Of a stretch of DNA of 64,000 nucleotides, positions 1 through 64,000 are shown piece by piece. Numbering within the stretch: position 1 is the stretch's first letter; the number at the start of each line of letters is the position of its first letter. Under the pieces are notes generated by a model. It was not told the DNA's origin, ran no database searches, and saw nothing but the letters and a program-made list of their open reading frames with translations. The stretch lies in assembly GCF_010731895.1 (NCBI RefSeq), contig NZ_AP022596.1, forward strand, positions 5,518,001-5,582,000. The letters run 5' to 3'. A program made the position numbers and the translations under genes. The DNA is from Mycolicibacterium helvum. Its GTDB lineage: Bacteria; Actinomycetota; Actinomycetes; Mycobacteriales; Mycobacteriaceae.

Positions 1-656
1 CCGAACCCGGTGCCGATGTGCAGGCACATCACCGCGTTCTCCTCGGACAGCGTCCGGAACACCGGACCCCAGTAGTCCTCGTCGTGGTAACTCGGCAGAC
101 CCTCCAGGTGCGGAAGCTCAGGCATGGTGACCGCCCGGCAGCCCTTGGCCGCAACCCGGCGGATCTCGGCGCACATCCCCTCGGGCGTCCACGTGGGCAG
201 GATCGCGATCGGGATGAAGCGGTCCGGGTACGAACCGGCCCATTCGTCGATGTGCCAGTCGTTGTAGGCCGACACCATCACCAACGTGACGTCTTCGCGG
301 GTCATGTTGAGGTGGCGTGCGGAGAAGCCGGTGAACGTCGGGAAGCACATCGAGGCCAGGATGCCGTTACGGTTCATATCGCGGACCCGCTCGTGCACGT
401 CGTAGACGCCGGGACGCATCTCGGCGAAGCCGGCCGGGTCACGGCCCCACTCCTCGGGCGGCCAGGACACCACGGCGTTGAGACCGCTGACGCCCTGCGG
501 ACGGCCCTGGTACATCCACTGGTCGACGCCCTGAGCGTCGGTGACGACGATCGGGGCCTCGGGCTTGAACTTGGCCGGGACGTGGTTGAGGAACATGTCC
601 GGGGGCTCGACCACGTGGTCATCGATGCTCACCAGGATCAGGTCGTCGACGTTCAT
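1..656 (-). CDS. Amidohydrolase family protein, 3' end cut by window
   Basis: A minus-strand frame stays open from an ATG at 656 to the window edge, giving about 218 residues. The start reads MNVDDLILVSIDDHVVEPP, a typical opening of the mycobacterial amidohydrolase_2 (TIM-barrel metal-dependent hydrolase) proteins; later segments such as FPTFTGFSARHLN and VMCLHIGTGF also fit that family. Substrate cannot be told. It is transcribed divergently from the AraC regulator that starts 25 bases away, so the two may share a control region. The C-terminal half, with the usual catalytic Asp, lies outside the window. Confidence 0.8.
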   Translation of the reverse strand, partial: MNVDDLILVSIDDHVVEPPDMFLNHVPAKFKPEAPIVVTDAQGVDQWMYQGRPQGVSGLNAVVSWPPEEWGRDPAGFAEMRPGVYDVHERVRDMNRNGILASMCFPTFTGFSARHLNMTREDVTLVMVSAYNDWHIDEWAGSYPDRFIPIAILPTWTPEGMCAEIRRVAAKGCRAVTMPELPHLEGLPSYHDEDYWGPVFRTLSEENAVMCLHIGTGF

Positions 657-680
657 GGCTTAGTTGTACCCTCGATCTTC

Positions 681-1553
681 GTGACCGTCTCCGCACATTC
701 GGCCAGAGACTTGGCCCAAACGGCCAAGAATCGGCCGGACGCTCGACCGGCCAACATCGGCCAGGTGGAGCTTCGCCGTGGCGGGCGGGTGCTGGCCGGC
801 AGCTACCTCTATGAAGGCGAACTGCTGGTCACCGGGTGGCATTTCCACGACGTCCACCAGATCGAATACGCGATCGGCGGAGTCGTCGACGTCGAGACGG
901 CGTCGGCGCACTACCTGCTGCCGCCCCAGCAGGCGGCCTGGATTCCCGCGGGTCTGGAGCACCAGGCGACCATGAATCCGTCGGTCAAGACGCTGGCGGT
1001 GATGTTCGACCCGGAGCTCGTCCCCGCCGCCGGCGACCGGGCCCGGATCCTGGCGGTGTCTCCGCTGATCCGGGAGATGATGCTGTACGCGCTGCGCTGG
1101 CCGATCTATCGGGAGTCGGGGGCCGCCGAAGAGGACACAGCGTCCGACTCGTTCTTCCGCACGCTGGCCAATCTCGTGGCCGAGGCGCTGGATCATGAAG
1201 CGCCGTTGAGTCTTCCGAGCTCAGATGACCCGGTGGTCGCGGCTGCGATGGCCTATACCAAGGACCACTTGCAGTCAGTAAGCCTGCAGGAGGTGTGTCA
1301 GGCGGTCGCGGTCTCCGAGCGCACATTGCGCCGTCAGTTCCAGAAAGACGCTGAGATGTCCTGGCGCACTTATCTTTTACATGCCAGGATGCTGCGGGCG
1401 ATGGCCCTGCTGGCCGCACCTGTTCAGAGTGTCCAGCAGACCGCGACCGCTGTCGGCTTTGACAGTGTGGGTTCGTTCACCCGGGCCTTCAGCCAGTTCT
1501 GTGGGGAAACCCCGTCGTCATACCGTAGGCGTGTCACCAGCACTGGTGTATGA
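681..1553 (+). CDS. AraC family transcriptional regulator
   Basis: About 290 residues from a GTG at 681; the frame is open further upstream, but that part lies antisense to the amidohydrolase gene, so the first start after it was chosen. The N-terminal half contains a cupin-like ligand domain (WHFHDVHQIEYAIGG and HYLLPPQQAAWIPAGLEHQ pieces). The C-terminal 100 residues carry the two helix-turn-helix units of AraC proteins (QEVCQAVAVSERTLRRQFQ and AVGFDSVGSFTRAFSQFCG). The divergent neighbour is an amidohydrolase that it may control. Effector unknown. Confidence 0.88.
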   Translation: MTVSAHSARDLAQTAKNRPDARPANIGQVELRRGGRVLAGSYLYEGELLVTGWHFHDVHQIEYAIGGVVDVETASAHYLLPPQQAAWIPAGLEHQATMNPSVKTLAVMFDPELVPAAGDRARILAVSPLIREMMLYALRWPIYRESGAAEEDTASDSFFRTLANLVAEALDHEAPLSLPSSDDPVVAAAMAYTKDHLQSVSLQEVCQAVAVSERTLRRQFQKDAEMSWRTYLLHARMLRAMALLAAPVQSVQQTATAVGFDSVGSFTRAFSQFCGETPSSYRRRVTSTGV

Positions 1554-1765
1554 GATGACTGCGCGCCGATGGGTGCGCTCGTGCCAGCGTAGGCGCAACA
1601 ACAACAATCCGCGGTGCGCCTCGAACCCCAGCGCCAGCGGATGCCGCCAGGGCCCCGATCGTGATCGCCGTGTTTGTGTCACCACACCACTGTGCCAGCC
1701 GCCTGATACCTGACGCCGCGCCACGCGGCCCGATGTGCCGCTCGTCACCTGAAGTTCGTTGTCTG

Positions 1766-2437
1766 TCAAGAATCCTCATCGGTACCGGTGATCGCGGCGA
1801 CCAGCGTTCCGGGTTCGCCGCCGATCGCGCCGCGAACCTCCTGGCCGGCCCGCTTGGCTGACTCGCTCACGTCGCCGCGAGCTGCGACCGCCGTGGCCCG
1901 CAGTTCTTCGATATTGCGGTCGAACACCTGGCGCACGTCGTCGCCCTGCGCCGCGGCGGTCGCCACCGCGAAGACGCCATCGAGGGCCGAACCCGCCACA
2001 GTGCCCTGGGCGGAGACCAGCGAACCAGCGATCTCGCCGGCGTATCCGAGGACTGCGACCGGCAACGTGGCCTGATGGCCGACGTAGGTGGTGACAGCCG
2101 TGCGCAGCCGGCCGGCGGCCTCGCCGAGCGCGTCCTGCACACCGGCGCCGGTGTGCTCCCAGGCAGACGCGATGGTCTCGCCGTCCTGGATGGCACCCGC
2201 AAACGTTGCAGGAGCATGGGCGATCGCGGTGGTCACATCCGTTGCAGCATCCATCAATTGGCTACTCAGTGCTTGGCCGACCGCGATCTGACGCTCGAGG
2301 ACCTGGCGGATGACAAGTTTCATTTGTTCTTCTTGCTCGTTCCGCTCGTCGTCAGCGGTCGCCTCGCCCGGCAGCCTCTCTTGGTCGACGGGCGAAGCGG
2401 TGGAGGCAGTTTCGGAATCGGTTGTGGATTCAGACAT
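1766..2437 (-). CDS. Hypothetical alpha-helical, phasin-like protein
   Basis: 223 residues from an ATG at 2437 (MSESTTDSETAS). An acidic, Ser/Thr/Glu-rich N-terminus of about 40 residues is followed by long Ala/Gly/Val-rich amphipathic stretches (roughly residues 45-200) without a signal peptide or convincing membrane segment. This composition recalls phasins or apolipoprotein-like granule proteins, but I do not recognise a family. The frame continues upstream, but MSES matches a natural start and the upstream part is compositionally different. Single gene, not in an obvious operon. Confidence 0.65.
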   Translation of the reverse strand: MSESTTDSETASTASPVDQERLPGEATADDERNEQEEQMKLVIRQVLERQIAVGQALSSQLMDAATDVTTAIAHAPATFAGAIQDGETIASAWEHTGAGVQDALGEAAGRLRTAVTTYVGHQATLPVAVLGYAGEIAGSLVSAQGTVAGSALDGVFAVATAAAQGDDVRQVFDRNIEELRATAVAARGDVSESAKRAGQEVRGAIGGEPGTLVAAITGTDEDS

Positions 2438-2651
2438 GCGCCCAGTCAACGCGTGCGTACCGACCGGACGACATCTGCGAAGTGACGGGCGGTCCTCCGG
2501 CAGGCAAAGAGAAGGCAGCGCGGCCATCCGCGGCTACCAGGCTGCAACCAGCTATCCCCCAGCTTGTTGCCAGAAAGCCGTCCTATTCTCAGCTTTCGCG
2601 TCCCGGCGACTGTGACGCGCCTTGTTGGTGTCTCCGCTGGAGGACGTTTCT

Positions 2652-3104
2652 ATGACGAAGTTCATCCGAATCGGATTGGGCGCACTGGCCCTTGGTGCGA
2701 TGTCGATTACGTTCGGTTCCGGTGCCGCACTGGCCGACGACTACGCCGGAAAGTCGTACGCGGACGCCTCTTCGGCGATAAGCAGTGCCGGGCAGAAGTC
2801 CGTCATCGCCTCCTCATTCGGCGATGGTCTCAGCCAGAGTGACTGCGTAGTGACGCACTCGCAGAAGGCGCCGTGGCTCAAGGGCGACAACTTCTCCCCG
2901 GTCACCGACACCGTGCTGCTGTACCTGAACTGCAACGCCAAGCTCGCGAAGGCGGGCAAGGCGGGCAACTCGCTGGCCAGCCCCGAAGGCCAGGCCGAGA
3001 AGGCGGCCGAGGACGAGCAGGCCGCCAAGGATGCCGCTGCTGCTCAGCAGGCAGCCGCGCAACAGAACCAATCGAGCGAGCTGGCCACCCCCGGCGGCGA
3101 CTGA
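2652..3104 (+). CDS. Small secreted protein with PASTA-like region
   Basis: 150 residues. A GGAGG sits about 10 bases before the ATG at 2652. Residues 1-29 form a signal peptide ending in SGAALADD. The middle (DYAGKSYADASSAISSAG and following) has the spacing of a PASTA-like module, with two cysteines (in SDCVV and LNCNA) that could form a disulfide. The C-terminus is a low-complexity Ala/Gln/Glu-rich tail likely to be exposed or coiled. Exported hypothetical protein of mycobacterial type; role unknown. Confidence 0.8.
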   Translation: MTKFIRIGLGALALGAMSITFGSGAALADDYAGKSYADASSAISSAGQKSVIASSFGDGLSQSDCVVTHSQKAPWLKGDNFSPVTDTVLLYLNCNAKLAKAGKAGNSLASPEGQAEKAAEDEQAAKDAAAAQQAAAQQNQSSELATPGGD

Positions 3105-3152
3105 CGATCTCACCCCCCGCTTGCCGCCGGGGCTCTCGGCGGCGAGGATTCG

Positions 3153-4628
3153 GTGGCAATGGATGCCACATACGCCGCTGAACTCGCTGATCTCGACACG
3201 ATCGGGCAGGCCGCGCTGGCCGCGTCCGGGGAAGTGACGGCCCTCGAGCTTCTCGACGCGGCGATCACCCGAACCGAAGCTGCCCGCGGGCTCAACGCCG
3301 TCATCACCGATCTCTTCGAACGCGGGCGCGAGCAGGCCGCCGCCCTCGATCGATCCGGATCGCTGCGTACCGGTGCGGCCGGTCCGTTGGCTGGCGTTCC
3401 GTTCCTGCTCAAGGATCTGGGCGCATCGCTGGCCGGGGCCCCCGAGGCAATGGGTTCGCGGGCGCTGCGCAGCCACGTGGCGACCCAGACGGCGTGGATC
3501 GTCGAGCGCTACTTGGCCGCCGACCTGGTGGTGTTCGGCAAGACCAACACCCCAGAATGGGGCAACCACTGCACCACTGAGCCGTCGTTGTTCGGCCGCA
3601 CCGCCAACCCCTGGTCGCCGGATATCACCCCGGGCGGTTCCAGCGGCGGGTCGGCCTCGGCGGTGGCCGCCGGTATCGTGCCCGCCGCCTCGGGTGGCGA
3701 CGGAACCGGTTCGATCCGGGTGCCGGCGGCCTGCTGTGGACTGGTTGGGCTCAAACCCCGCCGCGCGCGCACCTCCTTCGCGCCGTCGGGCCACCTCCTG
3801 GAGGGGTTGGCCGTCGAGCACGCGCTGACCCGCACCGTCCGTGACAGCGCCGCACTGCTGGACGCGGTGGCCGGAAGCGCACCGGGCGATCCGTACAACG
3901 CGCCGCCACCGGCCCAGCCCTTCGTAACTGCCGCCGGCCAGCCGCCGCCACCACAGCGGATCCTGATCGCGACCCACTCCCCCTTTCCCGCGCCGCCGAC
4001 AGATCCGCGTGTGGCAGCCGCCGTCGAAAATGCCGGGCGCGCACTGGAATCGATCGGTCACCAGGTGGAGCCGGGAGCGCCGGGTTTCGACACCGACGCC
4101 GTCGCCAACGCAATCGCGGTGCTCCACAACGTCAGCAACGTGCAGCTGTACAACGTCGCGAAGTCTCATCTCGGCCGCGACCCGTACGAGGACGAATTCG
4201 AGCCCAGTAGCTGGGTGATGATGCGCGAGGGCTTCACGACGACGGGTGTGGACTATGCCGACGCCATCGACACCATCCATGCCCAGACCCGCCAGTTCGT
4301 CGCCGGAATGGGCGCCCACGACGTGCTGCTGGTTCCGACGCTGCTGGCGCCGCCACCGCACTATGGCGTCCTGGATCAGCCCCGGGGAACCACCCGGGCG
4401 TTCTTCGACGTCGAGTTCGCCCACACCGGCTGGACGACGATGGGCAACGTGACAGGCTGGGCGGCCATCTCGCTGCCCCTGGCGATCACCGAGGACGGCC
4501 TGCCCATCGGGGTGCAGCTGATGGCACCCGACGAGACGGTCCTGTTGCAGCTGGCCAGCCAGCTCGAGCAGGCCATTCCGTGGGCCCAGCGACGACCGCG
4601 GGAATGGCTCGGTACGCCCCCGTCCTGA
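3153..4628 (+). CDS. Amidase signature family hydrolase
   Basis: 491 residues, GTG at 3153 with an ATG two codons later as alternative. The amidase signature is clear: the catalytic Lys in GVPFLLKDLG (about residue 87), the cis-Ser in GGSSGGSAS (about 163) and the nucleophile Ser in GGDGTGSIRVP (about 187); their spacing agrees with the Ser-cisSer-Lys triad of this family. It should hydrolyse a carboxamide to acid and ammonia; the natural substrate is not predictable. No signal peptide, so cytoplasmic. Similar in kind to the mycobacterial Ami paralogues, but I cannot choose one. Confidence 0.93.
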   Translation: MAMDATYAAELADLDTIGQAALAASGEVTALELLDAAITRTEAARGLNAVITDLFERGREQAAALDRSGSLRTGAAGPLAGVPFLLKDLGASLAGAPEAMGSRALRSHVATQTAWIVERYLAADLVVFGKTNTPEWGNHCTTEPSLFGRTANPWSPDITPGGSSGGSASAVAAGIVPAASGGDGTGSIRVPAACCGLVGLKPRRARTSFAPSGHLLEGLAVEHALTRTVRDSAALLDAVAGSAPGDPYNAPPPAQPFVTAAGQPPPPQRILIATHSPFPAPPTDPRVAAAVENAGRALESIGHQVEPGAPGFDTDAVANAIAVLHNVSNVQLYNVAKSHLGRDPYEDEFEPSSWVMMREGFTTTGVDYADAIDTIHAQTRQFVAGMGAHDVLLVPTLLAPPPHYGVLDQPRGTTRAFFDVEFAHTGWTTMGNVTGWAAISLPLAITEDGLPIGVQLMAPDETVLLQLASQLEQAIPWAQRRPREWLGTPPS

Positions 4629-4687
4629 GCGTTGTGCCTTTGGATGAACCGCACAGTGGCGATCGTCGGCCGTGACACACTGTGCCC

Positions 4688-5605
4688 ATGGTTGTCTCTA
4701 TCGCGCGTCCGAAGCTGGAAGGCAATGTCGCTGTCGGTGAGGACCGCCAGATCGGTTTCGCCGAATTCGGCAGCGCTGTGGGCCGGGCCATTTTCTGGCT
4801 GCACGGCACCCCGGGGGCCAGACGGCAGATTCCAATGGAAGCCAGGGTCTTTGCCGAACAGAACAACATCCGGCTGATCGGGATCGACCGGCCGGGCATC
4901 GGGGCCTCGACCCCGTTCCAGTACGACAACGTGCTGGCCTTCGCAGGCGACCTGGCGATCATTGCCGACACCCTCGGTGTCGACAAGATGGCCGTCGTCG
5001 GGCTGTCCGGCGGCGGTCCTTACACCCTGGGCTGCGCGACCGCGATGCCCGACCGGGTGGTGGCCGCCGCGGTGCTCGGCGGGGTGGCCCCGACGGTCGG
5101 TCCGGACGCCATCGGCGGCGGGTTGATGAAGGTCGGCACGGCCGCTGCCCCGCTCATCGAGCTCGCTGGGGCGCCGCTACGGCTGGCGGCCGTCAGTCTG
5201 ATCCGGTTGATCAAACCGGTGGCCGAGCCTGCCCTCTACATCTACGCCGGCATCTCCCCCGAAGGCGATCGCAAGATGCTGGTCCGCCCCGAATTCAAAG
5301 CCATGTTTCTCGACGACCTGCTCAACGGCAGTCGCAAGCAGCTGGCGGCGCCGTTCGCCGACGTCGTGGTCTTCGCCCGGGACTGGGGGTTTCGGCTCGA
5401 TGAGGTCAAGGTGCCGGTCCGCTGGTGGCATGGCGACCGCGACCACATCGTGCCGTTCGCGCACGGCCAGCATGTGGTCGCCAGGCTGCCCGACGCCGAG
5501 CTTCACGAGCTTCCCGGCGAGAGTCACCTCGCGGGTCTTGGCCGTGCCGAGGATATCTTGAGCGCCATGCTCGAACTCTGGGATCGTGACGAGTCTGCGA
5601 CCTAG
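4688..5605 (+). CDS. Alpha/beta hydrolase
   Basis: 305 residues from ATG 4688 (a GTG two codons earlier is possible). The fold is shown by the oxyanion strand FWLHGTPGARRQ, the DRPGIGAS turn, the nucleophile elbow VVGLSGGGPYTLG, the acid region RWWHGDRDHIVP and the catalytic His in GESHLAGLG. This is the full catalytic set of an alpha/beta hydrolase acting on an ester, lactone or epoxide-like bond; which one cannot be told. It is followed by a strong hairpin that separates it from the convergent next gene. Confidence 0.9.
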   Translation: MVVSIARPKLEGNVAVGEDRQIGFAEFGSAVGRAIFWLHGTPGARRQIPMEARVFAEQNNIRLIGIDRPGIGASTPFQYDNVLAFAGDLAIIADTLGVDKMAVVGLSGGGPYTLGCATAMPDRVVAAAVLGGVAPTVGPDAIGGGLMKVGTAAAPLIELAGAPLRLAAVSLIRLIKPVAEPALYIYAGISPEGDRKMLVRPEFKAMFLDDLLNGSRKQLAAPFADVVVFARDWGFRLDEVKVPVRWWHGDRDHIVPFAHGQHVVARLPDAELHELPGESHLAGLGRAEDILSAMLELWDRDESAT

Positions 5606-5649
5606 TTGCGGCGAATTCACGTCGCCTGCAATCGATCTGACCAGCGAGC

Positions 5650-5683
5650 CCCGCGCCGCGCAGATGGACCAGCGCGGCGCGGG
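5650..5683. terminator. Hairpin terminator between convergent genes
   Basis: A perfect 12-bp stem (CCCGCGCCGCGC pairing with GCGCGGCGCGGG) with a 10-base loop lies between the alpha/beta hydrolase and the convergent secreted protein. There is no U-tract, as is usual in mycobacteria. It could serve both genes. Confidence 0.7.
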
Positions 5684-5692
5684 ACGGCGGGT

Positions 5693-6223
5693 CTACGCGC
5701 CCAGCTGACTCTTGATCAGCGCGTCCTGCTGCTTGCCGAAGTCGGTGACCAAGTCAAGCGGCACCGGGTCGCCGACCGGACCGGTGAATTCCAGTGCCGA
5801 GGCCGCATTGCCCTGGGTGAAATACAGGACACTCAGCGATTTCGTGCCATCCGGGGTTTTTCCGGAGATGAGCTGTCCGTTCTGTCCCACCGGAACGGAC
5901 ACGGTCTTCGAATTCGCGACCGGAGTGGCTGCCTGCGCCGAGCTGATCGCGCCGGCTGCGGCGCCGGGATCGGCCAGCACCCAGACGGTGTCGGTGATCG
6001 TGCGTCCGTCGCGGTGGGTGTAGACCGTCGTAGCGCCGGGCGTGCCACCAGGGTTGAGGACCGGCGGGGCCGCGGTGTACGCCATTGAATCGGTCACCAC
6101 GTTGGGATCGATCAGCAATACGGTGTAGTCACCGGGATCGGCAGCGGCCAGGCCGGTGCCGAGAGTCATTCCGGCCGACAGCAATGCGGCGGCGGTCACG
6201 CCGCCGAGATGACGAGAATTCAT
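5693..6223 (-). CDS. Exported mycobacterial hypothetical protein
   Basis: 176 residues from ATG 6223 (MNSRHLGGVTAAALLSAG). Residues 1-31 are a signal peptide ending GTGLAAADPG. The mature part lacks cysteines and has no recognised enzyme motif; it resembles a class of secreted mycobacterial proteins with a single small beta-rich domain. The frame remains open upstream of 6223, but the signal peptide fixes the start. It is separated from the small Cys-rich secreted gene upstream by about 60 bases in the same direction, so both might be co-transcribed. Confidence 0.75.
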   Translation of the reverse strand: MNSRHLGGVTAAALLSAGMTLGTGLAAADPGDYTVLLIDPNVVTDSMAYTAAPPVLNPGGTPGATTVYTHRDGRTITDTVWVLADPGAAAGAISSAQAATPVANSKTVSVPVGQNGQLISGKTPDGTKSLSVLYFTQGNAASALEFTGPVGDPVPLDLVTDFGKQQDALIKSQLGA

Positions 6224-6282
6224 TACGAAGGCTTCCGTTCGGGGAGTTTTCCATTGGCAGGTCATTTCGTCGGTGTGCTTGA

Positions 6283-6510
6283 TCAGCAGGGGTAGCAGCC
6301 CCAGCCGTGCCATCCGTCGCGCCAGAAAAAGCCTGAGCCACAACCCATATTGCCCGTGCCGCCCTGGCAGTCCAATGCGGTGATGATGGGCGATTTACCC
6401 GGACCAGATGGTGTTGGGTTGGTGGTAGAGGCCGCATTTGCGGTCACTGCGCCGGCTAGCGAGCCGGCGACCATGGCCGCGGTTGCAATACCCATGACAA
6501 ATTTACGCAT
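6283..6510 (-). CDS. Very small secreted Cys/Trp-rich protein
   Basis: 75 residues from ATG 6510, preceded by a strong GGGGGAGAG. Residues 1-28 are a signal peptide (MRKFVMGIATAAMVAGSL through TANAAS). The mature peptide is only about 47 residues and ends in an aromatic, Gly- and Cys-rich tail with four cysteines in total (one in LDCQ, one in MGCGSG, two in WGCYPC). It could form two disulfides. No family recognised. A DosR-like box lies about 140 bases upstream of its start. Confidence 0.7.
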   Translation of the reverse strand: MRKFVMGIATAAMVAGSLAGAVTANAASTTNPTPSGPGKSPIITALDCQGGTGNMGCGSGFFWRDGWHGWGCYPC

Positions 6511-6647
6511 CAAAGCTCTCCCCCTATTTGGGTCACGCTGGGTCGGACTTCCATACGTTACGACAGGTAATGCGCGACCAGCAGGAATTTGCACGGTTTG
6601 TTTACCAAGGTTTCGGAGTCGGTAATGCCCAAGGCCCCCATGGGCGA

Positions 6648-6661
6648 GGGCCAGAAGTCCC
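6648..6661. promoter_or_regulatory. Possible DosR (DevR) box
   Basis: On the minus strand this reads GGGACTTCTGGCCC, which matches the GGGACTTNNGGCCC form of the dormancy-regulator DosR motif. It lies between two divergent small genes: 138 bases before the Cys-rich secreted protein and 97 bases before the 79-residue protein. Fit is by eye only; the flanking bases agree less well with the 20-bp consensus. Confidence 0.35.
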
Positions 6662-6757
6662 TGTCGTCCGGGTAGCACAGCGGGAGAAGCTGATTCGCGT
6701 CACCGAGACGCGGCGCACCGACGCGCAGGCGGCACCCTGCTATGGAAAGGTCCAGCT

Positions 6758-6997
6758 ATGAATGACGCCCTCGCCGAGCGCAGCTACGCGTGGCGGATGA
6801 TCCGCACCGCGCGGCTGTCTCAGTCCGCCGCAGCGCATGCCGACGGCGCCGATATCGTCTCGGTGCTCAGCGAAGCCCTCGACGCCGGGCTGGGCCGGGC
6901 TGAGATCATTGTCGAACTGGCCGACCTCGCGGCGCGGATGTTTGCCCTGTGCAATCCGGAGCTGACCGACGGCGAAGCCGAATTCTGCCCGGCTTAA
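6758..6997 (+). CDS. Small hypothetical cytoplasmic protein
   Basis: 79 residues, ATG 6758, with a GAAAGG about 9 bases upstream. Predicted to be all-helical, with no signal peptide or membrane segment. It ends in EAEFCPA and its stop codon overlaps the end of the convergent cinA by four bases. I do not recognise a family. Codon use looks like the neighbours, so it is probably real. Confidence 0.6.
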
Positions 6998-8262
6998 CTC
7001 CGCAGCCCGAGGAGGGTGCGCCGCAGCAGGTGCATCGCCACCGTGGTCGATCGCTCGCGAATGTCGGCTCGCTCCCCGGGTAGGTGCACCGGCCTCGTCA
7101 CTGTGGAGCCGTCGGCGAGCATCACGCAAAACCACACCGTCCCCACCGGTTTGGCCTCGGTTCCGCCCCCGGGTCCGGCGATCCCGGTGATCGCAACCGC
7201 CGTATCGGCGCCGAATCTGCGCAATGCGCCGGCCGCCATGGCCTCGGCGACCTCCTGTGACACCGCGCCGTTGGCGTCGATGAGCGCCGGATCGACACCG
7301 AGTACGTCGACCTTCGCCTCGTTCCCGTAGGCCACGACCGCGCCTGCGACATAGGCCGACGAGCCGGGCTGGTCAGTCAGGCGGGCGGCTAGCAGGCCGG
7401 CGGTGCACGATTCCGCCGTCGCGATGCGCCGGCCCGCCAGCAGTCGGGCGATCTGGTCATCGATCAGCGAACCATCTTCGGAGAACACCATTTCCCCGTG
7501 CCGAGCCCGCACCAAGTCCATCAGCTGCGCGTAGACCTCCGCGCTGTGCGGCTCGTAGCGGGTGACCATTTCGACTTCGCCCCGGCGCAGGCAGGTGGTG
7601 ATCTCCAGACCGGCGAAGCCCGGGATGTTCTCGGCTTCACGCAGCGTCTCGGCGAGTCCCGACTCGGCCAGGCCGAACATCCGCACCGTGTCCTGGCGGT
7701 AGACGGTCCGCCCAGCGATCGCCTGCTGGACGGCGTCGTCTGCGATGGCGGCCGGCCACATCGCCTGAAGTTCGCGCGGGGGTCCGGGAAGCACCAGCAC
7801 GGTCGGGGTGCCGGGGACCACAACGCCGGGTGCGGTCCCGACCGGGTCGAGGACGTGCGCGTCGACCGGAACCATCGCCTGCTTGCGGTTGGCGGCGCGT
7901 ACGTCCTCGAAATTGACGCCACTGAACCGGGACATCAGGTTCTTCAGGATGGCGGCGATCTTGGCTTCCAGTTCGGCGTCGAGCGTTAATTCGCGGCCGC
8001 AGAAGCGCGCCACGATCTCGACGGTCATATCGTCGGCGGTCGGCCCGAGACCGCCGGTCGTGACGATCAGGTCAACGCCCTCGGCAGCCAGGAAACGAAG
8101 CTGCGCCTCGATATCGGCGGCACGATCACCGCAGATGGTGATGTGAGCGAGTTCCACACCTAACTCCAGCAGCCGGTCGGCGACCCACGGGCCGTTGCGA
8201 TCGGCCACGCGTCCGGTCAGAACTTCCGTGCCGGTGACCACGATTCCCGCGCGCACACTCAT
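6994..8262 (-). CDS. cinA: CinA family protein (NMN deamidase / ADP-ribose pyrophosphatase)
   Basis: 422 residues, ATG 8262. The N-terminal half is the molybdopterin-binding-like (MoaB/MogA-like) domain with [14 protein letters not shown] and the [13 protein letters not shown] motif. The C-terminal half is the nicotinamide-nucleotide amidase domain, with [18 protein letters not shown], the [11 protein letters not shown] segment and [18 protein letters not shown]. This full two-domain length is standard for CinA. In other bacteria CinA removes damaged pyridine nucleotides (NMN to NaMN). It shares four bases with the convergent 79-residue gene. cinA is commonly found singly in mycobacteria. Confidence 0.95.
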
Positions 8263-8282
8263 ACCGAGCGAGACTACGCAGT

Positions 8283-8747
8283 TCAGCTGACCGGGTCGGG
8301 CGTCAGCCCGGTGGCCTCTCCCAGCGCCTGCAGCCAGGTGCTCGTATCGGGGACATAGAAGCCGATCTCACCGGTGGCAGTGCGCAAGACGAGATGCGTC
8401 CAGCCGCCCACGACACTGCCCTTGAAGACCTTCGCCAGGCGCAGCCCGACGATCGCGTCGAGCGGAACGCTGATCGTGGTGCCCGTCAGCGTCAGGAAGA
8501 CCACGCGCCGCCGGGTCAGCGCGATGCGGCCGCTGTTCTTCACCCCCGGATAACCGGGAGCTGTCGCACCACGGTAATTACCCTTCTCAAAGGGCCGGAT
8601 GATCGTCTCGGCAGCCAGCTCGGTGGTGAGCTGGTCAGCGCCGGCGCGGTACTTACGGCGGTAGATCAGCACGATCGGCAGCGCGATCAGCGCAAGAACA
8701 ATCGCGATACCGACGACCAGCAGGATGACGTGTACCGCGATGTTCAT
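8283..8747 (-). CDS. Single-pass membrane protein with PH/GRAM-like domain
   Basis: 154 residues, ATG 8747. One N-terminal transmembrane helix (about residues 5-28, [20 protein letters not shown]) followed by a basic RRKYR stop-transfer. The cytoplasmic part contains a short all-beta module ([17 protein letters not shown], then [17 protein letters not shown]) with the look of a PH/GRAM-like lipid or protein binding fold. No enzyme motif. It lies 20 bases upstream of cinA in the same direction and 13 bases downstream of the GNAT gene, so the three probably form one transcript. Confidence 0.7.
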
Positions 8748-8760
8748 CCTGGTCGACCTG

Positions 8761-9426
8761 TCAGCGTGGTGCCGCGCCTGGAGCCCGGATCACAAGGGGC
8801 ACAGCGGGGAACGCGGCCGCCATCTCCGTGCGGGACTTGCGAAGCGCGCTGGTGCCATAGCCTTTCTTCCGGTGGTCGGGGTGGATCCAGATCCGGACGT
8901 TGACCTCGCCACCGACCAGCTCACCGAACACCATGCCGACCTTGTGTTCACCGTCGATGGCGACGAACCAGGCCGCCTCTTCAGCGCTCAATCGGTCACG
9001 TGCCGAACGGATTTCGTCATCCAGGTCGCCGGCGGGCGCACCAGAACCGTCACCGGCGGCACCGACCTGCTGGGTCCGGGCGGCGAAGATGTCGCGGTCG
9101 GTCTCATCCGAGAACGGCCGAAGCTGCAGGCTCTCGTCCAAGCTTGCCGGGCGCTCCCCGAGCGTGAACGACAGCTGACTGTTGAGGTCGTTGAGTTCGG
9201 CGGCGATGCGGTCGCGGGAATCCTTGGTCACCTGGGCGAAGGACAACCCCAGGACTGCTTCGGTGCCCAGGCGGGACGTACCGAGCAGCGTGGTGATGGC
9301 GTCCACCGCAGAGGCCCGATCATCCGAGTCGACAATGACGTCGAGCACTTCGTGGCGGCGTTCCAGGGCATTGAGCAGAGCATCGGCAATCTCGCGGCGG
9401 GCGGCGGCGCGGTCGAGGTCAGTCAT
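8761..9426 (-). CDS. GNAT-like acetyltransferase with GyrA-like N-terminal domain
   Basis: 221 residues from ATG 9426 (MTDLDRAAARREIADALLN). Residues 9-86 strikingly resemble the helical hinge/dimerisation segment of DNA gyrase subunit A (pattern: ALLNALERRHEVLDVI, then a loop, SRLGTEAVLGLSFAQVT, then DRIAAELNDLNSQL). Residues 145-215 are a GNAT fold, with AAWFVAIDGEHKVG, the strand VNVRIWIHPDHRK and the acetyl-CoA pyrophosphate loop RKKGYGTSAL. The C-terminus stops soon after, so the last strands of the fold are short. Substrate unknown. It is first in a probable three-gene transcript with the membrane protein and cinA. Confidence 0.75.
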   Translation of the reverse strand: MTDLDRAAARREIADALLNALERRHEVLDVIVDSDDRASAVDAITTLLGTSRLGTEAVLGLSFAQVTKDSRDRIAAELNDLNSQLSFTLGERPASLDESLQLRPFSDETDRDIFAARTQQVGAAGDGSGAPAGDLDDEIRSARDRLSAEEAAWFVAIDGEHKVGMVFGELVGGEVNVRIWIHPDHRKKGYGTSALRKSRTEMAAAFPAVPLVIRAPGAAPR

Positions 9427-9670
9427 GGGAGCAAGCGTAGTGCGACGGGTGGCGTTCGGCGGGGGTCCGGAGCGAACTCCATCATCGACGTGCACCGATG
9501 CCGGTCGACATGCCGTGTTGGGCTCTAGTGCGCATGATGATGACGTTCCCCACGCGTGCGATGCCGGATGCGGCGCGGGCGCTGTCCCTCTGCCAAGATG
9601 AACGCGCGGCAGATGATCGGTTGCGCTGGGGTGTCCTGTCGAAGATCGTGATACGAGGAGTTTGAGGACG

Positions 9671-12427
9671 GTGGCGAAGACCTTCGGGACGATCTTCGTC
9701 ATCCTGCTCTTGCTGATGTGCGCGGGTGATCTGCGGGTGTTCAGCGGGCCGCAGCCACAGCCCGCGCAGGACATCGAGCTGGCCGACGGCTGGCGGCTCA
9801 CCTCTGCGCAGGACGTGCCTGACGGCGGTGCGACGATCTCGGCGAACGGCTACGACGCCGCGGCGTGGCATCCGGTGCGCCGGATGCCCGCCACCGTGCT
9901 GGAGACCCTGCAAGACGACGGTGTCTACCCCAACCTCTACTACGGCAAGAACCTGCTCGAGGATGTGCCGCAGGACCTCTACCAGCAGGACTGGTGGTAC
10001 CGCACCACGTTCACCGCGCCGGGTGACTACCCCAACTACGTCCTGGACTTCCCCGGGATCAACTACCGCGCCGAGGTCTGGCTCAACGGCCGCCGCGTAG
10101 CCGACAGCCGACAGGTCGTCGGGATGTACAACGACCATCAACTCGACGTCACGCGCTGGATCGCCCCGGGCACGTCCAACACGCTGGCCGTCAAGGTCAC
10201 CCCGGAACGGGCCATCCAGGATGTCAACGGCGTCGAGCTCGCCGACAGCTGGTACGACTGGATCAACTGGCGCTACCTGGGCTACCAGGGGCCGGACAAG
10301 AACCCCGCCAACGGCAATTCATTCGTGCCCGACCGCAACGCCGGGATCTGGAAACCTGTGTACCTCAAGACATCTGGGCCGGTCTCGATCGGCGAGGCCA
10401 CGGTCAACACCGAGCTCCCCTTGCCCGATACCAACAGCGCCCGGCTGACGGTCTATGCGCCGCTGCGCAACTACTCCGCCGACAAGGTGCGCGGTGTGCT
10501 GCGAGCCACCATCACCCGCGACGGCAAGGCGCCCATCCACGTCGACGAGCCGGTCTCGCTGATGCCCGGCGAGCAGCGTGAGGTCACGCTCAGCCCGGAT
10601 CGATTCGCGGCGCTTGTCGTCGACCATCCCGACCTGTGGTGGCCCTACACGATGGGCCGGCCTGATCTCTACGACCTGAAGCTGGAGTTCCTCCAGAACG
10701 GCACACCGACCGAGTCCTCTAGCCTCAAGTTCGGGATCCGCACCATCACCCAGGGCCGCGACTCCGACGATTCCTTCGCCGAACTGGGCACCGGTGGCAA
10801 CTTCTACCTGCAGGTCAACGGCAAGAACTTCCTGGTTCGCGGCGCCACCTATACCCCCGACCTGCTCTACAAATACGACCCCGACCGCGACGCCGCGATC
10901 CTCGGCTATGTCAAAGATCTCGGGCTGAACATGCTGCGGCTGGAGTCCAAGATCTCCTCGCAGCGCTTCGTCGAGATGGCCGATGAGCTCGGCATCCCGC
11001 TGATGTATGGGTGGATGTGCTGTAACCAGTGGGAGAAATGGCAGCAGTGGGACGACGAGGATCGCCGGGTCTCGCAGGAAAGTATGCGATCTCAGATCGC
11101 GATGCTGCGCTCGCACGCCTCGGTGTTCGTGTGGGCCAACGGCAGCGACGGCCGGCCACCCACCGAGGTGCTCACCGACTATCACCAGATCCTGTCCGAC
11201 CTGCACTGGCAGAACGCCACCGTCGACACGGTGTCGTCACTGAACCGGGACGCCGACGGCCAGCAGGTGTGGGACGGCATTCAGATGGCCGGTCCGTACA
11301 CGTGGCGGCCACCGTCCTACTGGTTCAGCGGCGAGTACGGAGCGGCCCGCGGATCATCGGCCGAACAGGGTGACAACGAACACATTCCGCCGTTTGCGAG
11401 CCTGCAGAAGTTCATCCCGCCCGACAAGCTGTGGCCGATCAACGACACCTGGTACTTCCACGCCGGATCGGATCCGCAGAACTCCCGCCTGGCCAACGTC
11501 CAGCGCGTCATCGATCGCCGCTATGGTCCGTCGACCAACGCGCACATGTTCGCGGACAAGGCCCAACTGGCGCACTACGAGGCCACTCGCGCGCAATTCG
11601 AGTCGTTCGCTGCCAACGGCTGGGACGGCCACAAGATGACGATCTACTGGATGCTCAACAGCCACTGGCCGTCGTTCTTCGGCAACATCTTCGACTACTA
11701 CCTGCGCCCCGGTGGCGCGTACTACGGCGCCAAGAAGGGTCTGCAGCCGCTGTCGGTGGTGTTCGACTCCTACGCCACCGGTAACCACCGCCAGGCCAGA
11801 GTTTCGGTTGTCAACCAGACTCAGGACTCGCGCGAGAACCTGCGCGTGCGGGTGCGCACCTACGACCTGAAGGGCGCCCTGCGCGACGACCGCGCTTCCG
11901 ACGACATCAGCGTCGATCCGGGTGGCGCCGTCGCGGCGATGACACTGCCGCCCGGGCCGGCCGACTCGCCCGTCTTCTTCGTGCGCGCCGAGCTGCTCGA
12001 CCCGGCGGGCAATGTCCTGGCCAACAACGTGTACTGGCAGTCACGGCAGGCCGACGACGTCGGCCCGCCGGCCAACGATGCGGCGTTCAACTCCAATCAG
12101 GTCAGCTGGGCGGATATGACCGCACTGAACTCGATGACGAAGGTGCCGCTGGACGTCACCGCCACCGGCGGTGCCACGGACGGGCGCGACGTCACCATCA
12201 GTCTGCACAACCCGACCCGGCAGATCGCGTTTTTCGAGCGGGCCGAACTGCTGCCCAGTCCGTTGGCCGACGAGATCCTGCCGATCGAATACGACGACAA
12301 CTACGTGACCGTGTTCCCCGGTGAGACCGTCCAGATCAAGGGCCGAGTGCCCGAGTCAGGACCCTCGCCGAGCTGGGTCAGGGTCACCGGGTACAACAGC
12401 ACACCGGTGGTAGTACAGGTCCGCTGA
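9671..12427 (+). CDS. GH2 family glycoside hydrolase (exo-beta-glucosaminidase/mannosidase type)
   Basis: About 918 residues. GTG at 9671 is preferred over TTG at 9662 because GAGGAG at 9655-9660 then has a workable distance. An N-terminal hydrophobic segment (FGTIFVILLLLMCAGDL) is a signal peptide or anchor. Then come a galactose-binding-like GH2 sugar domain (YRAEVWLNGRRVADSR), an Ig-like domain, the TIM barrel (LGLNMLRLESKISSQRF; MYGWMCCNQWEKW), and a C-terminal beta region. The segment VFVWANGSDGRPP and the later SSAEQGDNEHIPP correspond in position to catalytic regions of exo-beta-D-glucosaminidases of this family. Likely acts outside the membrane on a beta-linked sugar; substrate is inference. 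Confidence 0.85.
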   Translation: MAKTFGTIFVILLLLMCAGDLRVFSGPQPQPAQDIELADGWRLTSAQDVPDGGATISANGYDAAAWHPVRRMPATVLETLQDDGVYPNLYYGKNLLEDVPQDLYQQDWWYRTTFTAPGDYPNYVLDFPGINYRAEVWLNGRRVADSRQVVGMYNDHQLDVTRWIAPGTSNTLAVKVTPERAIQDVNGVELADSWYDWINWRYLGYQGPDKNPANGNSFVPDRNAGIWKPVYLKTSGPVSIGEATVNTELPLPDTNSARLTVYAPLRNYSADKVRGVLRATITRDGKAPIHVDEPVSLMPGEQREVTLSPDRFAALVVDHPDLWWPYTMGRPDLYDLKLEFLQNGTPTESSSLKFGIRTITQGRDSDDSFAELGTGGNFYLQVNGKNFLVRGATYTPDLLYKYDPDRDAAILGYVKDLGLNMLRLESKISSQRFVEMADELGIPLMYGWMCCNQWEKWQQWDDEDRRVSQESMRSQIAMLRSHASVFVWANGSDGRPPTEVLTDYHQILSDLHWQNATVDTVSSLNRDADGQQVWDGIQMAGPYTWRPPSYWFSGEYGAARGSSAEQGDNEHIPPFASLQKFIPPDKLWPINDTWYFHAGSDPQNSRLANVQRVIDRRYGPSTNAHMFADKAQLAHYEATRAQFESFAANGWDGHKMTIYWMLNSHWPSFFGNIFDYYLRPGGAYYGAKKGLQPLSVVFDSYATGNHRQARVSVVNQTQDSRENLRVRVRTYDLKGALRDDRASDDISVDPGGAVAAMTLPPGPADSPVFFVRAELLDPAGNVLANNVYWQSRQADDVGPPANDAAFNSNQVSWADMTALNSMTKVPLDVTATGGATDGRDVTISLHNPTRQIAFFERAELLPSPLADEILPIEYDDNYVTVFPGETVQIKGRVPESGPSPSWVRVTGYNSTPVVVQVR

Positions 12428-12538
12428 CACGCACGGCGCACCTGCGACCGGCCATCGTTTGCTCGCGTGCCCTACATTCGGTTCTAACGTCGACAGCCCC
12501 GACATCGGCGGCCCCACAGACCTCGGAAGGGACGGATC

Positions 12539-13441
12539 TTGCTGCAGCACGCCCTCGTCGTGGCAGCCGCCCTTGCCGCTGCGGTGTTCGCCGCCATTGG
12601 AATCGTGGTGCGCCAGCGGGCCACCATGGACGTGCCCCGCGATCAGGGCGTCAGCACCGTGATGTGGTCCACCCTGCTGCGCCGCCGGCTGTGGTGGGCC
12701 GGCACCGCCGCCGCGGTGACGGGTTACGCCTTCCAGGCCGTCGCGCTGGCCTACGGGTCGCTACTGCTGGTCGCCCCGCTGATGGTGTCGGCGCTGCTGT
12801 TCGCCCTGCCGCTCAGCGCGCGGCTGGCCCACCGCCGAGTCACCCGCGCCGAATGGGGTTGGGCCGTGGTGCTCACCATCGCGCTGGGGGTATTCGTGGC
12901 ACTGGCCCGCACCAAGCCCGGCGACTACGAGGGTGCACAGCTGCCGGCCGTGGTCGTGGCCGGAATCAGCCTGCTGTTCGTATCCGGCTGCCTGTTGGTG
13001 GCGCTGCGGCTGTCGAACTGGCGCCGCGCGATCCTACTGGCGGTCGGTGTCGGCGTCCTCTTCGGTGTGGTGGCCGTACTGACCAAACTTGTCACGCATA
13101 TCGTGCGCGCAGACAGCGTGCTGCGGCTGATGACCACGCCCGTGCTCTACGTCGTCGTCGCCGTCGGGGTCATCGCGACCCTGCTGCAGCAGTCGGCCTT
13201 CCACGCCGGGTCCCTGCGGGCGTCCGTCCCGGCGATGCTGGTGCTCGAACCGGTGGTGGCCGTGCTGCTCGGCGAGGTGGTGCTCGGCGAGCACCTGGCG
13301 GTCAGCAAGCCAGCCGCGGCGGTGCTGGCCATCGCCGTCGTCACCATGGGTGCCGCCACGATCGCACTCGGGCGCGACGAGGGCGCCTGGGAAGAGGAAC
13401 TGGAAGTGAAGGCCAAGACCCGGGTGCCCGAGGGCGGCTGA
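12539..13441 (+). CDS. DMT superfamily (EamA-like) membrane transporter
   Basis: 300 residues from TTG 12539 with GGAAGGG upstream. About nine to ten hydrophobic helices in the arrangement of drug/metabolite transporters, with an internal repeat and the ending VLGEHLAVSKPAAAVLAIAV typical of EamA halves (glutamate-rich VLEPVVAVLLGEVVLGE loop). The C-terminus is an acidic cytoplasmic tail (EGAWEEELEVKAKTR). Mycobacterial members of this group are uncharacterised. It follows the GH2 gene by 111 bases in the same direction, so a link with sugar turnover is possible but unproven. Confidence 0.85.
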   Translation: MLQHALVVAAALAAAVFAAIGIVVRQRATMDVPRDQGVSTVMWSTLLRRRLWWAGTAAAVTGYAFQAVALAYGSLLLVAPLMVSALLFALPLSARLAHRRVTRAEWGWAVVLTIALGVFVALARTKPGDYEGAQLPAVVVAGISLLFVSGCLLVALRLSNWRRAILLAVGVGVLFGVVAVLTKLVTHIVRADSVLRLMTTPVLYVVVAVGVIATLLQQSAFHAGSLRASVPAMLVLEPVVAVLLGEVVLGEHLAVSKPAAAVLAIAVVTMGAATIALGRDEGAWEEELEVKAKTRVPEGG

Positions 13442-13469
13442 TGCCGCTGATGCCTCGGCCCACCCAGCC

Positions 13470-13895
13470 TTAGCCCACCCAGGGGCCGACGCCGCCGATC
13501 GAGTCGATCCGGATCCGGGTCAGATATCCCGGTGGTGCGTCGTCGGGCGGGAACGAGATGCCCTCGGCCGTGATCATCACCGCGGCCAGCTCCTGCAGGA
13601 GTTCGGGTGCGCCGCCTTCGACGATGCGGGCGGTGCCGGTCACCGACAGATACGGCCGCATCACCGCGCCCGGCTCGGTCGAGACAATGGTCAGCGCGAC
13701 GCGGCCGTCCCGACGCACGTTACGGACCTTCTTGTATTCGGCCAGGTGAGCTGTCACCAGCTCGTCGCCGTCGTCGCCGGATTGCAGCGCCACCCACACC
13801 ACTGACACCTGCGGGCTGCCGTCCGGGTTGATCGTGACCAGCGTGGCATCCGCACCAGATCCGATCAGGGCACGAGCCGCGTCGTTGAGCTTCAT
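13470..13895 (-). CDS. PPOX-class F420-dependent oxidoreductase
   Basis: 141 residues from ATG 13895 (MKLNDAARALIG). The split beta-barrel family is shown by DATLVTINPDGSPQVSVVWV, then YKKVRNVRRDGRVALTIV and PYLSVTGTARIVEGG, the usual order in mycobacterial PPOX/F420 reductases. These proteins bind F420 or flavin and reduce or bind small aromatic or tetrapyrrole substrates. Placed convergent to the transporter; a start four codons earlier is possible. Confidence 0.88.
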   Translation of the reverse strand: MKLNDAARALIGSGADATLVTINPDGSPQVSVVWVALQSGDDGDELVTAHLAEYKKVRNVRRDGRVALTIVSTEPGAVMRPYLSVTGTARIVEGGAPELLQELAAVMITAEGISFPPDDAPPGYLTRIRIDSIGGVGPWVG

Positions 13896-13953
13896 GTGGC
13901 TGTGCAACGCCGCTCGGCGTGAGCCATTCCCGCATGGTCTGGCGTGTTCGGCG

Positions 13954-15207
13954 TCACGGTGCGTTGGCGAGAGACAGCGTCACCGCTCCACCCCGCGGAT
14001 CGACGCCGTCGAGGATGCTCGACGGGACCCGGAAGACCCGTCCCGGCGACGCCGGCCAGAGCAAGGTCTTCCTGCCGACAGTCCTACCATCCTGGTGCGC
14101 AACGACTTTGGGCGTGCGAACCAACCTGTCGGTCCACAACAGCAGCCGATGCCTGGCGGGTGCGGGATCGCCCGGCCGCAGGATGTTCGGCGCGACCCAG
14201 CGCAGCGGATCCGCCGCCTCGATGCGCACACCCGATTGGGCCGGGCGGCTGCCGTTCAGGTGGGCGCGAACGTGCGTGGCGACGTGGCGGCCGTCCAGGG
14301 CGGCGATATCGGCGGTGTCCACCGGATGCAGAAGGTTGCCCACAGCGAAGACGCCGGGCCTGCTGGTGCGCAGGGCGGTATCGACCGCGGGACCCAATGT
14401 GCCGGGATCGATGTCCAACCCGGCAGCCCTGGCGAGCTCGTGGTCGGGAATCCAGTCGCCGGTGAGCACCACGGTGTCGCACGGGACGACGCGCCGTTCG
14501 CCGGTATCGAGACTTTCGATCTCAACACCGCTGACGACTGGCTTTCCGATGATGCGGGTGACACGTGTTCGGCGGGCGATCGTGACGTCCATCAGCGGCG
14601 TCTTGGCTGCGAGATTGAACAGTCCGTAGGACTCGGGCGACGGATACTCGGTTGTCATGAGTTCGGTCCGGCAGCCCGCATGCTTGAGCGTGAGTACCGC
14701 CGAATAGCTGACCAATTCGGCACCCACGATCACGGCTCGCTGCCCGACCGCGCGGTGTTTGAGGTGAACCAGGTTCTGCAACTGTCCTGTGGTGTAGACG
14801 CCCGCGGCGCGGTCGCCGGGGATCAGCCGGGCCGCCCTGGGTCGCTCCCGTGCGCCGGTGGCCAACACGACGGCCCGAGCTTCCAGGGGTGTGCGCCCCT
14901 TCGGCGAGGTGGTATCCAGCGTCATTTCACCGGCCCAGCCGATGACCATCGTGTTGGTCTGGATCGTGGCGCCCGCCTCGATCGCACGTTCGGCGAGCCG
15001 CCGGGCGTAGGTCGGTCCGCTGATGAACGTCTTCATGTCGCGGATGCCATAGCCGGGGTGGTCGCTGTGTCGCGGGATGCCGCCGGGTTCGGATTCTCGT
15101 TCGGCAACAATGACTTTGAGGCCCTGGCCGGCAAGAGTCGCGGCGGCGGTGAGGCCGGCGGGGCCGGCGCCGACAATGGCGACGTCTGCAGTGTCGCTGG
15201 CGGTCAT
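13954..15207 (-). CDS. FAD-dependent oxidoreductase (small, thioredoxin-reductase-like) of GlpA-type operon
   Basis: 417 residues from ATG 15207. Begins with a Rossmann motif VAIVGAGPAGLTAAATLAG, has VLATGARERPRAARLIPG and a second dinucleotide site RAVIVGAELVSYSA, and ends with VFAVGNLLHPVDTAD. This is the layout of the HcnB/OoxA and thioredoxin-reductase-like partners that accompany GlpA-type dehydrogenases. Its ATG overlaps the stop of the preceding GlpA-like gene (ATGA type), so the two are translated together and probably form one complex. The redox-active CxxC of thioredoxin reductase is absent, so it more likely passes electrons than reduces disulfides. Last gene of the five-gene operon. 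Confidence 0.85.
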   Translation of the reverse strand: MTASDTADVAIVGAGPAGLTAAATLAGQGLKVIVAERESEPGGIPRHSDHPGYGIRDMKTFISGPTYARRLAERAIEAGATIQTNTMVIGWAGEMTLDTTSPKGRTPLEARAVVLATGARERPRAARLIPGDRAAGVYTTGQLQNLVHLKHRAVGQRAVIVGAELVSYSAVLTLKHAGCRTELMTTEYPSPESYGLFNLAAKTPLMDVTIARRTRVTRIIGKPVVSGVEIESLDTGERRVVPCDTVVLTGDWIPDHELARAAGLDIDPGTLGPAVDTALRTSRPGVFAVGNLLHPVDTADIAALDGRHVATHVRAHLNGSRPAQSGVRIEAADPLRWVAPNILRPGDPAPARHRLLLWTDRLVRTPKVVAHQDGRTVGRKTLLWPASPGRVFRVPSSILDGVDPRGGAVTLSLANAP

Positions 15208-16589
15208 CGCTGCCTTCCTGAGCAGGTGTCGAAGAGGTCTTGCACTTCTGCCCCGCAATAAAACGCTTGGCAGCGGCCGTTCATCGCCCGCGTGCGCCGC
15301 CGCAGCCCGTCGAGTCCGGCCGGTGGAATCACCGACTGGCACGCGTCGCGAATCTCGCCGTGGGTGACCCGTTCGCAGAAGCACACGATCCGGCCGTACG
15401 CAGCGTCGGCGGCGATGGTGTCGGCCTGCTGATATGGCCGCGGAAACGCCTCACCGAGGTTGGGCATCCGCGGTGGATCAGGCAGTGCGCGGCGCGGTGT
15501 GAGGGTCAGTCCCGCCGTCGCGAGTTGGCCGCGGACGTATTCGGCGACGGCCATCCCCGCGGTGAGACCGGTGGAGCGGATGCCGCCCACCAGCAGGTAG
15601 CGCTGTGCCGGATCGGCCTCGATGAGGTAGTCGCTGCGATCAATTGCCGCTCGCAGCCCGGCGTAGGTGGCGGTGACTTCTTCGTCGAGCAGCTTCGGCA
15701 TGAGCTGACGGCCCTTGCCGAGCAGGAACTCGAAACCGGCTTCGGAGGTGCCGGTAGCAGCGCGGTCCTGCAGATCTTCGGACGTGGGCCCCAGCATGAC
15801 GTTGCCGTAGATGGTGGGGCTGATGAGGACGCCTTTGCCGCGGGCGGTCGGAACCGGGAGCACGATCTTGTCGACCAGCGGGCGGGCGAGCTTGTCATAG
15901 ACGATGAGTTCGCCGCGCCGGGGGGTGACCGTGAACCTGTGGTACCCGAACAGGGCGTCGAGGTGGTCGGCACCAAGCCCTGCGGCGTTGACGATCCATC
16001 GGGCCGTGACGGTTTCCTGATTGGTGTGAACCGACGTGGTCGCCGGGGCCACCTCGATCCCGGCGACGCGATGGTTCGTCAGCAGCGCCACGCCGCGGTT
16101 CACGGCGTCAGTGGCTAACGCGAGATTGACTGTCCAGGTGCAGATGATCGATTCGTCGGGAACGGTCAGGCCGCCAAGGGCGCCGGCGCCGAGATGCGGC
16201 AATTCGGCGTATACGGCTTGTGCATTGACGATTTCGCACCGCTGGTAGCCGTTGGCTTGGGCTTTCTCCAAGAGACCGGGTAACGCATCGAGTTGCTCAT
16301 GGTCCCAGGCCACCAGGATCGCACCCGTGTGTTCGATCGGAATTCCGGTGCGTCCCGCATAGTCCGACAACAAGCGGTAGCCCCTGCTGACCAACGTCGA
16401 CTCCAGGGTACCGGGCTTGGTGTCGTACCCGGTGTGCAGGATCGCGGTGTTGGCCTTGCTAGTGCCATCGCCGACGTCGTCGCGCGCTTCGATCAGCGCG
16501 ACCGACAGCTCGTAACCCGCCAGCTCGCGGGCGATAGCAGATCCGACGATGCCACCACCGATCACCGCCACGTCGTAAACAGCAGTCAT
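15204..16589 (-). CDS. GlpA-like FAD dehydrogenase with C-terminal BFD-like [2Fe-2S] domain
   Basis: 461 residues from ATG 16589. The DAO/GlpA-type FAD domain starts VAVIGGGIVGSAIAREL and includes NTAILHTGYDTKPGT and LLVGGIRSTGLTAGMAVAEY. The C-terminal 70 residues hold a bacterioferritin-associated-ferredoxin-like domain with cysteines in VCFCERVTHGEI and GRCQAFYCG, the CxC...CxxxxC pattern for a [2Fe-2S] cluster. This architecture is that of anaerobic glycerol-3-phosphate dehydrogenase subunit A; the true substrate is probably a phosphorylated alcohol made by the adjacent kinase. Overlaps both neighbours by four bases. Confidence 0.87.
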   Translation of the reverse strand: MTAVYDVAVIGGGIVGSAIARELAGYELSVALIEARDDVGDGTSKANTAILHTGYDTKPGTLESTLVSRGYRLLSDYAGRTGIPIEHTGAILVAWDHEQLDALPGLLEKAQANGYQRCEIVNAQAVYAELPHLGAGALGGLTVPDESIICTWTVNLALATDAVNRGVALLTNHRVAGIEVAPATTSVHTNQETVTARWIVNAAGLGADHLDALFGYHRFTVTPRRGELIVYDKLARPLVDKIVLPVPTARGKGVLISPTIYGNVMLGPTSEDLQDRAATGTSEAGFEFLLGKGRQLMPKLLDEEVTATYAGLRAAIDRSDYLIEADPAQRYLLVGGIRSTGLTAGMAVAEYVRGQLATAGLTLTPRRALPDPPRMPNLGEAFPRPYQQADTIAADAAYGRIVCFCERVTHGEIRDACQSVIPPAGLDGLRRRTRAMNGRCQAFYCGAEVQDLFDTCSGRQR

Positions 16590-18016
16590 CTCTGGCCCTC
16601 CTGGGAGTAGGTGGTGTCGGCCAATTGCCGCCAGCGGTCGGCGAATTCGGCCGCGCGGGTCGGGGTCCAGCTCGGCTCGTACGTGGCCGATGGTTGCCAA
16701 TCGGAGACGACCTCGCGGACCGACTGCTGCGGTTGAAGGCTCAGCCGGGCCAGCGCCGCGGCGCCGAGTGCGGTGGCGTGCGCCGATGGATAGATTTCGA
16801 CGGGCAACCCAACGATGTCAGCGCAGGCCTGCATGAGCACCTTCGAATGCGTCAGTCCGCCATCAGCGCGCAGCGTCGTCAACGGGCTGGCGGTGTCGGC
16901 GTTGATGGCGCTGACCAGTTCGGCGATTTGTGCGGCAATGCCCTGCAGGACCGCCAGCACGATGTGCCCGCGGCCGGTCGACAGCGTCATACCCGAAATC
17001 GATGCTGTGGCATTTGCTTTCCACCGCGGCGCGGCCAGGCCGGCGAAGGCGGGGACGCACATGACCCCGCCGTTGTCGGGGGCGGCCAGACCGTCCATCT
17101 CCTCGGCGCCGTTGATGACGCCGAGTGAGGAAAGCCACCGGATTGCCGATGCTGCGGTGTAGACCTGACCGTCGACGCAGAAGGTGTCGTTGCCGGCTAT
17201 CCGCCATGCCAGAGATGAGGTGAGACCGCTGGCTGAACGCACTCCGGTCTCTCCGGTGTTCGCCAACAGGAAGGCGCCGGTACCGAAGGTGCATTTCGCC
17301 ATCCCCTCGTCGAAGCACCCTTCGGCCAGAAGTGCCGCCTGCTGGTCCACGACTATGCCACCGACGGGTATCTCGGCACCGAATTCGGTAGTGGTACCGA
17401 TGATTTCGTCGTTGGAAACGATCGCGGGCAGCTGCTCGTCGTCGAGCCCGAAAAGCGCGAGCAACTCCGGGCTCCAGTCCTGGCCGCCGAGTTCGACGGC
17501 TAGCGAACGGCTCGCCGTCGTGGCGTCGGTGACGAAGGCGCCGGTCAGCCGGTACAACAACCAGCTGTCCGATGTCGTGACCACCCCACCGGTCTCCCGG
17601 TTGCGGCGCAACCAGGCCATTTTCGGCGCCGAGAAATAGGGGTCGAGCACCAGTCCGGTGCGCTCAGCCAGCTGTTCGGCGTGCGCGCTGAGTGCGTCGC
17701 ACACGTCGCCGGCCCGCCGGTCTTGCCAAACGATCGCCTGAGTCAGGGCGCGCCCGGTCTGCGGGTCCCAGGCCAGCACTGTTTCGCCCTGATTGGCCAG
17801 CGAGACAGCGTGAATGGGGCGACCAGCCTGAGCGACAGCGGCGCGGCCGGCACCAAGAACAGACTCGAGCAGTTCGTCGGGGTCCTGCTCGACGCCGCCG
17901 CCGTTCAGGTAGCGCGGGTGCACGGAGACCTCGGCCAGGCCGACGATCCCGTCTTCGGGGTCGACCACGATCGCCTTTGTGCCCGAGGTGCCCTGGTCGA
18001 TCGCCAGCACCGTCAC
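16586..18016 (-). CDS. FGGY family carbohydrate kinase (glycerol-kinase-like)
   Basis: 476 residues from GTG 18016, whose GTGA overlaps the permease stop. ATP-binding and sugar motifs of FGGY kinases are present: VLAIDQGTSGTKAIVVD at the start, VEQDPDELLESV, SLANQGETVLAWD, AIVWQDRRA, YFSAPKMAWLRRN, the GTGAFLLANTG phosphate loop and TLRADGGLTHSKVLMQ with the adenosine site. It should phosphorylate a small polyol or sugar-like alcohol, and the product would be oxidised by the two FAD enzymes encoded downstream. It differs enough from standard GlpK that glycerol itself should not be assumed. Confidence 0.9.
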   Translation of the reverse strand: MTVLAIDQGTSGTKAIVVDPEDGIVGLAEVSVHPRYLNGGGVEQDPDELLESVLGAGRAAVAQAGRPIHAVSLANQGETVLAWDPQTGRALTQAIVWQDRRAGDVCDALSAHAEQLAERTGLVLDPYFSAPKMAWLRRNRETGGVVTTSDSWLLYRLTGAFVTDATTASRSLAVELGGQDWSPELLALFGLDDEQLPAIVSNDEIIGTTTEFGAEIPVGGIVVDQQAALLAEGCFDEGMAKCTFGTGAFLLANTGETGVRSASGLTSSLAWRIAGNDTFCVDGQVYTAASAIRWLSSLGVINGAEEMDGLAAPDNGGVMCVPAFAGLAAPRWKANATASISGMTLSTGRGHIVLAVLQGIAAQIAELVSAINADTASPLTTLRADGGLTHSKVLMQACADIVGLPVEIYPSAHATALGAAALARLSLQPQQSVREVVSDWQPSATYEPSWTPTRAAEFADRWRQLADTTYSQEGQR

Positions 18017-19533
18017 TGAGTCACCGCCCTCGTATCGTCCTCGCCAGCAGCAGTCTGGTCGAGTTGGGCGTCGATCGACCGCAATTCGGGCATCTTGAGC
18101 CCGTGCACGCCCCGCGTGAGTAATAAGTAGGCGAGGTAGATCGCGCCGATTCCGACCATGACTGCCACATAGAGCCACGGCTGGGTGAAGGACGAATCCC
18201 GGAACAGCGACAAGGCGAGCATCAACCAGATCACGGCGACCACGATGATCGGTATTTCCCAGCGGCCCAGGCTGAATCCGGCGCTGGCGGGAAGCCGCCG
18301 TCTGGTGGCGATGTAGAGGCCAACAGTGATGGTGTAGATGATCGCCGGCAACAGGGTGGCCGCCGAGAACAGGATGAACAGGGCGTCGGTGCTGCTGGAG
18401 AACAACGCCAGGATCACCGCAGAGATCGCGGTCATGGCGATCGTCGCATTGAGCGGCGTTTTGAACCGCGGCGATACCTTGTGCAGGGCCTGCCAGCCGG
18501 GGAACCGCTGATCGCGGGACATCGCCCAGACCAGCCGGACTCCGCTCATCAGGATGACCAGGCCGCACGCAAAGATGGCGATCGCCACCAGCACCAGTAG
18601 AGCGGTCCCCACGAACGACCCAAGGATGTCCTGGATGATGTCGGCGATCGGCGTACCGGATTCGGCAAGTGCGGTCGGATCGTTGACGGCGGCGGTGACG
18701 ACGAGCAGGAAGAGGAATCCGAGCACGCCGGAGGCGAGGACAGCCTGCCACATTGCCTTGGGGACAACGACTTCCGGCCTCTTCGTTTCCTCGGCGAGGT
18801 TGGCGGCCGACTCGAACCCCACGATCGTGAAGGCGCCGAGCAGGAAGCCGAGCATCCATGGGCCCACCGATGTTGCGCTGCCCAAGCTCCAGTAGCCCTC
18901 GGCCGGGATGTCGCCGCGAGAAAACAGGTTGCCCATTGACAGTTTGTGGGCGATCACACCGACGACGAACAGCAGCACTACCAGTGCGACCATGCAGACG
19001 AGTTCGGCGGTGACCGCGAAATTGTTCACGCGCTCGGTCCATTTGGTGGAGAGCCCGACCAGTAGGCCCTGGAGAACGAGAACGCCTGCGGTGATCAGGC
19101 ACGAGGTCAACGCGGTTCCGGTGAAGTCGAACAGGGCGGGCACCACGGTGGCGGCGACGGTGTAGTCCACGGCCACCGCGACGATCGCCAGGAAGGTGAA
19201 CGAGATCCAGCCGGTGATCCAGCCGAGGATGGGGTTGGCCAGTCGCGAGACCCATTGGTACGCGTAGCCGGTCACCGGGATACGTGCGGCGAGTGAGCCG
19301 AGCAGCAGCGCCACCGCGAGTTGGCCGACAATGACGATCGGCCAGGTCCAGATTCCCAGGGGGCCAGAGCTTTTCAGGATACTGCCATATGTGGTGAAGA
19401 TTCCGGTAGCGATGGAGACAAACGCAAACGCGACAGCGAATGATGCGAAGCGTCCAGTTGATCGCTCGAGAGTATCGGTGTACTCCCCTCCGCTTACCAG
19501 GGGTTTACCGGACGGTGTGGAAGAATCTGTCAT
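18013..19533 (-). CDS. APC superfamily permease
   Basis: 506 residues from ATG 19533 (MTDSSTPSGKPLVSG). About twelve transmembrane helices with the conserved APC features: SIATGIFTTYGSILKSSGPLG in helix 1, GYAYQWVSRLANPILGWITGW in helices 2-3, and GFESAANLAEETKRPEVVVPKA in helix 6-loop. This family mainly carries amino acids, choline and polyamines, which is unexpected next to a polyol-type kinase. Second gene of the operon, 103 bases after the DeoR gene. Confidence 0.9.
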   Translation of the reverse strand: MTDSSTPSGKPLVSGGEYTDTLERSTGRFASFAVAFAFVSIATGIFTTYGSILKSSGPLGIWTWPIVIVGQLAVALLLGSLAARIPVTGYAYQWVSRLANPILGWITGWISFTFLAIVAVAVDYTVAATVVPALFDFTGTALTSCLITAGVLVLQGLLVGLSTKWTERVNNFAVTAELVCMVALVVLLFVVGVIAHKLSMGNLFSRGDIPAEGYWSLGSATSVGPWMLGFLLGAFTIVGFESAANLAEETKRPEVVVPKAMWQAVLASGVLGFLFLLVVTAAVNDPTALAESGTPIADIIQDILGSFVGTALLVLVAIAIFACGLVILMSGVRLVWAMSRDQRFPGWQALHKVSPRFKTPLNATIAMTAISAVILALFSSSTDALFILFSAATLLPAIIYTITVGLYIATRRRLPASAGFSLGRWEIPIIVVAVIWLMLALSLFRDSSFTQPWLYVAVMVGIGAIYLAYLLLTRGVHGLKMPELRSIDAQLDQTAAGEDDTRAVTQ

Positions 19534-19636
19534 GGGATCGGGCTTTCTGACTGGAATTGAGTGTTTCGGGAGAAGCGGTTCGGTCCCGCGGGCGGCGCTG
19601 CAACGCCGCCCGCACCCGTTTGCGGAGGAATTCAGG

Positions 19637-20425
19637 TCAGCTGACGCCGTGCGTCGCGGGCCTGGCTGACAGGACCACACCTCCCGTCTCTTCGAAGGCG
19701 ACCGCAATCGACGGCTGAGTGTTCTGGTCGGTGATCAGGCCGTCGACCTCCCCGAGCCCGCAGACCCGATAGGGCGCGACCTGACCGAGTTTCGCGGAAT
19801 CGGCCAAAATGTAGCTGCGGGCACTGTTGGCGATGATGGTGCGCCGAACGTCGATCTCACTGAGATGGAAGTCGGTCAGTCCGGCCCGGGCATCGACGCC
19901 GCCGGACCCCAGAAGTGCGATGTCGGCATAGATGTCGGCGAAGAAGGCCTTGGTGTGGGCGTTCGAGCAGGCGAGGTCGCCCGGCCGGACGCGGCCACCG
20001 GCCATCAGAATCTCGACGCCGGGGCGATCGGCCAGTTCCACCGCGACGGGCAGCGACGGCGTGATGACGGTTCCGGTGAAGCTTCGCGGGATCGCGCGCG
20101 CCACCGCGACCGCCGTGGTGCCGATGTCGATGATGACCGTCTGGCCGCTTTGCAGCAAGCGGACGGCCACCTTGGCCATCTGGGCTTTGGCTTGGTGGCC
20201 GATCATCGAGCGCTCGGTGAACGACGGCTCCGCGCCGCGATGATCGGCTACCGACGCGGCGCCGCCATGAACCCTGCGGATCGCCCCCTGTTCCTCCAGG
20301 AGTGCCAGGTCTCGACGCACGGTCTCGGCGGAGACGCTGAGCCGGCGCACCAATTCGTCGGTGCTTACGACCTGACCAGCGCTGACAGCTTCGACTATCG
20401 CCTCGTGCCGTTCGACCGGGAGCAT
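19637..20425 (-). CDS. DeoR/GlpR family repressor
   Basis: 262 residues from ATG 20425. N-terminal winged helix is typical (RHEAIVEAVSAGQVVSTDEL, then LSVSAETVRRDLALLEEQG, IRRVHGGA), and the C-terminal DeoR sensor domain has VIIDIGTTAVAVARAIP and LLGSGGVDARAGLTDF, expected to bind a phosphorylated sugar or polyol. It leads the operon of permease, kinase and two FAD oxidoreductases and most likely represses it, with relief by the kinase product. Confidence 0.92.
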   Translation of the reverse strand: MLPVERHEAIVEAVSAGQVVSTDELVRRLSVSAETVRRDLALLEEQGAIRRVHGGAASVADHRGAEPSFTERSMIGHQAKAQMAKVAVRLLQSGQTVIIDIGTTAVAVARAIPRSFTGTVITPSLPVAVELADRPGVEILMAGGRVRPGDLACSNAHTKAFFADIYADIALLGSGGVDARAGLTDFHLSEIDVRRTIIANSARSYILADSAKLGQVAPYRVCGLGEVDGLITDQNTQPSIAVAFEETGGVVLSARPATHGVS

Positions 20426-20431
20426 GTCAGC

Positions 20432-20468
20432 TGACCGTAGTTGTGGTTTTCTGACTGTGCATGACTGT
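20432..20468. promoter_or_regulatory. Possible DeoR operator: phased TGACNGT repeats
   Basis: Upstream of the DeoR gene lie TGACCGT (20432), TGACTGT (20452) and TGACTGT (20462), that is, spaced by 20 and 10 bases, so on one face of the helix. Phased direct repeats are common operators of DeoR-type repressors. No proof of binding; AT content is higher here than in surrounding DNA. Confidence 0.35.
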
Positions 20469-20570
20469 AAGTGTGGAGTGTTGTGGAGGTCACGTCAACC
20501 CCAGGGGCGGGAGTTTGGTCATCGCTTCGCCAGCTAGGTGGACCGCGCGCGGGATCGGCATGATGGTGTG

Positions 20571-21392
20571 GTGACATCGTCATCGGATCCGCTCGGGCAG
20601 ATCGCCGGTAGCCCGCCGGGGGCGGCGATCGGGGCGTTCTTCGACCTCGACGGCACCCTGGTGGCCGGATTCACTGCGACCGCGCACGCCAGTGACCGGG
20701 TTCGTCGGGGGCAGGCCAGGATCGGCGAGATCATGGGGGTGATCGAGGCATCGCTTCGGTACAAGCTGGGCCGCATGCAGTTCGAGCGGCTGCTGTCCCG
20801 CGCCGCGGGCTACCTGCGGGGCGAGTCACTCGAGGAGCTCGACGAGATTGGCGAGCGACTGTACGTCGAACAGGTAGCGGCCCGGGTCTACCCGCTGATG
20901 CGTGAGGTCGTGTCCGCCCACGTGGCTCGTGGGCACACCGTCGTGCTCAGTTCATCGGCGCTGACCATCCACGCCGAACCGGTGGCCCGTGCGCTGGGTA
21001 TTCAGCACGTGGTGTGCAACACCTTCGAGCTCGACGCCGACGGCCGGCTGACTGGGGCCATCAGCAAGCCGATCGTGTGGGGGCGTCAGAAAGCCGCTGC
21101 GGTGCAACGGTTTTGCGCGGCCAATGAGATCGACCTGGCGGGCAGTTACTTCTATGCCGACGGGGACGAGGACGGCGCATTGATGGCGCTGGTCGGACAC
21201 CCGCGACCGGTCAACCCGCGGCCGGGCTTGGCGGCGAAGGCTGCTGCCAACGACTGGCCGGTGCTGCGCCTGACCATCCCTGGCCGGCGTAGCGGAGCGG
21301 CGAACGTCGTCGGCCACTTCCCCGCACTGGGCCGAGCCGCCCTTGGCGCGGCGTTCGCGTCCCTTGCGCTGCGGGCCCGCCGACGGGACTGA
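20571..21392 (+). CDS. HAD-IB family hydrolase (phosphoserine-phosphatase-like)
   Basis: 273 residues from GTG 20571. HAD motifs: motif I FFDLDGTLVAG, motif II VVLSSSALTIHAEP, motif III Lys in SKPIVWGRQKAAA and motif IV FYADGDEDGALMALVG. This sub-IB arrangement is found in mycobacterial SerB-like or lysophosphatidic-acid-phosphatase-like proteins. It removes phosphate from a small molecule; substrate unknown. Divergent from the DeoR operon, convergent with the SDR. The C-terminus contains a hydrophobic stretch (ALGRAALGAAFASLALRA) that might bind membrane. Confidence 0.88.
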   Translation: MTSSSDPLGQIAGSPPGAAIGAFFDLDGTLVAGFTATAHASDRVRRGQARIGEIMGVIEASLRYKLGRMQFERLLSRAAGYLRGESLEELDEIGERLYVEQVAARVYPLMREVVSAHVARGHTVVLSSSALTIHAEPVARALGIQHVVCNTFELDADGRLTGAISKPIVWGRQKAAAVQRFCAANEIDLAGSYFYADGDEDGALMALVGHPRPVNPRPGLAAKAAANDWPVLRLTIPGRRSGAANVVGHFPALGRAALGAAFASLALRARRRD

Positions 21393-21403
21393 GGCCGGAT
21401 TCT

Positions 21404-22147
21404 CTACGGCATCGCGCGGTGCGGCACGTCCGTGATCAGGCCGCCGTCGACGACGTACTCCGAACCCGTGGAGAACGATGACTCGTCGCTGGCCAGGAAC
21501 ACGATGAAGGTGGCCACTTCCTCCGGCTTGCCGGGGCGGCCCAGTGGGGCGCTGACCATGTCCTCGGGCAGATGCTTGGTCATCGGTGTGCGGATGAAAC
21601 CCGGGTGCACCGAGTTGACCCGGATGTTGTCCGACGCCAGCTCCAACGCGGCCGATTTCGTCAGGCCGCGCAGGCCCCATTTGGAGGCGACGTAACTGTG
21701 CACCCAGGAAGCGCCGCGCATGCCCTCGATGGATGACACGTTGATGATCGAGCCGCCGCCGGCAGCCTTCATCGGCTCCAGGACTGCCTTGATGCCCAGC
21801 AGTGCGCCGGTCAGATTGACGTCGAGAACCTTCTTCCACCGCTCGACGTCGAGCGACTTCAGCGGCGCGACCTGGACGATGCCCGCGTTGTTGACCAGTA
21901 CGTTGACCTTGCCGAACTCGGCGAGCGCGAACTCGACGGCAGCCTGCCACTGATCGGCGTCGCTCACATCGAGGTGGACGTAACGGGCGGCGTCGCCCAG
22001 CTCGTCGGCCAGCTCCTTGCCCTTGTCATCGAGGATGTCCCCAATCAACACCTTGGCGCCCTCAGCGACGAGCATCCGCGCGTCAGCGGCTCCCATCCCC
22101 TGTGCGCCGCCGGTGATGATGGCCACTTTGTCGTCTACGCGTCCCAT
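21404..22147 (-). CDS. Short-chain dehydrogenase, FabG3 / hydroxysteroid dehydrogenase-like
   Basis: 247 residues from ATG 22147. Classical SDR: TGGAQGMGAADAR cofactor loop, NNAGIV, catalytic Ser in INVSSIEGMRGA, YVASK active site and RVNSVHPGFIRTPMTK. The overall pattern is closest, from memory, to the Rv2002/FabG3 20-beta-hydroxysteroid dehydrogenase group. A KstR-type operator sits 37 bases upstream, which fits oxidation or reduction of a sterol hydroxyl/keto group. Divergent from the next gene and sharing that operator. Confidence 0.9.
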   Translation of the reverse strand: MGRVDDKVAIITGGAQGMGAADARMLVAEGAKVLIGDILDDKGKELADELGDAARYVHLDVSDADQWQAAVEFALAEFGKVNVLVNNAGIVQVAPLKSLDVERWKKVLDVNLTGALLGIKAVLEPMKAAGGGSIINVSSIEGMRGASWVHSYVASKWGLRGLTKSAALELASDNIRVNSVHPGFIRTPMTKHLPEDMVSAPLGRPGKPEEVATFIVFLASDESSFSTGSEYVVDGGLITDVPHRAMP

Positions 22148-22183
22148 GAGGCGTCAGGCTACCGGTAAGCGCCCCGCGCGAGG

Positions 22184-22197
22184 TAGAACCTGTTCCA
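22184..22197. promoter_or_regulatory. KstR operator (TnnAACnnGTTnnA)
   Basis: TAGAACCTGTTCCA matches every fixed position of the 14-bp KstR consensus. It lies in the 108-bp gap between two divergent genes (SDR and DHDPR-like dehydrogenase) and can control both. KstR is the cholesterol-catabolism repressor of mycobacteria. Confidence 0.8.
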
Positions 22198-22255
22198 GTT
22201 TCGGAGCCGAATGCGCATACTGAACCAACCGCCACCCCGAACGTCAGGAGAACTC

Positions 22256-23332
22256 ATGGCCATCCGCGTTGCCCACATCGGCACCGGAAACGTCGGCCGG
22301 ATAGCCCTATCCGAGCTGATCGAAAACCCGGGCTTCGAGCTCACCGGGCTGTGTGTGTCCGCTGACGAGAAGGTGGGCAAGGACGCGGGTGAGTTGGCGG
22401 GCCTGGACGTGAGGACCGGGATCCTCGCGACCAAGGACCTCGACGCCGTGTTGGCTACCGAACCTGAATGCGCGGTCTACTGCGCGATGGGCGACAACCG
22501 CATGCCTCAGGCCATGGAGGACGTTCGCAAGATCCTGGCTGCCGGTATCAACGTGGTCGGCTCGGCACCGGTGGTGTTGCAGTACCCCTGGCACGTCATG
22601 CCCGACAAGTACATCGAGCCGCTGGAATCCGCTGGCCGCCTTGGCAATTCCAGCATTTACATCAACGGTGTCGACCCGGGCTTCGTCACGGACTTGATCC
22701 CGCTGGCCTTCGCCAGCACCTGTCAGAGCATCGAGCAGGTTCGGTGTATGGAGATCGCTGACTACGCCACCTATGACGGCGCCATCGTGATGTTCGACGT
22801 CATGGGCTTCGGCAAGCCACTCGACGAGGTGCCGATGCTGTTCCAGCCCGGTGTGCTCGGTATCGCCTGGGGCTGCGGAATCCGCCAGTTGGCCGCGGGA
22901 CTGAACATCTCGCTGGACTCGATCACCGAAAGCTACGAACGTGAGCCGGCCCCAGAGGCTTTCGACGTCGCCGCCGGCCACATCCCCAAGGGCGGAGTGG
23001 CCGCGGTTCGCTTCGAGATCAAGGGCATGGTCGGTGACCACGCCGCGATCGTCGTCGAGCACGTCACCCGGCTGCGCGAGGATCTGCGCCCAGACTGGGC
23101 GCAACCGGCCCAGCCCGGCGGCTCCTACCGGGTGGAGATCACCGGCGAACCGTCCTACGTCGTCGACATCTGCCCGACGAGTAAGAAGGGAGACCACAAC
23201 TACGCCGCCATCGCAGCGGGTGCCGGCCGCATCGTCAACGCCATTCCGGCGGTGATCGCCGCCCCGCCGGGCATCCGGACCACGCTGGACCTGCCGCTGG
23301 TTTCCGAAGTGGAGTTGTTCACGGCGCCCTGA
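22256..23332 (+). CDS. DHDP-reductase-like NAD(P)H-dependent dehydrogenase
   Basis: 358 residues from ATG 22256, preceded by AGGAGA. The N-terminus is a Rossmann fold, IRVAHIGTGNVGRIALSELI, followed by KDLDAVLATEPECAVYCAMGD and YINGVDPGFVTDLIP. This group belongs to the dihydrodipicolinate-reductase/amine-dehydrogenase-like superfamily common in mycobacteria and otherwise uncharacterised. The KstR operator 59 bases upstream suggests a part in sterol degradation. Confidence 0.85.
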   Translation: MAIRVAHIGTGNVGRIALSELIENPGFELTGLCVSADEKVGKDAGELAGLDVRTGILATKDLDAVLATEPECAVYCAMGDNRMPQAMEDVRKILAAGINVVGSAPVVLQYPWHVMPDKYIEPLESAGRLGNSSIYINGVDPGFVTDLIPLAFASTCQSIEQVRCMEIADYATYDGAIVMFDVMGFGKPLDEVPMLFQPGVLGIAWGCGIRQLAAGLNISLDSITESYEREPAPEAFDVAAGHIPKGGVAAVRFEIKGMVGDHAAIVVEHVTRLREDLRPDWAQPAQPGGSYRVEITGEPSYVVDICPTSKKGDHNYAAIAAGAGRIVNAIPAVIAAPPGIRTTLDLPLVSEVELFTAP

Positions 23333-23342
23333 CCCTCCGGTC

Positions 23343-23507
23343 GCCACCTCCGATGGCAACGGCGGCAGCATCGGCTGCGGCAATGCGATTTCGCAAGACC
23401 TCGCATCGGCACGCGAGGTCAACAGCAAGGGCATCGCCAACGTGCCGATCCTCAACGAGATCATCCAGCACCCCGACTTCGTGGCGCAGCGGCGTCGGTT
23501 CGAAGAC
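23343..23507 (+). pseudogene. Possible relic of an unrecognised coding sequence
   Basis: Between the dehydrogenase and the next gene, one plus frame encodes about 50 residues with protein-like sequence (GNGGSIGCGNAISQDL, later GIANVPILNEIIQHPDF) but has no start codon after the upstream stop and runs into the opposite-strand gene. It looks like the C-terminal part of a gene whose front is lost. I cannot name the family; it may also be chance. Confidence 0.25.
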
Positions 23508-23786
23508 CTAGGGGCGATAGCCCGGGACGATGAGAGTGCCCGGGTAGTTCACGTAGTACGAGAGGCAGATCGGGTTGTGCCGGCAGGCGATGAGCGCCCC
23601 CGCATCGGGGGCCGCCCCGATCACCTGAGTCTTGCGCGGGGGCAGATTGCAGTTCACCACATACGGGTTGAGTGGGACGACGCCGTTGGTGCAATCCGGT
23701 GCAGCGGTGGCAGCCGGCGCGGCGGCGGGCGCGAGCATCACCGCCAGCGCTGTGGCGGCCGACAAAGCCAGCCTCGAGAAAATCAT
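23508..23786 (-). CDS. Small secreted mycobacterial protein
   Basis: 92 residues from ATG 23786. Signal peptide at residues 1-28 (FSRLALSAATALAVMLA, then PAAAPAATAAP). The mature peptide contains four Cys (PDCTN, VNCNL, ACRHN, ICLSY) and many Pro/Tyr, consistent with a small disulfide-bonded exported protein. No function known to me. Confidence 0.7.
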   Translation of the reverse strand: MIFSRLALSAATALAVMLAPAAAPAATAAPDCTNGVVPLNPYVVNCNLPPRKTQVIGAAPDAGALIACRHNPICLSYYVNYPGTLIVPGYRP

Positions 23787-23974
23787 GGCGGACCCTCGCT
23801 TAGAGCAGACAACCCAACCGTACTCCCGGCGGGGGCGACGACCGTAACTTCACGGCGGCAGGAGCGGCGCAATTCCGCCCTGGGGTTGCGTTCGCCCAAC
23901 GCGAGGAGCTGGGCCGTCGCCTGCCAATAGCTATTCGTCAACTCGGTGATGGTGGATACCTGCAAATCGGTCAT
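23783..23974 (-). CDS. Doubtful small ORF upstream of secreted protein
   Basis: 63 residues from ATG 23974; overlaps the next gene's start by four bases (ATGA type), which would allow coupling. No family or motif recognised; the C-terminal half is basic. It begins 17 bases from the KstR operator on the other side of the nitronate-monooxygenase-like gene. Could equally be an untranslated leader. Confidence 0.3.
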   Translation of the reverse strand: MTDLQVSTITELTNSYWQATAQLLALGERNPRAELRRSCRREVTVVAPAGSTVGLSALSEGPP

Positions 23975-23990
23975 TGTCGGCGTACTAAAC

Positions 23991-24004
23991 TAGAACACGT
24001 TCCA
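23991..24004. promoter_or_regulatory. KstR operator (TnnAACnnGTTnnA)
   Basis: TAGAACACGTTCCA matches all fixed positions of the KstR consensus. It ends 35 bases before the ATG of the flavin oxidoreductase gene, so it most likely overlaps that promoter. Confidence 0.82.
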
Positions 24005-24039
24005 GTCTGGTTATGCCCCCGCTTGAAGGAGCCGGTTCC

Positions 24040-25167
24040 ATGCACACTGCCCTCTGCGATGAGCTCGGTATCGAGTTCCCCATCTTCGCGTTTACCCACT
24101 GTCGTGACGTCGTCGTCGCCGTCAGCAAGGCCGGCGGCTTCGGCGTCCTCGGCGCGGTCGGCTTCTCCCCCGAACAGCTCGAGATCGAATTGAAGTGGAT
24201 CGACGAGAACATCGGCGACCACACCTACGGTGTCGACATCGTCATTCCCAACAAGTACGAGGGGATGGACTCCACGGATCTGTCCCCCGAGGTGCTGAAG
24301 AAGACGCTGAACGACCTCGTGCCGCAGGAACACATCGATTTCGCCAAGAAGGTCCTCGCCGATAACGGCGTCCCGGTCGAGCACAGTGACGACGACGCCA
24401 TGGGGCTGCTGGGCTGGACCGAGGCCACCGCGACGCCGCAGGTCGAGGTCGCGCTCAAGCACCCGAAGTGCACCTTGATCGCCAACGCACTTGGCACTCC
24501 GCCGGCAGAGATGATCAAGCACATCCACGCCGAGGGCCGCAAGGTCGCCGCGCTATGTGGATCGCCGTCGCAAGCGAAGAAGCACGCCGCGGCCGGGGTG
24601 GACATCATCATCGCCCAGGGCGGCGAGGCCGGCGGGCACTGCGGTGAGATCGGCTCGATCGTGCTGTGGCCGCAGGTCGTCAAGGCGGTGGCGCCGGTGC
24701 CGGTGCTGGCCGCCGGCGGCATCGGCAGCGGACAGCAGATCGCCGCTGCACTGGCGCTGGGCGCTCAGGGGGCGTGGACCGGTTCGCAGTGGGTCATGGT
24801 CGAGGAGTCCGAGCACACTGAGGTGCAGCACGCCGCGTACGTCAAGGCCGAGAGCCGCGACACCGTGCGTAGCCGCTCGTTCACCGGCAAGCCCGCCCGC
24901 ATGCTGCGCAACGAGTGGACCGAGGCCTGGGAGAAGGAGGGCAACCCCAAGCCGCTCGGAATGCCGTTGCAGTACATGGTTTCTGGCATGGCCGTCGCGG
25001 CCACACACAAGTACCCCAACGAGAGCGTCGACGTCGCGTTCAACCCGATCGGTCAGGTCGTGGGTCAGTTCACGAAGGTCGAGAAGACGTCCACGGTGAT
25101 CCAGCGGTGGGTGCAGGAATACCTCGAGGCCACCGGCCGGCTCGAAGAGCTCAACGCCTCGGTCTAA
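24040..25167 (+). CDS. NAD(P)H-dependent flavin oxidoreductase / nitronate monooxygenase family
   Basis: 375 residues from ATG 24040, chosen over an ATG 27 bases earlier because GGAG lies 9-12 bases in front of it. FMN TIM-barrel features: AGGFGVLGAVGFSPEQLE near the start, DIIIAQGGEAGGHCGE phosphate-binding region and PVPVLAAGGIGSGQQIAAAL. It is in the nitropropane-dioxygenase/YrpB family to which IpdC, a cholesterol-ring enzyme of KstR2 regulation, also belongs, but it does not look like IpdC itself. With a KstR operator directly upstream it is probably a sterol-degradation oxidoreductase of unknown step. Confidence 0.88.
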   Translation: MHTALCDELGIEFPIFAFTHCRDVVVAVSKAGGFGVLGAVGFSPEQLEIELKWIDENIGDHTYGVDIVIPNKYEGMDSTDLSPEVLKKTLNDLVPQEHIDFAKKVLADNGVPVEHSDDDAMGLLGWTEATATPQVEVALKHPKCTLIANALGTPPAEMIKHIHAEGRKVAALCGSPSQAKKHAAAGVDIIIAQGGEAGGHCGEIGSIVLWPQVVKAVAPVPVLAAGGIGSGQQIAAALALGAQGAWTGSQWVMVEESEHTEVQHAAYVKAESRDTVRSRSFTGKPARMLRNEWTEAWEKEGNPKPLGMPLQYMVSGMAVAATHKYPNESVDVAFNPIGQVVGQFTKVEKTSTVIQRWVQEYLEATGRLEELNASV

Positions 25168-25186
25168 GATCGCCTAGACCTATGTG

Positions 25187-25222
25187 AGTGTGCCGTCAGG
25201 GTTTTCGCCCTGGCGGCACACT
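25187..25222. terminator. Bidirectional hairpin terminator
   Basis: AGTGTGCCGTCAGGG and CCCTGGCGGCACACTT pair over about 15 bases with one G-T pair, loop TTTTCG. It sits between convergent genes and is followed by TTGCG only; a strong candidate to end both transcripts. Confidence 0.8.
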
Positions 25223-25227
25223 TGCGT

Positions 25228-25671
25228 TCAGCTGGCCGGGTAGAAGTCGTTGCCGTTACCCCAGTCGCCGGAATGCATGGACCCGGGCTGCCAGCCCTGG
25301 GCGCCCAGGCACAGCATGGGCAGGCCATCGGGCGACTGGGCTGCGGCCTGCGACCCCGGGCACGGCGAACCGACGGCTTGCACGCCGTAGATCTTGGGCG
25401 ACAGCACCCAGAAGCCGACCCCCTCTGGCGGCCGGTCCATGCCGATCGGTGACTGCCCCGGAATCCAGTGGCACGCCAGCGGCTCACCACCGGGGCCGCG
25501 GCCGAACACGAACCGGTCCCAGCGATAGCAGGGTGCGTTCAGGTAAGCGTCGTAGCTCATTCCCGGCGGATCGCCCGGGAACGGCCCGTGGGGCTCATCG
25601 GCAGCGCTGGTCGGCGCCACTGCCAGCGCGGTGCCTGCAACGGCTGCTGCGATGACGAATTCGCGGAGCAT
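25228..25671 (-). CDS. Exported mycobacterial protein
   Basis: 147 residues from ATG 25671. Signal peptide (residues 1-23, FVIAAAVAGTALAVAPTSAA). The mature chain has Cys in NAPCYRW, LACHW, GSPCPG and PMLCLG and is rich in Pro, Gly and Trp; such proteins in mycobacteria have no assigned function. It is convergent with the flavin oxidoreductase and separated by a hairpin. Confidence 0.75.
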   Translation of the reverse strand: MLREFVIAAAVAGTALAVAPTSAADEPHGPFPGDPPGMSYDAYLNAPCYRWDRFVFGRGPGGEPLACHWIPGQSPIGMDRPPEGVGFWVLSPKIYGVQAVGSPCPGSQAAAQSPDGLPMLCLGAQGWQPGSMHSGDWGNGNDFYPAS

Positions 25672-25901
25672 CTATCCACCCTCTGGTTCTCTACCGCCGG
25701 GCCCTGTGCCCCCGCCGGCCCTGCGCTGAGCCTAACGGCTGTGGCAGGTGTGCTTCGGGTGAAACCGCAAAGGCGTGCGAGTTAGCACTTATTGTGACGA
25801 CTCCGCAGATTTTGCCTTTGCTGACTCTCCGCCCACACCGAAGCTTGCTAAGCTGCGGCGATTGCGTCGTCGGGGGTGAAGATGACGACGGGAGATTGTC
25901 C

Positions 25902-26051
25902 GTGGCAAACGCGTGTGCTGCCATTTGTGCTGCCGACATGCTGATGACGGCACCGGCTTCCGGGGCCGGGCTTAGAGTTGTGCTGACCGCTTCGCCGGTT
26001 GCCGCCGCTGAAATTGGAACCACCGTCGACAAGCTCGAGGAGTTGCGCTGA
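25902..26051 (+). CDS. Truncated GAF-like fragment heading the STAS/ANTAR operon
   Basis: About 49 residues from GTG 25902 (GGAG 8 bases upstream). The sequence ACAAICAADMLMTAPASGAG followed by LRVVLTASPVAAAEIGTTVD is the first strand-helix part of a GAF domain as found in mycobacterial GAF-ANTAR proteins; the rest of the domain is missing. The stop overlaps the ATG of the STAS gene (TGATG), so it is translationally coupled. It may be a relic, a leader peptide or a domain remnant. Confidence 0.45.
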   Translation: MANACAAICAADMLMTAPASGAGLRVVLTASPVAAAEIGTTVDKLEELR

Positions 26052-26362
26052 TGGCAGAGGCCCAGTTCCGGGTCACGGTGGTCGAAAACCTGGAGTCGCC
26101 GCATGTGGTTGCCTCCGGTGAGATCGACCTGGCCAATGTCGGCGAATTTCAGGACGTGATGGGCAAGGCCGCGGCGGATTCCGCCACGCTGACCGTCGAC
26201 CTGGCCGGCGTCAGCTATTGCGATAGCGCCGCGGTACGCGCTCTGTTCGCCTTGGCCGCCACGACCGAGCTCACGATGATTGTGGCTGCGGAGGGACCGA
26301 TCAGGACACTGCTGGCGATCTCGGGCCTGGACCGGGTGGCCACCGTCGTCACCAAGGAGTGA
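26051..26362 (+). CDS. STAS domain protein (anti-anti-sigma-factor-like)
   Basis: 103 residues from ATG 26051. STAS fold signatures: VVASGEIDLANVGEFQDVM, TLTVDLAGVSYCDSAAVRAL, with the phosphoacceptor-type Ser in the CDSAAV motif. Anti-anti-sigma factors of the SpoIIAA/RsbV type have this size and motif. It lies between a GAF fragment and a GAF-ANTAR gene, 10 bases before the latter, and is probably a stress-signalling switch; no kinase/anti-sigma gene is next to it. Confidence 0.85.
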   Translation: MAEAQFRVTVVENLESPHVVASGEIDLANVGEFQDVMGKAAADSATLTVDLAGVSYCDSAAVRALFALAATTELTMIVAAEGPIRTLLAISGLDRVATVVTKE

Positions 26363-26372
26363 ACCGAACACC

Positions 26373-27188
26373 ATGCCTGTGCCCGAGTTCCACCCGCGCG
26401 AGGAGTCCCAGCGGGGTGAGTTGTTCGAGCGGATTCTCGAACGCGTCCATCTGGACCTGCCCGATGCCGTCGGCCTGGCGATCACCGTGCACGATCGGCG
26501 CCTCGACGAGGACGAGATGACCGTCTTGGCCGCCCGCGGCTACGGCGGTGAGGTCGCCGAGGCTCAGTTGGCCGGATTGGGCGGTCCGGTCGTCGATGCG
26601 TTCGTCCATCAGATCCCGGTGCTGAGCCTCGATCTGTGGGCCGACGAGCGTTGGCCGGAGTTGAGCCTGCCGGCCATGGAGGCCCGGATCGCTGAGCACA
26701 GCGCGGCCTGGCGAGAGGTCCGCGGTTCGGTCGCAGTGCCCGGCGTGTGGGAGGCCGACGGCACGGTCGTGTTGTCCTGCGTGCTGGACCGGCCGGCCAC
26801 TGCGGGCACAGTGGCCACCCTGATTGGATACGAGCAGCTGGTCTCGGCGGCCATGGTGTCGGCCGGCGCCGAGGACGGCACCGCGATCGCCGACATGCTG
26901 GCGGTGCTGCAGTCTCGCGGGGCGATCGAGCAGGCCAAGGGCGCGATCATGGGGCGGTTGGCGTGTGACGCCGACACCGCGTGGGCAACGTTGCGCCGCG
27001 CCAGCCACGAATCCAACGTGAAATTGCGATCGCTGGCGGTGGCGCTGGTGGAGCACATCAGCGGTTCACCGGCCGAGCAGCCGGTGGCGGGGTCGCCGAT
27101 CGTGCCCGATGACCAGGCCCGGCACGCCGCCGGTCTGTTGTGGGCGGTACTCACCCACGATTCCACGCCGATCGAACCGGTGAGCTGA
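26373..27188 (+). CDS. GAF-ANTAR domain response/antitermination regulator
   Basis: 271 residues from ATG 26373. The first two thirds (about residues 10-180) are a GAF-like sensor (LERVHLDLPDAVGLAITVHD). The C-terminal part contains a clear ANTAR helix bundle: QSRGAIEQAKGAIMGRLACD, DTAWATLRRASHESNVKLRS. ANTAR domains bind structured RNA to prevent transcription termination. A Pro/Ala tail follows. Third gene of the operon. Confidence 0.87.
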   Translation: MPVPEFHPREESQRGELFERILERVHLDLPDAVGLAITVHDRRLDEDEMTVLAARGYGGEVAEAQLAGLGGPVVDAFVHQIPVLSLDLWADERWPELSLPAMEARIAEHSAAWREVRGSVAVPGVWEADGTVVLSCVLDRPATAGTVATLIGYEQLVSAAMVSAGAEDGTAIADMLAVLQSRGAIEQAKGAIMGRLACDADTAWATLRRASHESNVKLRSLAVALVEHISGSPAEQPVAGSPIVPDDQARHAAGLLWAVLTHDSTPIEPVS

Positions 27189-27278
27189 CCGCCCGGCTGA
27201 GCATGGTGACGGTGATTACTCGCCGAAACGCCGTCGCACCAGCGCCGGAATCGCCGCATGAGGTGGTTCGCTTAGGCC

Positions 27279-27941
27279 ATGTCCGCTCACGATCCGCACT
27301 CGTCGTCGAATTTGTTGCCGTGGCTGGGGGTCGGCGGGGTTCTCGCGGCGGTCGGTCTGGTGATTGGGGTGACCGTGACGACGGGCGCATCGGACACCCT
27401 GCCGGTCGCGCAGGCGGCGCCCAGCACCTCGACGTCCGCGTCGGCGACGACCACGACATCCGCGCCGACATCTGCCACGACGACGGCGTCGGGCGCACCG
27501 GCGTCATACCAGGCCGACTCGCGCGGCTATGTGGATACCGGCGCGCGATGCGACGAGAACCAGACGCTGATGGCCTACGGCCGCACCACCAAGTCGCTGG
27601 TGGTGATCTGTGTGAACCGGGACGGCGGCCTGGAGTACCGCGGCGTGCGCCTGTCCGACAACGCTCCCCTGCACCTGCCGATCACCCGAAGCTCCGACGG
27701 CACCCTGGTTGCCTCCAATGACGGTGTCACCTACGCGGTTTCACCCACCCAGATCCTGGTGTCCTCGGGCGACGACGTGATCTACAAGGACTCGTGGATC
27801 GAGTTCAAGGAAGCCAGCTTCTCGCCGTCGAGCACCTCGTCGAGCGCGACGACGTCGGGCAGCGCCACGACGACGGTGAGTACCACGACGGTGACCGTGA
27901 CGACGTCGGTCACCCCGACCACGACGAAGCCGGGCGGCTAA
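27279..27941 (+). CDS. Membrane-anchored secreted Ser/Thr-rich protein
   Basis: 220 residues from ATG 27279. One N-terminal transmembrane helix (LLPWLGVGGVLAAVGLVIGV), then a low-complexity Ser/Thr/Ala spacer, a conserved globular middle (YQADSRGYVDTGARCDENQT with two Cys, then VICVNRDGGLEYRGV), and a C-terminal Thr-rich tail. The globular part resembles a small extracellular module of mycobacterial membrane proteins. Function unknown; likely glycosylated. It ends four bases from the convergent SDR. Confidence 0.75.
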   Translation: MSAHDPHSSSNLLPWLGVGGVLAAVGLVIGVTVTTGASDTLPVAQAAPSTSTSASATTTTSAPTSATTTASGAPASYQADSRGYVDTGARCDENQTLMAYGRTTKSLVVICVNRDGGLEYRGVRLSDNAPLHLPITRSSDGTLVASNDGVTYAVSPTQILVSSGDDVIYKDSWIEFKEASFSPSSTSSSATTSGSATTTVSTTTVTVTTSVTPTTTKPGG

Positions 27942-27945
27942 CTCT

Positions 27946-28656
27946 TTAGGTGTTACGTCCGCCGTTGACGCCGAGGATCTGCCCGGTGATGTAGCCGGCC
28001 TCTTCGGAGACGAAGAAGGCGCAAGCGGCCGCGATGTCCTCTGGTCTGCCGATCCGGCGGACCGGAGTGGCCTTGATGGTTGCGTCGATGTCGCCGAGGT
28101 TGCCGCGGGTCTCCGCTTTGCGCAGCATCGGCGTGTCGATGAAGCCGGGCGGGACGGCGTTGACGGTGATCCCGGCCGGGCCGTATTCCAGGGCAAGGCT
28201 TTTGGTCAGGCCGTTGACCCCGGACTTGGCCGCGACGTAGGCCGACATGTACGGAACCCCGGAGTGCGTGCTCGAGGACGAGATGTTGACGATGCGGCCC
28301 CAGCCGGCCTCGATCATGTCGGGCAGGACGGCTTGGATGGTGTGGAACACCCCGTGCAGGTTGATGTCGACGATCCTCTTCCAGTCCTCGAAGCTGATGT
28401 CGAGAAACCGGCGAAACGAGTCGCGGCCGGCGGCGTTGACCAGGATGGTCACCGGTCCGAGCGCGGCGTGGACGTCGGCGAGGGCGGCATCGATCTGCGC
28501 GCGGTCGGTGACATCGGCGACGTAGGAGAAATCTGCCTCGGACGGATTCAGGTCGATCGTGGCGACGTGGTAGCCGTCGGAGCGCAGCCGATCGGCCACC
28601 GCCGCACCGATCCCCGAACCGCCACCGGTCACCAATGCTGTCTTCGTGGTGGACAC
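27946..28656 (-). CDS. Short-chain dehydrogenase/reductase
   Basis: 236 residues from GTG 28656, with AAGGGGAAG upstream. Full SDR motif set: TGGGSGIGAAVADRL, VNAAGRD, SSSSTHSGVPYMSAYVAAK with YVAAK, and VNAVPPGFIDTPML. The PPGF variant of NPG and the hydrophobic substrate loop fit FabG-like or hydroxyacyl-CoA-type reductases. It is downstream of the TetR gene, same strand, separated by about 90 bases containing a GGCGGCTGCGCCGCC hairpin. Confidence 0.88.
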   Translation of the reverse strand: MSTTKTALVTGGGSGIGAAVADRLRSDGYHVATIDLNPSEADFSYVADVTDRAQIDAALADVHAALGPVTILVNAAGRDSFRRFLDISFEDWKRIVDINLHGVFHTIQAVLPDMIEAGWGRIVNISSSSTHSGVPYMSAYVAAKSGVNGLTKSLALEYGPAGITVNAVPPGFIDTPMLRKAETRGNLGDIDATIKATPVRRIGRPEDIAAACAFFVSEEAGYITGQILGVNGGRNT

Positions 28657-28747
28657 AAGCTTCCCCTTTCCGGCGGCTGCGCCGCCTGGTGAACCAACCG
28701 CGCCTGCTTGCGCTCTTTGCTTAGTTCATCGCAAAACTGTTGTGGAA

Positions 28748-29332
28748 CTACGACGTTCGTCGAGGCGTGCGCAGCCCGAGCGCGCGCCGTCCGGCGTCGA
28801 GCAGTTGGCCGTGCAACCACTCGTCGTCGGCTGTGCGTTTGGGGTCGGCTGAGCCGGCGATCCCGGCGAACACGAATTGTGCCCGGATGAAACCTTCCGG
28901 GCCGGGATGCACATCGGCGAGCAGGGTCATCTGTCGCGAGATGATGTGCATCCACTCGCGGTTGGCCTTCAACACGGTGTGCACGCTCGGGTCTGATGCC
29001 AGGACCGAGACCAGCATCGGACTCTCTACGGCAAGCCGGGCATAACCGTTGATCATGCGTTCGGCGCGGGCGTGAGTCCCGCGCTGCCGCTCGGCGTCTT
29101 CGACCACCGCAGCCACCTTGGCGATGATTGGCTCAAGGACCGCTGCCAAGAGTTGCTCGCGGGTCCGAAAGTGGTGGTAGATAGCGGCTTTGGTGAAGCC
29201 GAGCTCGTCGGCGATCATCTGCAGTGACGTGCCGGCGAAGCCGTGCCGGATGAACAGTGCAATAGCCGCGTCGATGAGTCGTTGCCGGGTATCGGGGGCT
29301 GGGACTGCGCCGGCCGCAGCGACTGCATTCAT
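28748..29332 (-). CDS. TetR family regulator of the P450/ferredoxin cluster
   Basis: 194 residues from ATG 29332. N-terminal HTH: RQRLIDAAIALFIRHGFAG, MIADELGFTKAAIYHHF. The C-terminal ligand domain is unrecognised. It is transcribed away from the P450 with a 110-base gap containing a large inverted repeat, so it is likely to control its own gene, the P450-ferredoxin pair and perhaps the SDR downstream. Confidence 0.92.
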   Translation of the reverse strand: MNAVAAAGAVPAPDTRQRLIDAAIALFIRHGFAGTSLQMIADELGFTKAAIYHHFRTREQLLAAVLEPIIAKVAAVVEDAERQRGTHARAERMINGYARLAVESPMLVSVLASDPSVHTVLKANREWMHIISRQMTLLADVHPGPEGFIRAQFVFAGIAGSADPKRTADDEWLHGQLLDAGRRALGLRTPRRTS

Positions 29333-29357
29333 CGTCGGCTCCCTTCGCCAGCTTTAC

Positions 29358-29413
29358 GATTGGCTAGCAATCTACCATACGATCGACTAGCATCGCCCTT
29401 GCCGATCGTATGG
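29358..29413. promoter_or_regulatory. TetR operator region: inverted repeats
   Basis: In the gap between divergent TetR and P450 genes there are perfect 11-bp arms CCATACGATCG (29375-29385) and CGATCGTATGG (29403-29413) separated by 17 bases, preceded by a GATTG-CAATC palindrome (29358-29372). Such long arms in a divergent TetR promoter are a strong operator candidate. Confidence 0.75.
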
Positions 29414-29442
29414 CAGATTCCGTGCGGTGAAGGGACCCCTCA

Positions 29443-30723
29443 GTGACTGATGTCGACAGCGTGAACTTCTTCATGGACCGCGATGTGGTCGCCGATCCCT
29501 ATCCCTATCTGGAAGCCCTGCAGGCTCGTTGCCCGGTCTCGCGGGAACCGCACAAGGGCGTGTGGATGGTCACCGGCTGGGAAGAGGCCACCGAAGTCGC
29601 CGGCGACGCCGACCGGTTCTCGTCCTGCATCGCGGTGACCGGCCCCTTCCCCGGCTTCCCCGTGCCCGTCGAGGGCCGCGACGACGTCGCCGAACTCATT
29701 GCCGCACACCGCGATGAGCTGCCGTTCAACGATCAGCTGCCGGCGCTGGATCCGCCCGTTCACACCGATCACCGGGCGCTGCTCATGCGGCTGATCACGC
29801 CCAAGCGCCTCAAGGAAAACGAGGACGCGATGTGGACGATGGTCGACCGCGTCCTCGACGATTTCCTCGTCGGTTCTGGCGGCGAGCTGATTTCGGGCTT
29901 CGCCCAACCGTTCACACTGGTGATCATCGCCGACCTGCTGGGTGTGCCCGATGCCGATCGTGACGAGTTCCTGGCCGAGATGCACAGCGGCGCGCACCAC
30001 GGCGGCGGTATCGGCAGCGTCAAAGGCGAAAGCCTGTCGAAATCTCCGCTGGAATACCTCTACGACAAGTTCATCGCCTACATCGAGGACCGTCGCGCCA
30101 ACCCGCGCGGTGATGTGCTGTCGGAGATGGCCGCGGCGACCTTCCCCGACGGCTCGGTGCCCGATCCCGGTGACGTGGCCCGGGTTGCGGCGAACCTGTA
30201 TTCGGCCGGTCAGGAGACCACCGTGCGGCTGCTCAGTGCCGCCCTGCAGATTCTCGGTGATCGCCCCGACATCCAGGCGTTGCTGCGGGCGGATCGCTCG
30301 AAGGTGGGCAACTTCATCGAGGAGGCATTGCGCTTCGAAGGCCCGGTCAAGGGTGACTTCCGGCTGTCCAAGGAACCGGTCACCCTCGGCGGTGTGGATG
30401 TGCCGGCCGGCTCCACGCTGATGGTCGTCCAGGCGGCGGCCAACCGCGACCCCCGACGGTTCACCGATCCCAACACCTTCGACCCGGCGCGGTCGAATGC
30501 CCGGCAGCACATCGCCTTTGGCCGTGGCGTCCACAGCTGTCCTGGTGCCCCACTGGCCAGGGCCGAGGCGCGCGTCGCGCTGGAGCGGCTGCTGGATCGC
30601 ACCACCGATATCCGGATCAGCGAGGAACATCACGGGCCGGCCGATGCGCGCCGGTACAACTATGTGCCCACCTACATCCTGCGTGGGCTCACCGAATTGC
30701 ACCTGGAGTTCGACCTGTCATGA
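29443..30723 (+). CDS. Cytochrome P450
   Basis: 426 residues from GTG 29443, preceded by GAAGGGA. Bacterial class I P450: oxygen-binding I-helix region AANLYSAGQETTVRLLSA, K-helix motif EEALRFEGPV (ExxR), and the heme-binding loop AFGRGVHSCPGAPLARAEA with the axial Cys. The next gene, a ferredoxin, starts within its stop codon, so electron supply is local. Family number is not assignable from memory; substrate unknown. Confidence 0.93.
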   Translation: MTDVDSVNFFMDRDVVADPYPYLEALQARCPVSREPHKGVWMVTGWEEATEVAGDADRFSSCIAVTGPFPGFPVPVEGRDDVAELIAAHRDELPFNDQLPALDPPVHTDHRALLMRLITPKRLKENEDAMWTMVDRVLDDFLVGSGGELISGFAQPFTLVIIADLLGVPDADRDEFLAEMHSGAHHGGGIGSVKGESLSKSPLEYLYDKFIAYIEDRRANPRGDVLSEMAAATFPDGSVPDPGDVARVAANLYSAGQETTVRLLSAALQILGDRPDIQALLRADRSKVGNFIEEALRFEGPVKGDFRLSKEPVTLGGVDVPAGSTLMVVQAAANRDPRRFTDPNTFDPARSNARQHIAFGRGVHSCPGAPLARAEARVALERLLDRTTDIRISEEHHGPADARRYNYVPTYILRGLTELHLEFDLS

Positions 30724-30908
30724 AAGCCAGCATCGACGACGGACGCTGCCGCGGACACGGCGTCTGCACCACCATTTGTCCGGAGATCTTCGCCATGACC
30801 GACGACGGCTACGCCGAGGCCATTGTTGACGAGGTGCCCGACGAGCTTGCCGACAGAGCCCGCGAGGCGGCCGGGGCCTGCCCGGAGAACGCGGTCGTGC
30901 TCGACTAG
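30720..30908 (+). CDS. [3Fe-4S] ferredoxin
   Basis: 62 residues, ATG overlapping the P450 stop (ATGA). The cluster ligands lie in CRGHGVCTTICPEIF and the final CPENAVV. Small ferredoxins of this kind usually feed the adjacent P450 in mycobacteria. An extra Cys at position 20 could support a fourth ligand, so a [4Fe-4S] form is possible. Its end shares four bases with the convergent membrane protein. Confidence 0.9.
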   Translation: MKASIDDGRCRGHGVCTTICPEIFAMTDDGYAEAIVDEVPDELADRAREAAGACPENAVVLD

Positions 30909-31189
30909 TAGTTCACTATCGAGCGCCAATAGTCCTCGGGTATCTCGATATTCGAGCGCATGACCATCGCCAGCCCGGTGGCCATCGCCACCCCGAGCAG
31001 CCCCAGCCACAGTCCGGCCAGTCCGACCAGCACCCAGATGACCACGGTCAGCGTCGGCCAGGGTGACACCACTGCCAGCAGCGGTGCCAGGAAGAAGCCG
31101 GTGCCGACGAACCACGCGGAGCCGGCGCGGTCGCATTTGAGCACGATGCCAAGCCAGCTCGGGACCGGGGGTCGATCGCTGTTCGTCAC
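30905..31189 (-). CDS. Small two-helix membrane protein
   Basis: 94 residues from GTG 31189, with GAGGA about 10 bases upstream. Two hydrophobic segments (FFLAPLLAVVSPWPTLTVVI and VGLAGLWLGLLGVAMATGLA) are joined by a very short turn; the N-terminus is Pro-rich. A tyrosine-ended C-terminus (EDYWRSIVNY) is cytoplasmic or periplasmic. No family known. Divergent from the XRE relic. Confidence 0.6.
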   Translation of the reverse strand: MTNSDRPPVPSWLGIVLKCDRAGSAWFVGTGFFLAPLLAVVSPWPTLTVVIWVLVGLAGLWLGLLGVAMATGLAMVMRSNIEIPEDYWRSIVNY

Positions 31190-31224
31190 GGTGACTACGG
31201 TCCTCTGCGGAGGTAGGCGAGGCA

Positions 31225-31241
31225 ATTACCTCCGAGGTAAT
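31225..31241. promoter_or_regulatory. Perfect 17-bp palindrome, probable XRE operator
   Basis: ATTACCTCCGAGGTAAT is a perfect palindrome around a central C, placed 34 bases before the ATG of the XRE-type gene and between it and a divergent gene. Its position suits an autoregulatory site. Binding protein is inferred. Confidence 0.55.
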
Positions 31242-31275
31242 CGCATTGCGTATCGACTTGGGTGATGCTGGCGGA

Positions 31276-31620
31276 ATGGGTGGCGCAGCGTTCGGCGAGC
31301 TGTTACGGGATTGGCGACGCAGGCGCCGGCTCAGCCAACTCGACCTCGCGCTGGAGGCCGACGTATCGGCCCGTCACGTCAGCTTCATCGAGAGCGGGCG
31401 ATCGGCGCCGAGCCGGGCGATGGTGCTGCGGCTGGCCGATGCCCTGGCGGTACCGCCGCGCGAGCAGAACCACCTGCTGCTGGCCGCCGGACTGGCGCCC
31501 CGGATCCGCAACCTCGGTGAGCATCGAGGCGTTTCTGCCCGCCGACACCGCCACCGCCGAGGCGATACGGCCGTCGTCAACCGAACTTTAGAACACGTTT
31601 CAGTTACCAGTTTCCGTTAA
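31276..31620 (+). pseudogene. Truncated XRE family (MmyB-type) regulator
   Basis: From ATG 31276 the sequence FGELLRDWRRRRRLSQLDLA, ADVSARHVSFIESGRSAPS and LLLAAGLAPRI is the normal N-terminal HTH of an MmyB-type regulator (about 80 residues). After that the frame goes into unrelated basic sequence (RGVSARRHRHRRGD) and ends at 31620, whereas family members continue with a ligand domain of about 180 residues. Another frame just downstream (SIEAFLPADTATAEA) looks like remnants of a different gene. So this is a deletion-fused relic, possibly still making a short DNA-binding peptide. Confidence 0.65.
31589..31602. promoter_or_regulatory. KstR operator (TnnAACnnGTTnnA)
   Basis: TAGAACACGTTTCA matches all fixed positions of the KstR consensus, 97 bases before the CYP125-like start. 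It overlaps the tail of the XRE relic. It supports sterol-induced expression of the P450. Confidence 0.8.
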
Positions 31621-31698
31621 GGCGCCCCGAGGCTTCCGTGCGTGGTGTAGGCATGGATCACCGGGCACTAGATGACGTCGTATGGAGGTGTGTTTTTT

Positions 31699-32946
31699 AT
31701 GCCAAGTCCGAACCTGCCCCCTGGTTTCGACTTCACTGATCCCGATCTGAACAATGAGCGGCTTCCCGTTGAAGAGCTCGCCGAGCTGCGCCGCGTCGCG
31801 CCGATCTGGTGGAACGAGCAACCGAGAGATGTCGGCGGTTTCGATGACGAGGGCTACTGGGTCGTCAGCAAGCACAAGGACGTCAAGGAAATCTCGCGGC
31901 GCAGCGACATCTTCTCGAGCCTGGAGAACACTGCACTGCCCCGTTACCCCGACAATGCGGCGGTGTCGCACAAGGACACCGGCCAGTTCATCCTGCTGAA
32001 CATGGACGCGCCGCGGCACACCCATCTGCGCCAGATCGTCTCGCGCGCGTTCACTCCACGGGCCGTCGAGACGTTGCGCGGGAATCTCAGAGAGCGTGCC
32101 CAGGCGATCGCCAAGGCCGCGGCCGCGGAGGGTTCCGGCGACTTCGTCGAACAGGTCTCCTGCGAGTTGCCCCTGCAGGCCATCGCCGACCTGATGGGTG
32201 TCCCGCAGGACGAGCGCAAGAAGCTGTTCGACTGGTCCAATCAGATGGTCGGGGAAGCCGACCCCGAGTTCGCCCGCAACGATCCCCAGGGTGCCGCCGG
32301 CGAGTTGATCATGTACGGCATGGCCATGGCCGCCGATCGGGCGGCCAACCCCGGCGACGATCTGGTGACCAAGCTGGTGCAGGCCGATGTCGACGGTCAC
32401 AAACTCTCCGACGACGAGTTCGGCTTCTTCGTCATCCTGTTGGCGGTGGCCGGCAACGAGACCACCCGCAACTCGATCACGCATGGCATGACGGCGTTCG
32501 CCGACTTCCCGGACCAGTGGGAGCTGTACAAAGCACAGCGCCCCGTGACTGCGGTCGACGAGATCGTCCGCTGGGCCACCCCCGTGACGTCGTTCCAGCG
32601 GACCGCCTTGGAAGACGTCGAGCTCTCGGGCGTCCAGATCAAGAAGGGCCAGCGTGTGGTGATGTCGTACCGCTCGGCCAACTTCGACGAAGAGGTCTTC
32701 GAGGAACCGCTGCGCTTCAACATCCTTCGCGACCCGAATCCGCATGTGGGCTTCGGTGGTACCGGTGCGCACTACTGCCTCGGTGCCAACCTGGCCAGGA
32801 TGACGATCGACTTGATGTTCAACGCGATCGCCGACCACATGCCGGATCTGGCCCCGCTGGCGAAGCCGGAGCGGTTGCGGTCGGGCTGGCTCAACGGCAT
32901 CAAGCACTGGCAGGTCGACTACACCGGAGCCGGCGCCCGCACGTGA
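31699..32946 (+). CDS. CYP125-family cytochrome P450 (steroid C26/C27 monooxygenase type)
   Basis: 415 residues from ATG 31699 with GGAGG ten bases upstream. From memory it matches M. tuberculosis CYP125A1 over much of its length: PSPNLPPGFDFTDPD, RVAPIWWN, KDVKEISR, LNMDAPRHTHLRQI, GSGDFVEQVSCELPLQAI, AVAGNETTRNSITHGMTAFA, GVQIKKGQRVVMSYRSAN and GFGGTGAHYCLGANLARMT. CYP125 oxidises the sterol side chain at C26. Since the surroundings are not the CYP125A1 cholesterol locus, it is probably a second paralogue. KstR operator upstream; P450 redox partner not adjacent. Confidence 0.93.
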   Translation: MPSPNLPPGFDFTDPDLNNERLPVEELAELRRVAPIWWNEQPRDVGGFDDEGYWVVSKHKDVKEISRRSDIFSSLENTALPRYPDNAAVSHKDTGQFILLNMDAPRHTHLRQIVSRAFTPRAVETLRGNLRERAQAIAKAAAAEGSGDFVEQVSCELPLQAIADLMGVPQDERKKLFDWSNQMVGEADPEFARNDPQGAAGELIMYGMAMAADRAANPGDDLVTKLVQADVDGHKLSDDEFGFFVILLAVAGNETTRNSITHGMTAFADFPDQWELYKAQRPVTAVDEIVRWATPVTSFQRTALEDVELSGVQIKKGQRVVMSYRSANFDEEVFEEPLRFNILRDPNPHVGFGGTGAHYCLGANLARMTIDLMFNAIADHMPDLAPLAKPERLRSGWLNGIKHWQVDYTGAGART

Positions 32947-33007
32947 GTGCTGCGCCGGCCACGGCCGGCACCGATGGAGCAGTGGCACATACCGATACTG
33001 TCGAGGC

Positions 33008-33553
33008 GTGACGGACACAGCCTGGACATTGACCGCTGCCGAAGGCGAACTGCAGATACTCACCGGGGTTGCCGGACCGGCCGCCAAGATGGGGCACCGG
33101 CTGACCATCGCGATGGCATCGTGGCGTGCCGACGTGCAATGGCGCGGCACTGAGCCGGCCGCCGCCGCCCTGGTCGTCGACGTCGATTCGCTGCAGGTAA
33201 TCAAGGGGGAGGGTGGCCTCACGCCGTTGACCGGGCCGGAGAAGGGTGTGGTCCGCTCGAATGCGCTCAAGGCGCTCGACGTCAAGAAGTATCCGCAGAT
33301 CACGTACAGCACGCAGGACATCACCAAGACCGCGACCGGGTATCGCTTGGACGGCACCGTCGAGATTCACGGCAGGTCGCGGCCGCAGGCCGTCGACCTC
33401 GCGGTCGAGGACTCCGGCGGCGCCTGGGTGATGACGGCTTCGGTGCCGGTGTTCCAGACGCAGTTCGGGGTCAAGCCGTACTCACTGTTCGTGGGGTCGT
33501 TGAAAGTCGCCGACGAGGTAAACCTGCGGTTCACCGCACGCCACCCCAAGTAA
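33008..33553 (+). CDS. YceI-like lipid-binding protein
   Basis: 181 residues from GTG 33008. YceI domain marks: WTLTAAEGELQILTGVAGP at the start, AAAALVVDVDSLQVIKGEG, KYPQITYSTQDITKTATGY and GTVEIHGRSRPQAVDLAVE. YceI proteins form a lipocalin-like barrel that binds long isoprenoid or fatty molecules. No signal peptide is seen, unlike the secreted E. coli type, so cytoplasmic. Lies 61 bases after the CYP125-like gene and may share its transcript. Confidence 0.85.
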   Translation: MTDTAWTLTAAEGELQILTGVAGPAAKMGHRLTIAMASWRADVQWRGTEPAAAALVVDVDSLQVIKGEGGLTPLTGPEKGVVRSNALKALDVKKYPQITYSTQDITKTATGYRLDGTVEIHGRSRPQAVDLAVEDSGGAWVMTASVPVFQTQFGVKPYSLFVGSLKVADEVNLRFTARHPK

Positions 33554-33626
33554 CCTGCGCCGAGATCGACGAAGCGGTCTAAACCGCACGCAATAGTGCG
33601 TCCGGTTGGTGTTGGCGCGCCGAAAT

Positions 33627-33637
33627 TGGTCAGACCA
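33627..33637. promoter_or_regulatory. FadR/GntR operator palindrome
   Basis: TGGTCAGACCA is a perfect 11-bp palindrome 38 bases before the GTG of the GntR/FadR-type gene. TGGTnnnACCA is the usual form of FadR-subfamily sites, so it is probably an autoregulatory operator. Confidence 0.65.
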
Positions 33638-33674
33638 CTTGACCTCTTCCGGCTGGAGTGGGCATGCTGGGTCC

Positions 33675-34391
33675 GTGGCATTGCAGCCGGTGAACCGGCG
33701 TTCGGTCCCCCAGGACGTCTTTGAGCAGATCCTCGCCGATGTCCTCAGCGGCGAAATGCAGCCCGGTGAGGCGCTTCCCTCCGAGCGACGACTGGCCGAG
33801 GTGCTCGGCGTATCCCGCCCCGCGGTGCGCGAAGCGCTCAAGCGGGTCGCGGCCGCAGGCCTGGTTGAAGTCCGCCAGGGGGACGCCACCACGGTGCGCG
33901 ACTTCCGCCGTCACGCCGGGCTCGACCTGCTCCCCCAATTACTGCTGCGCAACGGCCAGCTCGACGTATCGGTGGCCCGCAGCATCCTCGAGGCCCGCCT
34001 GCACAACGGGCCAAAGGTGGCCGAGCTGGCTGCCGAACGCCGCCCGGCGGGGATGGCCGACCGGCTGGAGGAATCGATCGCCGCACTTGCGTCGGCGCAG
34101 GATCCGCTCGACCAGCAGCGGCATGCGCTGACCTTCTGGGATGACGTGGTCGACGGAGCCGACTCCATCGCATTTCGGTTGATGTTCAACACATTACGCG
34201 CCGCCTACGAACCGGCACTGCCGGCACTGGCCACGCTGATGGCCGCCGAGGTCGGTCAGACACAGGCATACCGCGCGCTGGCTGCGGCCATCACGGCGGG
34301 CAAACCGGCAGTGGCGGTTACCGCCGCCCGTGAACTTCTGGAGCCCGCAACCACCGCACTGGTCGCGGCACTGAACGCGCTGGAGGGATAG
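33675..34391 (+). CDS. GntR family, FadR subfamily regulator
   Basis: 238 residues from GTG 33675. Winged [58 protein letters not shown]. The FCD/FadR-type effector domain is all-helical. FadR-subfamily members sense acyl-CoA, organic acids or sugar acids. The next gene, a membrane hydroxylase, starts 2 bases after its end and is probably in its regulon. Confidence 0.9.
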
Positions 34392-34393
34392 TG

Positions 34394-35053
34394 ATGGGCA
34401 CCTCGATGAACACTCGCCGCGGACTCGGCTTGGCCGACGCCGGCCGCGAGTTCTGGCGGCACCCCTCGCCATGGCTGTTCGCGGTGGCGCTGACCGCCGC
34501 CGTCATCGCCCGGATCGCCGCCGGCGACTGGCAACTCACCGACGCGGTCGTGCCGTTCGCGATCGCGGTCGGATTCCCGTTCTTGGAGTGGATGATTCAC
34601 GTCTTCATCCTGCATTGGCGGCCGCGCCGCATCGGCAGGATCACCTTAGACCCGCTCCTTGCCCGCAAGCACCGCGAACACCACATCGCCCCACGTGATG
34701 TGAATCTGGTATTCATTCCGCTCCAGTCGGGGGTCGGCGCGGTCATCGCGGCGGTGGCCATTGCGATGTTGCTCTTCCCGCGCACCGGCATGGGGCTGAC
34801 GTTCTTGGCGGTGATCCTGACCTGCGGATTGCTCTACGAGTGGTGCCACTATCTGGTTCACACTGACTACAAGCCGAAAACCGCTGTCTACCGGATGATC
34901 TGGCGCGACCACCGGCTACACCACTTCAAGAACGAGCACTACTGGTTCGGGGTGACCACGCCGGGTACCGCCGACCGGGTGCTAGGCACCTATCCCGACC
35001 CCGCCACAGTGCCCGCATCCCCCACCGCGAAGAATCTGCACGCCGCCGCGTGA
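34394..35053 (+). CDS. Fatty acid hydroxylase / sterol desaturase superfamily protein
   Basis: 219 residues; ATG 34394, with a GTG start one codon before as alternative. Four transmembrane helices and the diiron histidine boxes: EWMIHVFILHWR, LARKHREHHIAPRD, EWCHYLVHTDYKPK, RDHRLHHFKNEHYWFGVTT. This superfamily inserts oxygen into fatty acids or sterols in the membrane. Immediately downstream of a FadR-type regulator, so a lipid substrate fits. No electron donor encoded nearby. Confidence 0.87.
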   Translation: MGTSMNTRRGLGLADAGREFWRHPSPWLFAVALTAAVIARIAAGDWQLTDAVVPFAIAVGFPFLEWMIHVFILHWRPRRIGRITLDPLLARKHREHHIAPRDVNLVFIPLQSGVGAVIAAVAIAMLLFPRTGMGLTFLAVILTCGLLYEWCHYLVHTDYKPKTAVYRMIWRDHRLHHFKNEHYWFGVTTPGTADRVLGTYPDPATVPASPTAKNLHAAA

Positions 35054-35082
35054 CGGGCGGCGGGTGGAAAGCCTTGTCGAGC

Positions 35083-35838
35083 TTAGGCGTTGATGACGAC
35101 CGGGTCGCCGATGTGAACCTGATCGAAATACCAGGCGGCGTTGTCGGGGCTCAGGTTGATGCAGCCGTGGCTGACGTTCGCATAGCCTTGCGAGCCGACC
35201 GACCAGGGTGCGGAGTGCACGTACACCCCACCCCAGGTGACCCGAACCGCGTCGGAAACCGTGAGCTTGTAGCCCTCCGGATCGCTGAGCGGGATCCCGA
35301 TGGTGCGGGAGTCCATGACCACCGAGGCCTGCTTCTCCAGGACGTTGAAACTCCCCACCGGCGTTGGGTGTTTGGGTTTGCCCATCGAGGCGGGCATCTG
35401 GCGAGCCACCTGGCCGTCGATGCTGACGGTGAACGTGTGAGCTGAGATGTCGGCCACGCCCAGCACGATCGCGCCGGTGCCGAAGGTCCGCGGAATGCCG
35501 CCGGCCATCATGGTGATCTCGGAATGCGCCGGCCAGTACTGAGCCGGCACGAACTGAACTGTTGTGTCGTCAAGCCAGTCATACCGCCCCGCCACATTGG
35601 CCGGCGCCGTGACGCTGATCGATTGCTGGGCGGCCCAGCGGTCGATGACCGGCTTGGTGAACGTCACGGTGATCGGCATGGCGACACCCACGACTTGGCC
35701 GTTGGTGGGCTGGACGGAGGCGATGGTGGTCCCGCCAATCGAGGGAGCGACCGCGGCCACGCTGGTCTGCACCGAAGTCGCCAGCGCCAGCGCCGCGATC
35801 CCTGCGGCGGCAAATGCTCGTCGAACTGCTCTGGCCAT
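35083..35838 (-). CDS. L,D-transpeptidase of LdtMt1 (LdtA) type
   Basis: 251 residues from ATG 35838. A signal peptide (residues 1-29, RRAFAAAGIAALALATSVQ) precedes an Ig-like domain (ASVQPTNGQVVGVAMPITVTF) and a YkuD catalytic domain (PASMGKPKHPTPVGSFNVLE, SHGCINLSPDNAAWYF). The catalytic Cys is in HGCINLS. From memory it agrees closely with Rv0116c, which makes 3-3 cross-links in peptidoglycan. Its single Ig domain matches the LdtMt1 size. Secreted, cell wall. Confidence 0.93.
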   Translation of the reverse strand: MARAVRRAFAAAGIAALALATSVQTSVAAVAPSIGGTTIASVQPTNGQVVGVAMPITVTFTKPVIDRWAAQQSISVTAPANVAGRYDWLDDTTVQFVPAQYWPAHSEITMMAGGIPRTFGTGAIVLGVADISAHTFTVSIDGQVARQMPASMGKPKHPTPVGSFNVLEKQASVVMDSRTIGIPLSDPEGYKLTVSDAVRVTWGGVYVHSAPWSVGSQGYANVSHGCINLSPDNAAWYFDQVHIGDPVVINA

Positions 35839-35984
35839 GGATCCGTCCTTGCGTGGGCGATCAGCAAAGGCCCAGTCTAAATGGTCGGCACCAATGCGCC
35901 CGCCAAACATGCGGGGACATGCCGCAACTGCGGTGAGTTGGCGGTCGGACGCGTGTCAGCGCCGACTGTCAGCGAAACTTTCCG

Positions 35985-37187
35985 CTATCCGCCGTGCAGG
36001 CGCTCCCAGATGCGCTCCCGCAGGGACTGCTTGGGCTCCTGCGCAGGCAGCGGTGTGACCGCCGGCGGCGGTGCCGGCACCGCCGCCTCGGGTGGCGGTG
36101 CGTCGAGGGGCATATCGGCGGGCGGCGCCTCAGGAGGCGGCATGTTCATCGTCATCGCGACGACCGGAGCCGCGTCGAAGGTCGGCTCGGTTTCCGGCGG
36201 CGCGGCTGGCCGGGACTGGGCGTCGTCGGGGGCAGCCAGTGCCGGACCGCCGGGTGCCGGAGCGGCGGGTGCCGCCGGCGCAGGGGCGCTTTCGGGCAGC
36301 AGCGCCGGGGTCTCGGCGGTATTCACCACGTCGCGGTGTCCAGAGTGCGTCCCGTGGTCGGGCAGCAGTTCCAGCCCCACCGCTACCGACGCCGACACCA
36401 CGAACGCCACCACACCCCCAGCCAGCAGCGCTGTCGCGCCACGCAGGGCCTTGGAGCTGTGACGGCGGTCAGCCGGCGCCGCAGGCAGGGCGAACAGCGG
36501 ATCGTCGAACACTGCGATGCCGTTCACCGAGGCCAAGGCCGCGCCGCGGGCCAGGGCCAGCTCCGCCTCGGCCGGCGCGAACACCGGGATACCCACGATC
36601 TCTTCGAGGCGACGTGCGATCGACGCGAAGCCGTCCCCGGAGCCCAGCAACACCAGCCCGTCGGGATGCCATTCGCTGGCGACGATCATGTCGGACAGCC
36701 AGGCGATCAGGTCTTGATCGGTTTCCAGGTCGTAGCTGATAGCGGTCTGCACGGCACCCTCGTCGGCGTCGACGACCAGGGCGACGACGGCGTCGGGCTC
36801 GACGACACAGACGGCGGTTACATCAGCGCCGATCACTTGTCCGATGCCGCGAGCGAACGCTTCGGTGGCCTCGGGCAGCCGGATCGGGATCACGTTGTCG
36901 AATCCGGAGTCCGTCAGCGAGTCGAGCAGCAGCGAGGCCTCGACCGACGCGTCATCGCTCCAGGTCACCCCGATGGATTGCAATTGCTGGCCGCCGGCAA
37001 TGGCTTGGGTGCGCAACAACGCCTCTGCGACGAACTCCGACGTTGTGACCGGGCTGAATCCGCCGCGGCGCACCTCGAACGTGTCGTGCCCCTTGGTGGC
37101 GCCGTCGACTCCGTCACCTTGGACAAGGACGAGTCCGACAGTGGTCGGGGTCATCGACAGTCCCAGGACCGTGTCCAACTGAAGCAC
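35985..37187 (-). CDS. DUF7159-like mycobacterial protein with Pro-rich tail
   Basis: 400 residues from ATG 37187. N-terminal 240 residues have an ASKHA/type-IV-like beta-alpha pattern (LDTVLGLSMTPTTVGLVLVQ) seen in mycobacterial proteins of unknown role. A transmembrane helix (ALLAGGVVAFVVSASVAVGL) follows, then a 150-residue Pro/Ala-rich extracellular tail. The tail would span the cell wall. No catalytic motif. I named the domain from memory and am less certain of the number than of the organisation. Confidence 0.7.
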   Translation of the reverse strand: MLQLDTVLGLSMTPTTVGLVLVQGDGVDGATKGHDTFEVRRGGFSPVTTSEFVAEALLRTQAIAGGQQLQSIGVTWSDDASVEASLLLDSLTDSGFDNVIPIRLPEATEAFARGIGQVIGADVTAVCVVEPDAVVALVVDADEGAVQTAISYDLETDQDLIAWLSDMIVASEWHPDGLVLLGSGDGFASIARRLEEIVGIPVFAPAEAELALARGAALASVNGIAVFDDPLFALPAAPADRRHSSKALRGATALLAGGVVAFVVSASVAVGLELLPDHGTHSGHRDVVNTAETPALLPESAPAPAAPAAPAPGGPALAAPDDAQSRPAAPPETEPTFDAAPVVAMTMNMPPPEAPPADMPLDAPPPEAAVPAPPPAVTPLPAQEPKQSLRERIWERLHGG

Positions 37188-37426
37188 TCCTCTCCGGTCC
37201 TGACTTCGCCGGTCTCACAGCAACGCGCGCCGCGGGGCAGTCAATACCTGCTGCGATGCATCGCGCTGGAAGCGCCGGAAGCGAACCGGGACAGCGTGGT
37301 CGGTTTCGATCTCCGTGGAGCCTACCCGCAGTCGCATATACCGGCGACTGAGCACGGTGCGGTCTCGCTACGGCGACGATCCGATAACGGCCGGAATCGA
37401 GGGTTACCGGCGAGGAAGAGTCTCGA

Positions 37427-37771
37427 TCAGTGCTGCTCGTGCGGCAGAGCGGCAACCATCGGGGTGTCCACGCCGACCGGCCCCAGCTCATACGAGCCGC
37501 CCGGGTTCCCGATCGGGGCGTCGCGGCCCGGCAGGATGTCGCTGAAGAACGCGGCGTTGTCGGCGAGGAACTTCTTCTCCTCCTCGGGCAGGTCGCCTTC
37601 GAAATAGATGGCGTCCACTTCGCACAGAATCTTGCAGGCCCCGCACTCCACACATTCGGTGGGATTGATGTACATGGTGCGGTCACCCTCGTATATGCAG
37701 TCGACCGGGCATTCCTTCATGCAGGCCTTGTGCTTGATATCGACACACGCACTGCTGATCACGTAGGTCAT
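37427..37771 (-). CDS. fdxA: 7Fe/8Fe ferredoxin FdxA
   Basis: 114 residues from ATG 37771. The two-cluster motif CVDIKHKACMKECPVDCI and CVECGACKILCEVDAI gives one [3Fe-4S] and one [4Fe-4S] cluster. The C-terminal FdxA extension (FFSDILPGRDAPIGNPGG, then GPVGVDTPMVAALP) agrees with M. tuberculosis FdxA. FdxA there belongs to the DosR dormancy regulon, and a good DosR box is present 59 bases upstream here too. Confidence 0.92.
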   Translation of the reverse strand: MTYVISSACVDIKHKACMKECPVDCIYEGDRTMYINPTECVECGACKILCEVDAIYFEGDLPEEEKKFLADNAAFFSDILPGRDAPIGNPGGSYELGPVGVDTPMVAALPHEQH

Positions 37772-37829
37772 AACCGCAGCTTAACTGTAACTTTGCGTAC
37801 CAGACACGAGGTAGAAGGCCCATGCCGTA

Positions 37830-37843
37830 GGGACCAAAGTCCC
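37830..37843. promoter_or_regulatory. DosR (DevR) box upstream of fdxA
   Basis: GGGACCAAAGTCCC is a perfect GGGAC-N4-GTCCC palindrome, very near the 20-bp DosR consensus TTSGGGACTWWAGTCCCSAA, 59 bases before the fdxA start. Confidence 0.82.
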
Positions 37844-37867
37844 CATCTTCCGGGGACCCGGCTGAGT

Positions 37868-38437
37868 TCAGCGAGGCAATGCGGCAGTGACGTCGACCCA
37901 ACCGGTCGAGTCGCTGCGATGGTCGCTGGTGTTCCGGCATTCACCGTAGATCTGCATCGTGGCCCGGTTGGTCTGGTCGGAATTGCGGAAGTAGATGGCC
38001 GTAACCCCGTCCCGAGTGAAGGTCCGGCCACCGGGGTGACGGTTCGGCGGCGTCGCCTCGGTCCAGCCCTTCGCGGTCAACGCCGCCGCGAGCGACCCGA
38101 AGTACTGCGGGGTGTCCAAGACGCCCGGCACATCGAAGTTGAGGTAGACCGCACCCTGGTAAGGCGGCTCATCGGCGTTCTTGCACGACATCAGCAGATA
38201 ACTTGCGGTGGCGGCCTTCAGCTTGCCGGTGCCGGCGATCTCCTGCGCAGGCTCGAGGACCTGCAGCTTGGCCTGCTCGTCAGTCAGTGGGTGCGCGACC
38301 GGATCGACGGCTTCCCCACGCAGATCCCGAAACCGGTGCATCACAACGAAACCCAGTCCTAGTGCCAGGCTGACGAGCAGTGCAGCCGCGATGAGCGGCA
38401 CTGCGGGCTTGGCGCGAAGGCCGGTTGCGGCAGGCAT
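37868..38437 (-). CDS. Single-pass membrane protein of unknown function
   Basis: 189 residues from ATG 38437. One N-terminal transmembrane helix (VPLIAAALLVSLALGLGFVV) then an extracytoplasmic domain with two Cys (LLMSCKNADEPPY, YGECRNT) probably bridged. The gene starts four bases after the preceding secreted protein ends, so they are co-transcribed. No known family. Confidence 0.7.
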   Translation of the reverse strand: MPAATGLRAKPAVPLIAAALLVSLALGLGFVVMHRFRDLRGEAVDPVAHPLTDEQAKLQVLEPAQEIAGTGKLKAATASYLLMSCKNADEPPYQGAVYLNFDVPGVLDTPQYFGSLAAALTAKGWTEATPPNRHPGGRTFTRDGVTAIYFRNSDQTNRATMQIYGECRNTSDHRSDSTGWVDVTAALPR

Positions 38438-38441
38438 CACA

Positions 38442-38966
38442 TCAAGACAATGAGGAGCAGCTGAAGGGCCGTTGGTCGAAGAAGTGAACGGCGGGCATGC
38501 CCTCGACGTAGGTGTATTCCACGCCCGGCCCCCAGCTGGTGCCGGGCACCACCCACGGCGGGACGCCAGCCGGGTAGGCCACCGTGAAATCGGTGTAGAA
38601 CGCTGCGTTGTCGGGGCAGCCGGGCTGGCCGGGGGCGGGATTCCAGGCGTGCACCACGATCGGGTTGTACAGATGCGGGCCCTGCGCGCAGTTCGGTTGG
38701 CACTGAACGGCATTGTCGGTCCCGGCTCCCCTGGCGCCGTCGGCTCCCCACGAACTCCACGTCATGTTCTCCATAACGCTGGTGGAGTCGCACCCGTACA
38801 CCACCTGCTGCGGTTTCTCCTGCAGCGGCTGGCTCGGGTCGTAGCAACTGCCGAACACATATACGGTCGCAGCCGGGTCGGCCAAGGCCCGGGGGCCGGG
38901 GATGCCGCCCAGGCCGGCCGCCATCATGGCCAATGCCGCGCTACCCATTGCCACTGCGCGGACCAT
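38442..38966 (-). CDS. Secreted mycobacterial hypothetical protein
   Basis: 174 residues from ATG 38966. Signal peptide 1-29 (GSAALAMMAAGLGGIPGPR, then ALADPAA). The mature part has six Cys (YVFGSCYD, VYGCDS, VQCQPNC, PGCPDN, PFSCSS) and Trp/Pro-rich loops, fitting a small disulfide-rich extracellular protein. First gene of a two-gene operon with the membrane protein downstream. Confidence 0.75.
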   Translation of the reverse strand: MVRAVAMGSAALAMMAAGLGGIPGPRALADPAATVYVFGSCYDPSQPLQEKPQQVVYGCDSTSVMENMTWSSWGADGARGAGTDNAVQCQPNCAQGPHLYNPIVVHAWNPAPGQPGCPDNAAFYTDFTVAYPAGVPPWVVPGTSWGPGVEYTYVEGMPAVHFFDQRPFSCSSLS

Positions 38967-39160
38967 TGCATCTCCTTACCGACACCAACGACGCGCGCAT
39001 GCTAACACCCTGGTGAGGACCATTGGCCCTACGAGATGTGGGCCTTTCGACTCGCGACGCCACCAACGCGGAGCCGATAGCGTCAACGACGACACCGTGA
39101 TTGTGGCGCACACCGGGGGATGCGCGCAGGTGTGCCCGTTCACCCGCACGTGGTGAGGCG

Positions 39161-39188
39161 AAGGGCTGGCAGCGACTCGTCAGCCCTT
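39161..39188. terminator. Hairpin at end of mycolic-acid methyltransferase gene
   Basis: AAGGGCTG pairs perfectly with CAGCCCTT (12-base loop), and the right arm overlaps the last codons of the methyltransferase gene, which is read from the minus strand. No U-tract. Confidence 0.45.
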
Positions 39189-40034
39189 GGCCAGGGTGAA
39201 CTGGCAGATGTCGGTATAGCCATCGCGGAACAGCTCAGCGCAGCCGGTCAGGTACCGCATGTATCGGTCGTATACCTCGCGCGACTGCAGGGCCACGGCC
39301 TCTTCTTCGTTGGCCTCCAGCGCCGCGGCCCAATAGTCGAGGGTGCGGGCGTAATGCAGCCGCAGCGGATGGATCCGGTTGACAGTGAAGCCAGCCAGGG
39401 TGGCGTGCTCTTCGACGTCGGTCACCTTGGGTAACCGGCCGCCGGGAAAGATCTCATCCATGATGAATTTGAAGAATTTCAAGTGCCGCATGGTGATTGG
39501 CATTCCGCGCGCGGCGAAGTCCTCGTCACTCGGCAGAACGATGGTGTGCAGCAACATCAGGCCATCGGCGGGCAGCGCCTCGTAGGCCATCTTGAAGAAC
39601 GCGTTGTAACGATCGGATCCGAAGTGCTCGAACGCGCCGATCGAAACGATTCGATCAACTGGTTCGTCGAACTGCTCCCAGCCCTCGAGCAGGACTCGCC
39701 GTGACCGGGTGCTCTCGGAATCGTCGAACAACTGCTGGACATGCAGCGCCTGATTCTTGCTCAGGGTCAGCCCGACTACGTTGACGTCATACTTCTCCAG
39801 GGCCCGCATCAAGGTGGCTCCCCATCCGCAACCGATGTCCAGCAATGTCATGCCCGGCTGCAGGCCGAGCTTGCCCAGCGATAGATCGATCTTGGCGATC
39901 TGCGCCTGCTCCAGCGTCAGATCCTCGCGCTCGAAGTAGGCACAGCTGTACGTCTGGGTCCTGTCCAGGAAGAGCCGATAGAAGTCATCGGACAGGTCGT
40001 AATGGTGCTGCACGTTGTCGAAACGCGGCTCCAT
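39180..40034 (-). CDS. Mycolic-acid cyclopropane synthase / methyltransferase
   Basis: 284 residues from ATG 40034 (MEPRFDNVQHHYDLSDDFYR); the frame is open further up but lacks a better start. SAM-binding and active-site marks of the CmaA/MmaA/PcaA family: YDLSDDFYRLFLDRTQTYSC, ACYFER-type loop, LLDIGCGWGATLMRALEKYD, GLTLSKNQALHVQQL, GAFEHFGSDRYNAFF and YLTGCAEMFR-like end YLTGCAELFRDGY. It modifies meromycolate chains by cyclopropanation or methyl-branching, using SAM. Exact chemistry cannot be read from the sequence. Confidence 0.9.
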   Translation of the reverse strand: MEPRFDNVQHHYDLSDDFYRLFLDRTQTYSCAYFEREDLTLEQAQIAKIDLSLGKLGLQPGMTLLDIGCGWGATLMRALEKYDVNVVGLTLSKNQALHVQQLFDDSESTRSRRVLLEGWEQFDEPVDRIVSIGAFEHFGSDRYNAFFKMAYEALPADGLMLLHTIVLPSDEDFAARGMPITMRHLKFFKFIMDEIFPGGRLPKVTDVEEHATLAGFTVNRIHPLRLHYARTLDYWAAALEANEEEAVALQSREVYDRYMRYLTGCAELFRDGYTDICQFTLAKG

Positions 40035-40217
40035 GTACTCAGCTTGATCGGCGTTGGCCGGTGTATCTAACAAAACGGTGTCCTGTTCTTGCGTTGCACT
40101 CCGGCCCACCCCCGCAAGACCGACCACACTCCCCGGGTGACCTAACCCCGGTAGCCTACGTGACTGAACTGCGAAGTCCCCACTTGAGCAAACTGTGAAG
40201 CAGCTAAGTGTTCGTCG

Positions 40218-40469
40218 CTATGCGGAAGTTTCGGCATTGTCGTCCTTGCCGTAAATGGGCTGTCCTTCCTCATCAAGCCATTCGTTGACTGCCGTGCCGG
40301 TAACGGTGTTGTGGGACCCCGGCAAAACCGCGGTCGGCCGGTCCTCGTAGGCCTTCATCATGTCTTTTGCTTTAGCCCGCGCATGCTCGTCCGGCACCGG
40401 TTTGTCGGCCCGGCCTTGCTGCTTGGGGACTTGTTCGGAGGGCCGTTCGGAGCGTTCTGGAGTGCTCAC
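40218..40469 (-). CDS. Small charged hypothetical protein
   Basis: 83 residues from GTG 40469, with AAGGGA 10 bases upstream. An earlier ATG gives 100 residues, but the GTG fits the ribosome site better. Very polar, Glu/Lys/Pro-rich, probably disordered; no membrane segment and no recognised family. It lies in its own transcript between the methyltransferase and the protease. Confidence 0.55.
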   Translation of the reverse strand: MSTPERSERPSEQVPKQQGRADKPVPDEHARAKAKDMMKAYEDRPTAVLPGSHNTVTGTAVNEWLDEEGQPIYGKDDNAETSA

Positions 40470-40656
40470 GATTGGAGTCCCTTCTCGTCCGGTACGGGCG
40501 ATGTCGAGGATTGAGCTCAAGCGGGCAATTGATGCTGGGCAAAGGACTGCCCAAATGTGTGCTCCACCAAACCGCGATGGTCAGGCCAGCAACGCCAGAA
40601 GCGGCCAAACGGCGGTCCGAGTGCCATACGAGCCGCTTTTCAGGCAAAGTTGAGCT

Positions 40657-41730
40657 ATGGACGCAAAGCTTCCGCTTCGCCGCGGCCGCCGGCTCATGAC
40701 CGTGCTGGCGGCCCTTCTGCTGGTGCCGGGTTTGCTCGCGTGGCCCGCGAACGCCACACCGGCGCTGGTAGGCCCTGCTCCCCTGGCGCCGTTGGACCAG
40801 TCCGCGGTGCTGGGCCAAGTGACCCCTGGACTCGTCGATATCAACACGACGCTCAACTATCAGGGCGCGGTCGGCGCAGGCACCGGCATCGTGCTCGACG
40901 CAGGCGGCGAGGTGCTGACCAACAACCACGTCATCGAGGGCGCCACCGGGATCACCGCCACCAGCTTGGCAAACGGGAGAACCTACCCCGTCGACGTCAT
41001 CGGTTATGACCGCGCGAATGACATCGCGCTGGTCCGGTTGCGCGGCGCCAGTGATCTCCCGGTCGCGGCACTGGGCACGTCATCGGGGGTGGCGGTGGGT
41101 GATCCGATCGCGGCGATCGGGAATGCGGGTGGCGCCGGCGGCGCTCCGAGCTTCTCGCCGGGCAATGTGACGCAACTGGGCGCCTCGGTGCGGGCGTCCG
41201 ACGAGTCCGGCGGCGGGACTCGGGAACTCACCGACCTGATCCGGGTGGCCGCCGACGTCCGACCTGGCGACTCGGGTGGTCCGTTGGTCAATGCGGCAGG
41301 TCAGGTAGTTGGCGTCAACGTCGCCGCCACCTTGACCTACCGGATGGGCAGCGTCCGCGGCGGCGAAGGCTTTGCCATTCCGATCGACCGTGCCCTCGGC
41401 ATTGCCAACACGATCCGATCTGGCGGCGGCCCGGGTGTGCACATGGGCGACACCGCGTTCATCGGTGTCGGCATTGCCGACGCGAGCAACGGCGGCCCTG
41501 CTGGAGCCGTTGTGCGCCAGGTACTTCCGGACACGCCGGCCCGAGGAATCGGTATCGCGAGTGGTGATGTCATCGTCGCGGTGGACGGCGCCCCCATCAA
41601 TACCGCCACGGACCTGTCCAACGTCATGGATGCCCACCACCCCGGCGACACCATCCTGCTGAGCTGGGTGGACCGCGCCGGCAATCCGCAGAGTGCCAGC
41701 CTGGTGCTCAGCGCGGGACCGGTCGGCTGA
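40657..41730 (+). CDS. Secreted HtrA-like serine protease, PepA type
   Basis: 357 residues from ATG 40657. Signal peptide through about residue 33 (PGLLAWPANATPA). The S1C/chymotrypsin-fold triad is His in LTNNHVIEG, Asp in YDRANDIALVRLR and Ser in RPGDSGGPLVN, followed by one C-terminal PDZ domain (GVGIADASNGGPAGAVVRQ to GDVIVAVDGAP). The layout and many segments agree with M. tuberculosis PepA (Rv0125). It acts outside the membrane. Its stop overlaps the chorismate mutase ATG. Confidence 0.92.
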   Translation: MDAKLPLRRGRRLMTVLAALLLVPGLLAWPANATPALVGPAPLAPLDQSAVLGQVTPGLVDINTTLNYQGAVGAGTGIVLDAGGEVLTNNHVIEGATGITATSLANGRTYPVDVIGYDRANDIALVRLRGASDLPVAALGTSSGVAVGDPIAAIGNAGGAGGAPSFSPGNVTQLGASVRASDESGGGTRELTDLIRVAADVRPGDSGGPLVNAAGQVVGVNVAATLTYRMGSVRGGEGFAIPIDRALGIANTIRSGGGPGVHMGDTAFIGVGIADASNGGPAGAVVRQVLPDTPARGIGIASGDVIVAVDGAPINTATDLSNVMDAHHPGDTILLSWVDRAGNPQSASLVLSAGPVG

Positions 41731-42299
41731 TGTCGACCGCCCTGGCGCGTGGCGCCACGACGGTGGTGGCAATGCTGGCGGTAGCGACGGCCGCACCGGC
41801 GCGGGCCGATTCACCCGAACCGCTGTACAACCTGGTGGACGCGGCGGCGCAGCGTCTGCAGACCGCCGATGCGGTGGCCGCCAACAAGTGGCTGACCGGT
41901 GGCCCGATCACCGATCCCGCGCGGGTCAAGGTGGTGTTGGATGCGGTGTCAAAGGACGCCGAATCCCGTGGCGTGGCAACTGATTACGCCACAGGCGCCT
42001 TCACCAATCAGATCAATGCGACCGAGGCGATCGAGTATGCGAGGTTCGCCGGTTGGAAGTTCGACCCGGCCAGTGCGCCGAATGCGGCACCGGACCTGTC
42101 GGCGTCCCGGTCGGTGATCGATGGGCTCAACCGTCAGATCGTCGAGCAGTTCTCGCTGCAGTGGCCGCTGCTGAACTCCCCGGGCTGCGGGTCCGCGCTG
42201 GCCGCCGCCAAGGGAGTCGTTGCCGGCGAGCGACAGTTCGACGATCTCTACCGCACGGCGTTGGACGTCGCCACTCGGTCATACTGCCCCACAGGCTAA
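41730..42299 (+). CDS. Secreted chorismate mutase (AroQ gamma type)
   Basis: 189 residues, TGATG overlap with the protease gene. Signal peptide to about residue 26 (VAMLAVATAAPARADSP). The AroQ gamma fold is shown by LVDAAAQRLQTADAVAANKW, FTNQINATEAIEYARFAGWK and APDLSASRSVIDGLNRQI, as in M. tuberculosis Rv1885c; two Cys (SPGCG, RSYC) would form the disulfide of that enzyme. It makes prephenate outside the cytoplasm, a puzzling activity. Translation is coupled to the protease. Confidence 0.92.
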   Translation: MSTALARGATTVVAMLAVATAAPARADSPEPLYNLVDAAAQRLQTADAVAANKWLTGGPITDPARVKVVLDAVSKDAESRGVATDYATGAFTNQINATEAIEYARFAGWKFDPASAPNAAPDLSASRSVIDGLNRQIVEQFSLQWPLLNSPGCGSALAAAKGVVAGERQFDDLYRTALDVATRSYCPTG

Positions 42300-43306
42300 T
42301 TCGCTGGGTGTGGGTTGCCCAGGTAGGGGAAGACGTCGAGTGTGTCGGTGTGCGGAGCCAGCCCGCTGGGCGGGCAGTCGCCCTTGGTCAGGAACGCCAG
42401 CCGATAGTCGATGACATCGTCGGTGAACACCCGTCCGTTGGGGTACTTCGCCGGCTTGGCCGGATCGAAGTGCAGCATGTCGGGCAGGGTGCCCTCGCGG
42501 TCGATCTCTGCGACGGCCTCCTCTTCGGTGTAGCCGCCGGTGTGCCCCATCAGGTGGACGAACTGCCCGGTCCAGCGGTCCCGGTCGTTGATCGGGACGC
42601 TGGCGTTGTATTCGAGTTTGGTGTCGTCAGTGTTGAAGAAACTGCTCACTGACGGATGCCCGGCACGGTCGACGTGGAGCAGTTCCCCGTTCTGCTTGAG
42701 GCTGCACCGGCCCCAGATCCGGATATCGGGGTTGGCGCCCAGTTCTGCCGTCGGCAGTTCGATGGCGATCGAGAACACGTTGGCGCTCAGATTGGAGTCG
42801 ACCCCGGTCCACGGTGAGGTGTCGCCAAGATGGGGCGCGGTGAAATTGCGACCGCCGGTGATGTCGAACAAGTTCTTGATGCCGTCGAAATCGAAGAAGA
42901 ACGCGTCACTGCGCGCGCCTGCGGCGAACGTGTAGTCCCCGGACCGGTGGACGTTGGCGGTCGGCCCGAATGACACCTCGACCGCGTCGAAAATCTTCTC
43001 GCCCAACGGAAGTGGCGATTCCGCCTCGTCCCCGACGGCCTTGAAGACGTCGACGGTCTGGCGTCCGTCCTCGGGCACCGAGAAGACGAAGCTGAAGGCG
43101 ATGTCGTTGAGCAGGTCCCCGTCGTTGTCGACCGCCAGCCGATAGATGGCGTCTGGGTGCAGCGCATCGGCGTTCGGGTTGGCGTTGAGGATCAGCACCG
43201 TTCGAGTCGGCTCGGTGGGCGCCTGAAACGCATACAGGTCGCAGAGATCCAGTCGCTGGTCACCCAGTGGCGGGCCAAGGCTCAGGCCGGTGAAATGATT
43301 CGACAT
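42296..43306 (-). CDS. DUF4331 family protein
   Basis: 336 residues from ATG 43306. Begins MSNHFTGLSLGPPLGDQRLD then the DUF4331 signature LCDLYAFQAPTEPTRTVLIL, NANPNADALHPDAIYRLAVD. No signal peptide, so unlike many relatives it may be cytoplasmic. Function is unknown; in actinobacteria these are sometimes near F420 or peroxidase genes. It overlaps the end of the chorismate mutase by four bases. Confidence 0.82.
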   Translation of the reverse strand: MSNHFTGLSLGPPLGDQRLDLCDLYAFQAPTEPTRTVLILNANPNADALHPDAIYRLAVDNDGDLLNDIAFSFVFSVPEDGRQTVDVFKAVGDEAESPLPLGEKIFDAVEVSFGPTANVHRSGDYTFAAGARSDAFFFDFDGIKNLFDITGGRNFTAPHLGDTSPWTGVDSNLSANVFSIAIELPTAELGANPDIRIWGRCSLKQNGELLHVDRAGHPSVSSFFNTDDTKLEYNASVPINDRDRWTGQFVHLMGHTGGYTEEEAVAEIDREGTLPDMLHFDPAKPAKYPNGRVFTDDVIDYRLAFLTKGDCPPSGLAPHTDTLDVFPYLGNPHPAN

Positions 43307-43386
43307 CGCAAAACCCCTCCGCCGCTGCAGTCTTCTAGAGATATGTCCAGTGGTGTGTACGCATCCCTGCGCGGTACTCTGCCGGA

Positions 43387-44271
43387 TCAGTTCTGGCGGG
43401 GCAACAACTCGTCGATGAAACGGTCGATGAACTCGTCTGCGGGCGTCTCGCCGAGCGGGCGGATGACGAACTTACTCAGCCCCGCGGCGATCAGACCGTC
43501 GAGCTGGGCGTGCAATTGCTGCCAGCCGCCGGCCACGAGGTCAGCCGGATCCGCGTCGGGCCGTCGAGCGCGGACACCGGCGACAACGGCGTCGGGCAAG
43601 CCGCCATCGGCGACGGCAAGGCTGAGGCCGAAGTGGTCCGGTTCGATGACTCGGCCGGCCTCGGCAGCGGCGAGCTCGATGCTCTCCCGGGCGACGCGGG
43701 CCTCGCCGGGGGTGAGGAAGCTCCCCAGCCAGCCGTCGGCGAGGCGCCCGACCCGACGGAAGGCCGCCGGCGCCGACCCGCCGAGCCAGATGTCGACGGG
43801 CGTGGGCGGGCGGATGCCCAGCGATGCGGCGGTGAGCGCAAAGAACCGGCCGGCGAAGGTCACCTCGTCACCGGTCAGCAGCGCGCGCACCACTTCCACC
43901 GCCTCGTCGAACACCACGGCGCGCTGGCCGTCGGGAACCGGAAACAGATTCCATTCCGCCTCCGACGCCGGGCGCAGCCCGAACGCGGGCAGCACCCGTT
44001 TGGGCCCGAGCGCGGCCAGCGATGCCAGGGTCTTGGCGACCAGAACCGGGTTGCGGCCCGGCAGCACCGCCACCGACGTGCCGACTTTGAGGCGCTCGGT
44101 GCGGCCCAACGTGTAAGCCATGCCCGCGAACGGGTCGACGGCCGGGGTGTAGACCAGTTCCGAAAACCAGAGTGAGTCGACGCCTGCGGACTCCAGCCGG
44201 TCGACCACGTGCGGGAGCTCGGCAACACTGCTCCCGAAGCTGATACCGAACCGGATCTTCACGTCGCTCAC
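43387..44271 (-). CDS. LLM class F420-dependent oxidoreductase
   Basis: 294 residues from GTG 44271. Luciferase-like (beta/alpha)8 features: VDRLESAGVDSLWFSELVYT, SVAVLPGRNPVLVAKTLASL, RVLPAFGLRP and VDIWLGGSAPAAFRRVGR. The group uses cofactor F420 in mycobacteria; the substrate is not known. The gene is divergent from the deacetylase, 121 bases away. Confidence 0.87.
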   Translation of the reverse strand: MSDVKIRFGISFGSSVAELPHVVDRLESAGVDSLWFSELVYTPAVDPFAGMAYTLGRTERLKVGTSVAVLPGRNPVLVAKTLASLAALGPKRVLPAFGLRPASEAEWNLFPVPDGQRAVVFDEAVEVVRALLTGDEVTFAGRFFALTAASLGIRPPTPVDIWLGGSAPAAFRRVGRLADGWLGSFLTPGEARVARESIELAAAEAGRVIEPDHFGLSLAVADGGLPDAVVAGVRARRPDADPADLVAGGWQQLHAQLDGLIAAGLSKFVIRPLGETPADEFIDRFIDELLPRQN

Positions 44272-44392
44272 CCCGCCACGGTAACCCTGCCGGATATCAC
44301 GACACAGCCACGGATGTGCGCGGTTTCCGAGGTCGCGAACCTTAATCTATCCGTGTGACGGATGTTACGGATGTGGTTTCTGGGACCTGCAA

Positions 44393-45220
44393 GTGCCCGA
44401 GGTAACCCGGCGCCAATTCGTCATCGGGCTGCTGGCTTCGGCCAGCCTCGTCGGGACATCGAGTGCGATCGCAATGTCACAGACCAACTCACCGGCGGCG
44501 GCCACCAAGGCTTCCCTGCCGCCGGTCGATGCGGCGCCGTTGCTGCCCCCACCGCCACCGGCGGCCCGGGTCGCCTTGCCGGGCGGCGCTGAGCTGACCA
44601 AGCTGCCCGGAAAAGGCGACCTACTGGCCATCACCGTCGACGACGGGGTGAACTCCGAAGTGGTGCGGCTCTACACCCAGCTGGCCAAGGACACCGGAAT
44701 CCGGCTGACGTACTTCGTCAACGGGGTCTACGACTCCTGGCGCGACAACGCCGCCCTATTACGGCCGTTGGTGGACTCCGGCCAGATCCAGCTCGGCAAC
44801 CACACCTGGTCGCATCCCGACCTGACCACGCTGCCCAAGGATCAGATCGCCGATCAGTTACGGCGCAACGACCAGTTCCTACGCGCCACGTTCGGCGCCG
44901 ACGCCACACCGTATTTCCGGCCGCCCTACGGCAGCCACAACGACGACGTCGATTCCGTCGCCGCCGATCTGGGGTACCGGGTTCCGACGCTGTGGTCGGG
45001 GTCGCTGGCCGACTCGACGCTGGTGACCGAGGACTACATCGTCAAGATGGCCGACCAGTACTTCATCCAGCAGAACATCGTTATCGGCCACCTCAACCAC
45101 CTGCCGGTCACTCACGTCTACCCCGCGCTGGTGGACATCATCCGGTCACGCAATCTGCGCACGGTCACACTCAACGACGTTTTCCTGCAGCCGGAGATAC
45201 CGCACGTCACGTCGGCCTAG
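44393..45220 (+). CDS. Exported polysaccharide deacetylase
   Basis: 275 residues from GTG 44393. A twin-arginine-like signal (VTRRQFVIGLLASASLVG) then a Pro-rich linker (LLPPPPPAAR) and a NodB domain: LAITVDDGVNSEVVRLY with the catalytic Asp pair, LGNHTWSHPDLTTL with metal-binding His, RPPYGSHNDDVDSV, and the last motif VIGHLNHLPVTHVYPA. The metal triad D-H-H is complete. It removes N- or O-acetyl groups from a cell-wall or exogenous glycan. Ends at a tandem repeat. Confidence 0.9.
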   Translation: MPEVTRRQFVIGLLASASLVGTSSAIAMSQTNSPAAATKASLPPVDAAPLLPPPPPAARVALPGGAELTKLPGKGDLLAITVDDGVNSEVVRLYTQLAKDTGIRLTYFVNGVYDSWRDNAALLRPLVDSGQIQLGNHTWSHPDLTTLPKDQIADQLRRNDQFLRATFGADATPYFRPPYGSHNDDVDSVAADLGYRVPTLWSGSLADSTLVTEDYIVKMADQYFIQQNIVIGHLNHLPVTHVYPALVDIIRSRNLRTVTLNDVFLQPEIPHVTSA

Positions 45221-45323
45221 CTTCCCCGAGTCGCTTCGCTCCTGCCCGCCGGCCTAGCTTCCCCGAGTCGCTTCGCTCCTGCCCGCCGGCCTAGCTTCCC
45301 CGAGTCGCTTCGCTCCTGCCCGC
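45213..45323. repeat. Three tandem copies of a 37-bp repeat
   Basis: The unit begins CGGCCTAGCTTCCCCGAGTC, and copies start at 45213, 45250 and 45287, identical as far as I can read. The first copy overlaps the last codon and stop of the deacetylase gene; the third ends 20 bases before the SRPBCC start. Within each unit GAGTCGCTTCGCTC is a partial inverted repeat. It is an in-frame-neutral copy-number variable site between two genes; no spacers, so not CRISPR. Confidence 0.95.
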
Positions 45324-45342
45324 CGGATCTAGGATCGCGCTC

Positions 45343-45798
45343 ATGGAAGGCTCCGTCACCGTGCACATGGCTGCACCGGCAGACAAGATCTGGAATCTCA
45401 TCTCCGACGTCACCAAGACCGGCGAGTTCTCGCCAGAGGTGTTCGAGTCCGAATGGCTTGGCGGTGCCAGCGGACCGGCGCTGGGGGCAAAGTTCCGCGG
45501 GCACGTGCGCCGCAACGAGATCGGTCCGGTGTACTGGACCACCTGCCGTGTCACCGCGTGCGAGCCGGGACGCGAATTCGGGTTCGCCGTCCTGGCCGGT
45601 GACCGTGCACTCAACAACTGGCACTACCGTCTTGATCCGAGTGGCGACGGGACCGACGTGACGGAATCGTTCCGGCTCGACAAGTCCGCGCCAATGCGGG
45701 TGTTCTGGTTGTTCGGCGGGTATCTGCGCGGCCGGCGAAACCGGCGAGACATGCGCACGACGCTGGAACGAATCAAGAAAGTTGTTGAGAACGACTGA
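45343..45798 (+). CDS. SRPBCC family (START/Bet v1-like) protein
   Basis: 151 residues from ATG 45343. The START-like fold begins GSVTVHMAAPADKIWNLISD and shows the beta-strand order AKFRGHVRRNEIGPVYWTTC, EFGFAVLAGDRALNNWHYRL, VTESFRLDKSAPMRVFWL. These bind lipids, polyketides or other hydrophobic ligands. The preceding 37-bp repeat may influence its expression. Confidence 0.87.
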   Translation: MEGSVTVHMAAPADKIWNLISDVTKTGEFSPEVFESEWLGGASGPALGAKFRGHVRRNEIGPVYWTTCRVTACEPGREFGFAVLAGDRALNNWHYRLDPSGDGTDVTESFRLDKSAPMRVFWLFGGYLRGRRNRRDMRTTLERIKKVVEND

Positions 45799-45839
45799 AT
45801 CTCGGCCGCGGTCGCCGACCGGTTTGATAGAACCGGTGC

Positions 45840-46343
45840 ATGGGTCGATGGTCACGCGAAGAAATTGAGACAGCGTTCGAAGAACACAAGCAGGTCGTCG
45901 TCGGGATCGGTGAGAGCTGGGACTGGTCCCGGTTCGCCGACCAGTTCACCGAGGACGCCACCTACGTCGAGCACTCCTACGGGACGTTCCAGGGACGCGA
46001 AGCGATCCGCAACTGGATCGTCGGCACCATGAACACTTTCCCGGGCACCGAGATGCCGTTCTTCCCCGCGACCTGGCATTCCATCGATGTCGACAAAGGC
46101 TGGGTGATCTGCGAATTCCAGAACCGGATGCGCGATCCCGGCGATGGCAGCATCCACGAGGAGCCCAACCTGTCGGTGCTCAAGTATGCAGGCGACGGGC
46201 TGTGGAGTTACGAGGAAGACGCCTACAACCCGATGAACTTCATGCCGATGGTGCGCGGCTACATCGAGGCGTCGAAACGACTGGGAACCATCTCCGATGA
46301 TGCGGTGACGTTCGCCAAGAACATGGGCTGGGATCTGGCCTGA
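45840..46343 (+). CDS. SnoaL/NTF2-like protein
   Basis: 167 residues from ATG 45840. NTF2-fold signs: ESWDWSRFADQFTEDATYV, GTFQGREAIRNWIVGTM and HSIDVDKGWVICEFQNRM. A polyketide-cyclase-like or small isomerase role is possible but no catalytic residues stand out. It follows the SRPBCC gene by 41 bases and ends 11 bases from a convergent gene. Confidence 0.83.
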   Translation: MGRWSREEIETAFEEHKQVVVGIGESWDWSRFADQFTEDATYVEHSYGTFQGREAIRNWIVGTMNTFPGTEMPFFPATWHSIDVDKGWVICEFQNRMRDPGDGSIHEEPNLSVLKYAGDGLWSYEEDAYNPMNFMPMVRGYIEASKRLGTISDDAVTFAKNMGWDLA

Positions 46344-46354
46344 GCCGGCAAGTC

Positions 46355-47425
46355 TCACTCACCGGGATGTTTGAGTCCCGCACCGCATAGCGGGATCACA
46401 ACGTCGTTGTTGGCCAGCAGCTCGCGCACGAGCGGCCAGCCCGGCCCCGTTCGGCTCGCGGCACCGGCCGCCGCGGCGTAACAGGCTGCTGCCGTGGGCT
46501 CCACGAAAAGGCCCTCGCTGTGTGCCAGCACCCGGCGCCCGGCGATCACAGCGTCGTCGTCGACGGCGACGAACGTGCCCCCGGAATCCCGCACGGCGGC
46601 CAGGATCTGATCGGCGCGCGGCGGTGCGGTGATCGCGATACCTTCGGCAACGGTCGGCGCTGTGACGTAGGCGTTGTCGTCCAGGTCGTGCCATGCCGCG
46701 GCCAGCGGTGCGCAGCCGGCCGCCTGGACTGCCAGTAGTGCCGGCAGCCGGTCGGCCAGCCCGGCGGCCACCAGCTCGCTGAACGCCAAATAGCAGCCCA
46801 GCAGCAGCGTCCCGTTGCCGACCGGGACCAGAACCGCCGAGGGCAGGCTGTTCCCGCTCTGACGCCAGATCTCGTAGCCGTAGGCCTTCACGCCGTGCAT
46901 GAAGTACGGGTGATAGACGTGGCTGGCGTAGAACACCCCGGGACGATCGGCGATCTGCGCGGCGGCCTCTGCGGCGTCGGCGCGGCTGCCAGGGACCAGG
47001 GTTAGCTCGGCTCCGTGTGCCCGGATCTGCGCGAGTTTCTCCGGTGAGGTCGACGCCGGCACCAGCACCTCGCAGTCGATGCCGGCCCTGGCGAAATATG
47101 CGGCCGCCGCGGTCCCGGCATTGCCACTGCTGTCGACCACGGCCTTGCCGACCCCAAGGTGTGCGGCCAGCGAGGCCAGCACCGCTGCGCCGCGATCTTT
47201 GAAAGACAATGTCGGACTGAAGAATTCCAGCTTGAACCGAGCCCCTGCCAACGTCAGAGACGGCACGACCGGGGTGTTCCCCTCGCCCAGGGTGATCGAC
47301 GAGTCGACGACCGGCTGCCATGCCGCGCTGACGTCGAACAACCCGCCGCAGGGGCAGCGCCACGCCAGCTCGGCGACACCGAATTCGCTTCTGCACGAGC
47401 GACATACCAGCGGTGGCAAGTTCAT
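46355..47425 (-). CDS. Threonine-synthase-like PLP enzyme
   Basis: 356 residues from ATG 47425. An N-terminal zinc ribbon (CRSCRSEFG, WRCPCGGL) and a fold type II PLP domain with the Lys in TLSFKDRGAAVLASL, SSGNAGTAAAAYFARAG and the final LCGAGLKHPG. This is typical of threonine synthase or related lyases. As mycobacteria also have a standard thrC, this is probably a paralogue with another substrate. Confidence 0.87.
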   Translation of the reverse strand: MNLPPLVCRSCRSEFGVAELAWRCPCGGLFDVSAAWQPVVDSSITLGEGNTPVVPSLTLAGARFKLEFFSPTLSFKDRGAAVLASLAAHLGVGKAVVDSSGNAGTAAAAYFARAGIDCEVLVPASTSPEKLAQIRAHGAELTLVPGSRADAAEAAAQIADRPGVFYASHVYHPYFMHGVKAYGYEIWRQSGNSLPSAVLVPVGNGTLLLGCYLAFSELVAAGLADRLPALLAVQAAGCAPLAAAWHDLDDNAYVTAPTVAEGIAITAPPRADQILAAVRDSGGTFVAVDDDAVIAGRRVLAHSEGLFVEPTAAACYAAAAGAASRTGPGWPLVRELLANNDVVIPLCGAGLKHPGE

Positions 47426-47543
47426 GGCTCAATGCCTTTGCGCTCGTCGATCACGGACATGACCAGGGTGACAGATAGGACGCCGAGCTTGCCTGAATTC
47501 GGAAACGATCCCGACCGCGGCCGACGGACTCTACTGTTTCGAC

Positions 47544-48818
47544 ATGGGCATCGCCACGCGAGTCAACGGTCAGGCGCCTCCCGAGATGGCACTGGCGGAC
47601 ATCAATCTGGGCACCTTCGAGTTCTGGATGCTCGACGATACGCTGCGCGACGGCGCATTCGCGACCTTGCGTCGCGAGGCACCGATCACGTTCTTCGAGG
47701 AGGTCGAGCTGGAGGGAGTGCCGCACGGCGAGGGCCACTGGGCGTTGACGAAGCTCGACGACGTCTTCTACGCCAGCCGTCACCCCGAGATCTTCAGCTC
47801 CTACCCCAACATCACCATCGGCGATCAGGTCCCCGAGGTTGCCGAGTATTTCGGCTCCATGATCGCCCTGGACGATCCGAGACACTCCCGCCTGCGCAAC
47901 ATCGTCCGCAGCGCGTTCACCCCCAAGGTGGTGGCCCGCACCGAGGTGTCGGTGCGCGACCGTGCCGAGCAACTGGTGTCGGCGATGCTCGCCAACCATC
48001 CCGACGGCAACGCCGACCTGGTCTCCGAACTGTCCGGGCCGCTGCCACTGCAGGTGATCTGCGACATGATGGGCATTCCAGACGACGACCACGACCGGAT
48101 TTTCGGATGGACCAACATCATCCTTGGCTTCGGCGACCCCGATCTGACCACCGATTTCAACGAGTTTCTCACGGTGGCGTTGGACATCGGTGCCTACGCG
48201 ACGGCGCTGGCCGAGGACCGCAGAACCAATCCTCGCGACGACCTGACCACTGCGCTGGTGGCAGCCGAAGTCGACGGCGAGCGGCTGACATCCGCCGAGA
48301 TCGCCTCGTTCTTCATCTTGCTGGCCGTTGCCGGTAACGAGACCACCCGCAACGCGATCAGCCACGGTGTTCTGGCCCTGACCCGCTATCCCGAACAGCG
48401 CCGTATCTGGTGGAACGATTTCGAGGCCGTCACTGACACCGCGGTCGAGGAGATGGTGCGGTGGGCGTCGCCGGTGATCTACATGCGCCGCACCGTCACT
48501 CGCGACATCGAGCTGTCCGGGGTCAAGATGACCGAGGGCGACAAGGTCACCATGTGGTACGCGTCGGCCAATCGCGACGAGGACAAGTTCACCAACCCGT
48601 GGCTCTTCGATGTGACCCGCACACCGAACCACCATGTCGGATTCGGCGGCGGCGGTGCGCACTTCTGCCTGGGCGCCAACCTGGCCCGTCGCGAGATCGC
48701 CCTGGTGTTCTCCGAACTGCACCGCCGCATACCGGACATCGAGGTGACCGAGGAGCCGGCCATGCTGCTCTCGGCGTTCATTCACGGGATCAAGCGGCTG
48801 CCGGTCACCTGGGCCTAG
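47544..48818 (+). CDS. cyp124: Cytochrome P450 CYP124-type methyl-branched lipid omega-hydroxylase
   Basis: 424 residues from ATG 47544. From memory it follows M. tuberculosis CYP124A1 over its length: IATRVNGQAPPEM, RDGAFATLRREAPITF, GHWALTKLDDVFYASRHP, EYFGSMIALDDPRHSRLRNI, AVAGNETTRNAISHGVLALT, the ExxR helix EEMVRWASPV and GFGGGGAHFCLGANLARREI. The enzyme hydroxylates the omega end of methyl-branched fatty chains and can oxidise the cholestenone side chain. No KstR box seen upstream here. Confidence 0.94.
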   Translation: MGIATRVNGQAPPEMALADINLGTFEFWMLDDTLRDGAFATLRREAPITFFEEVELEGVPHGEGHWALTKLDDVFYASRHPEIFSSYPNITIGDQVPEVAEYFGSMIALDDPRHSRLRNIVRSAFTPKVVARTEVSVRDRAEQLVSAMLANHPDGNADLVSELSGPLPLQVICDMMGIPDDDHDRIFGWTNIILGFGDPDLTTDFNEFLTVALDIGAYATALAEDRRTNPRDDLTTALVAAEVDGERLTSAEIASFFILLAVAGNETTRNAISHGVLALTRYPEQRRIWWNDFEAVTDTAVEEMVRWASPVIYMRRTVTRDIELSGVKMTEGDKVTMWYASANRDEDKFTNPWLFDVTRTPNHHVGFGGGGAHFCLGANLARREIALVFSELHRRIPDIEVTEEPAMLLSAFIHGIKRLPVTWA

Positions 48819-48865
48819 GCGGGGGTTGTGGCGCTAGCGGTGCCGCACTCGTAGCGTTGGTGGGC

Positions 48866-50176
48866 ATGAAACAACGGCTGCACTGGCTAGCGATGCACGG
48901 AATGGTTCGCGCGGTCGCCAATTTCGCGGCGCGCCGCGGTGATCCACAAGCCCGAATGGTGGCCGACCCGGCGGTACGGGTTGACCCGGTCGCCTTCTAT
49001 ACCGAGCTGCGGCCACAGGGACCGATGATCCGTACTCGCGTGGGCTACCTGACCGTCGACCACGCCGTGGCCCACGAGTTGCTGCGCTCCGATGATTTTC
49101 GGGTCATCGTGCTCGGCGCCAACCTGCCCGCGCCGGTGCGCTGGCTGGAGCGGCACACCCGCGACGATCTCCTGCACCCGCTTCGCCCGCCCTCGTTGCT
49201 GGCGGTCGAGCCACCTGAGCACACCCGATATCGCAAGACCGTCTCGTCGGTGTTCACCAGTCGTGCGGTGGCCGCGCTGCGCGATCGGGTCGAGGACACC
49301 GCCGGGGAGCTGCTCGACGGGCTGGCCGCCGGTCCTGGCGTCGTCGACATCGTCGAGCGGTACTGCGCGCAGCTGCCGGTCGCGGTGATCGGCGACATCC
49401 TCGGTGTGCCGGACGCCGACCGGCCGCGCATTCTGGAGTTCGGTGAGCTCGCGGCTCCAAGCCTCGACGTCGGCCTGTCCTGGCCGCAATACCAGCGCGT
49501 GCAGCACGGCCTGGCCGGGTTCAACCGGTGGTTGTCGGCGCATCTGCGTCACTTGCGCGAGCACCCCGGCGAGGACCTGATGAGCCAGTTGATCGCGGCG
49601 TCCGAGGACGGCGCGCAGCTGAGCGAAGTGGAGTTGGAGGGCGTCGCGGGCCTGGTGCTCGCCGCAGGATTCGAGACCACCGTGAACTTGCTGGGCAACG
49701 GAATTCGGCTGTTGCTGAACTCCCCTGACCAGCTTGACCGGCTCGTGGCCGATCCCTCGCTATGGCCCAACGCTGTCGAGGAGATCCTGCGGCTGGAGTC
49801 CCCGGTGCAGCTCTCAGCCCGGGTGGCGCTCACCGACACCGAGGTGGCCGGAACGACGGTGAAGGCCGGCGAGATGGTGGTGATCTATCTGGCCGCCGCC
49901 AACCGCGATCCCGCTGTGTTCGACGATCCGCATCGCTTCGACGTGGGACGACCCAATGCCGGTAAGCACCTTGCCTTTTCCGGCGGCAGGCATTTCTGCC
50001 TGGGCGCGGCGCTGGCGCGGGCCGAGGGTGAGGTCGGCCTGCGCAGGTTCTTCACGCATTTTCCCGAGGTGCAGCTGGCCGGGCTCGGCAGCCGCCGCGA
50101 TACCCGAGTGTTGCGCGGTTGGGCCGAGCTGCCGGTCAGCCTCCGCTCGGCCGGGCTCATTACTTCGCGAGATTGA
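48866..50176 (+). CDS. cyp140: Cytochrome P450 CYP140-type
   Basis: 436 residues from ATG 48866 (MKQRLHWLAMHGMVRAVAN). It agrees with the recalled CYP140A1 (Rv1880c) sequence: RGDPQARMVADPAVR, YLTVDHAVAHELLRSDDFRV, LLAVEPPEHTRYRKTVSSVF, LAAGFETTVNLLGNGIRLLL, EEILRLESPVQLSARV and GGRHFCLGAALARAEGEVGL. Its substrate is not known to me. It starts 47 bases after cyp124 on the same strand and may share its transcript. A large hairpin ends it. Confidence 0.94.
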   Translation: MKQRLHWLAMHGMVRAVANFAARRGDPQARMVADPAVRVDPVAFYTELRPQGPMIRTRVGYLTVDHAVAHELLRSDDFRVIVLGANLPAPVRWLERHTRDDLLHPLRPPSLLAVEPPEHTRYRKTVSSVFTSRAVAALRDRVEDTAGELLDGLAAGPGVVDIVERYCAQLPVAVIGDILGVPDADRPRILEFGELAAPSLDVGLSWPQYQRVQHGLAGFNRWLSAHLRHLREHPGEDLMSQLIAASEDGAQLSEVELEGVAGLVLAAGFETTVNLLGNGIRLLLNSPDQLDRLVADPSLWPNAVEEILRLESPVQLSARVALTDTEVAGTTVKAGEMVVIYLAAANRDPAVFDDPHRFDVGRPNAGKHLAFSGGRHFCLGAALARAEGEVGLRRFFTHFPEVQLAGLGSRRDTRVLRGWAELPVSLRSAGLITSRD

Positions 50177-50224
50177 ACCCACGCAGACCCGTACTCGTAC
50201 TTCTGCTGCGTGGGTTCAATCTCG
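50168..50224. terminator. Long perfect hairpin terminator
   Basis: CGAGATTGAACCCACGCAG pairs over 19 bases with CTGCGTGGGTTCAATCTCG; the loop is 19 bases. The left arm contains the cyp140 stop codon, and the convergent gene ends five bases later. Likely a bidirectional terminator. Confidence 0.85.
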
Positions 50225-50228
50225 GCGG

Positions 50229-50591
50229 TTACTTCGCCTGATGCTCGACTTCAGGATCGAGCTCGTCGGCGTGTGACCACTTCTCGTCGAGCTCGCCGCG
50301 CTGTTCGGCTGCCACGCTGCGGTGCTGGGCGGCGTTCTCCTCCAGGCGCGCAGCTTCGGCGGCCTTGGCCTCTGCTTCGGCTTGTGCGGCACGGGCTTTG
50401 GCTGCGGTTTCGTCGGCAAGTGCCTCCCGGCGCTGTACCTTGACATTTTCCAAGCGGACTTCCTCGCGGATCTCGCCTGCCTGCGCCCTTCGGCGGCTGA
50501 CCTGGCGATTACGTCCAACCCAGACCAGCGCCGCGATGACGATCAGCGCGGCGATCACGGCGATGACAATCCACACAGTGTTCGTGGCCAT
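50229..50591 (-). CDS. Membrane-anchored coiled-coil protein
   Basis: 120 residues from ATG 50591; a start four codons upstream is possible but GGAGCCGAGG fits the shorter one. One N-terminal helix (VWIVIAVIAALIVIAALVWV) is followed by an all-Ala/Glu/Arg heptad coiled coil to the end. No known domain; a small stress or envelope protein by appearance. Confidence 0.65.
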   Translation of the reverse strand: MATNTVWIVIAVIAALIVIAALVWVGRNRQVSRRRAQAGEIREEVRLENVKVQRREALADETAAKARAAQAEAEAKAAEAARLEENAAQHRSVAAEQRGELDEKWSHADELDPEVEHQAK

Positions 50592-50632
50592 CCTCGGCTC
50601 CATTCATTGAGCGGGCCGCTGATGCGGCGCCG

Positions 50633-51772
50633 TCAATTAGCGGCGTTCCCGTCCTGGCCATGCGTCAAACCGTTCAACGCTGTCAACATGCCCGCTGCCG
50701 CGCGCGGCCAGGTGAAGGTTTCGGCCCGCCGCCGCGCGCAGAACCTGCGTTGCTGCTCGGGGCGATCCATGAGACCGGTGACGGCCTCCGCAATGGCGTG
50801 CGGATCATTGTCGGCACATGCGCCACTATCGGATGTCAGGATCTCGGTCAGCGCGGAGGTACGGGACACGACAGCCGGAGTTCCGCACGCCAACGCCTCC
50901 AGAGCCGCCAGGCCGAAGGTTTCGTGCGGGCCCGGCGCCAGCGCGACATCGGCGGTGGCCAATAGTGTCGCAACCGCAGTGCGGGATTCGATGAACCCGG
51001 TGAAGTCCACCGGTAACCGCGCAGCCTGCCGTTGCAGCCGGGGCCGCATCGGTCCGTCGCCGGCGATGACCAAACGGGCATCGACACCCGAATCAAGCAG
51101 GGCGGCAAGGGCATCGACGCTACGGTCGGCCCGCTTCTCCACCGACAACCGACCGCAATGGACCAGCAGTAGCTGGCCGGGAGCGGCCCAGCGATTACGG
51201 GTCAACGGGCAGAACCGGTCGGGATGAAACATGTCGAGGTCGACGCCCAACGGCACCGTCATCACATTTCGGGCACCGATTCGGTCGAACTCTTCGCGGG
51301 CGAAACTCGTGGTACACAGCACCGTGTCGTAGTTGGCTGCGGTCCGGCGATTGGCCATGTCCGCGATCCGACGCGCCAGCCGCTTGGGCATGATCTGGCC
51401 GGTCAGCCGGTCCAGACGTTCATGGGAGATCATCACCGTCGTGACACCGTGCCGCGCTCCCCATCGGCCCAGGGATCGCAGGGTGAACCGGTCAGACACT
51501 TCGACCGCGTCGGGTGCCAGCTCCTCCAGCAGGGTGGTCACCGGAGCGGGCATGACCGCGCGGTATCCCCCGGTGAACGGAATCTGCTTGGCAGGAACGG
51601 TTATTCGGGTGACGCCGCCGGGAAGCTCGGTGTAGGAAGCAACCGATCCCGGGACGATCAGAAAGACCTCATGTCCGGCGGCGCAGTATTCGGCGCCGAG
51701 CCGATCGACGGCGGTACGCAGACCACCTGACCGGGGGCCGTAGAAGTTCGCGACTTGCGCGACCCTGATCAT
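50633..51772 (-). CDS. Glycosyltransferase family 4
   Basis: 379 residues from ATG 51772. GT-B fold with the N-terminal YGPRSGGLRTAVDRLGAEYC, the donor-binding region LVHCGRLSVEKRADRSVDAL, LVIAGDGPMRPRLQRQAARL and the E-x7-E motif HETFGLAALEALACGTPAVV. Similar to alpha-mannosyl/glucosyltransferases of lipid or wall glycans; the exact acceptor is unknown. Cytoplasmic face of membrane. Confidence 0.88.
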   Translation of the reverse strand: MIRVAQVANFYGPRSGGLRTAVDRLGAEYCAAGHEVFLIVPGSVASYTELPGGVTRITVPAKQIPFTGGYRAVMPAPVTTLLEELAPDAVEVSDRFTLRSLGRWGARHGVTTVMISHERLDRLTGQIMPKRLARRIADMANRRTAANYDTVLCTTSFAREEFDRIGARNVMTVPLGVDLDMFHPDRFCPLTRNRWAAPGQLLLVHCGRLSVEKRADRSVDALAALLDSGVDARLVIAGDGPMRPRLQRQAARLPVDFTGFIESRTAVATLLATADVALAPGPHETFGLAALEALACGTPAVVSRTSALTEILTSDSGACADNDPHAIAEAVTGLMDRPEQQRRFCARRRAETFTWPRAAAGMLTALNGLTHGQDGNAAN

Positions 51773-51871
51773 GGCCGTATCTGAACCCGTTGCGGTGTGC
51801 GCATGGCTACGTCCGCCCTTCGGTGTCCTGAACACGCGGTGAACAGCCACAATTGGACTACCGTTGATCCC

Positions 51872-52222
51872 GTGCAGATTTCCGGTGCGTTCCAGGCGGC
51901 CGCACGCGCAGTCAACCGCGGTGCCACCGCCCTGATCGCCTCACCGCGGTGGGGCCGCATCGTGGGGCTGGGGCTGACCACAATTCGGTACACCGGCCGG
52001 CGCAGTGGGCGCACGGTCGAGCTGCCGGTCGGGTATCGCCGCAAGGGCGGGGACATCCTGATCGGGGTGGCCATGCCCGACGGCAAGAAATGGTGGCGGA
52101 ACTTCACCGGTGATGGCGCCCCGCTCTCCATCCTGTTGGCCGGCGCCGAGCAACCCGGCCACGCCGTCGCCACCAGGGACGCCCGCGGCCGCGTGACGGT
52201 GACCGTGTCCCTGGACCGCTAG
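51872..52222 (+). CDS. F420/nitroreductase-type (DDN-like) small protein
   Basis: 116 residues from GTG 51872. The segment IVGLGLTTIRYTGRRSGRTV then ELPVGYRRKGGDILIGVA and WWRNFTGDGAP is the split-barrel pattern of mycobacterial deazaflavin-dependent nitroreductase-like proteins. The group binds F420 or lipids. An alternative start 75 bases upstream exists. It overlaps the end of the convergent dienelactone hydrolase by four bases. Confidence 0.75.
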   Translation: MQISGAFQAAARAVNRGATALIASPRWGRIVGLGLTTIRYTGRRSGRTVELPVGYRRKGGDILIGVAMPDGKKWWRNFTGDGAPLSILLAGAEQPGHAVATRDARGRVTVTVSLDR

Positions 52223-53136
52223 AGGTTGCGAGAGAACCAGTCCTGCAAGCGATTCCATGCATCGGCGGCCGCGACTGGGTTGTAACGCGGCCCGGCGTCG
52301 TTGAAGAACGCGTGATCGGCGTCGGGCTCGATGACGAGGTCGTTGACCAGACCGGCCTGATCCAACGCCGCCTTGGCCGCGGGCTCCGATGAGGTGACGC
52401 GCTGGTCGAGCGCGCCGTACAGGCCGAGCACGGCGGCGTCCTTCGACCCGGCGAAGTCCGGATCCTCGGGCAGCGGACCGTAGAACGGCACCGCCGCGGC
52501 CAGCCGTGGCTCCCCGGCGGCCAGCAGCTGCCACACCAGCCCACCGCCGAAACAGAAGCCGACAAGAGCGAGCTTCTGGCCCGGCGACCGGCGCGCCACC
52601 TCATCGAGCCCTGACCTTATGTCGGCGATGAACCGGTCGGGAGCGATCGTGCCGAGCGCGGCGGTGGCCGCCGCCGGGTCACTGAAGGAACCGGTGCCGC
52701 CTTCCTCGGAGAGCAGGTCGATGGCCAGCGCGGAGTAGCCGATGCCGGCCAGCCGGCCGGCGACGGTGCGCACCCAGTCATTGAGGCCCTTGTTTTCGTG
52801 GATGACCAGGACCGCTCCGCGTGGTGTGGCGGCCTGCGCCCAGCTGCCCCGCAGCTGCCCTTTCGGCCCCGCCCAGGTGATGGGCGTGGTGGCCAGCGCG
52901 CTGGCCATCCCCGGCGACGGCGAGTCGGATGTCGGCGCGGACGGTGACGGTGATGGTGACGGTGAGGAGACTGCGGTCTTTGGTGTGTCCGTGGCGCACG
53001 CGGCGATCAGTGCGCTGGCGGCGGTGGTGCTCACGCCCAACAGTGCGAGGCGGCGCAGCGCTTCTCGGCGGCTCAGTAGGCCGTCGACGTGATCGGTGGC
53101 GATCTCTTCGGCGATGTACCTCTGTAGTGGAGTCAC
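52219..53136 (-). CDS. Exported dienelactone hydrolase family protein
   Basis: 305 residues from ATG 53136. A long N-terminal leader with RREALRRLALLGVS (Tat-like) and a lipobox-like ALIAACA suggests a Tat-exported lipoprotein; a Ser/Pro-rich linker follows. The DLH triad is Cys in VGFCFGGGLVWQ, Asp in EPDADHAF and His in the same segment, with Glu in HENKGLN. It hydrolyses lactones or esters in the periplasm. Confidence 0.87.
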   Translation of the reverse strand: MTPLQRYIAEEIATDHVDGLLSRREALRRLALLGVSTTAASALIAACATDTPKTAVSSPSPSPSPSAPTSDSPSPGMASALATTPITWAGPKGQLRGSWAQAATPRGAVLVIHENKGLNDWVRTVAGRLAGIGYSALAIDLLSEEGGTGSFSDPAAATAALGTIAPDRFIADIRSGLDEVARRSPGQKLALVGFCFGGGLVWQLLAAGEPRLAAAVPFYGPLPEDPDFAGSKDAAVLGLYGALDQRVTSSEPAAKAALDQAGLVNDLVIEPDADHAFFNDAGPRYNPVAAADAWNRLQDWFSRNL

Positions 53137-53203
53137 CCTCGCGAGTATGCGCCTTTTGGGTAAGCGTGGACTGTAGGGATGATCCCCGAGGGAGGTGGCC
53201 GGT

Positions 53204-53716
53204 ATGGCTGAGCACGCGGTGCTACCGGGTTCTGAAGCATTCGAACGGGTGGCGGCGCTGCTCGATTACCCGATGTTCGTCGTGACCACGCGGGCCGAGG
53301 ATGAACGCGCGGGCTGCCTGGTGGGGTTCAGCAGTCAGGTGTCGATCAACCCGCCGCGCTATCTGGTCGGATTGTCCAAACGCAACCACACGTATCGGGT
53401 CGCGGCAGGCGGCGCGACGCACCTGGCATTGCACCTGCTGGCCGAAGAACACCGTGACCTTGCCCGGCTCTTCGGCGCGGAGACCGGAGACCGGATCGAC
53501 AAATTCAGTCGCTGCCGGTGGTCCGATGGCCCAGAGGGGCTGCCGGTCCTGACCGACTCCGCCGCATGGTTCACCGGCCGCATCCTCGATCGGTTCGACC
53601 TGGGCGATCATGTCGGACACCTGATCGAGCCGGTCGCCGGCGTCGCGCCGGAGCAGCTCGGGCGGCTCGTCACATTCGCCGACGTCAAGGACCTGGACCC
53701 GGGCCATGAGGCCTGA
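53204..53716 (+). CDS. Flavin reductase-like domain protein
   Basis: 170 residues from ATG 53204, behind GAGGGAGG. The split-barrel FMN domain shows YPMFVVTTRAEDERAGCLVG, FSSQVSINPPRYLVGLSKRN, THLALHLLAEEHRDLARLFG and GRLVTFADVKDL. It probably reduces FMN or acts as an FMN-binding oxidoreductase. Monooxygenase partner not obvious nearby. Confidence 0.85.
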   Translation: MAEHAVLPGSEAFERVAALLDYPMFVVTTRAEDERAGCLVGFSSQVSINPPRYLVGLSKRNHTYRVAAGGATHLALHLLAEEHRDLARLFGAETGDRIDKFSRCRWSDGPEGLPVLTDSAAWFTGRILDRFDLGDHVGHLIEPVAGVAPEQLGRLVTFADVKDLDPGHEA

Positions 53717-53812
53717 CCGGCCTACCGCGCCCGTTGCCGGCCGCCACGGCCGCCACGGCCGCGCCTGGTCACACCCGCAGTAAACACATCCGAAAAACTG
53801 TCCACTAAATCG

Positions 53813-53841
53813 TTGACACCCGTCCCAGCAAACGGTTCTAT
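53813..53841 (+). promoter_or_regulatory. SigA-like promoter, probable leaderless start
   Basis: TTGACA (53813-53818), 17-base spacer, TTCTAT (53836-53841). The GTG of the next gene is at 53850, where transcription would begin, so the mRNA would have no 5' leader. -35 exact, -10 only partial. Confidence 0.5.
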
Positions 53842-53849
53842 TGACGTTC

Positions 53850-55643
53850 GTGACATACGACACGATCATCCGCAACGGCCGATGGTTCGACGGCACCGGC
53901 GCCGCGTCCGGAATCCGTGACATCGGCATCAAGGACGGCCGCGTCGCCGTGGTCAGCCTGCGTCCGCTCGACGTGACCGGCTGCGCCGATGTCGTCGATG
54001 CCGGCGGGAAGTGGGTGATGCCGGGCATGGTCGACATCCACACCCACTACGACGTCGAGGTGCTGGGCGGTCCTGGCCTGTCGGAGTCGGTGCGCCACGG
54101 CGTCACGACCGTCATGCTCGGCTCCTGTTCGCTGTCCACCATCCATGTCGGCGGCAGCGACGCCGGCGATCTGTTCGGCCGGGTCGAGGCGATCCCGCGC
54201 GAACACGTCATCGCTGCCGTCGACGGGGCCAAGACGTGGAGCACCGCCGAGCAGTATGTCCAGGCCTTGGAATCCCGGGCGCTTGGCCCGAATATCGCGG
54301 CGTTCATCGGGCATTCCGATATGCGCACCGCCGTCATGGGATTGGATCGCGCCACCCGGAACGACGTGCGCCCCAACGCAAGCCAGCAGGCCGAGATGGA
54401 ACGCATGCTCGCCGAGGCGCTCGACGCCGGGTTCGTCGGGATGTCTTCGATGCAGTTGTTGTTCGACAAGATCGACGGCGAGACCTGCCGATCCCGCACA
54501 CTCCCGTCGACGTATGCCAAACCGCGCGAGCTGCGCCGGCTCAAGTCATTGCTGCGCAGGCGTGGCCGGGTACTGCAGTCCGGCCCCGACATCCAAAACC
54601 CGATGAACCTCATCTCGCAAGTGGCGCAATCACTTCCGGTGTTGCGGGACAAGCTCAAGACCAGCCTGCTGTCGGCGGCCGACGTCAAATCCAATCCGTT
54701 CGCCATCCTACTGTTGGGTCCGCTGGCCAAGGTGACCAACAAGTTCGGCGGCGACTTCCGCTGGCAACACCTGCCCGTTCCGTTCGAGGTCTACGCCGAC
54801 GGCATCGACCTGGTGGTGTTCGAGGAGTTCGGCTCGGGCGCCGCCGCGCTGCATCTGCGTGACGAGGTCGAGCGCAATGCCCTGCTCAAAGACGAGACCT
54901 ACCGGCGCCAGTTCCGCAAGGACTACGACACCAAGTACGGCGTGCGGGTCTGGCATCGCGACTTCTTCGACGCCGACATCGTCGGCTGCCCTGATGAATC
55001 CGTGGTGGGCAAGTCCTTCGGGCAGGTCGGTAGGGAGCGGGGCGGGTTGCACCCGGTCGACGCGTTCCTGGACCTGGTTCTCGAACACGGCACCAAGCTG
55101 CGCTGGCGCACAACAATTTCCAACCACCGACCCGAGGTGCTCAAGAAGCTGGCCAAGGATCCGGGCATTCAGATGGGCTTCTCCGATGCCGGTGCGCATC
55201 TGCGCAACATGGCGTTCTACAACTACGGGTTGCGGCTGTTGCGTCATGTGCGTGATGCCCAGCGCAGCGGACGGTCGTTCATGTCCGTCGAGCAGGCCGT
55301 GCACCGGATGACCGGCGAGCTGGCCGACTGGTATCAGATCGATGCCGGCCACCTGCGCGTCGGGGACCGCGCCGATCTCGTCGTGGTGAACCCCAATCAC
55401 CTCGACAGCCGCCTCGATGACTACGCCGAGCAGCCTGTCGAGCAGTACGGAGGCCTGTCCCGGATGGTCAATCGCAACAACGACGCCGTCGAGCTGGTGT
55501 TGATCGGTGGGCGCGCGGTGGTCCGTGACGGTGAACCGACGCCGGTGCTCGGTGCGCAGCGCACCGGGAGTTTCCTGCGGGTGGGCCGGACGACCCCGGC
55601 ACCCGGAACGACGAAGGAATCGGAGCTGGCCCATGTCAATTGA
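53850..55643 (+). CDS. N-acyl-D-amino-acid-deacylase-like amidohydrolase
   Basis: 597 residues from GTG 53850 (alternative TTG 53841). Metal-dependent amidohydrolase: VMPGMVDIHTHYDVEVLGG (HxH metal site), HGVTTVMLGSCSLS, GHSDMRTAVMG, MGFSDAGAHLRNM (catalytic Asp) and RADLVVVNPNHLDSRLDDY. The 480-600-residue size and order are those of D-aminoacylase/dihydroorotase-like proteins in mycobacterial catabolic clusters. It overlaps the LEH-fold gene by 11 bases. Confidence 0.88.
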   Translation: MTYDTIIRNGRWFDGTGAASGIRDIGIKDGRVAVVSLRPLDVTGCADVVDAGGKWVMPGMVDIHTHYDVEVLGGPGLSESVRHGVTTVMLGSCSLSTIHVGGSDAGDLFGRVEAIPREHVIAAVDGAKTWSTAEQYVQALESRALGPNIAAFIGHSDMRTAVMGLDRATRNDVRPNASQQAEMERMLAEALDAGFVGMSSMQLLFDKIDGETCRSRTLPSTYAKPRELRRLKSLLRRRGRVLQSGPDIQNPMNLISQVAQSLPVLRDKLKTSLLSAADVKSNPFAILLLGPLAKVTNKFGGDFRWQHLPVPFEVYADGIDLVVFEEFGSGAAALHLRDEVERNALLKDETYRRQFRKDYDTKYGVRVWHRDFFDADIVGCPDESVVGKSFGQVGRERGGLHPVDAFLDLVLEHGTKLRWRTTISNHRPEVLKKLAKDPGIQMGFSDAGAHLRNMAFYNYGLRLLRHVRDAQRSGRSFMSVEQAVHRMTGELADWYQIDAGHLRVGDRADLVVVNPNHLDSRLDDYAEQPVEQYGGLSRMVNRNNDAVELVLIGGRAVVRDGEPTPVLGAQRTGSFLRVGRTTPAPGTTKESELAHVN

Positions 55644-56103
55644 CACCTCGGCGGTCCCCACAGAGGTTGCCCAGACCGTACTGGGAATGTGGAATGCGTT
55701 GTCCAATCGCGATTGGGAGACGCTCAAGACGTTCCTGTCCGACGACTGCATCTATGTCGACATGCCGGTCGGTCCGATCGCGGCCGCGCGCGGCCCCGAG
55801 GACATCGTCAAGCGGCTGAAGATCGGCTTGGAGCCATTGGCCGGCTACGAGAATCACGACGGCGTTCTGGTGAGCAACGGCGTGGACACTATGTACGAGC
55901 ACTCCGAGACATGGACGTTCAAGACCGGCGAGCAGGGTGTGCTGCGCTTCGTCACGGTGCACAAGGTCGAGAACGGGAAGATCACGCTGTGGAAGGACTA
56001 CTGGGACATGAACGGGCTGACCGGCTTCGCCCCGTCGACCTGGCTGGAAGATCTCGCCCAGGCCGACATGTCGTGGATGTTCGACGCCACCGGGCTGATC
56101 TGA
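55633..56103 (+). CDS. LEH-fold (limonene epoxide hydrolase-like) protein
   Basis: 156 residues from ATG 55633, overlapping the amidohydrolase end. The LEH family pattern is present: VLGMWNALSNRDWETLKTFL, YVDMPVGPIAAARGPEDIVK, and KITLWKDYWDMNGLTG. The catalytic Asp of the final WxDYxD is kept, but the Arg and first Asp of the Asp-Arg-Asp set appear as His and Glu (YEHSETWTF), and the Asn as Asp, by alignment from memory. So it may be a related hydrolase with altered chemistry or a non-enzymatic NTF2 protein. Confidence 0.83.
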   Translation: MSIDTSAVPTEVAQTVLGMWNALSNRDWETLKTFLSDDCIYVDMPVGPIAAARGPEDIVKRLKIGLEPLAGYENHDGVLVSNGVDTMYEHSETWTFKTGEQGVLRFVTVHKVENGKITLWKDYWDMNGLTGFAPSTWLEDLAQADMSWMFDATGLI

Positions 56104-56152
56104 TCGTCTCCTGATCCGACGCGGGCGGCGATTGTCGGGCTGGTGGCCGGAG

Positions 56153-56174
56153 GGGTCCCCTGGACGAGGGACCC
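56153..56174 (+). terminator. Hairpin after the LEH-fold gene
   Basis: GGGTCCC pairs with GGGACCC across an eight-base loop, 50 bases after the stop of the LEH-type gene; no U-tract. Confidence 0.5.
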
Positions 56175-56311
56175 GACATTTCGGTAGCTCCGCTGGATCG
56201 CAACCGGATCATGACGCGGTTACCCGCCGAAGGTCGGACCCCTTCCGGACGGTTACTTATTTTGCGCTAAATTCTGTTGCTCGGCCGGATCGGCACATCT
56301 AGGAGCAGCAG

Positions 56312-56520
56312 ATGAAGATCGGGATGCCCGTTCCCGCTCCGCAGGAGTGAGCTGCCTCATTGCCGAGCCACTGGCGCCGTCGCACGCGGAGCGCGTCGAT
56401 CACGCCGCTCGGCTCAAGAGCCTCACCGATTGGTTGTCGTTTGCCCTCGGCAGCTCCGCGAGGTGTGCCTGTGCAGCCTCGTACTGACCGGCACATCCCT
56501 CCAGTGGCACTACCGGGGAG
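56312..56520 (+). pseudogene. Frameshifted ArsR-family regulator
   Basis: An ATG at 56312 with an AGGAG gives 12 residues (MKIGMPVPAPQE), stops, and a GTG overlapping that stop continues with CLIAEPLAPSHAERVDHAAR, LKSLTD, exactly the start pattern of an ArsR repressor. Then it shifts frame: the expected VCVCDL metal region appears in the next frame as REVCLCSLV. No helix-turn-helix follows. At least two disruptions, so non-functional. Confidence 0.55.
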
Positions 56521-56679
56521 TTCCCAAACCCGCCTGGGCAGCGCGACGCGATTGGCCTGAATTCTCGTTAGAACAGATCGGGTCGCTGCTGGTCGCTCAC
56601 GGATTAATTGGGCTCGCCGTCCTGTCTTCCACCCGAATCCACTCGATTAATCCTGAGTAAAAACTCCGCCTTCGAATTG

Positions 56680-56709
56680 TTGACTGCTGTCAGAGAATCC
56701 TGTTACGGT
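56680..56709 (+). promoter_or_regulatory. Promoter for the monooxygenase gene
   Basis: TTGACT (56680-56685), 18-base spacer, TACGGT (56704-56709); TANNNT is a usual mycobacterial -10. A GGGAGGG follows 5-10 bases before the ATG at 56749. Confidence 0.5.
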
Positions 56710-56748
56710 CAGCATCAGTGACTGCGCTCACACCACCAAGGGAGGGTC

Positions 56749-58122
56749 ATGCACGCCACACCCAAGACCGCCATCATCGGCGCCGGTATCAGCGGACTCA
56801 CTTCCGCCAAGAACCTCGCCGACGCCGGTGTCGAGTACGACTGTTTCGAATCCTCCGACCGCATCGGCGGCAACTGGGCGTTTCGCAACCCCAACGGACA
56901 TTCCAGCGCCTACCGGTCGCTGCACATCGATACCTCACGGGACTGCCTGTCGTTCAAGGACTTTCCCATGCGTGATGATCTCCCAGACTTCCCGCATCAC
57001 ACCCAGATCAAGTCCTATCTCGACGACTACGCGGATGCTTTCGGCCTGCGCGCACGCATCCAATTCGAGAACCCGGTCCGGCACGCCCGTCGACTCGACG
57101 GCGGCGGGTGGGAACTGCGCACCGGCGACGGGCAGACCCGCCGGTATGACGCCCTGGTGGTCGCCAACGGGCACCATTGGGATCCGCGCACCGCGGTCTT
57201 TCCCGGCGAATTCACCGGGGAGAGCATCCACGCGCACGCCTATATCGATCCCACCGAACCGCTGGACCTGCGCGGCAAGCGCATCGTGGTGGTCGGCATC
57301 GGCAACTCGGCCGCCGACCTGGTCTCCGAGCTGTCGCAGAAGTCCTGGCAGAACACGGTTTATCTGTCCACCCGCTCGGGTGCCTGGATCGTACCCAAGT
57401 ACATCTTCGGCAAGACCGCAGACAAGATCGCGCGCACTCTGCCGGTGATACCGCTGTCGTGGCAGCGCCGCGCCATGCGACCCATCCCCCGCCTCTTGTT
57501 CGGCAATCCCGAGGACTACGGCCTGCCGACACCGAACCACAACTTCCTCGAAGCTCACCCGACGCAATCCGCGGAGCTGCTGATGCGCCTGGGCGCGGGC
57601 GACGCCACGGCCAAGCCGAATATCGAACGATTCGATGGCAGCACAGTGCACTTCGTCGACGGTTCGGCCATCGAGGCCGACGTGGTGATCTACGCAACGG
57701 GCTACAACATCACCTTCCCCTTCTTCGACGAGGACTTCCTCTCGGCGCCCGACAATCACCTGCCGCTCTACAAGCGCATGCTCTCCCCCGGGCTCGACGA
57801 CCTGATCTTCGCGGGCTTCGCTCAGGCGGTGCCCACCCTGTTCCCGTTCGTGGAGTGCCAGGCCCGGCTCACGGCCGCCTATCTCGCCGGCACGTACCGT
57901 CCGCCGTCCGAAGCCGAGATGCATCGCACGATCAAGGCCGACCAGCGCAAGTACGTCGGACACTTCGCCGACAAACCACGTCACACCCAGCAGGTGGACT
58001 ACTACGACTACGAGCGCGATATGCGCAAGCGCGAACTCCCCGCGGGGTTACGCCGGGTCGAGAAGTTCGGTCCGGTGGTGCTGGCCGGCCGCGCCGAGCG
58101 GCAGGGTGCCGGTGTCGGCTGA
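56749..58122 (+). CDS. Flavin-containing monooxygenase
   Basis: 457 residues from ATG 56749 with GGGAGGG upstream. FAD site KTAIIGAGISGLTSAKNLA, NADPH site RIVVVGIGNSAADLVSEL, the FMO identifying motif FTGESIHAHAYID (F-x-G-x3-H-x3-Y, about residues 155-165), and the ATGY motif near residue 320. This fits class B flavoprotein monooxygenases that oxidise ketones, sulfides or amines. The C-terminus overlaps the TetR gene by 17 bases. In M. tuberculosis the comparable pair is EthA/EthR. Confidence 0.9.
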   Translation: MHATPKTAIIGAGISGLTSAKNLADAGVEYDCFESSDRIGGNWAFRNPNGHSSAYRSLHIDTSRDCLSFKDFPMRDDLPDFPHHTQIKSYLDDYADAFGLRARIQFENPVRHARRLDGGGWELRTGDGQTRRYDALVVANGHHWDPRTAVFPGEFTGESIHAHAYIDPTEPLDLRGKRIVVVGIGNSAADLVSELSQKSWQNTVYLSTRSGAWIVPKYIFGKTADKIARTLPVIPLSWQRRAMRPIPRLLFGNPEDYGLPTPNHNFLEAHPTQSAELLMRLGAGDATAKPNIERFDGSTVHFVDGSAIEADVVIYATGYNITFPFFDEDFLSAPDNHLPLYKRMLSPGLDDLIFAGFAQAVPTLFPFVECQARLTAAYLAGTYRPPSEAEMHRTIKADQRKYVGHFADKPRHTQQVDYYDYERDMRKRELPAGLRRVEKFGPVVLAGRAERQGAGVG

Positions 58123-58783
58123 GATTGCGGCTGTCTCGCGATGGCAGCCTCGGCGCCCCCAACCGCGGGGCGAACAGCGTCGGGCCCGCCTGCTCGAAGC
58201 ACTCGAACGACAGTTGCAGTCGCAGCCATTCGATGCGATCAGCATCAGCGGCGTGGCCGATGCTGCCGGCCTCGGACGGTCGGCGTTCTATTTCTACTTC
58301 AGCAGTAAGCACGACGCGGTGACTCAGCTGCTCGGTGACGTCTTCGACGACGAGATCACGCAGGTGGGCGCAATTCTGCGGAGACCCGGCGATCCCGACA
58401 TCAACATCAGCGACGCGCTGGCCTTCATCGTCGATTCCTGGCGCACGCGCGCCACGTTGCTGGCGGCGATGCTCGACGCCCGCGACGGCGATGCCGATGC
58501 GCGGACGATCTGGGAGAGCTGGATCAATCGGTACGAGGAATTCGCCGCCGACTACATCGTGCGGACGACGACCTTCGACGCCGCCGACAGCCGAGCCCTC
58601 GCCCACGTACTGATCGCCATGAACGAGCGCGCACTCGAGCGCCACACCCGGTCGGGGGCGAATCATGCTGCGGCAGAACAACTACACCGAAGCCTGGTCC
58701 AGGTGTGGCAGGCAACTCTGAGGAGGACCCCATCACCACCATCCCATCGACGGCGAAGCCTGCCGTCCAAAGCAACACGCTGA
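58106..58783 (+). CDS. TetR family regulator, EthR-like
   Basis: 225 residues from ATG 58106, overlapping the monooxygenase end. The HTH (RRARLLEALERQLQSQPFDA, GVADAAGLGRSAFYFYFSSK) and the later ALAHVLIAMNERALERHTRS followed by LVQVWQATLRR match the EthR pattern known to me. EthR represses the ethA monooxygenase in M. tuberculosis. Here both genes are on the same strand, unlike the divergent ethA-ethR. The last 20 residues are a Ser/Arg-rich tail overlapping the next gene. Confidence 0.88.
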   Translation: MPVSAEIAAVSRWQPRRPQPRGEQRRARLLEALERQLQSQPFDAISISGVADAAGLGRSAFYFYFSSKHDAVTQLLGDVFDDEITQVGAILRRPGDPDINISDALAFIVDSWRTRATLLAAMLDARDGDADARTIWESWINRYEEFAADYIVRTTTFDAADSRALAHVLIAMNERALERHTRSGANHAAAEQLHRSLVQVWQATLRRTPSPPSHRRRSLPSKATR

Positions 58784-59688
58784 GCATTGCCAGTGGCGGA
58801 GTGACGTTGTCGGCCAGGCACTTTCCGGCAACTCACGACGAGCTGACCTCTGCGGCTGGGCGGCCCTGCGTGGTGCTGGCCCACGGAATCGGCGCCACCC
58901 AGGACAGCGGACTGCACCCCTTCGCCGAAGCATTCGCCGCCGCGGGTGCGGACGCCATTACCTTTGACTACCGGCACTTCGCCGGATCCGGCGGGCAACC
59001 ACGCCAACTGGTCTCGATCCCGGGACAACTCCAGGACTACCAGGCGGTGGTCGACCACGCCCGGCAACTGCCCGGTGTGGATCCCGAACGCATCTTCGTC
59101 TGGGGCGTCTCCTTGTCCGGGGGGCATGTCATCCGAGTAGCGGCCCGGGACCGACGGATCGCGGGTGTGTTCTCGTTGACTCCGGCTACCGACGGCCTGC
59201 CGGTCATCGCCGGCATGGTCCGCGACCACGGGATCCGATACGCGCTGCGAATATCAGCGCGAGGACTGGCTGACTTGGCAGCACGTCTGCGTCGCCGATC
59301 GCCGGTCCTGTTGCCGGTGGTGGGCGCGCCCGGTGAATTGGCCGCGCTCACTTCCCAAGGCGCCGAGGCGGGTATGTTCGCAACCGCCGGCCCGACGTGG
59401 CGAAACGAGTTCGCGGCACGCTTGGTTCTGACCGTGGGTGGTTACCGTCCGGGCCGCAGCGCAGGGAAGGTGCGCTGCCCGGCATTGGTCCAGATCGCCG
59501 ATGGCGACCAATCTGCACCCCCGGCATGCGCGACGCAGGCAGCGACGGCAATGCGGGCCACCGTGCACCACTACCCCTGCGACCATTTCGATGTCTACCC
59601 CGGCGCGGTCTGGCACGAACGCGTACTGCGCGACCAGATCGCCTTTCTGCGCCGGATCGCCGTACCCCGTGCAGAGGTCCGGGGTTGA
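58705..59688 (+). CDS. Alpha/beta hydrolase
   Basis: Up to 327 residues from GTG 58705, which is inside the TetR gene; a good ribosome site (GAGGAGG, 58719-58725) would instead suit an ATC at 58731-58733, which would be a rare start. Fold marks: PCVVLAHGIGATQDSG, ITFDYRHFAGSGG, the nucleophile elbow VWGVSLSGGHVIRVAA, DGDQSAPPACA and catalytic His in PCDHFDVYPG. It may hydrolyse the lactone or ester made by the monooxygenase. Ends in the ATG of the dehydrogenase. Confidence 0.88.
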   Translation: MAGNSEEDPITTIPSTAKPAVQSNTLSIASGGVTLSARHFPATHDELTSAAGRPCVVLAHGIGATQDSGLHPFAEAFAAAGADAITFDYRHFAGSGGQPRQLVSIPGQLQDYQAVVDHARQLPGVDPERIFVWGVSLSGGHVIRVAARDRRIAGVFSLTPATDGLPVIAGMVRDHGIRYALRISARGLADLAARLRRRSPVLLPVVGAPGELAALTSQGAEAGMFATAGPTWRNEFAARLVLTVGGYRPGRSAGKVRCPALVQIADGDQSAPPACATQAATAMRATVHHYPCDHFDVYPGAVWHERVLRDQIAFLRRIAVPRAEVRG

Positions 59689-60728
59689 TGCGGGCACTAC
59701 AGCTGGTCGATCCGGGCGTGTTGGCCGTCGTCGACATTCCGGTCCCTGACATCGGTCCGGATGAGGTTCTGCTGAAGGTGGGCGGCGCCGGACTGTGCCA
59801 CTCCGACATCCACATCCGGCACCTGCCCGTCGAATTGTTTCCGCTCCCCTTGACTCTGGGACATGAAACGGCCGGAACCGTGGTGTCCGTGGGTTCCCAG
59901 GTATCGGGTTGGACGGTCGGCGACAATGCCCTGGTCCATCTGATCTGGGCCTGCGGGTCCTGCCCGGCCTGCGCACGCGGCGACGACAATGTGTGCGAGT
60001 CCGCGGGTCGCATGGCGCAACCGCCGACTCCCGGACTGGGCCCGGCGGGCGGGATGGCCGAATACATGGCCGTTCCCGCTCGCTACCTGGTTTCTCTGGG
60101 CGACCTCGATCCCGTGACCGCAGCCCCGCTCGCCGACGCGGCAATGACGCCGTATCACGCCGTGCGCAATTCCACTCGGGCATTGCGTCCCGGATCAGCG
60201 GCCGTCGTGGTGGGTGTTGGCGGCCTGGGACACGTGGCCGTTCAGCTGATCAAGACGCTCACCGGGGCCCGCATCATCGCCGTCGACGTCTTGGCCGACC
60301 GACTGCAAGCCGCTTCCGCGCACGGTGCCGATATCGTGCTCGCCGCCGATGAGTCGACGGCCGCAGCGATTCTGGACGCAACTGCGGGCCGCGGCGCCGA
60401 TGCCATTTTCGACTTTGTCGGTGCGCAACCGACCAGCGACCTGGCCGTGGAGACGATCGCGCCGGACGGTATCTATCAACTGGTCGGTATCGGCGGCGGT
60501 GCGCCGCGCATTACCGCTGAACCGCGGCTGGGCCAGGGCTGGCCATACGGCGCCTCGGTACGGACGTCCTACGGCGGGACGAAGGCCGACCTCATCGAAT
60601 GCGTGGCATTGGCACGGGCCGGCCGGCTGAAGATCGATGTCGAGCCGTTCCCGTTGACCGAGGGCATCACCGCGTTCGACCGCCTGGAATCGGGTTCCAT
60701 TAACGGAAGGGCAGTTCTGGTTCCATGA
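59688..60728 (+). CDS. Zinc-dependent alcohol dehydrogenase
   Basis: 346 residues from ATG 59688 (TGATG overlap). MDR-family ADH: catalytic zinc site GAGLCHSDIHIRHLP and LTLGHETAGTVV, structural zinc Cys set CGSCPACARGDDNVC, Rossmann AVVVGVGGLGHVAVQLIK. It oxidises an alcohol to ketone or aldehyde with NAD(P). The next SDR starts within its stop codon. Comparable to the second step of ketone-to-ester degradative routes, but substrate not known. Confidence 0.92.
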   Translation: MRALQLVDPGVLAVVDIPVPDIGPDEVLLKVGGAGLCHSDIHIRHLPVELFPLPLTLGHETAGTVVSVGSQVSGWTVGDNALVHLIWACGSCPACARGDDNVCESAGRMAQPPTPGLGPAGGMAEYMAVPARYLVSLGDLDPVTAAPLADAAMTPYHAVRNSTRALRPGSAAVVVGVGGLGHVAVQLIKTLTGARIIAVDVLADRLQAASAHGADIVLAADESTAAAILDATAGRGADAIFDFVGAQPTSDLAVETIAPDGIYQLVGIGGGAPRITAEPRLGQGWPYGASVRTSYGGTKADLIECVALARAGRLKIDVEPFPLTEGITAFDRLESGSINGRAVLVP

Positions 60729-61516
60729 CAACACGTTTCGATGGTCAGTCGGTTCTGGTCACCGGCGGCGCCCGTGGCATGGGGGAAGCCCACGTCCGCG
60801 GCTTCGTCGCCGAAGGCGCCCGGGTCGTCATCGCCGACGTTCTCGAGGAGGAAGGCGAGGCGCTCGCCGAGCAGCTCGGCGATTCGGCGATCTACGTTCA
60901 CCTCGACGTCAGCGACGAAGCCCAGTGGCGGTCGGTGGTGCAACGCGCCGAGGCGGAATTCGGGCCGTTGCGCGTGCTGATCAACAACGCTGGTATCGGC
61001 GGGGTGCCCACGACGCTGGTGGACACCGATATCGACGTCTGGCACCGGGTGCTGGCGGTGAATCTCGACGGCACGTTCCTCGGGATCAAGACTGTGGTGC
61101 CGTCGATGTTGCGCGGTGGCACCGGTGGGGCGATCGTCAACATTTCATCGTTCGCCGGGCTGATGGGGTCGCCGTTGCTCGGCGCCTACGGGGCGAGCAA
61201 GTTCGCCGTCCGCGGGTTGACCAAGACCGCGGCAATGGAGTTGGGACCGCACGGGATACGGGTCAACTCCATCCATCCCGGTTACGTGCGCACGCCGATA
61301 CTCGACGGCATCCCGGACGAGGCGATACACGGACGGTTGGCCATCGAACGGGTGGCCACCCCTGCCGACGTCACACCGGTGGTGCTGTTCGCCGCCAGCA
61401 GCGATGCGGGTTACTGCACTGGAGCGGAGTTCGCCGTCGACGGCGGTTGGTCGGCCGGTGAGCCCGGCCCGATCTTCGTACCTCCCGGTGCCCAGGTGCC
61501 AGAGTTCGCCACTTAG
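60725..61516 (+). CDS. Short-chain dehydrogenase
   Basis: 263 residues from ATG 60725 (ATGA overlap with ADH). SDR motifs: VLVTGGARGMGEAHVRGFVA, NNAGIGGV, VNISSFAGLMGSPLLGAYGASK with the YGASK active site, VNSIHPGYVRTPI. Like the FabG3-type hydroxysteroid dehydrogenases but probably specific for the pathway of this operon. Four-base overlaps from 59688 to here show a tightly packed operon. Confidence 0.92.
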   Translation: MTTRFDGQSVLVTGGARGMGEAHVRGFVAEGARVVIADVLEEEGEALAEQLGDSAIYVHLDVSDEAQWRSVVQRAEAEFGPLRVLINNAGIGGVPTTLVDTDIDVWHRVLAVNLDGTFLGIKTVVPSMLRGGTGGAIVNISSFAGLMGSPLLGAYGASKFAVRGLTKTAAMELGPHGIRVNSIHPGYVRTPILDGIPDEAIHGRLAIERVATPADVTPVVLFAASSDAGYCTGAEFAVDGGWSAGEPGPIFVPPGAQVPEFAT

Positions 61517-61576
61517 CGCTCCGCTGCTGCGTCAAAACGACGCACCCACAACCTGATTCGCACCGAGGAGAACACC

Positions 61577-62656
61577 ATGCCGTTCGCCGCCGAGAACACC
61601 GTCGGGTCGTTGACTGCCCACAGCATCACCACGATGATTCGGAGCTCTGGCAAATTCCCGGATGCCACCGTCGAGGATGTGACGGCGTCACCGATCGGCA
61701 CAGGCCAGATGGCCGCAAGCTACCGGCTCGAACTCCGTTATGCCACGGCCGTTCCGAACGCCCCGGCCTGCGTGGTGGCCAAGGTGGCCAGCACCGACGC
61801 GGCCAGTCGGCAGATGGCCGCCACCACGGGCGCCTACCGCCGCGAGGTGCAGTTCTATCAGAAATTGGCCGGCCAGGTGAGGACTCGCACCCCGGAGTGC
61901 TTCTACGCCGATATCGCCGAAGACGGTGTCAGTTTCGTCGCACTGCTGGAGGACCTGGGCCCGGCGAAGATGGTCGAGCAGATCGGGGGCTGCACCGCCG
62001 ACCAGGCGGCACTGGCACTGGGACAGGCGGCCGCGTTGCACGGCAGCTCGTGGCAGCAGGACTATCTGCGGGAACCGTGGCTGCCGGCTGATTCGGTCTG
62101 GAACATGCTCGGCTCTGCCATCCCCGCGGTCGCGGCTCCCTGGTTGGACCGATTCGGTCAGTACCTCAACCCCGAACACGTCGCCGCGGTGAACCGGTTG
62201 GCCGACGAGGTCGGCAGCTGGTTGGCGACGCTACGCAACCATCGGACGCTGTGGCACGGCGACTTTCGGCTAGACAACCTGTTGTTCGACGCCCAAGGCG
62301 GCGCCGTGCCGGTGGCGGTGGTGGACTGGCAGAGCGTGGCCGCCGCCCCCGGAGTCATCGACGTGTCCTATTTCCTGGGCACCTCCATGACCGAGGCCGA
62401 GCGCGAGAAGCACGAACGCGACCTGGTGACCGAATACCACGAGCAACTGTCGTCCTACGGCGTGACGAACTATCCGCTCGAGGTGTGCTTGCAGGAGTAT
62501 CGGGCACATGCGCTGTTCGCTCTGGTGCTGACGATCCCGGTGTCGATGGGGGTGCAGGCCACAGAGCGCGGTGACGCCATGTTCGCAGCGATGGCCCGGC
62601 GCGCCGCCGACCAGATCATCGCCAACGACAGTTTCGAGGCGCTGCGCTCACTGTAG
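61577..62656 (+). CDS. APH/ecdysteroid-kinase-like phosphotransferase
   Basis: 359 residues from ATG 61577 with GAGGAG 10 bases before. Kinase-like motifs: ACVVAKVASTDAAS (ATP-binding Lys), RTLWHGDFRLDNLLFDAQ (catalytic loop), VAVVDWQSVAAAPGVIDVSY (metal Asp). Mycobacterial members of this APH group are predicted small-molecule kinases; the substrate is unknown. Being directly after the SDR it may phosphorylate an alcohol in the same pathway. Confidence 0.88.
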   Translation: MPFAAENTVGSLTAHSITTMIRSSGKFPDATVEDVTASPIGTGQMAASYRLELRYATAVPNAPACVVAKVASTDAASRQMAATTGAYRREVQFYQKLAGQVRTRTPECFYADIAEDGVSFVALLEDLGPAKMVEQIGGCTADQAALALGQAAALHGSSWQQDYLREPWLPADSVWNMLGSAIPAVAAPWLDRFGQYLNPEHVAAVNRLADEVGSWLATLRNHRTLWHGDFRLDNLLFDAQGGAVPVAVVDWQSVAAAPGVIDVSYFLGTSMTEAEREKHERDLVTEYHEQLSSYGVTNYPLEVCLQEYRAHALFALVLTIPVSMGVQATERGDAMFAAMARRAADQIIANDSFEALRSL

Positions 62657-62753
62657 ACGGGTTGAGCGCACCGCACACCAGCCAGACATTGTGACTCCAG
62701 ACTGAATCGTCGCGGCCCGCAAGATCATCTGCGGTGCACTGTGGACCCACATC

Positions 62754-63797
62754 CTAATAGGCCGCCAGGATCGGCTCGAGCTCGGTGGGCGTCGCACCGT
62801 GCAGGATCACACCGTCGGCACCGAGCGCCAGCTGCTCGCGGATGGTGGCGACGCAGGATTGCGCGCTGCCCGTCGCTGCGGGCGCCGTCCACTCCGCAGG
62901 CAACAACGTCGCGATGTGTTCCAGCTTGTCGATGGGCGTGGTCGGGCTGTCGATCGCCTGCAGCCCGCCCTCATAGAAGCTCTTGACCACCGCATCGTCC
63001 CGGAAACGTTGCAGGACTGCAGGATCCCACCGATTCGTGCGCACCATGAGGTCGCCGTAGCCTTGCAGATAGGTGGCCAGCCGGCCGACGAGTTTACGCA
63101 GCCGCATCTCCTCGGGAATATGGTCCCCGATCGTTGCCAGGCAGGACCACACCTTGACATCGTCCGGATTGCGCCCAGCCCGTTCGGCGCTGGACTTCAC
63201 GGTCTGTACACACCGGGCCAGTGTCTCGTCGGTGAAGAAGGTGTGCAGGATGACCTGGTCCATCACGCGGCCGGCCAGCTCCAGCGAGTTCGGTGCGAAC
63301 GCCACCATGCCCATCGGGATATCGACGTCGTAGTCCTGGCCGAGTCGAAGCAGCGGATATCGTCCCATCGGGCCGTCATGCCCGATGATGGTCTCCCCAC
63401 GGAAGAGTCGGCGCATGACGCCGACGAAGTCTTCCATCTGCGCAGTCGTGATGCGCGGCATGCCGAACGCGTCCTGGAGTGGTGGCACTCCCCTACCGAT
63501 ACCCAACGTGAACCGGCCGTTGCTCATCCCGTGCATCGTGAGCGCATACGCCGCCGTGACGATCGGATGGCGGGTGTTGTGATTGGTCGCGCCCGTGGCG
63601 ATGCCGATGTGCTCTGAGGCCGCAGCGGCCGCGCCTGACAGCGTGCAGGCCTCCTTGGTGTTGAAGCGCTCGGAGATGAAGGCGTGGCCGAGTCCCAGTG
63701 CTTCGGCGTGCCGAATTTCGTCAACGAGCACCCGTGGTGATTCTGGTTGTCCGCCAAGGGTGTAGAAGCCTAGCTCCGGCCGAATCGAAGTACTCAT
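62754..63797 (-). CDS. LLM class F420-dependent oxidoreductase (TIGR03857 type)
   Basis: 347 residues from ATG 63797. Luciferase-like barrel: HAEALGLGHAFISERFNTKE, IGIATGATNHNTRHPIVTAA, GRFTLGIGRGVPPLQDAFG and PNSLELAGRVMDQVILHTFF. Members with these motifs in mycobacteria are probable F420-dependent dehydrogenases or monooxygenases. Convergent with the kinase; overlaps the partial gene upstream by four bases. Confidence 0.88.
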   Translation of the reverse strand: MSTSIRPELGFYTLGGQPESPRVLVDEIRHAEALGLGHAFISERFNTKEACTLSGAAAAASEHIGIATGATNHNTRHPIVTAAYALTMHGMSNGRFTLGIGRGVPPLQDAFGMPRITTAQMEDFVGVMRRLFRGETIIGHDGPMGRYPLLRLGQDYDVDIPMGMVAFAPNSLELAGRVMDQVILHTFFTDETLARCVQTVKSSAERAGRNPDDVKVWSCLATIGDHIPEEMRLRKLVGRLATYLQGYGDLMVRTNRWDPAVLQRFRDDAVVKSFYEGGLQAIDSPTTPIDKLEHIATLLPAEWTAPAATGSAQSCVATIREQLALGADGVILHGATPTELEPILAAY

Positions 63798-64000
63798 TCA
63801 TTCCTCTCCGTGGCGAACTCAGGCCATCGGTCATGGTCGTAATTACAGGGGTTCCACACCTCGACGATTCGCCCGCGGTCAACGCGGAAGACCTCTATCG
63901 CGGCGATGTAGTCCGGGGTGTCGTCATGATTGACGATGTCCGCCTGGTAGACGATCGAGCACAGTTGATCGTCGGCGACGACGCGCAATAGCGTGAAATG
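63794..64000 (-). CDS. SnoaL/NTF2-like protein, 5' part beyond the window
   Basis: The visible 68 residues (ending DHDRWPEFATERNE) have the NTF2-like ending VFRVDRGRIVEVWNPCNYDH. The frame is open to the edge of the window. It overlaps the start of the LLM gene (ATGA type), so the two are cotranscribed. The front half, including most active-site residues, is outside. Confidence 0.75.
   Translation of the reverse strand, partial: HFTLLRVVADDQLCSIVYQADIVNHDDTPDYIAAIEVFRVDRGRIVEVWNPCNYDHDRWPEFATERNE

Follow-up and report, generated by a model that had tools for sequence, protein, structure and literature searches.

Our analysis of a 64,000-nt stretch of the Mycolicibacterium helvum genome (the window) leads us to propose, tentatively and at slightly less than an even chance, that the role of a five-gene operon is the catabolism of an amino alcohol similar to glycerol, with serinol favoured, and that the operon moves horizontally as a cassette. 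In particular, the rebuilt pocket of its kinase and the amine-type carriers of its relatives suggest, at the level of sequence, a nitrogen-carrying alcohol as substrate. If this is correct, the operon would represent a route of amino-alcohol use that has yet to be described. A monophyletic branch of GlpK whose pocket change is fixed, whose two partner genes are constant, and whose carriers vary, several being amine-type, would depart from the view of GlpK as constant in specificity in a published analysis (PMC3245297).

Organization of the operon and its genomic site

The five genes all lie on the minus strand and encode a DeoR-family repressor of 262 aa (19637..20425; DeoRC and HTH_DeoR above the Pfam cut-off), an ACT-like APC permease of 506 aa (18013..19533; Pfam AA_permease_2), an FGGY kinase whose clade derives from GlpK and whose gene has a GTG start (16586..18016; Pfam FGGY_N and FGGY_C), a DAO-family FAD enzyme with a C-terminal BFD-type [2Fe-2S] domain (15204..16589; DAO, 211 bits; Fer2_BFD, 36 bits), and a Pyr_redox_2 FAD oxidoreductase, FAD2 (13954..15207; Pyr_redox_2, 93 bits). 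Gene starts were chosen by us from the alternatives in the list of open reading frames. The APC/FGGY, FGGY/DAO, and DAO/FAD2 junctions each overlap by 4 bp. The single direction, the gene families, and the 4-base overlaps of the last four genes that an earlier note on this DNA had reported are all borne out. The DeoR gene product is likely the local regulator of the operon; its gene is separated from the APC gene by 103 bp and thus may or may not be on the shared transcript.

The order APC-kinase-DAO-FAD2, whose conservation the earlier note had proposed to check, is repeated across many species, indicating that the cluster is not a chance arrangement. For the tally of gene context, 103 kinase clusters were defined at 95% identity, and nine with less than 3 kb on one side were left out, giving 94 usable loci, which are heavily mycobacterial because a single search with the window DAO enzyme contributed 37 loci. 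A relative of FAD2 lies no more than 2.6 kb from the kinase in 89 of these 94 loci.

The operon is an insertion flanked on the left by a PNPOx-family gene (13470..13907, minus strand) and on the right by a HAD-family gene (20568..21392, plus strand), both outside the operon. The PNPOx gene directly adjoins the HAD gene in four genomes that lack the operon at that site (L177–L180); in two more distant loci (L181 and L182), HAD and DMT genes are present and PNPOx and the operon are absent. We considered the neighbouring HAD, PNPOx, DMT, and SDR genes as pathway members and rejected them, since they are grouped without the operon in the same four genomes.

The kinase has a rebuilt glycerol kinase pocket

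The window kinase scores below the cut-off of both GlpK models (419.5 bits for TIGR01311, cut-off 590.35; 380.8 bits for NF000756, cut-off 498), and its clade forms a clean split with a support of 0.998 in an unrooted tree. All 110 unique clade sequences, which are 44–100% identical to the window kinase, carry G83, E84, W103, Y135, D245, Q246, F270, and D303-G-Q305 (residues numbered as in E. coli GlpK without Met). The clade thus resembles canonical GlpK (TIGR01311, often found with GlpF) in its two-domain FGGY architecture and in E84, W103, Y135, D245, Q246, and F270, and differs from it in the replacement of Arg83 by Gly and of Glu303 by Asp in 110/110 sequences, in Gln at position 305, in its sub-cut-off score, and in the lack of GlpF nearby. 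In the comparison kinases, R83 and E303 are kept in 25/25 and the whole GlpK pattern in 24/25. Three of 13 matches in a search of the phylum (L073–L075) are ordinary GlpK and were left out of the clade count.

A published analysis describes GlpK as the FGGY group with unchanged specificity, with R83, E84, Y135, D245, and F270 identical among the GlpK clusters (PMC3245297). Four of these five signature residues are retained in the clade and R83 is lost. As judged from its residues, the window kinase stands apart from ordinary glycerol kinases.

The DAO enzyme resembles glycerol-3-phosphate oxidase

The best model for the DAO protein is the type-2 glycerol-3-phosphate oxidase NF033460 (220.9 bits, cut-off 460, not reached), and among solved structures Mycoplasma GlpO (4x9m) is nearest to it in sequence. 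The earlier note had called the enzyme GlpA-like with a [2Fe-2S] tail; the tail is confirmed by Fer2_BFD, and the GlpA assignment gives way to GlpO, the GlpA model yielding 111 bits against a cut-off of 552.8. The parts of the operon fit a scheme in which an alcohol is taken up, phosphorylated, and oxidized with FAD; the parallel drawn with anaerobic GlpABC is weak: a DAO domain and a BFD-type [2Fe-2S] tail are shared, but the GlpA model is not reached and the cluster has neither GlpB nor GlpC, Pyr_redox_2 and then PNPOx being the next genes.

The GlpO catalytic His (H52), K252, R313, and S339 occupy invariant columns among 17 sequences, and their retention makes a phosphorylated substrate likely for the DAO enzyme. 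His51 has been proposed to act as base towards the C2 hydroxyl in GlpO (PMC10726252); the keeping of this GlpO-type His favours oxidation of an alcohol over that of an amine. The window enzyme differs from type-2 GlpO in its added [2Fe-2S] domain and partner flavoprotein, and so is probably a dehydrogenase, with the Pyr_redox_2 protein as its presumed electron-transfer partner. Among relatives, L142 encodes a tail-less GlpO-like enzyme and L140 one of similar size and match.

GlpTk-NOX-MOX has been described as a glycerol-3-phosphate dehydrogenase in Thermococcales, Thermotoga, and Clostridium (PMC11962113). The window operon resembles it, by family only, in a DAO-family dehydrogenase and a gene for a pyridine-nucleotide-type flavoprotein, and has no third gene. 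DUF1667, which we guess to be that third component, is absent from the M. helvum genome, with a positive control in T. maritima.

Carriers and regulators near the kinase

The best NCBIfam matches of the APC permease are below cut-off (TIGR03428, 208.8 bits against 740.45; TIGR00907, 188.1 bits against 598.3), and TIGR00908, which we take to be the ethanolamine permease model, is absent from its NCBIfam matches. The permease is likely the importer of the operon substrate. A close APC relative adjoins the kinase in 11/11 genomes of the order sample that have one, and an ACT-like APC permease is near the kinase in 62/94 usable clade loci versus 0/21 canonical glpK loci of the genus, the reverse being seen for GlpF (0/94 versus 6/21). 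Fisher values for these contrasts are overstated, as the loci are kin, and the canonical set (20 hand-picked loci plus L040, in stretches of 10.5–15 kb) was searched at an E-value limit of 1e-5 versus 1e-15 for the clade tally. At 1e-4, among the loci collected up to then, GlpF was found only near E. coli glpK and the canonical glpK of genome G826.

Any of APC, EutH, and eutBC is present in 65/94 usable loci, and none of the query carriers (three APC queries, EutH, one RbsC, one MFS, and GlpF) was found in 27/94. EutH or eutBC occurs in only 3/94. Specifically, EutH lies between the kinase and DAO genes in Brooklawnia and Ruania assemblies, and in G826 eutBC lies behind a GntR/UTRA gene divergent from the operon, after a gap of 168 bp that leaves room for a promoter of eutB's own. 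The regulator near the kinase is DeoR in many loci and GntR/UTRA in others. A palindromic putative operator is present between the GntR and kinase genes of G826, and the same type is found in 17/19 GntR loci, with 0.02 expected per stretch.

Sugar-type carriers also occur: a CUT2 ABC transporter adjoins the operon in L054, CUT2 transporters lie near a kinase-less DAO-FAD2 pair in L107 and L108, and a sialate-type MFS carrier is present in the relative L046. The amino-alcohol substrate of the earlier note, a guess from the permease family only, gains independent support from Gly83 in every clade kinase, from EutH within the operon in two genera, and from eutBC in a third, and is to be held with caution in view of these carriers.

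Proposed pathway

We infer the reaction steps, the amine, the choice of serinol, the electron path, and the direction of control from the observed gene order, protein families, pocket residues, conservation, and context. In the proposed pathway, the APC carrier would import the amino alcohol; the FGGY kinase, a glycerol kinase derivative without the positive Arg83, would phosphorylate a terminal hydroxyl; and the glycerol-3-phosphate-oxidase-like DAO enzyme would oxidize the carbon adjacent to CH2-O-phosphate. Electrons would pass from the DAO [2Fe-2S] domain to the Pyr_redox_2 protein and on to an acceptor, and DeoR, or GntR/UTRA in other loci, would control the operon.

The favoured single substrate is perhaps serinol (2-amino-1,3-propanediol), because kinase and flavin oxidation alone could yield DHAP and ammonia from it. 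Oxidative deamination of serinol is known chemistry: in Streptomyces virginiae, an amino alcohol dehydrogenase that depends on NAD converts serinol to DHA and ammonium (PMC3222319). That enzyme acts on unphosphorylated serinol, uses NAD, gives DHA, and involves neither kinase nor flavin. The specific route in which phosphorylation comes first and oxidation second, serinol phosphate or a similar compound giving DHAP and ammonia by oxidative removal of the amine, spread across Actinomycetota, we regard as unlikely; it would mean that a pathway for glycerol had been adapted to supply nitrogen and carbon at once. Among the papers listed by searches of the open-licence PMC literature on the operon, on EutH with a glycerol kinase, and on serinol use, none describes this system.

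Alternative substrates

The conserved alcohol-oxidizing His, the sugar-type carriers of a few relatives, and the 27/94 loci in which none of the queried carriers was found keep glycerol or another polyol in consideration. The operon could be a second glycerol system, in which the retuned kinase acts on glycerol, DAO and FAD2 form a glycerol-3-phosphate dehydrogenase of the GlpTk-NOX kind, and the neighbouring APC permease has another function. The nearest models and structures (glycerol kinase and glycerol-3-phosphate oxidase), the four retained GlpK signature residues with the GlpO His, and the name glycerol kinase in JGI and UniRef entries (FGGY family kinase only at NCBI) are consistent with this; moreover, G082, a complete genome, encodes the Gly83 kinase and no canonical or other close GlpK, so that the Gly83 kinase might serve glycerol there. 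We nevertheless consider this reading rather unlikely, since R83 and E303 are altered throughout the clade, the M. helvum genome itself encodes a separate canonical GlpK, and usable loci lack GlpF and mostly carry APC, EutH, or eutBC. A nitrogen-free polyol or sugar alcohol besides glycerol, e.g. 1,2-propanediol or a tetritol, would suit the CUT2 ABC and sialate-type MFS transporters of relatives and the FGGY and DeoR families, which usually serve sugars and polyols. Such a substrate seems quite unlikely to us, as we know of no carriers of neutral polyols in the APC and EutH families, and no isomerase or aldolase was seen beside clade kinases among ~70 hand-picked neighbour proteins.

Ethanolamine or another 2-amino-1-alkanol could be converted to phosphoethanolamine and oxidatively deaminated to phosphoglycolaldehyde. 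Known ethanolamine utilization comprises eutBC, EutH, and Eat together with the Streptomyces GlnA4 route (PMC6529630); EutH or eutBC stands beside the operon in three relatives, in G826 in the same divergent cluster, whereas the window operon has neither ammonia lyase nor glutamylation enzyme. The M. helvum genome has no EutB match, and across the genus EutB shows no clear link to the kinase (10/27 genomes with it versus 21/71 without). The kept glycerol-hydroxyl ligands E84, Y135, and D245 would be odd for a one-hydroxyl molecule, the three conserved genes offer no obvious use of the product, and in G826 the route would be redundant with eutBC. We thus find the ethanolamine reading improbable, even with an aldehyde dehydrogenase of the aminobutyraldehyde/betaine-aldehyde type (below cut-off) in the variant operon L039. 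Two sets of adjoining genes, thiamine-type ABC genes at L121 and L150 and kynureninase and tryptophan dioxygenase genes at L131, were each seen in one genus and judged chance neighbours.

A putatively rebuilt glycerol pocket in the kinase

By its family scores, which fall under the cut-offs for GlpK, the kinase is a GlpK derivative. Mapping onto E. coli GlpK places Gly83, Asp303, and Gln305 in 110 of 110 unique members of its clade, all of which retain E84, W103, Y135, D245, Q246, and F270; R83 and E303 are retained in 25 of 25 comparison kinases and the whole GlpK pattern in 24, and the tree split between clade and comparison kinases has a support of 0.998. Arg83 of GlpK makes a hydrogen bond to glycerol, and an Arg83–Glu306 salt bridge in the Plasmodium enzyme spans two domains and is broken in the open form (PMC2680290); by our motif reading, Glu306 would correspond to E. 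coli E303. Both partners are missing from all clade members, the pattern to be expected if a change of substrate had become fixed. Gly83 removes a positive charge beside a retained glutamate, and we infer that this would suit an ammonium group.

In a protein search, Mycolicibacterium sarraceniae, at 95%, and M. sphagni, at 92%, supply the best kinase matches. Of 98 genomes in the genus, 27 hold relatives at ≥59% identity, the window's own being one of them; canonical GlpK is set apart from these at 36–40% identity. Matches were obtained in 19 of 298 genomes at order level (E ≤ 1e-100), 44 of 394 at class level (Brooklawnia kinase as query, E ≤ 1e-110), and 13 of 396 at phylum level, three of the 13 being ordinary GlpK. 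Named carriers include M. wolinskyi, M. rhodesiae, M. peregrinum, M. septicum, Trebonia kvetii, and metagenome assemblies of Brooklawnia and Ruania. DAO-family enzymes 67–80% identical to that of the window occur at loci L098, L107, and L108, in bins labelled Acidobacteria, Pseudomonadota, and Burkholderiales; mis-binning is possible.

The DAO enzyme and its partner

The nearest relative of the DAO enzyme is type-2 glycerol-3-phosphate oxidase. Among 17 DAO sequences, columns H52, K252, R313, and S339 are invariant. By a hand count along the alignment, K252, R313, and S339 align to GlpO K258, R320, and S348, which we take to be active-site residues. H52 aligns with His51 of Mycoplasma GlpO, described as catalytic in PMC10726252. 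Because these GlpO-type residues are matched, the DAO substrate is likely phosphorylated. GlpTk-NOX-MOX has a third gene, whereas the window operon has none; DUF1667, a tentative candidate for that component, was found in the T. maritima control but not in the window's genome. The adjacent Pyr_redox_2 protein (FAD2) resembles the NOX of that system (PMC11962113). At locus L142 a GlpO-like enzyme lacking the [2Fe-2S] tail stands in place of the pair, and L140 is similar in size and match.

Carriers and other neighbours of the kinase

An ACT-like APC permease is present in 62 of 94 usable loci; the remainder have EutH (2), eutB (1), CUT2 ABC (1), MFS (1), or none of the APC, EutH, RbsC, MFS, and GlpF queries (27). 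The window-type APC lies upstream of the kinase and co-directional with it, in mycobacteria and others, and in eight f18-family loci a second type diverges from the kinase. Close relatives of the window permease (E ≤ 1e-130) occur in 11 of 298 order-sample genomes, beside the kinase in all 11. By comparison, among 21 canonical glpK loci from the genus, APC is present in none and GlpF in six (Fisher p 6e-9 and 2e-5, respectively, uncorrected for kinship). EutH, far above the Pfam cut-off, lies between the kinase and DAO genes in Brooklawnia (L112) and Ruania (L109). CUT2 genes stand beside L054, L107, and L108, the last two stretches containing no kinase, and a sialate-type carrier scoring under cut-off adjoins L046.

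At L145, a GntR/UTRA gene diverges from the kinase operon and has eutB, eutC, and a peptide-type ABC transporter behind it. In 17 of 19 loci the operator motif GGTNTANACC precedes the GntR gene (0.02 expected per stretch); at L145 it is located between GntR and kinase. Across the genus, EutB and kinase show no clear link (EutB in 10 of 27 genomes with the kinase and 21 of 71 without).

Several loci show individual arrangements. At L132 (G268), a short stretch between GntR and kinase (8180–8640) resembles, by eye, remnants of a deleted APC gene, and the permease may have been lost with the enzymes kept. A 327–335-aa protein without Pfam match separates kinase and divergent APC at L067 (10654–11637) and L149 (10816–11823), both of f18. 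The operon at L039 (4364–12821) is a variant in which a dehydrogenase of aminobutyraldehyde/betaine-aldehyde type is accompanied by a distant APC permease and a GntR regulator of the FCD type. At L131, tryptophan 2,3-dioxygenase and kynureninase (7920–10137) lie upstream of the kinase (10144), only a few bases from it; open frames of comparable size occupy the corresponding upstream position in L130.

Predicted substrate

The core of kinase, DAO enzyme, and FAD2 is joined, in several different forms, by an amine lyase or by carriers of amine type (window APC, second APC, EutH). Since these partners accompany a glycerol pocket that is rebuilt, the odds move toward amino alcohols as a class. Among candidates we favour serinol (2-amino-1,3-propanediol) on these grounds: serinol phosphate is the amine counterpart of glycerol-3-phosphate; transaminases convert DHAP to serinol phosphate (RtxA, PMC3222319; human enzymes, slowly, PMC9283133); and no further enzyme recurring with the core was seen among the neighbours scanned. 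The main points against serinol or another amino alcohol are the sugar-type transporters and the retained DAO histidine, which argues for an alcohol at C2. Glycerol is the strongest rival, among other reasons because G082, a one-contig genome of the genus, carries the Gly83 kinase but lacks a canonical glycerol kinase or any other close GlpK, its next FGGY match being 29% identical. The kinase and dehydrogenase families are already known; we found no description of the operon system in open-licence PMC papers, and, as far as those searches show, neither their combination nor the pocket change has been described.

Operon layout and chromosomal site

The genome is a single contig of 6,400,811 bp, of which the window covers positions 5,518,001–5,582,000. 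The five genes stand where the earlier note had placed them, with the three 4-bp overlaps it described among the last four confirmed and a gap of 103 bp behind DeoR. PNPOx and HAD adjoin directly, without the operon, in four relatives (G018, G053, G024, G004), three of which (G053, G024, G004) have the operon elsewhere; the operon occupies the PNPOx/HAD site in M. sphagni (L078), M. litorale F4 (L104), L099, and L103. In G043 (L063, 8249–12254), the window's site holds an inverted kinase–DAO–FAD2 set without DeoR and APC, one site thus being used repeatedly. In two more distant genomes (L181, L182), HAD adjoins neither PNPOx nor the operon. Because the site is empty, filled, or inverted among relatives and the operon lies elsewhere in some, the operon has the behaviour of a mobile cassette, and the genes flanking it in the window reveal little about its function.

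Two copies are irregular. At L104 (4187–9373), the DeoR and DAO matches are each broken into two overlapping pieces, reflecting either decay or sequence error. In Mycolicibacterium houstonense (L094, 6014–10606), a FAD2-like stretch breaks the kinase match and a further FAD2 match lies behind the DAO gene, reflecting either rearrangement of this copy or faulty assembly.
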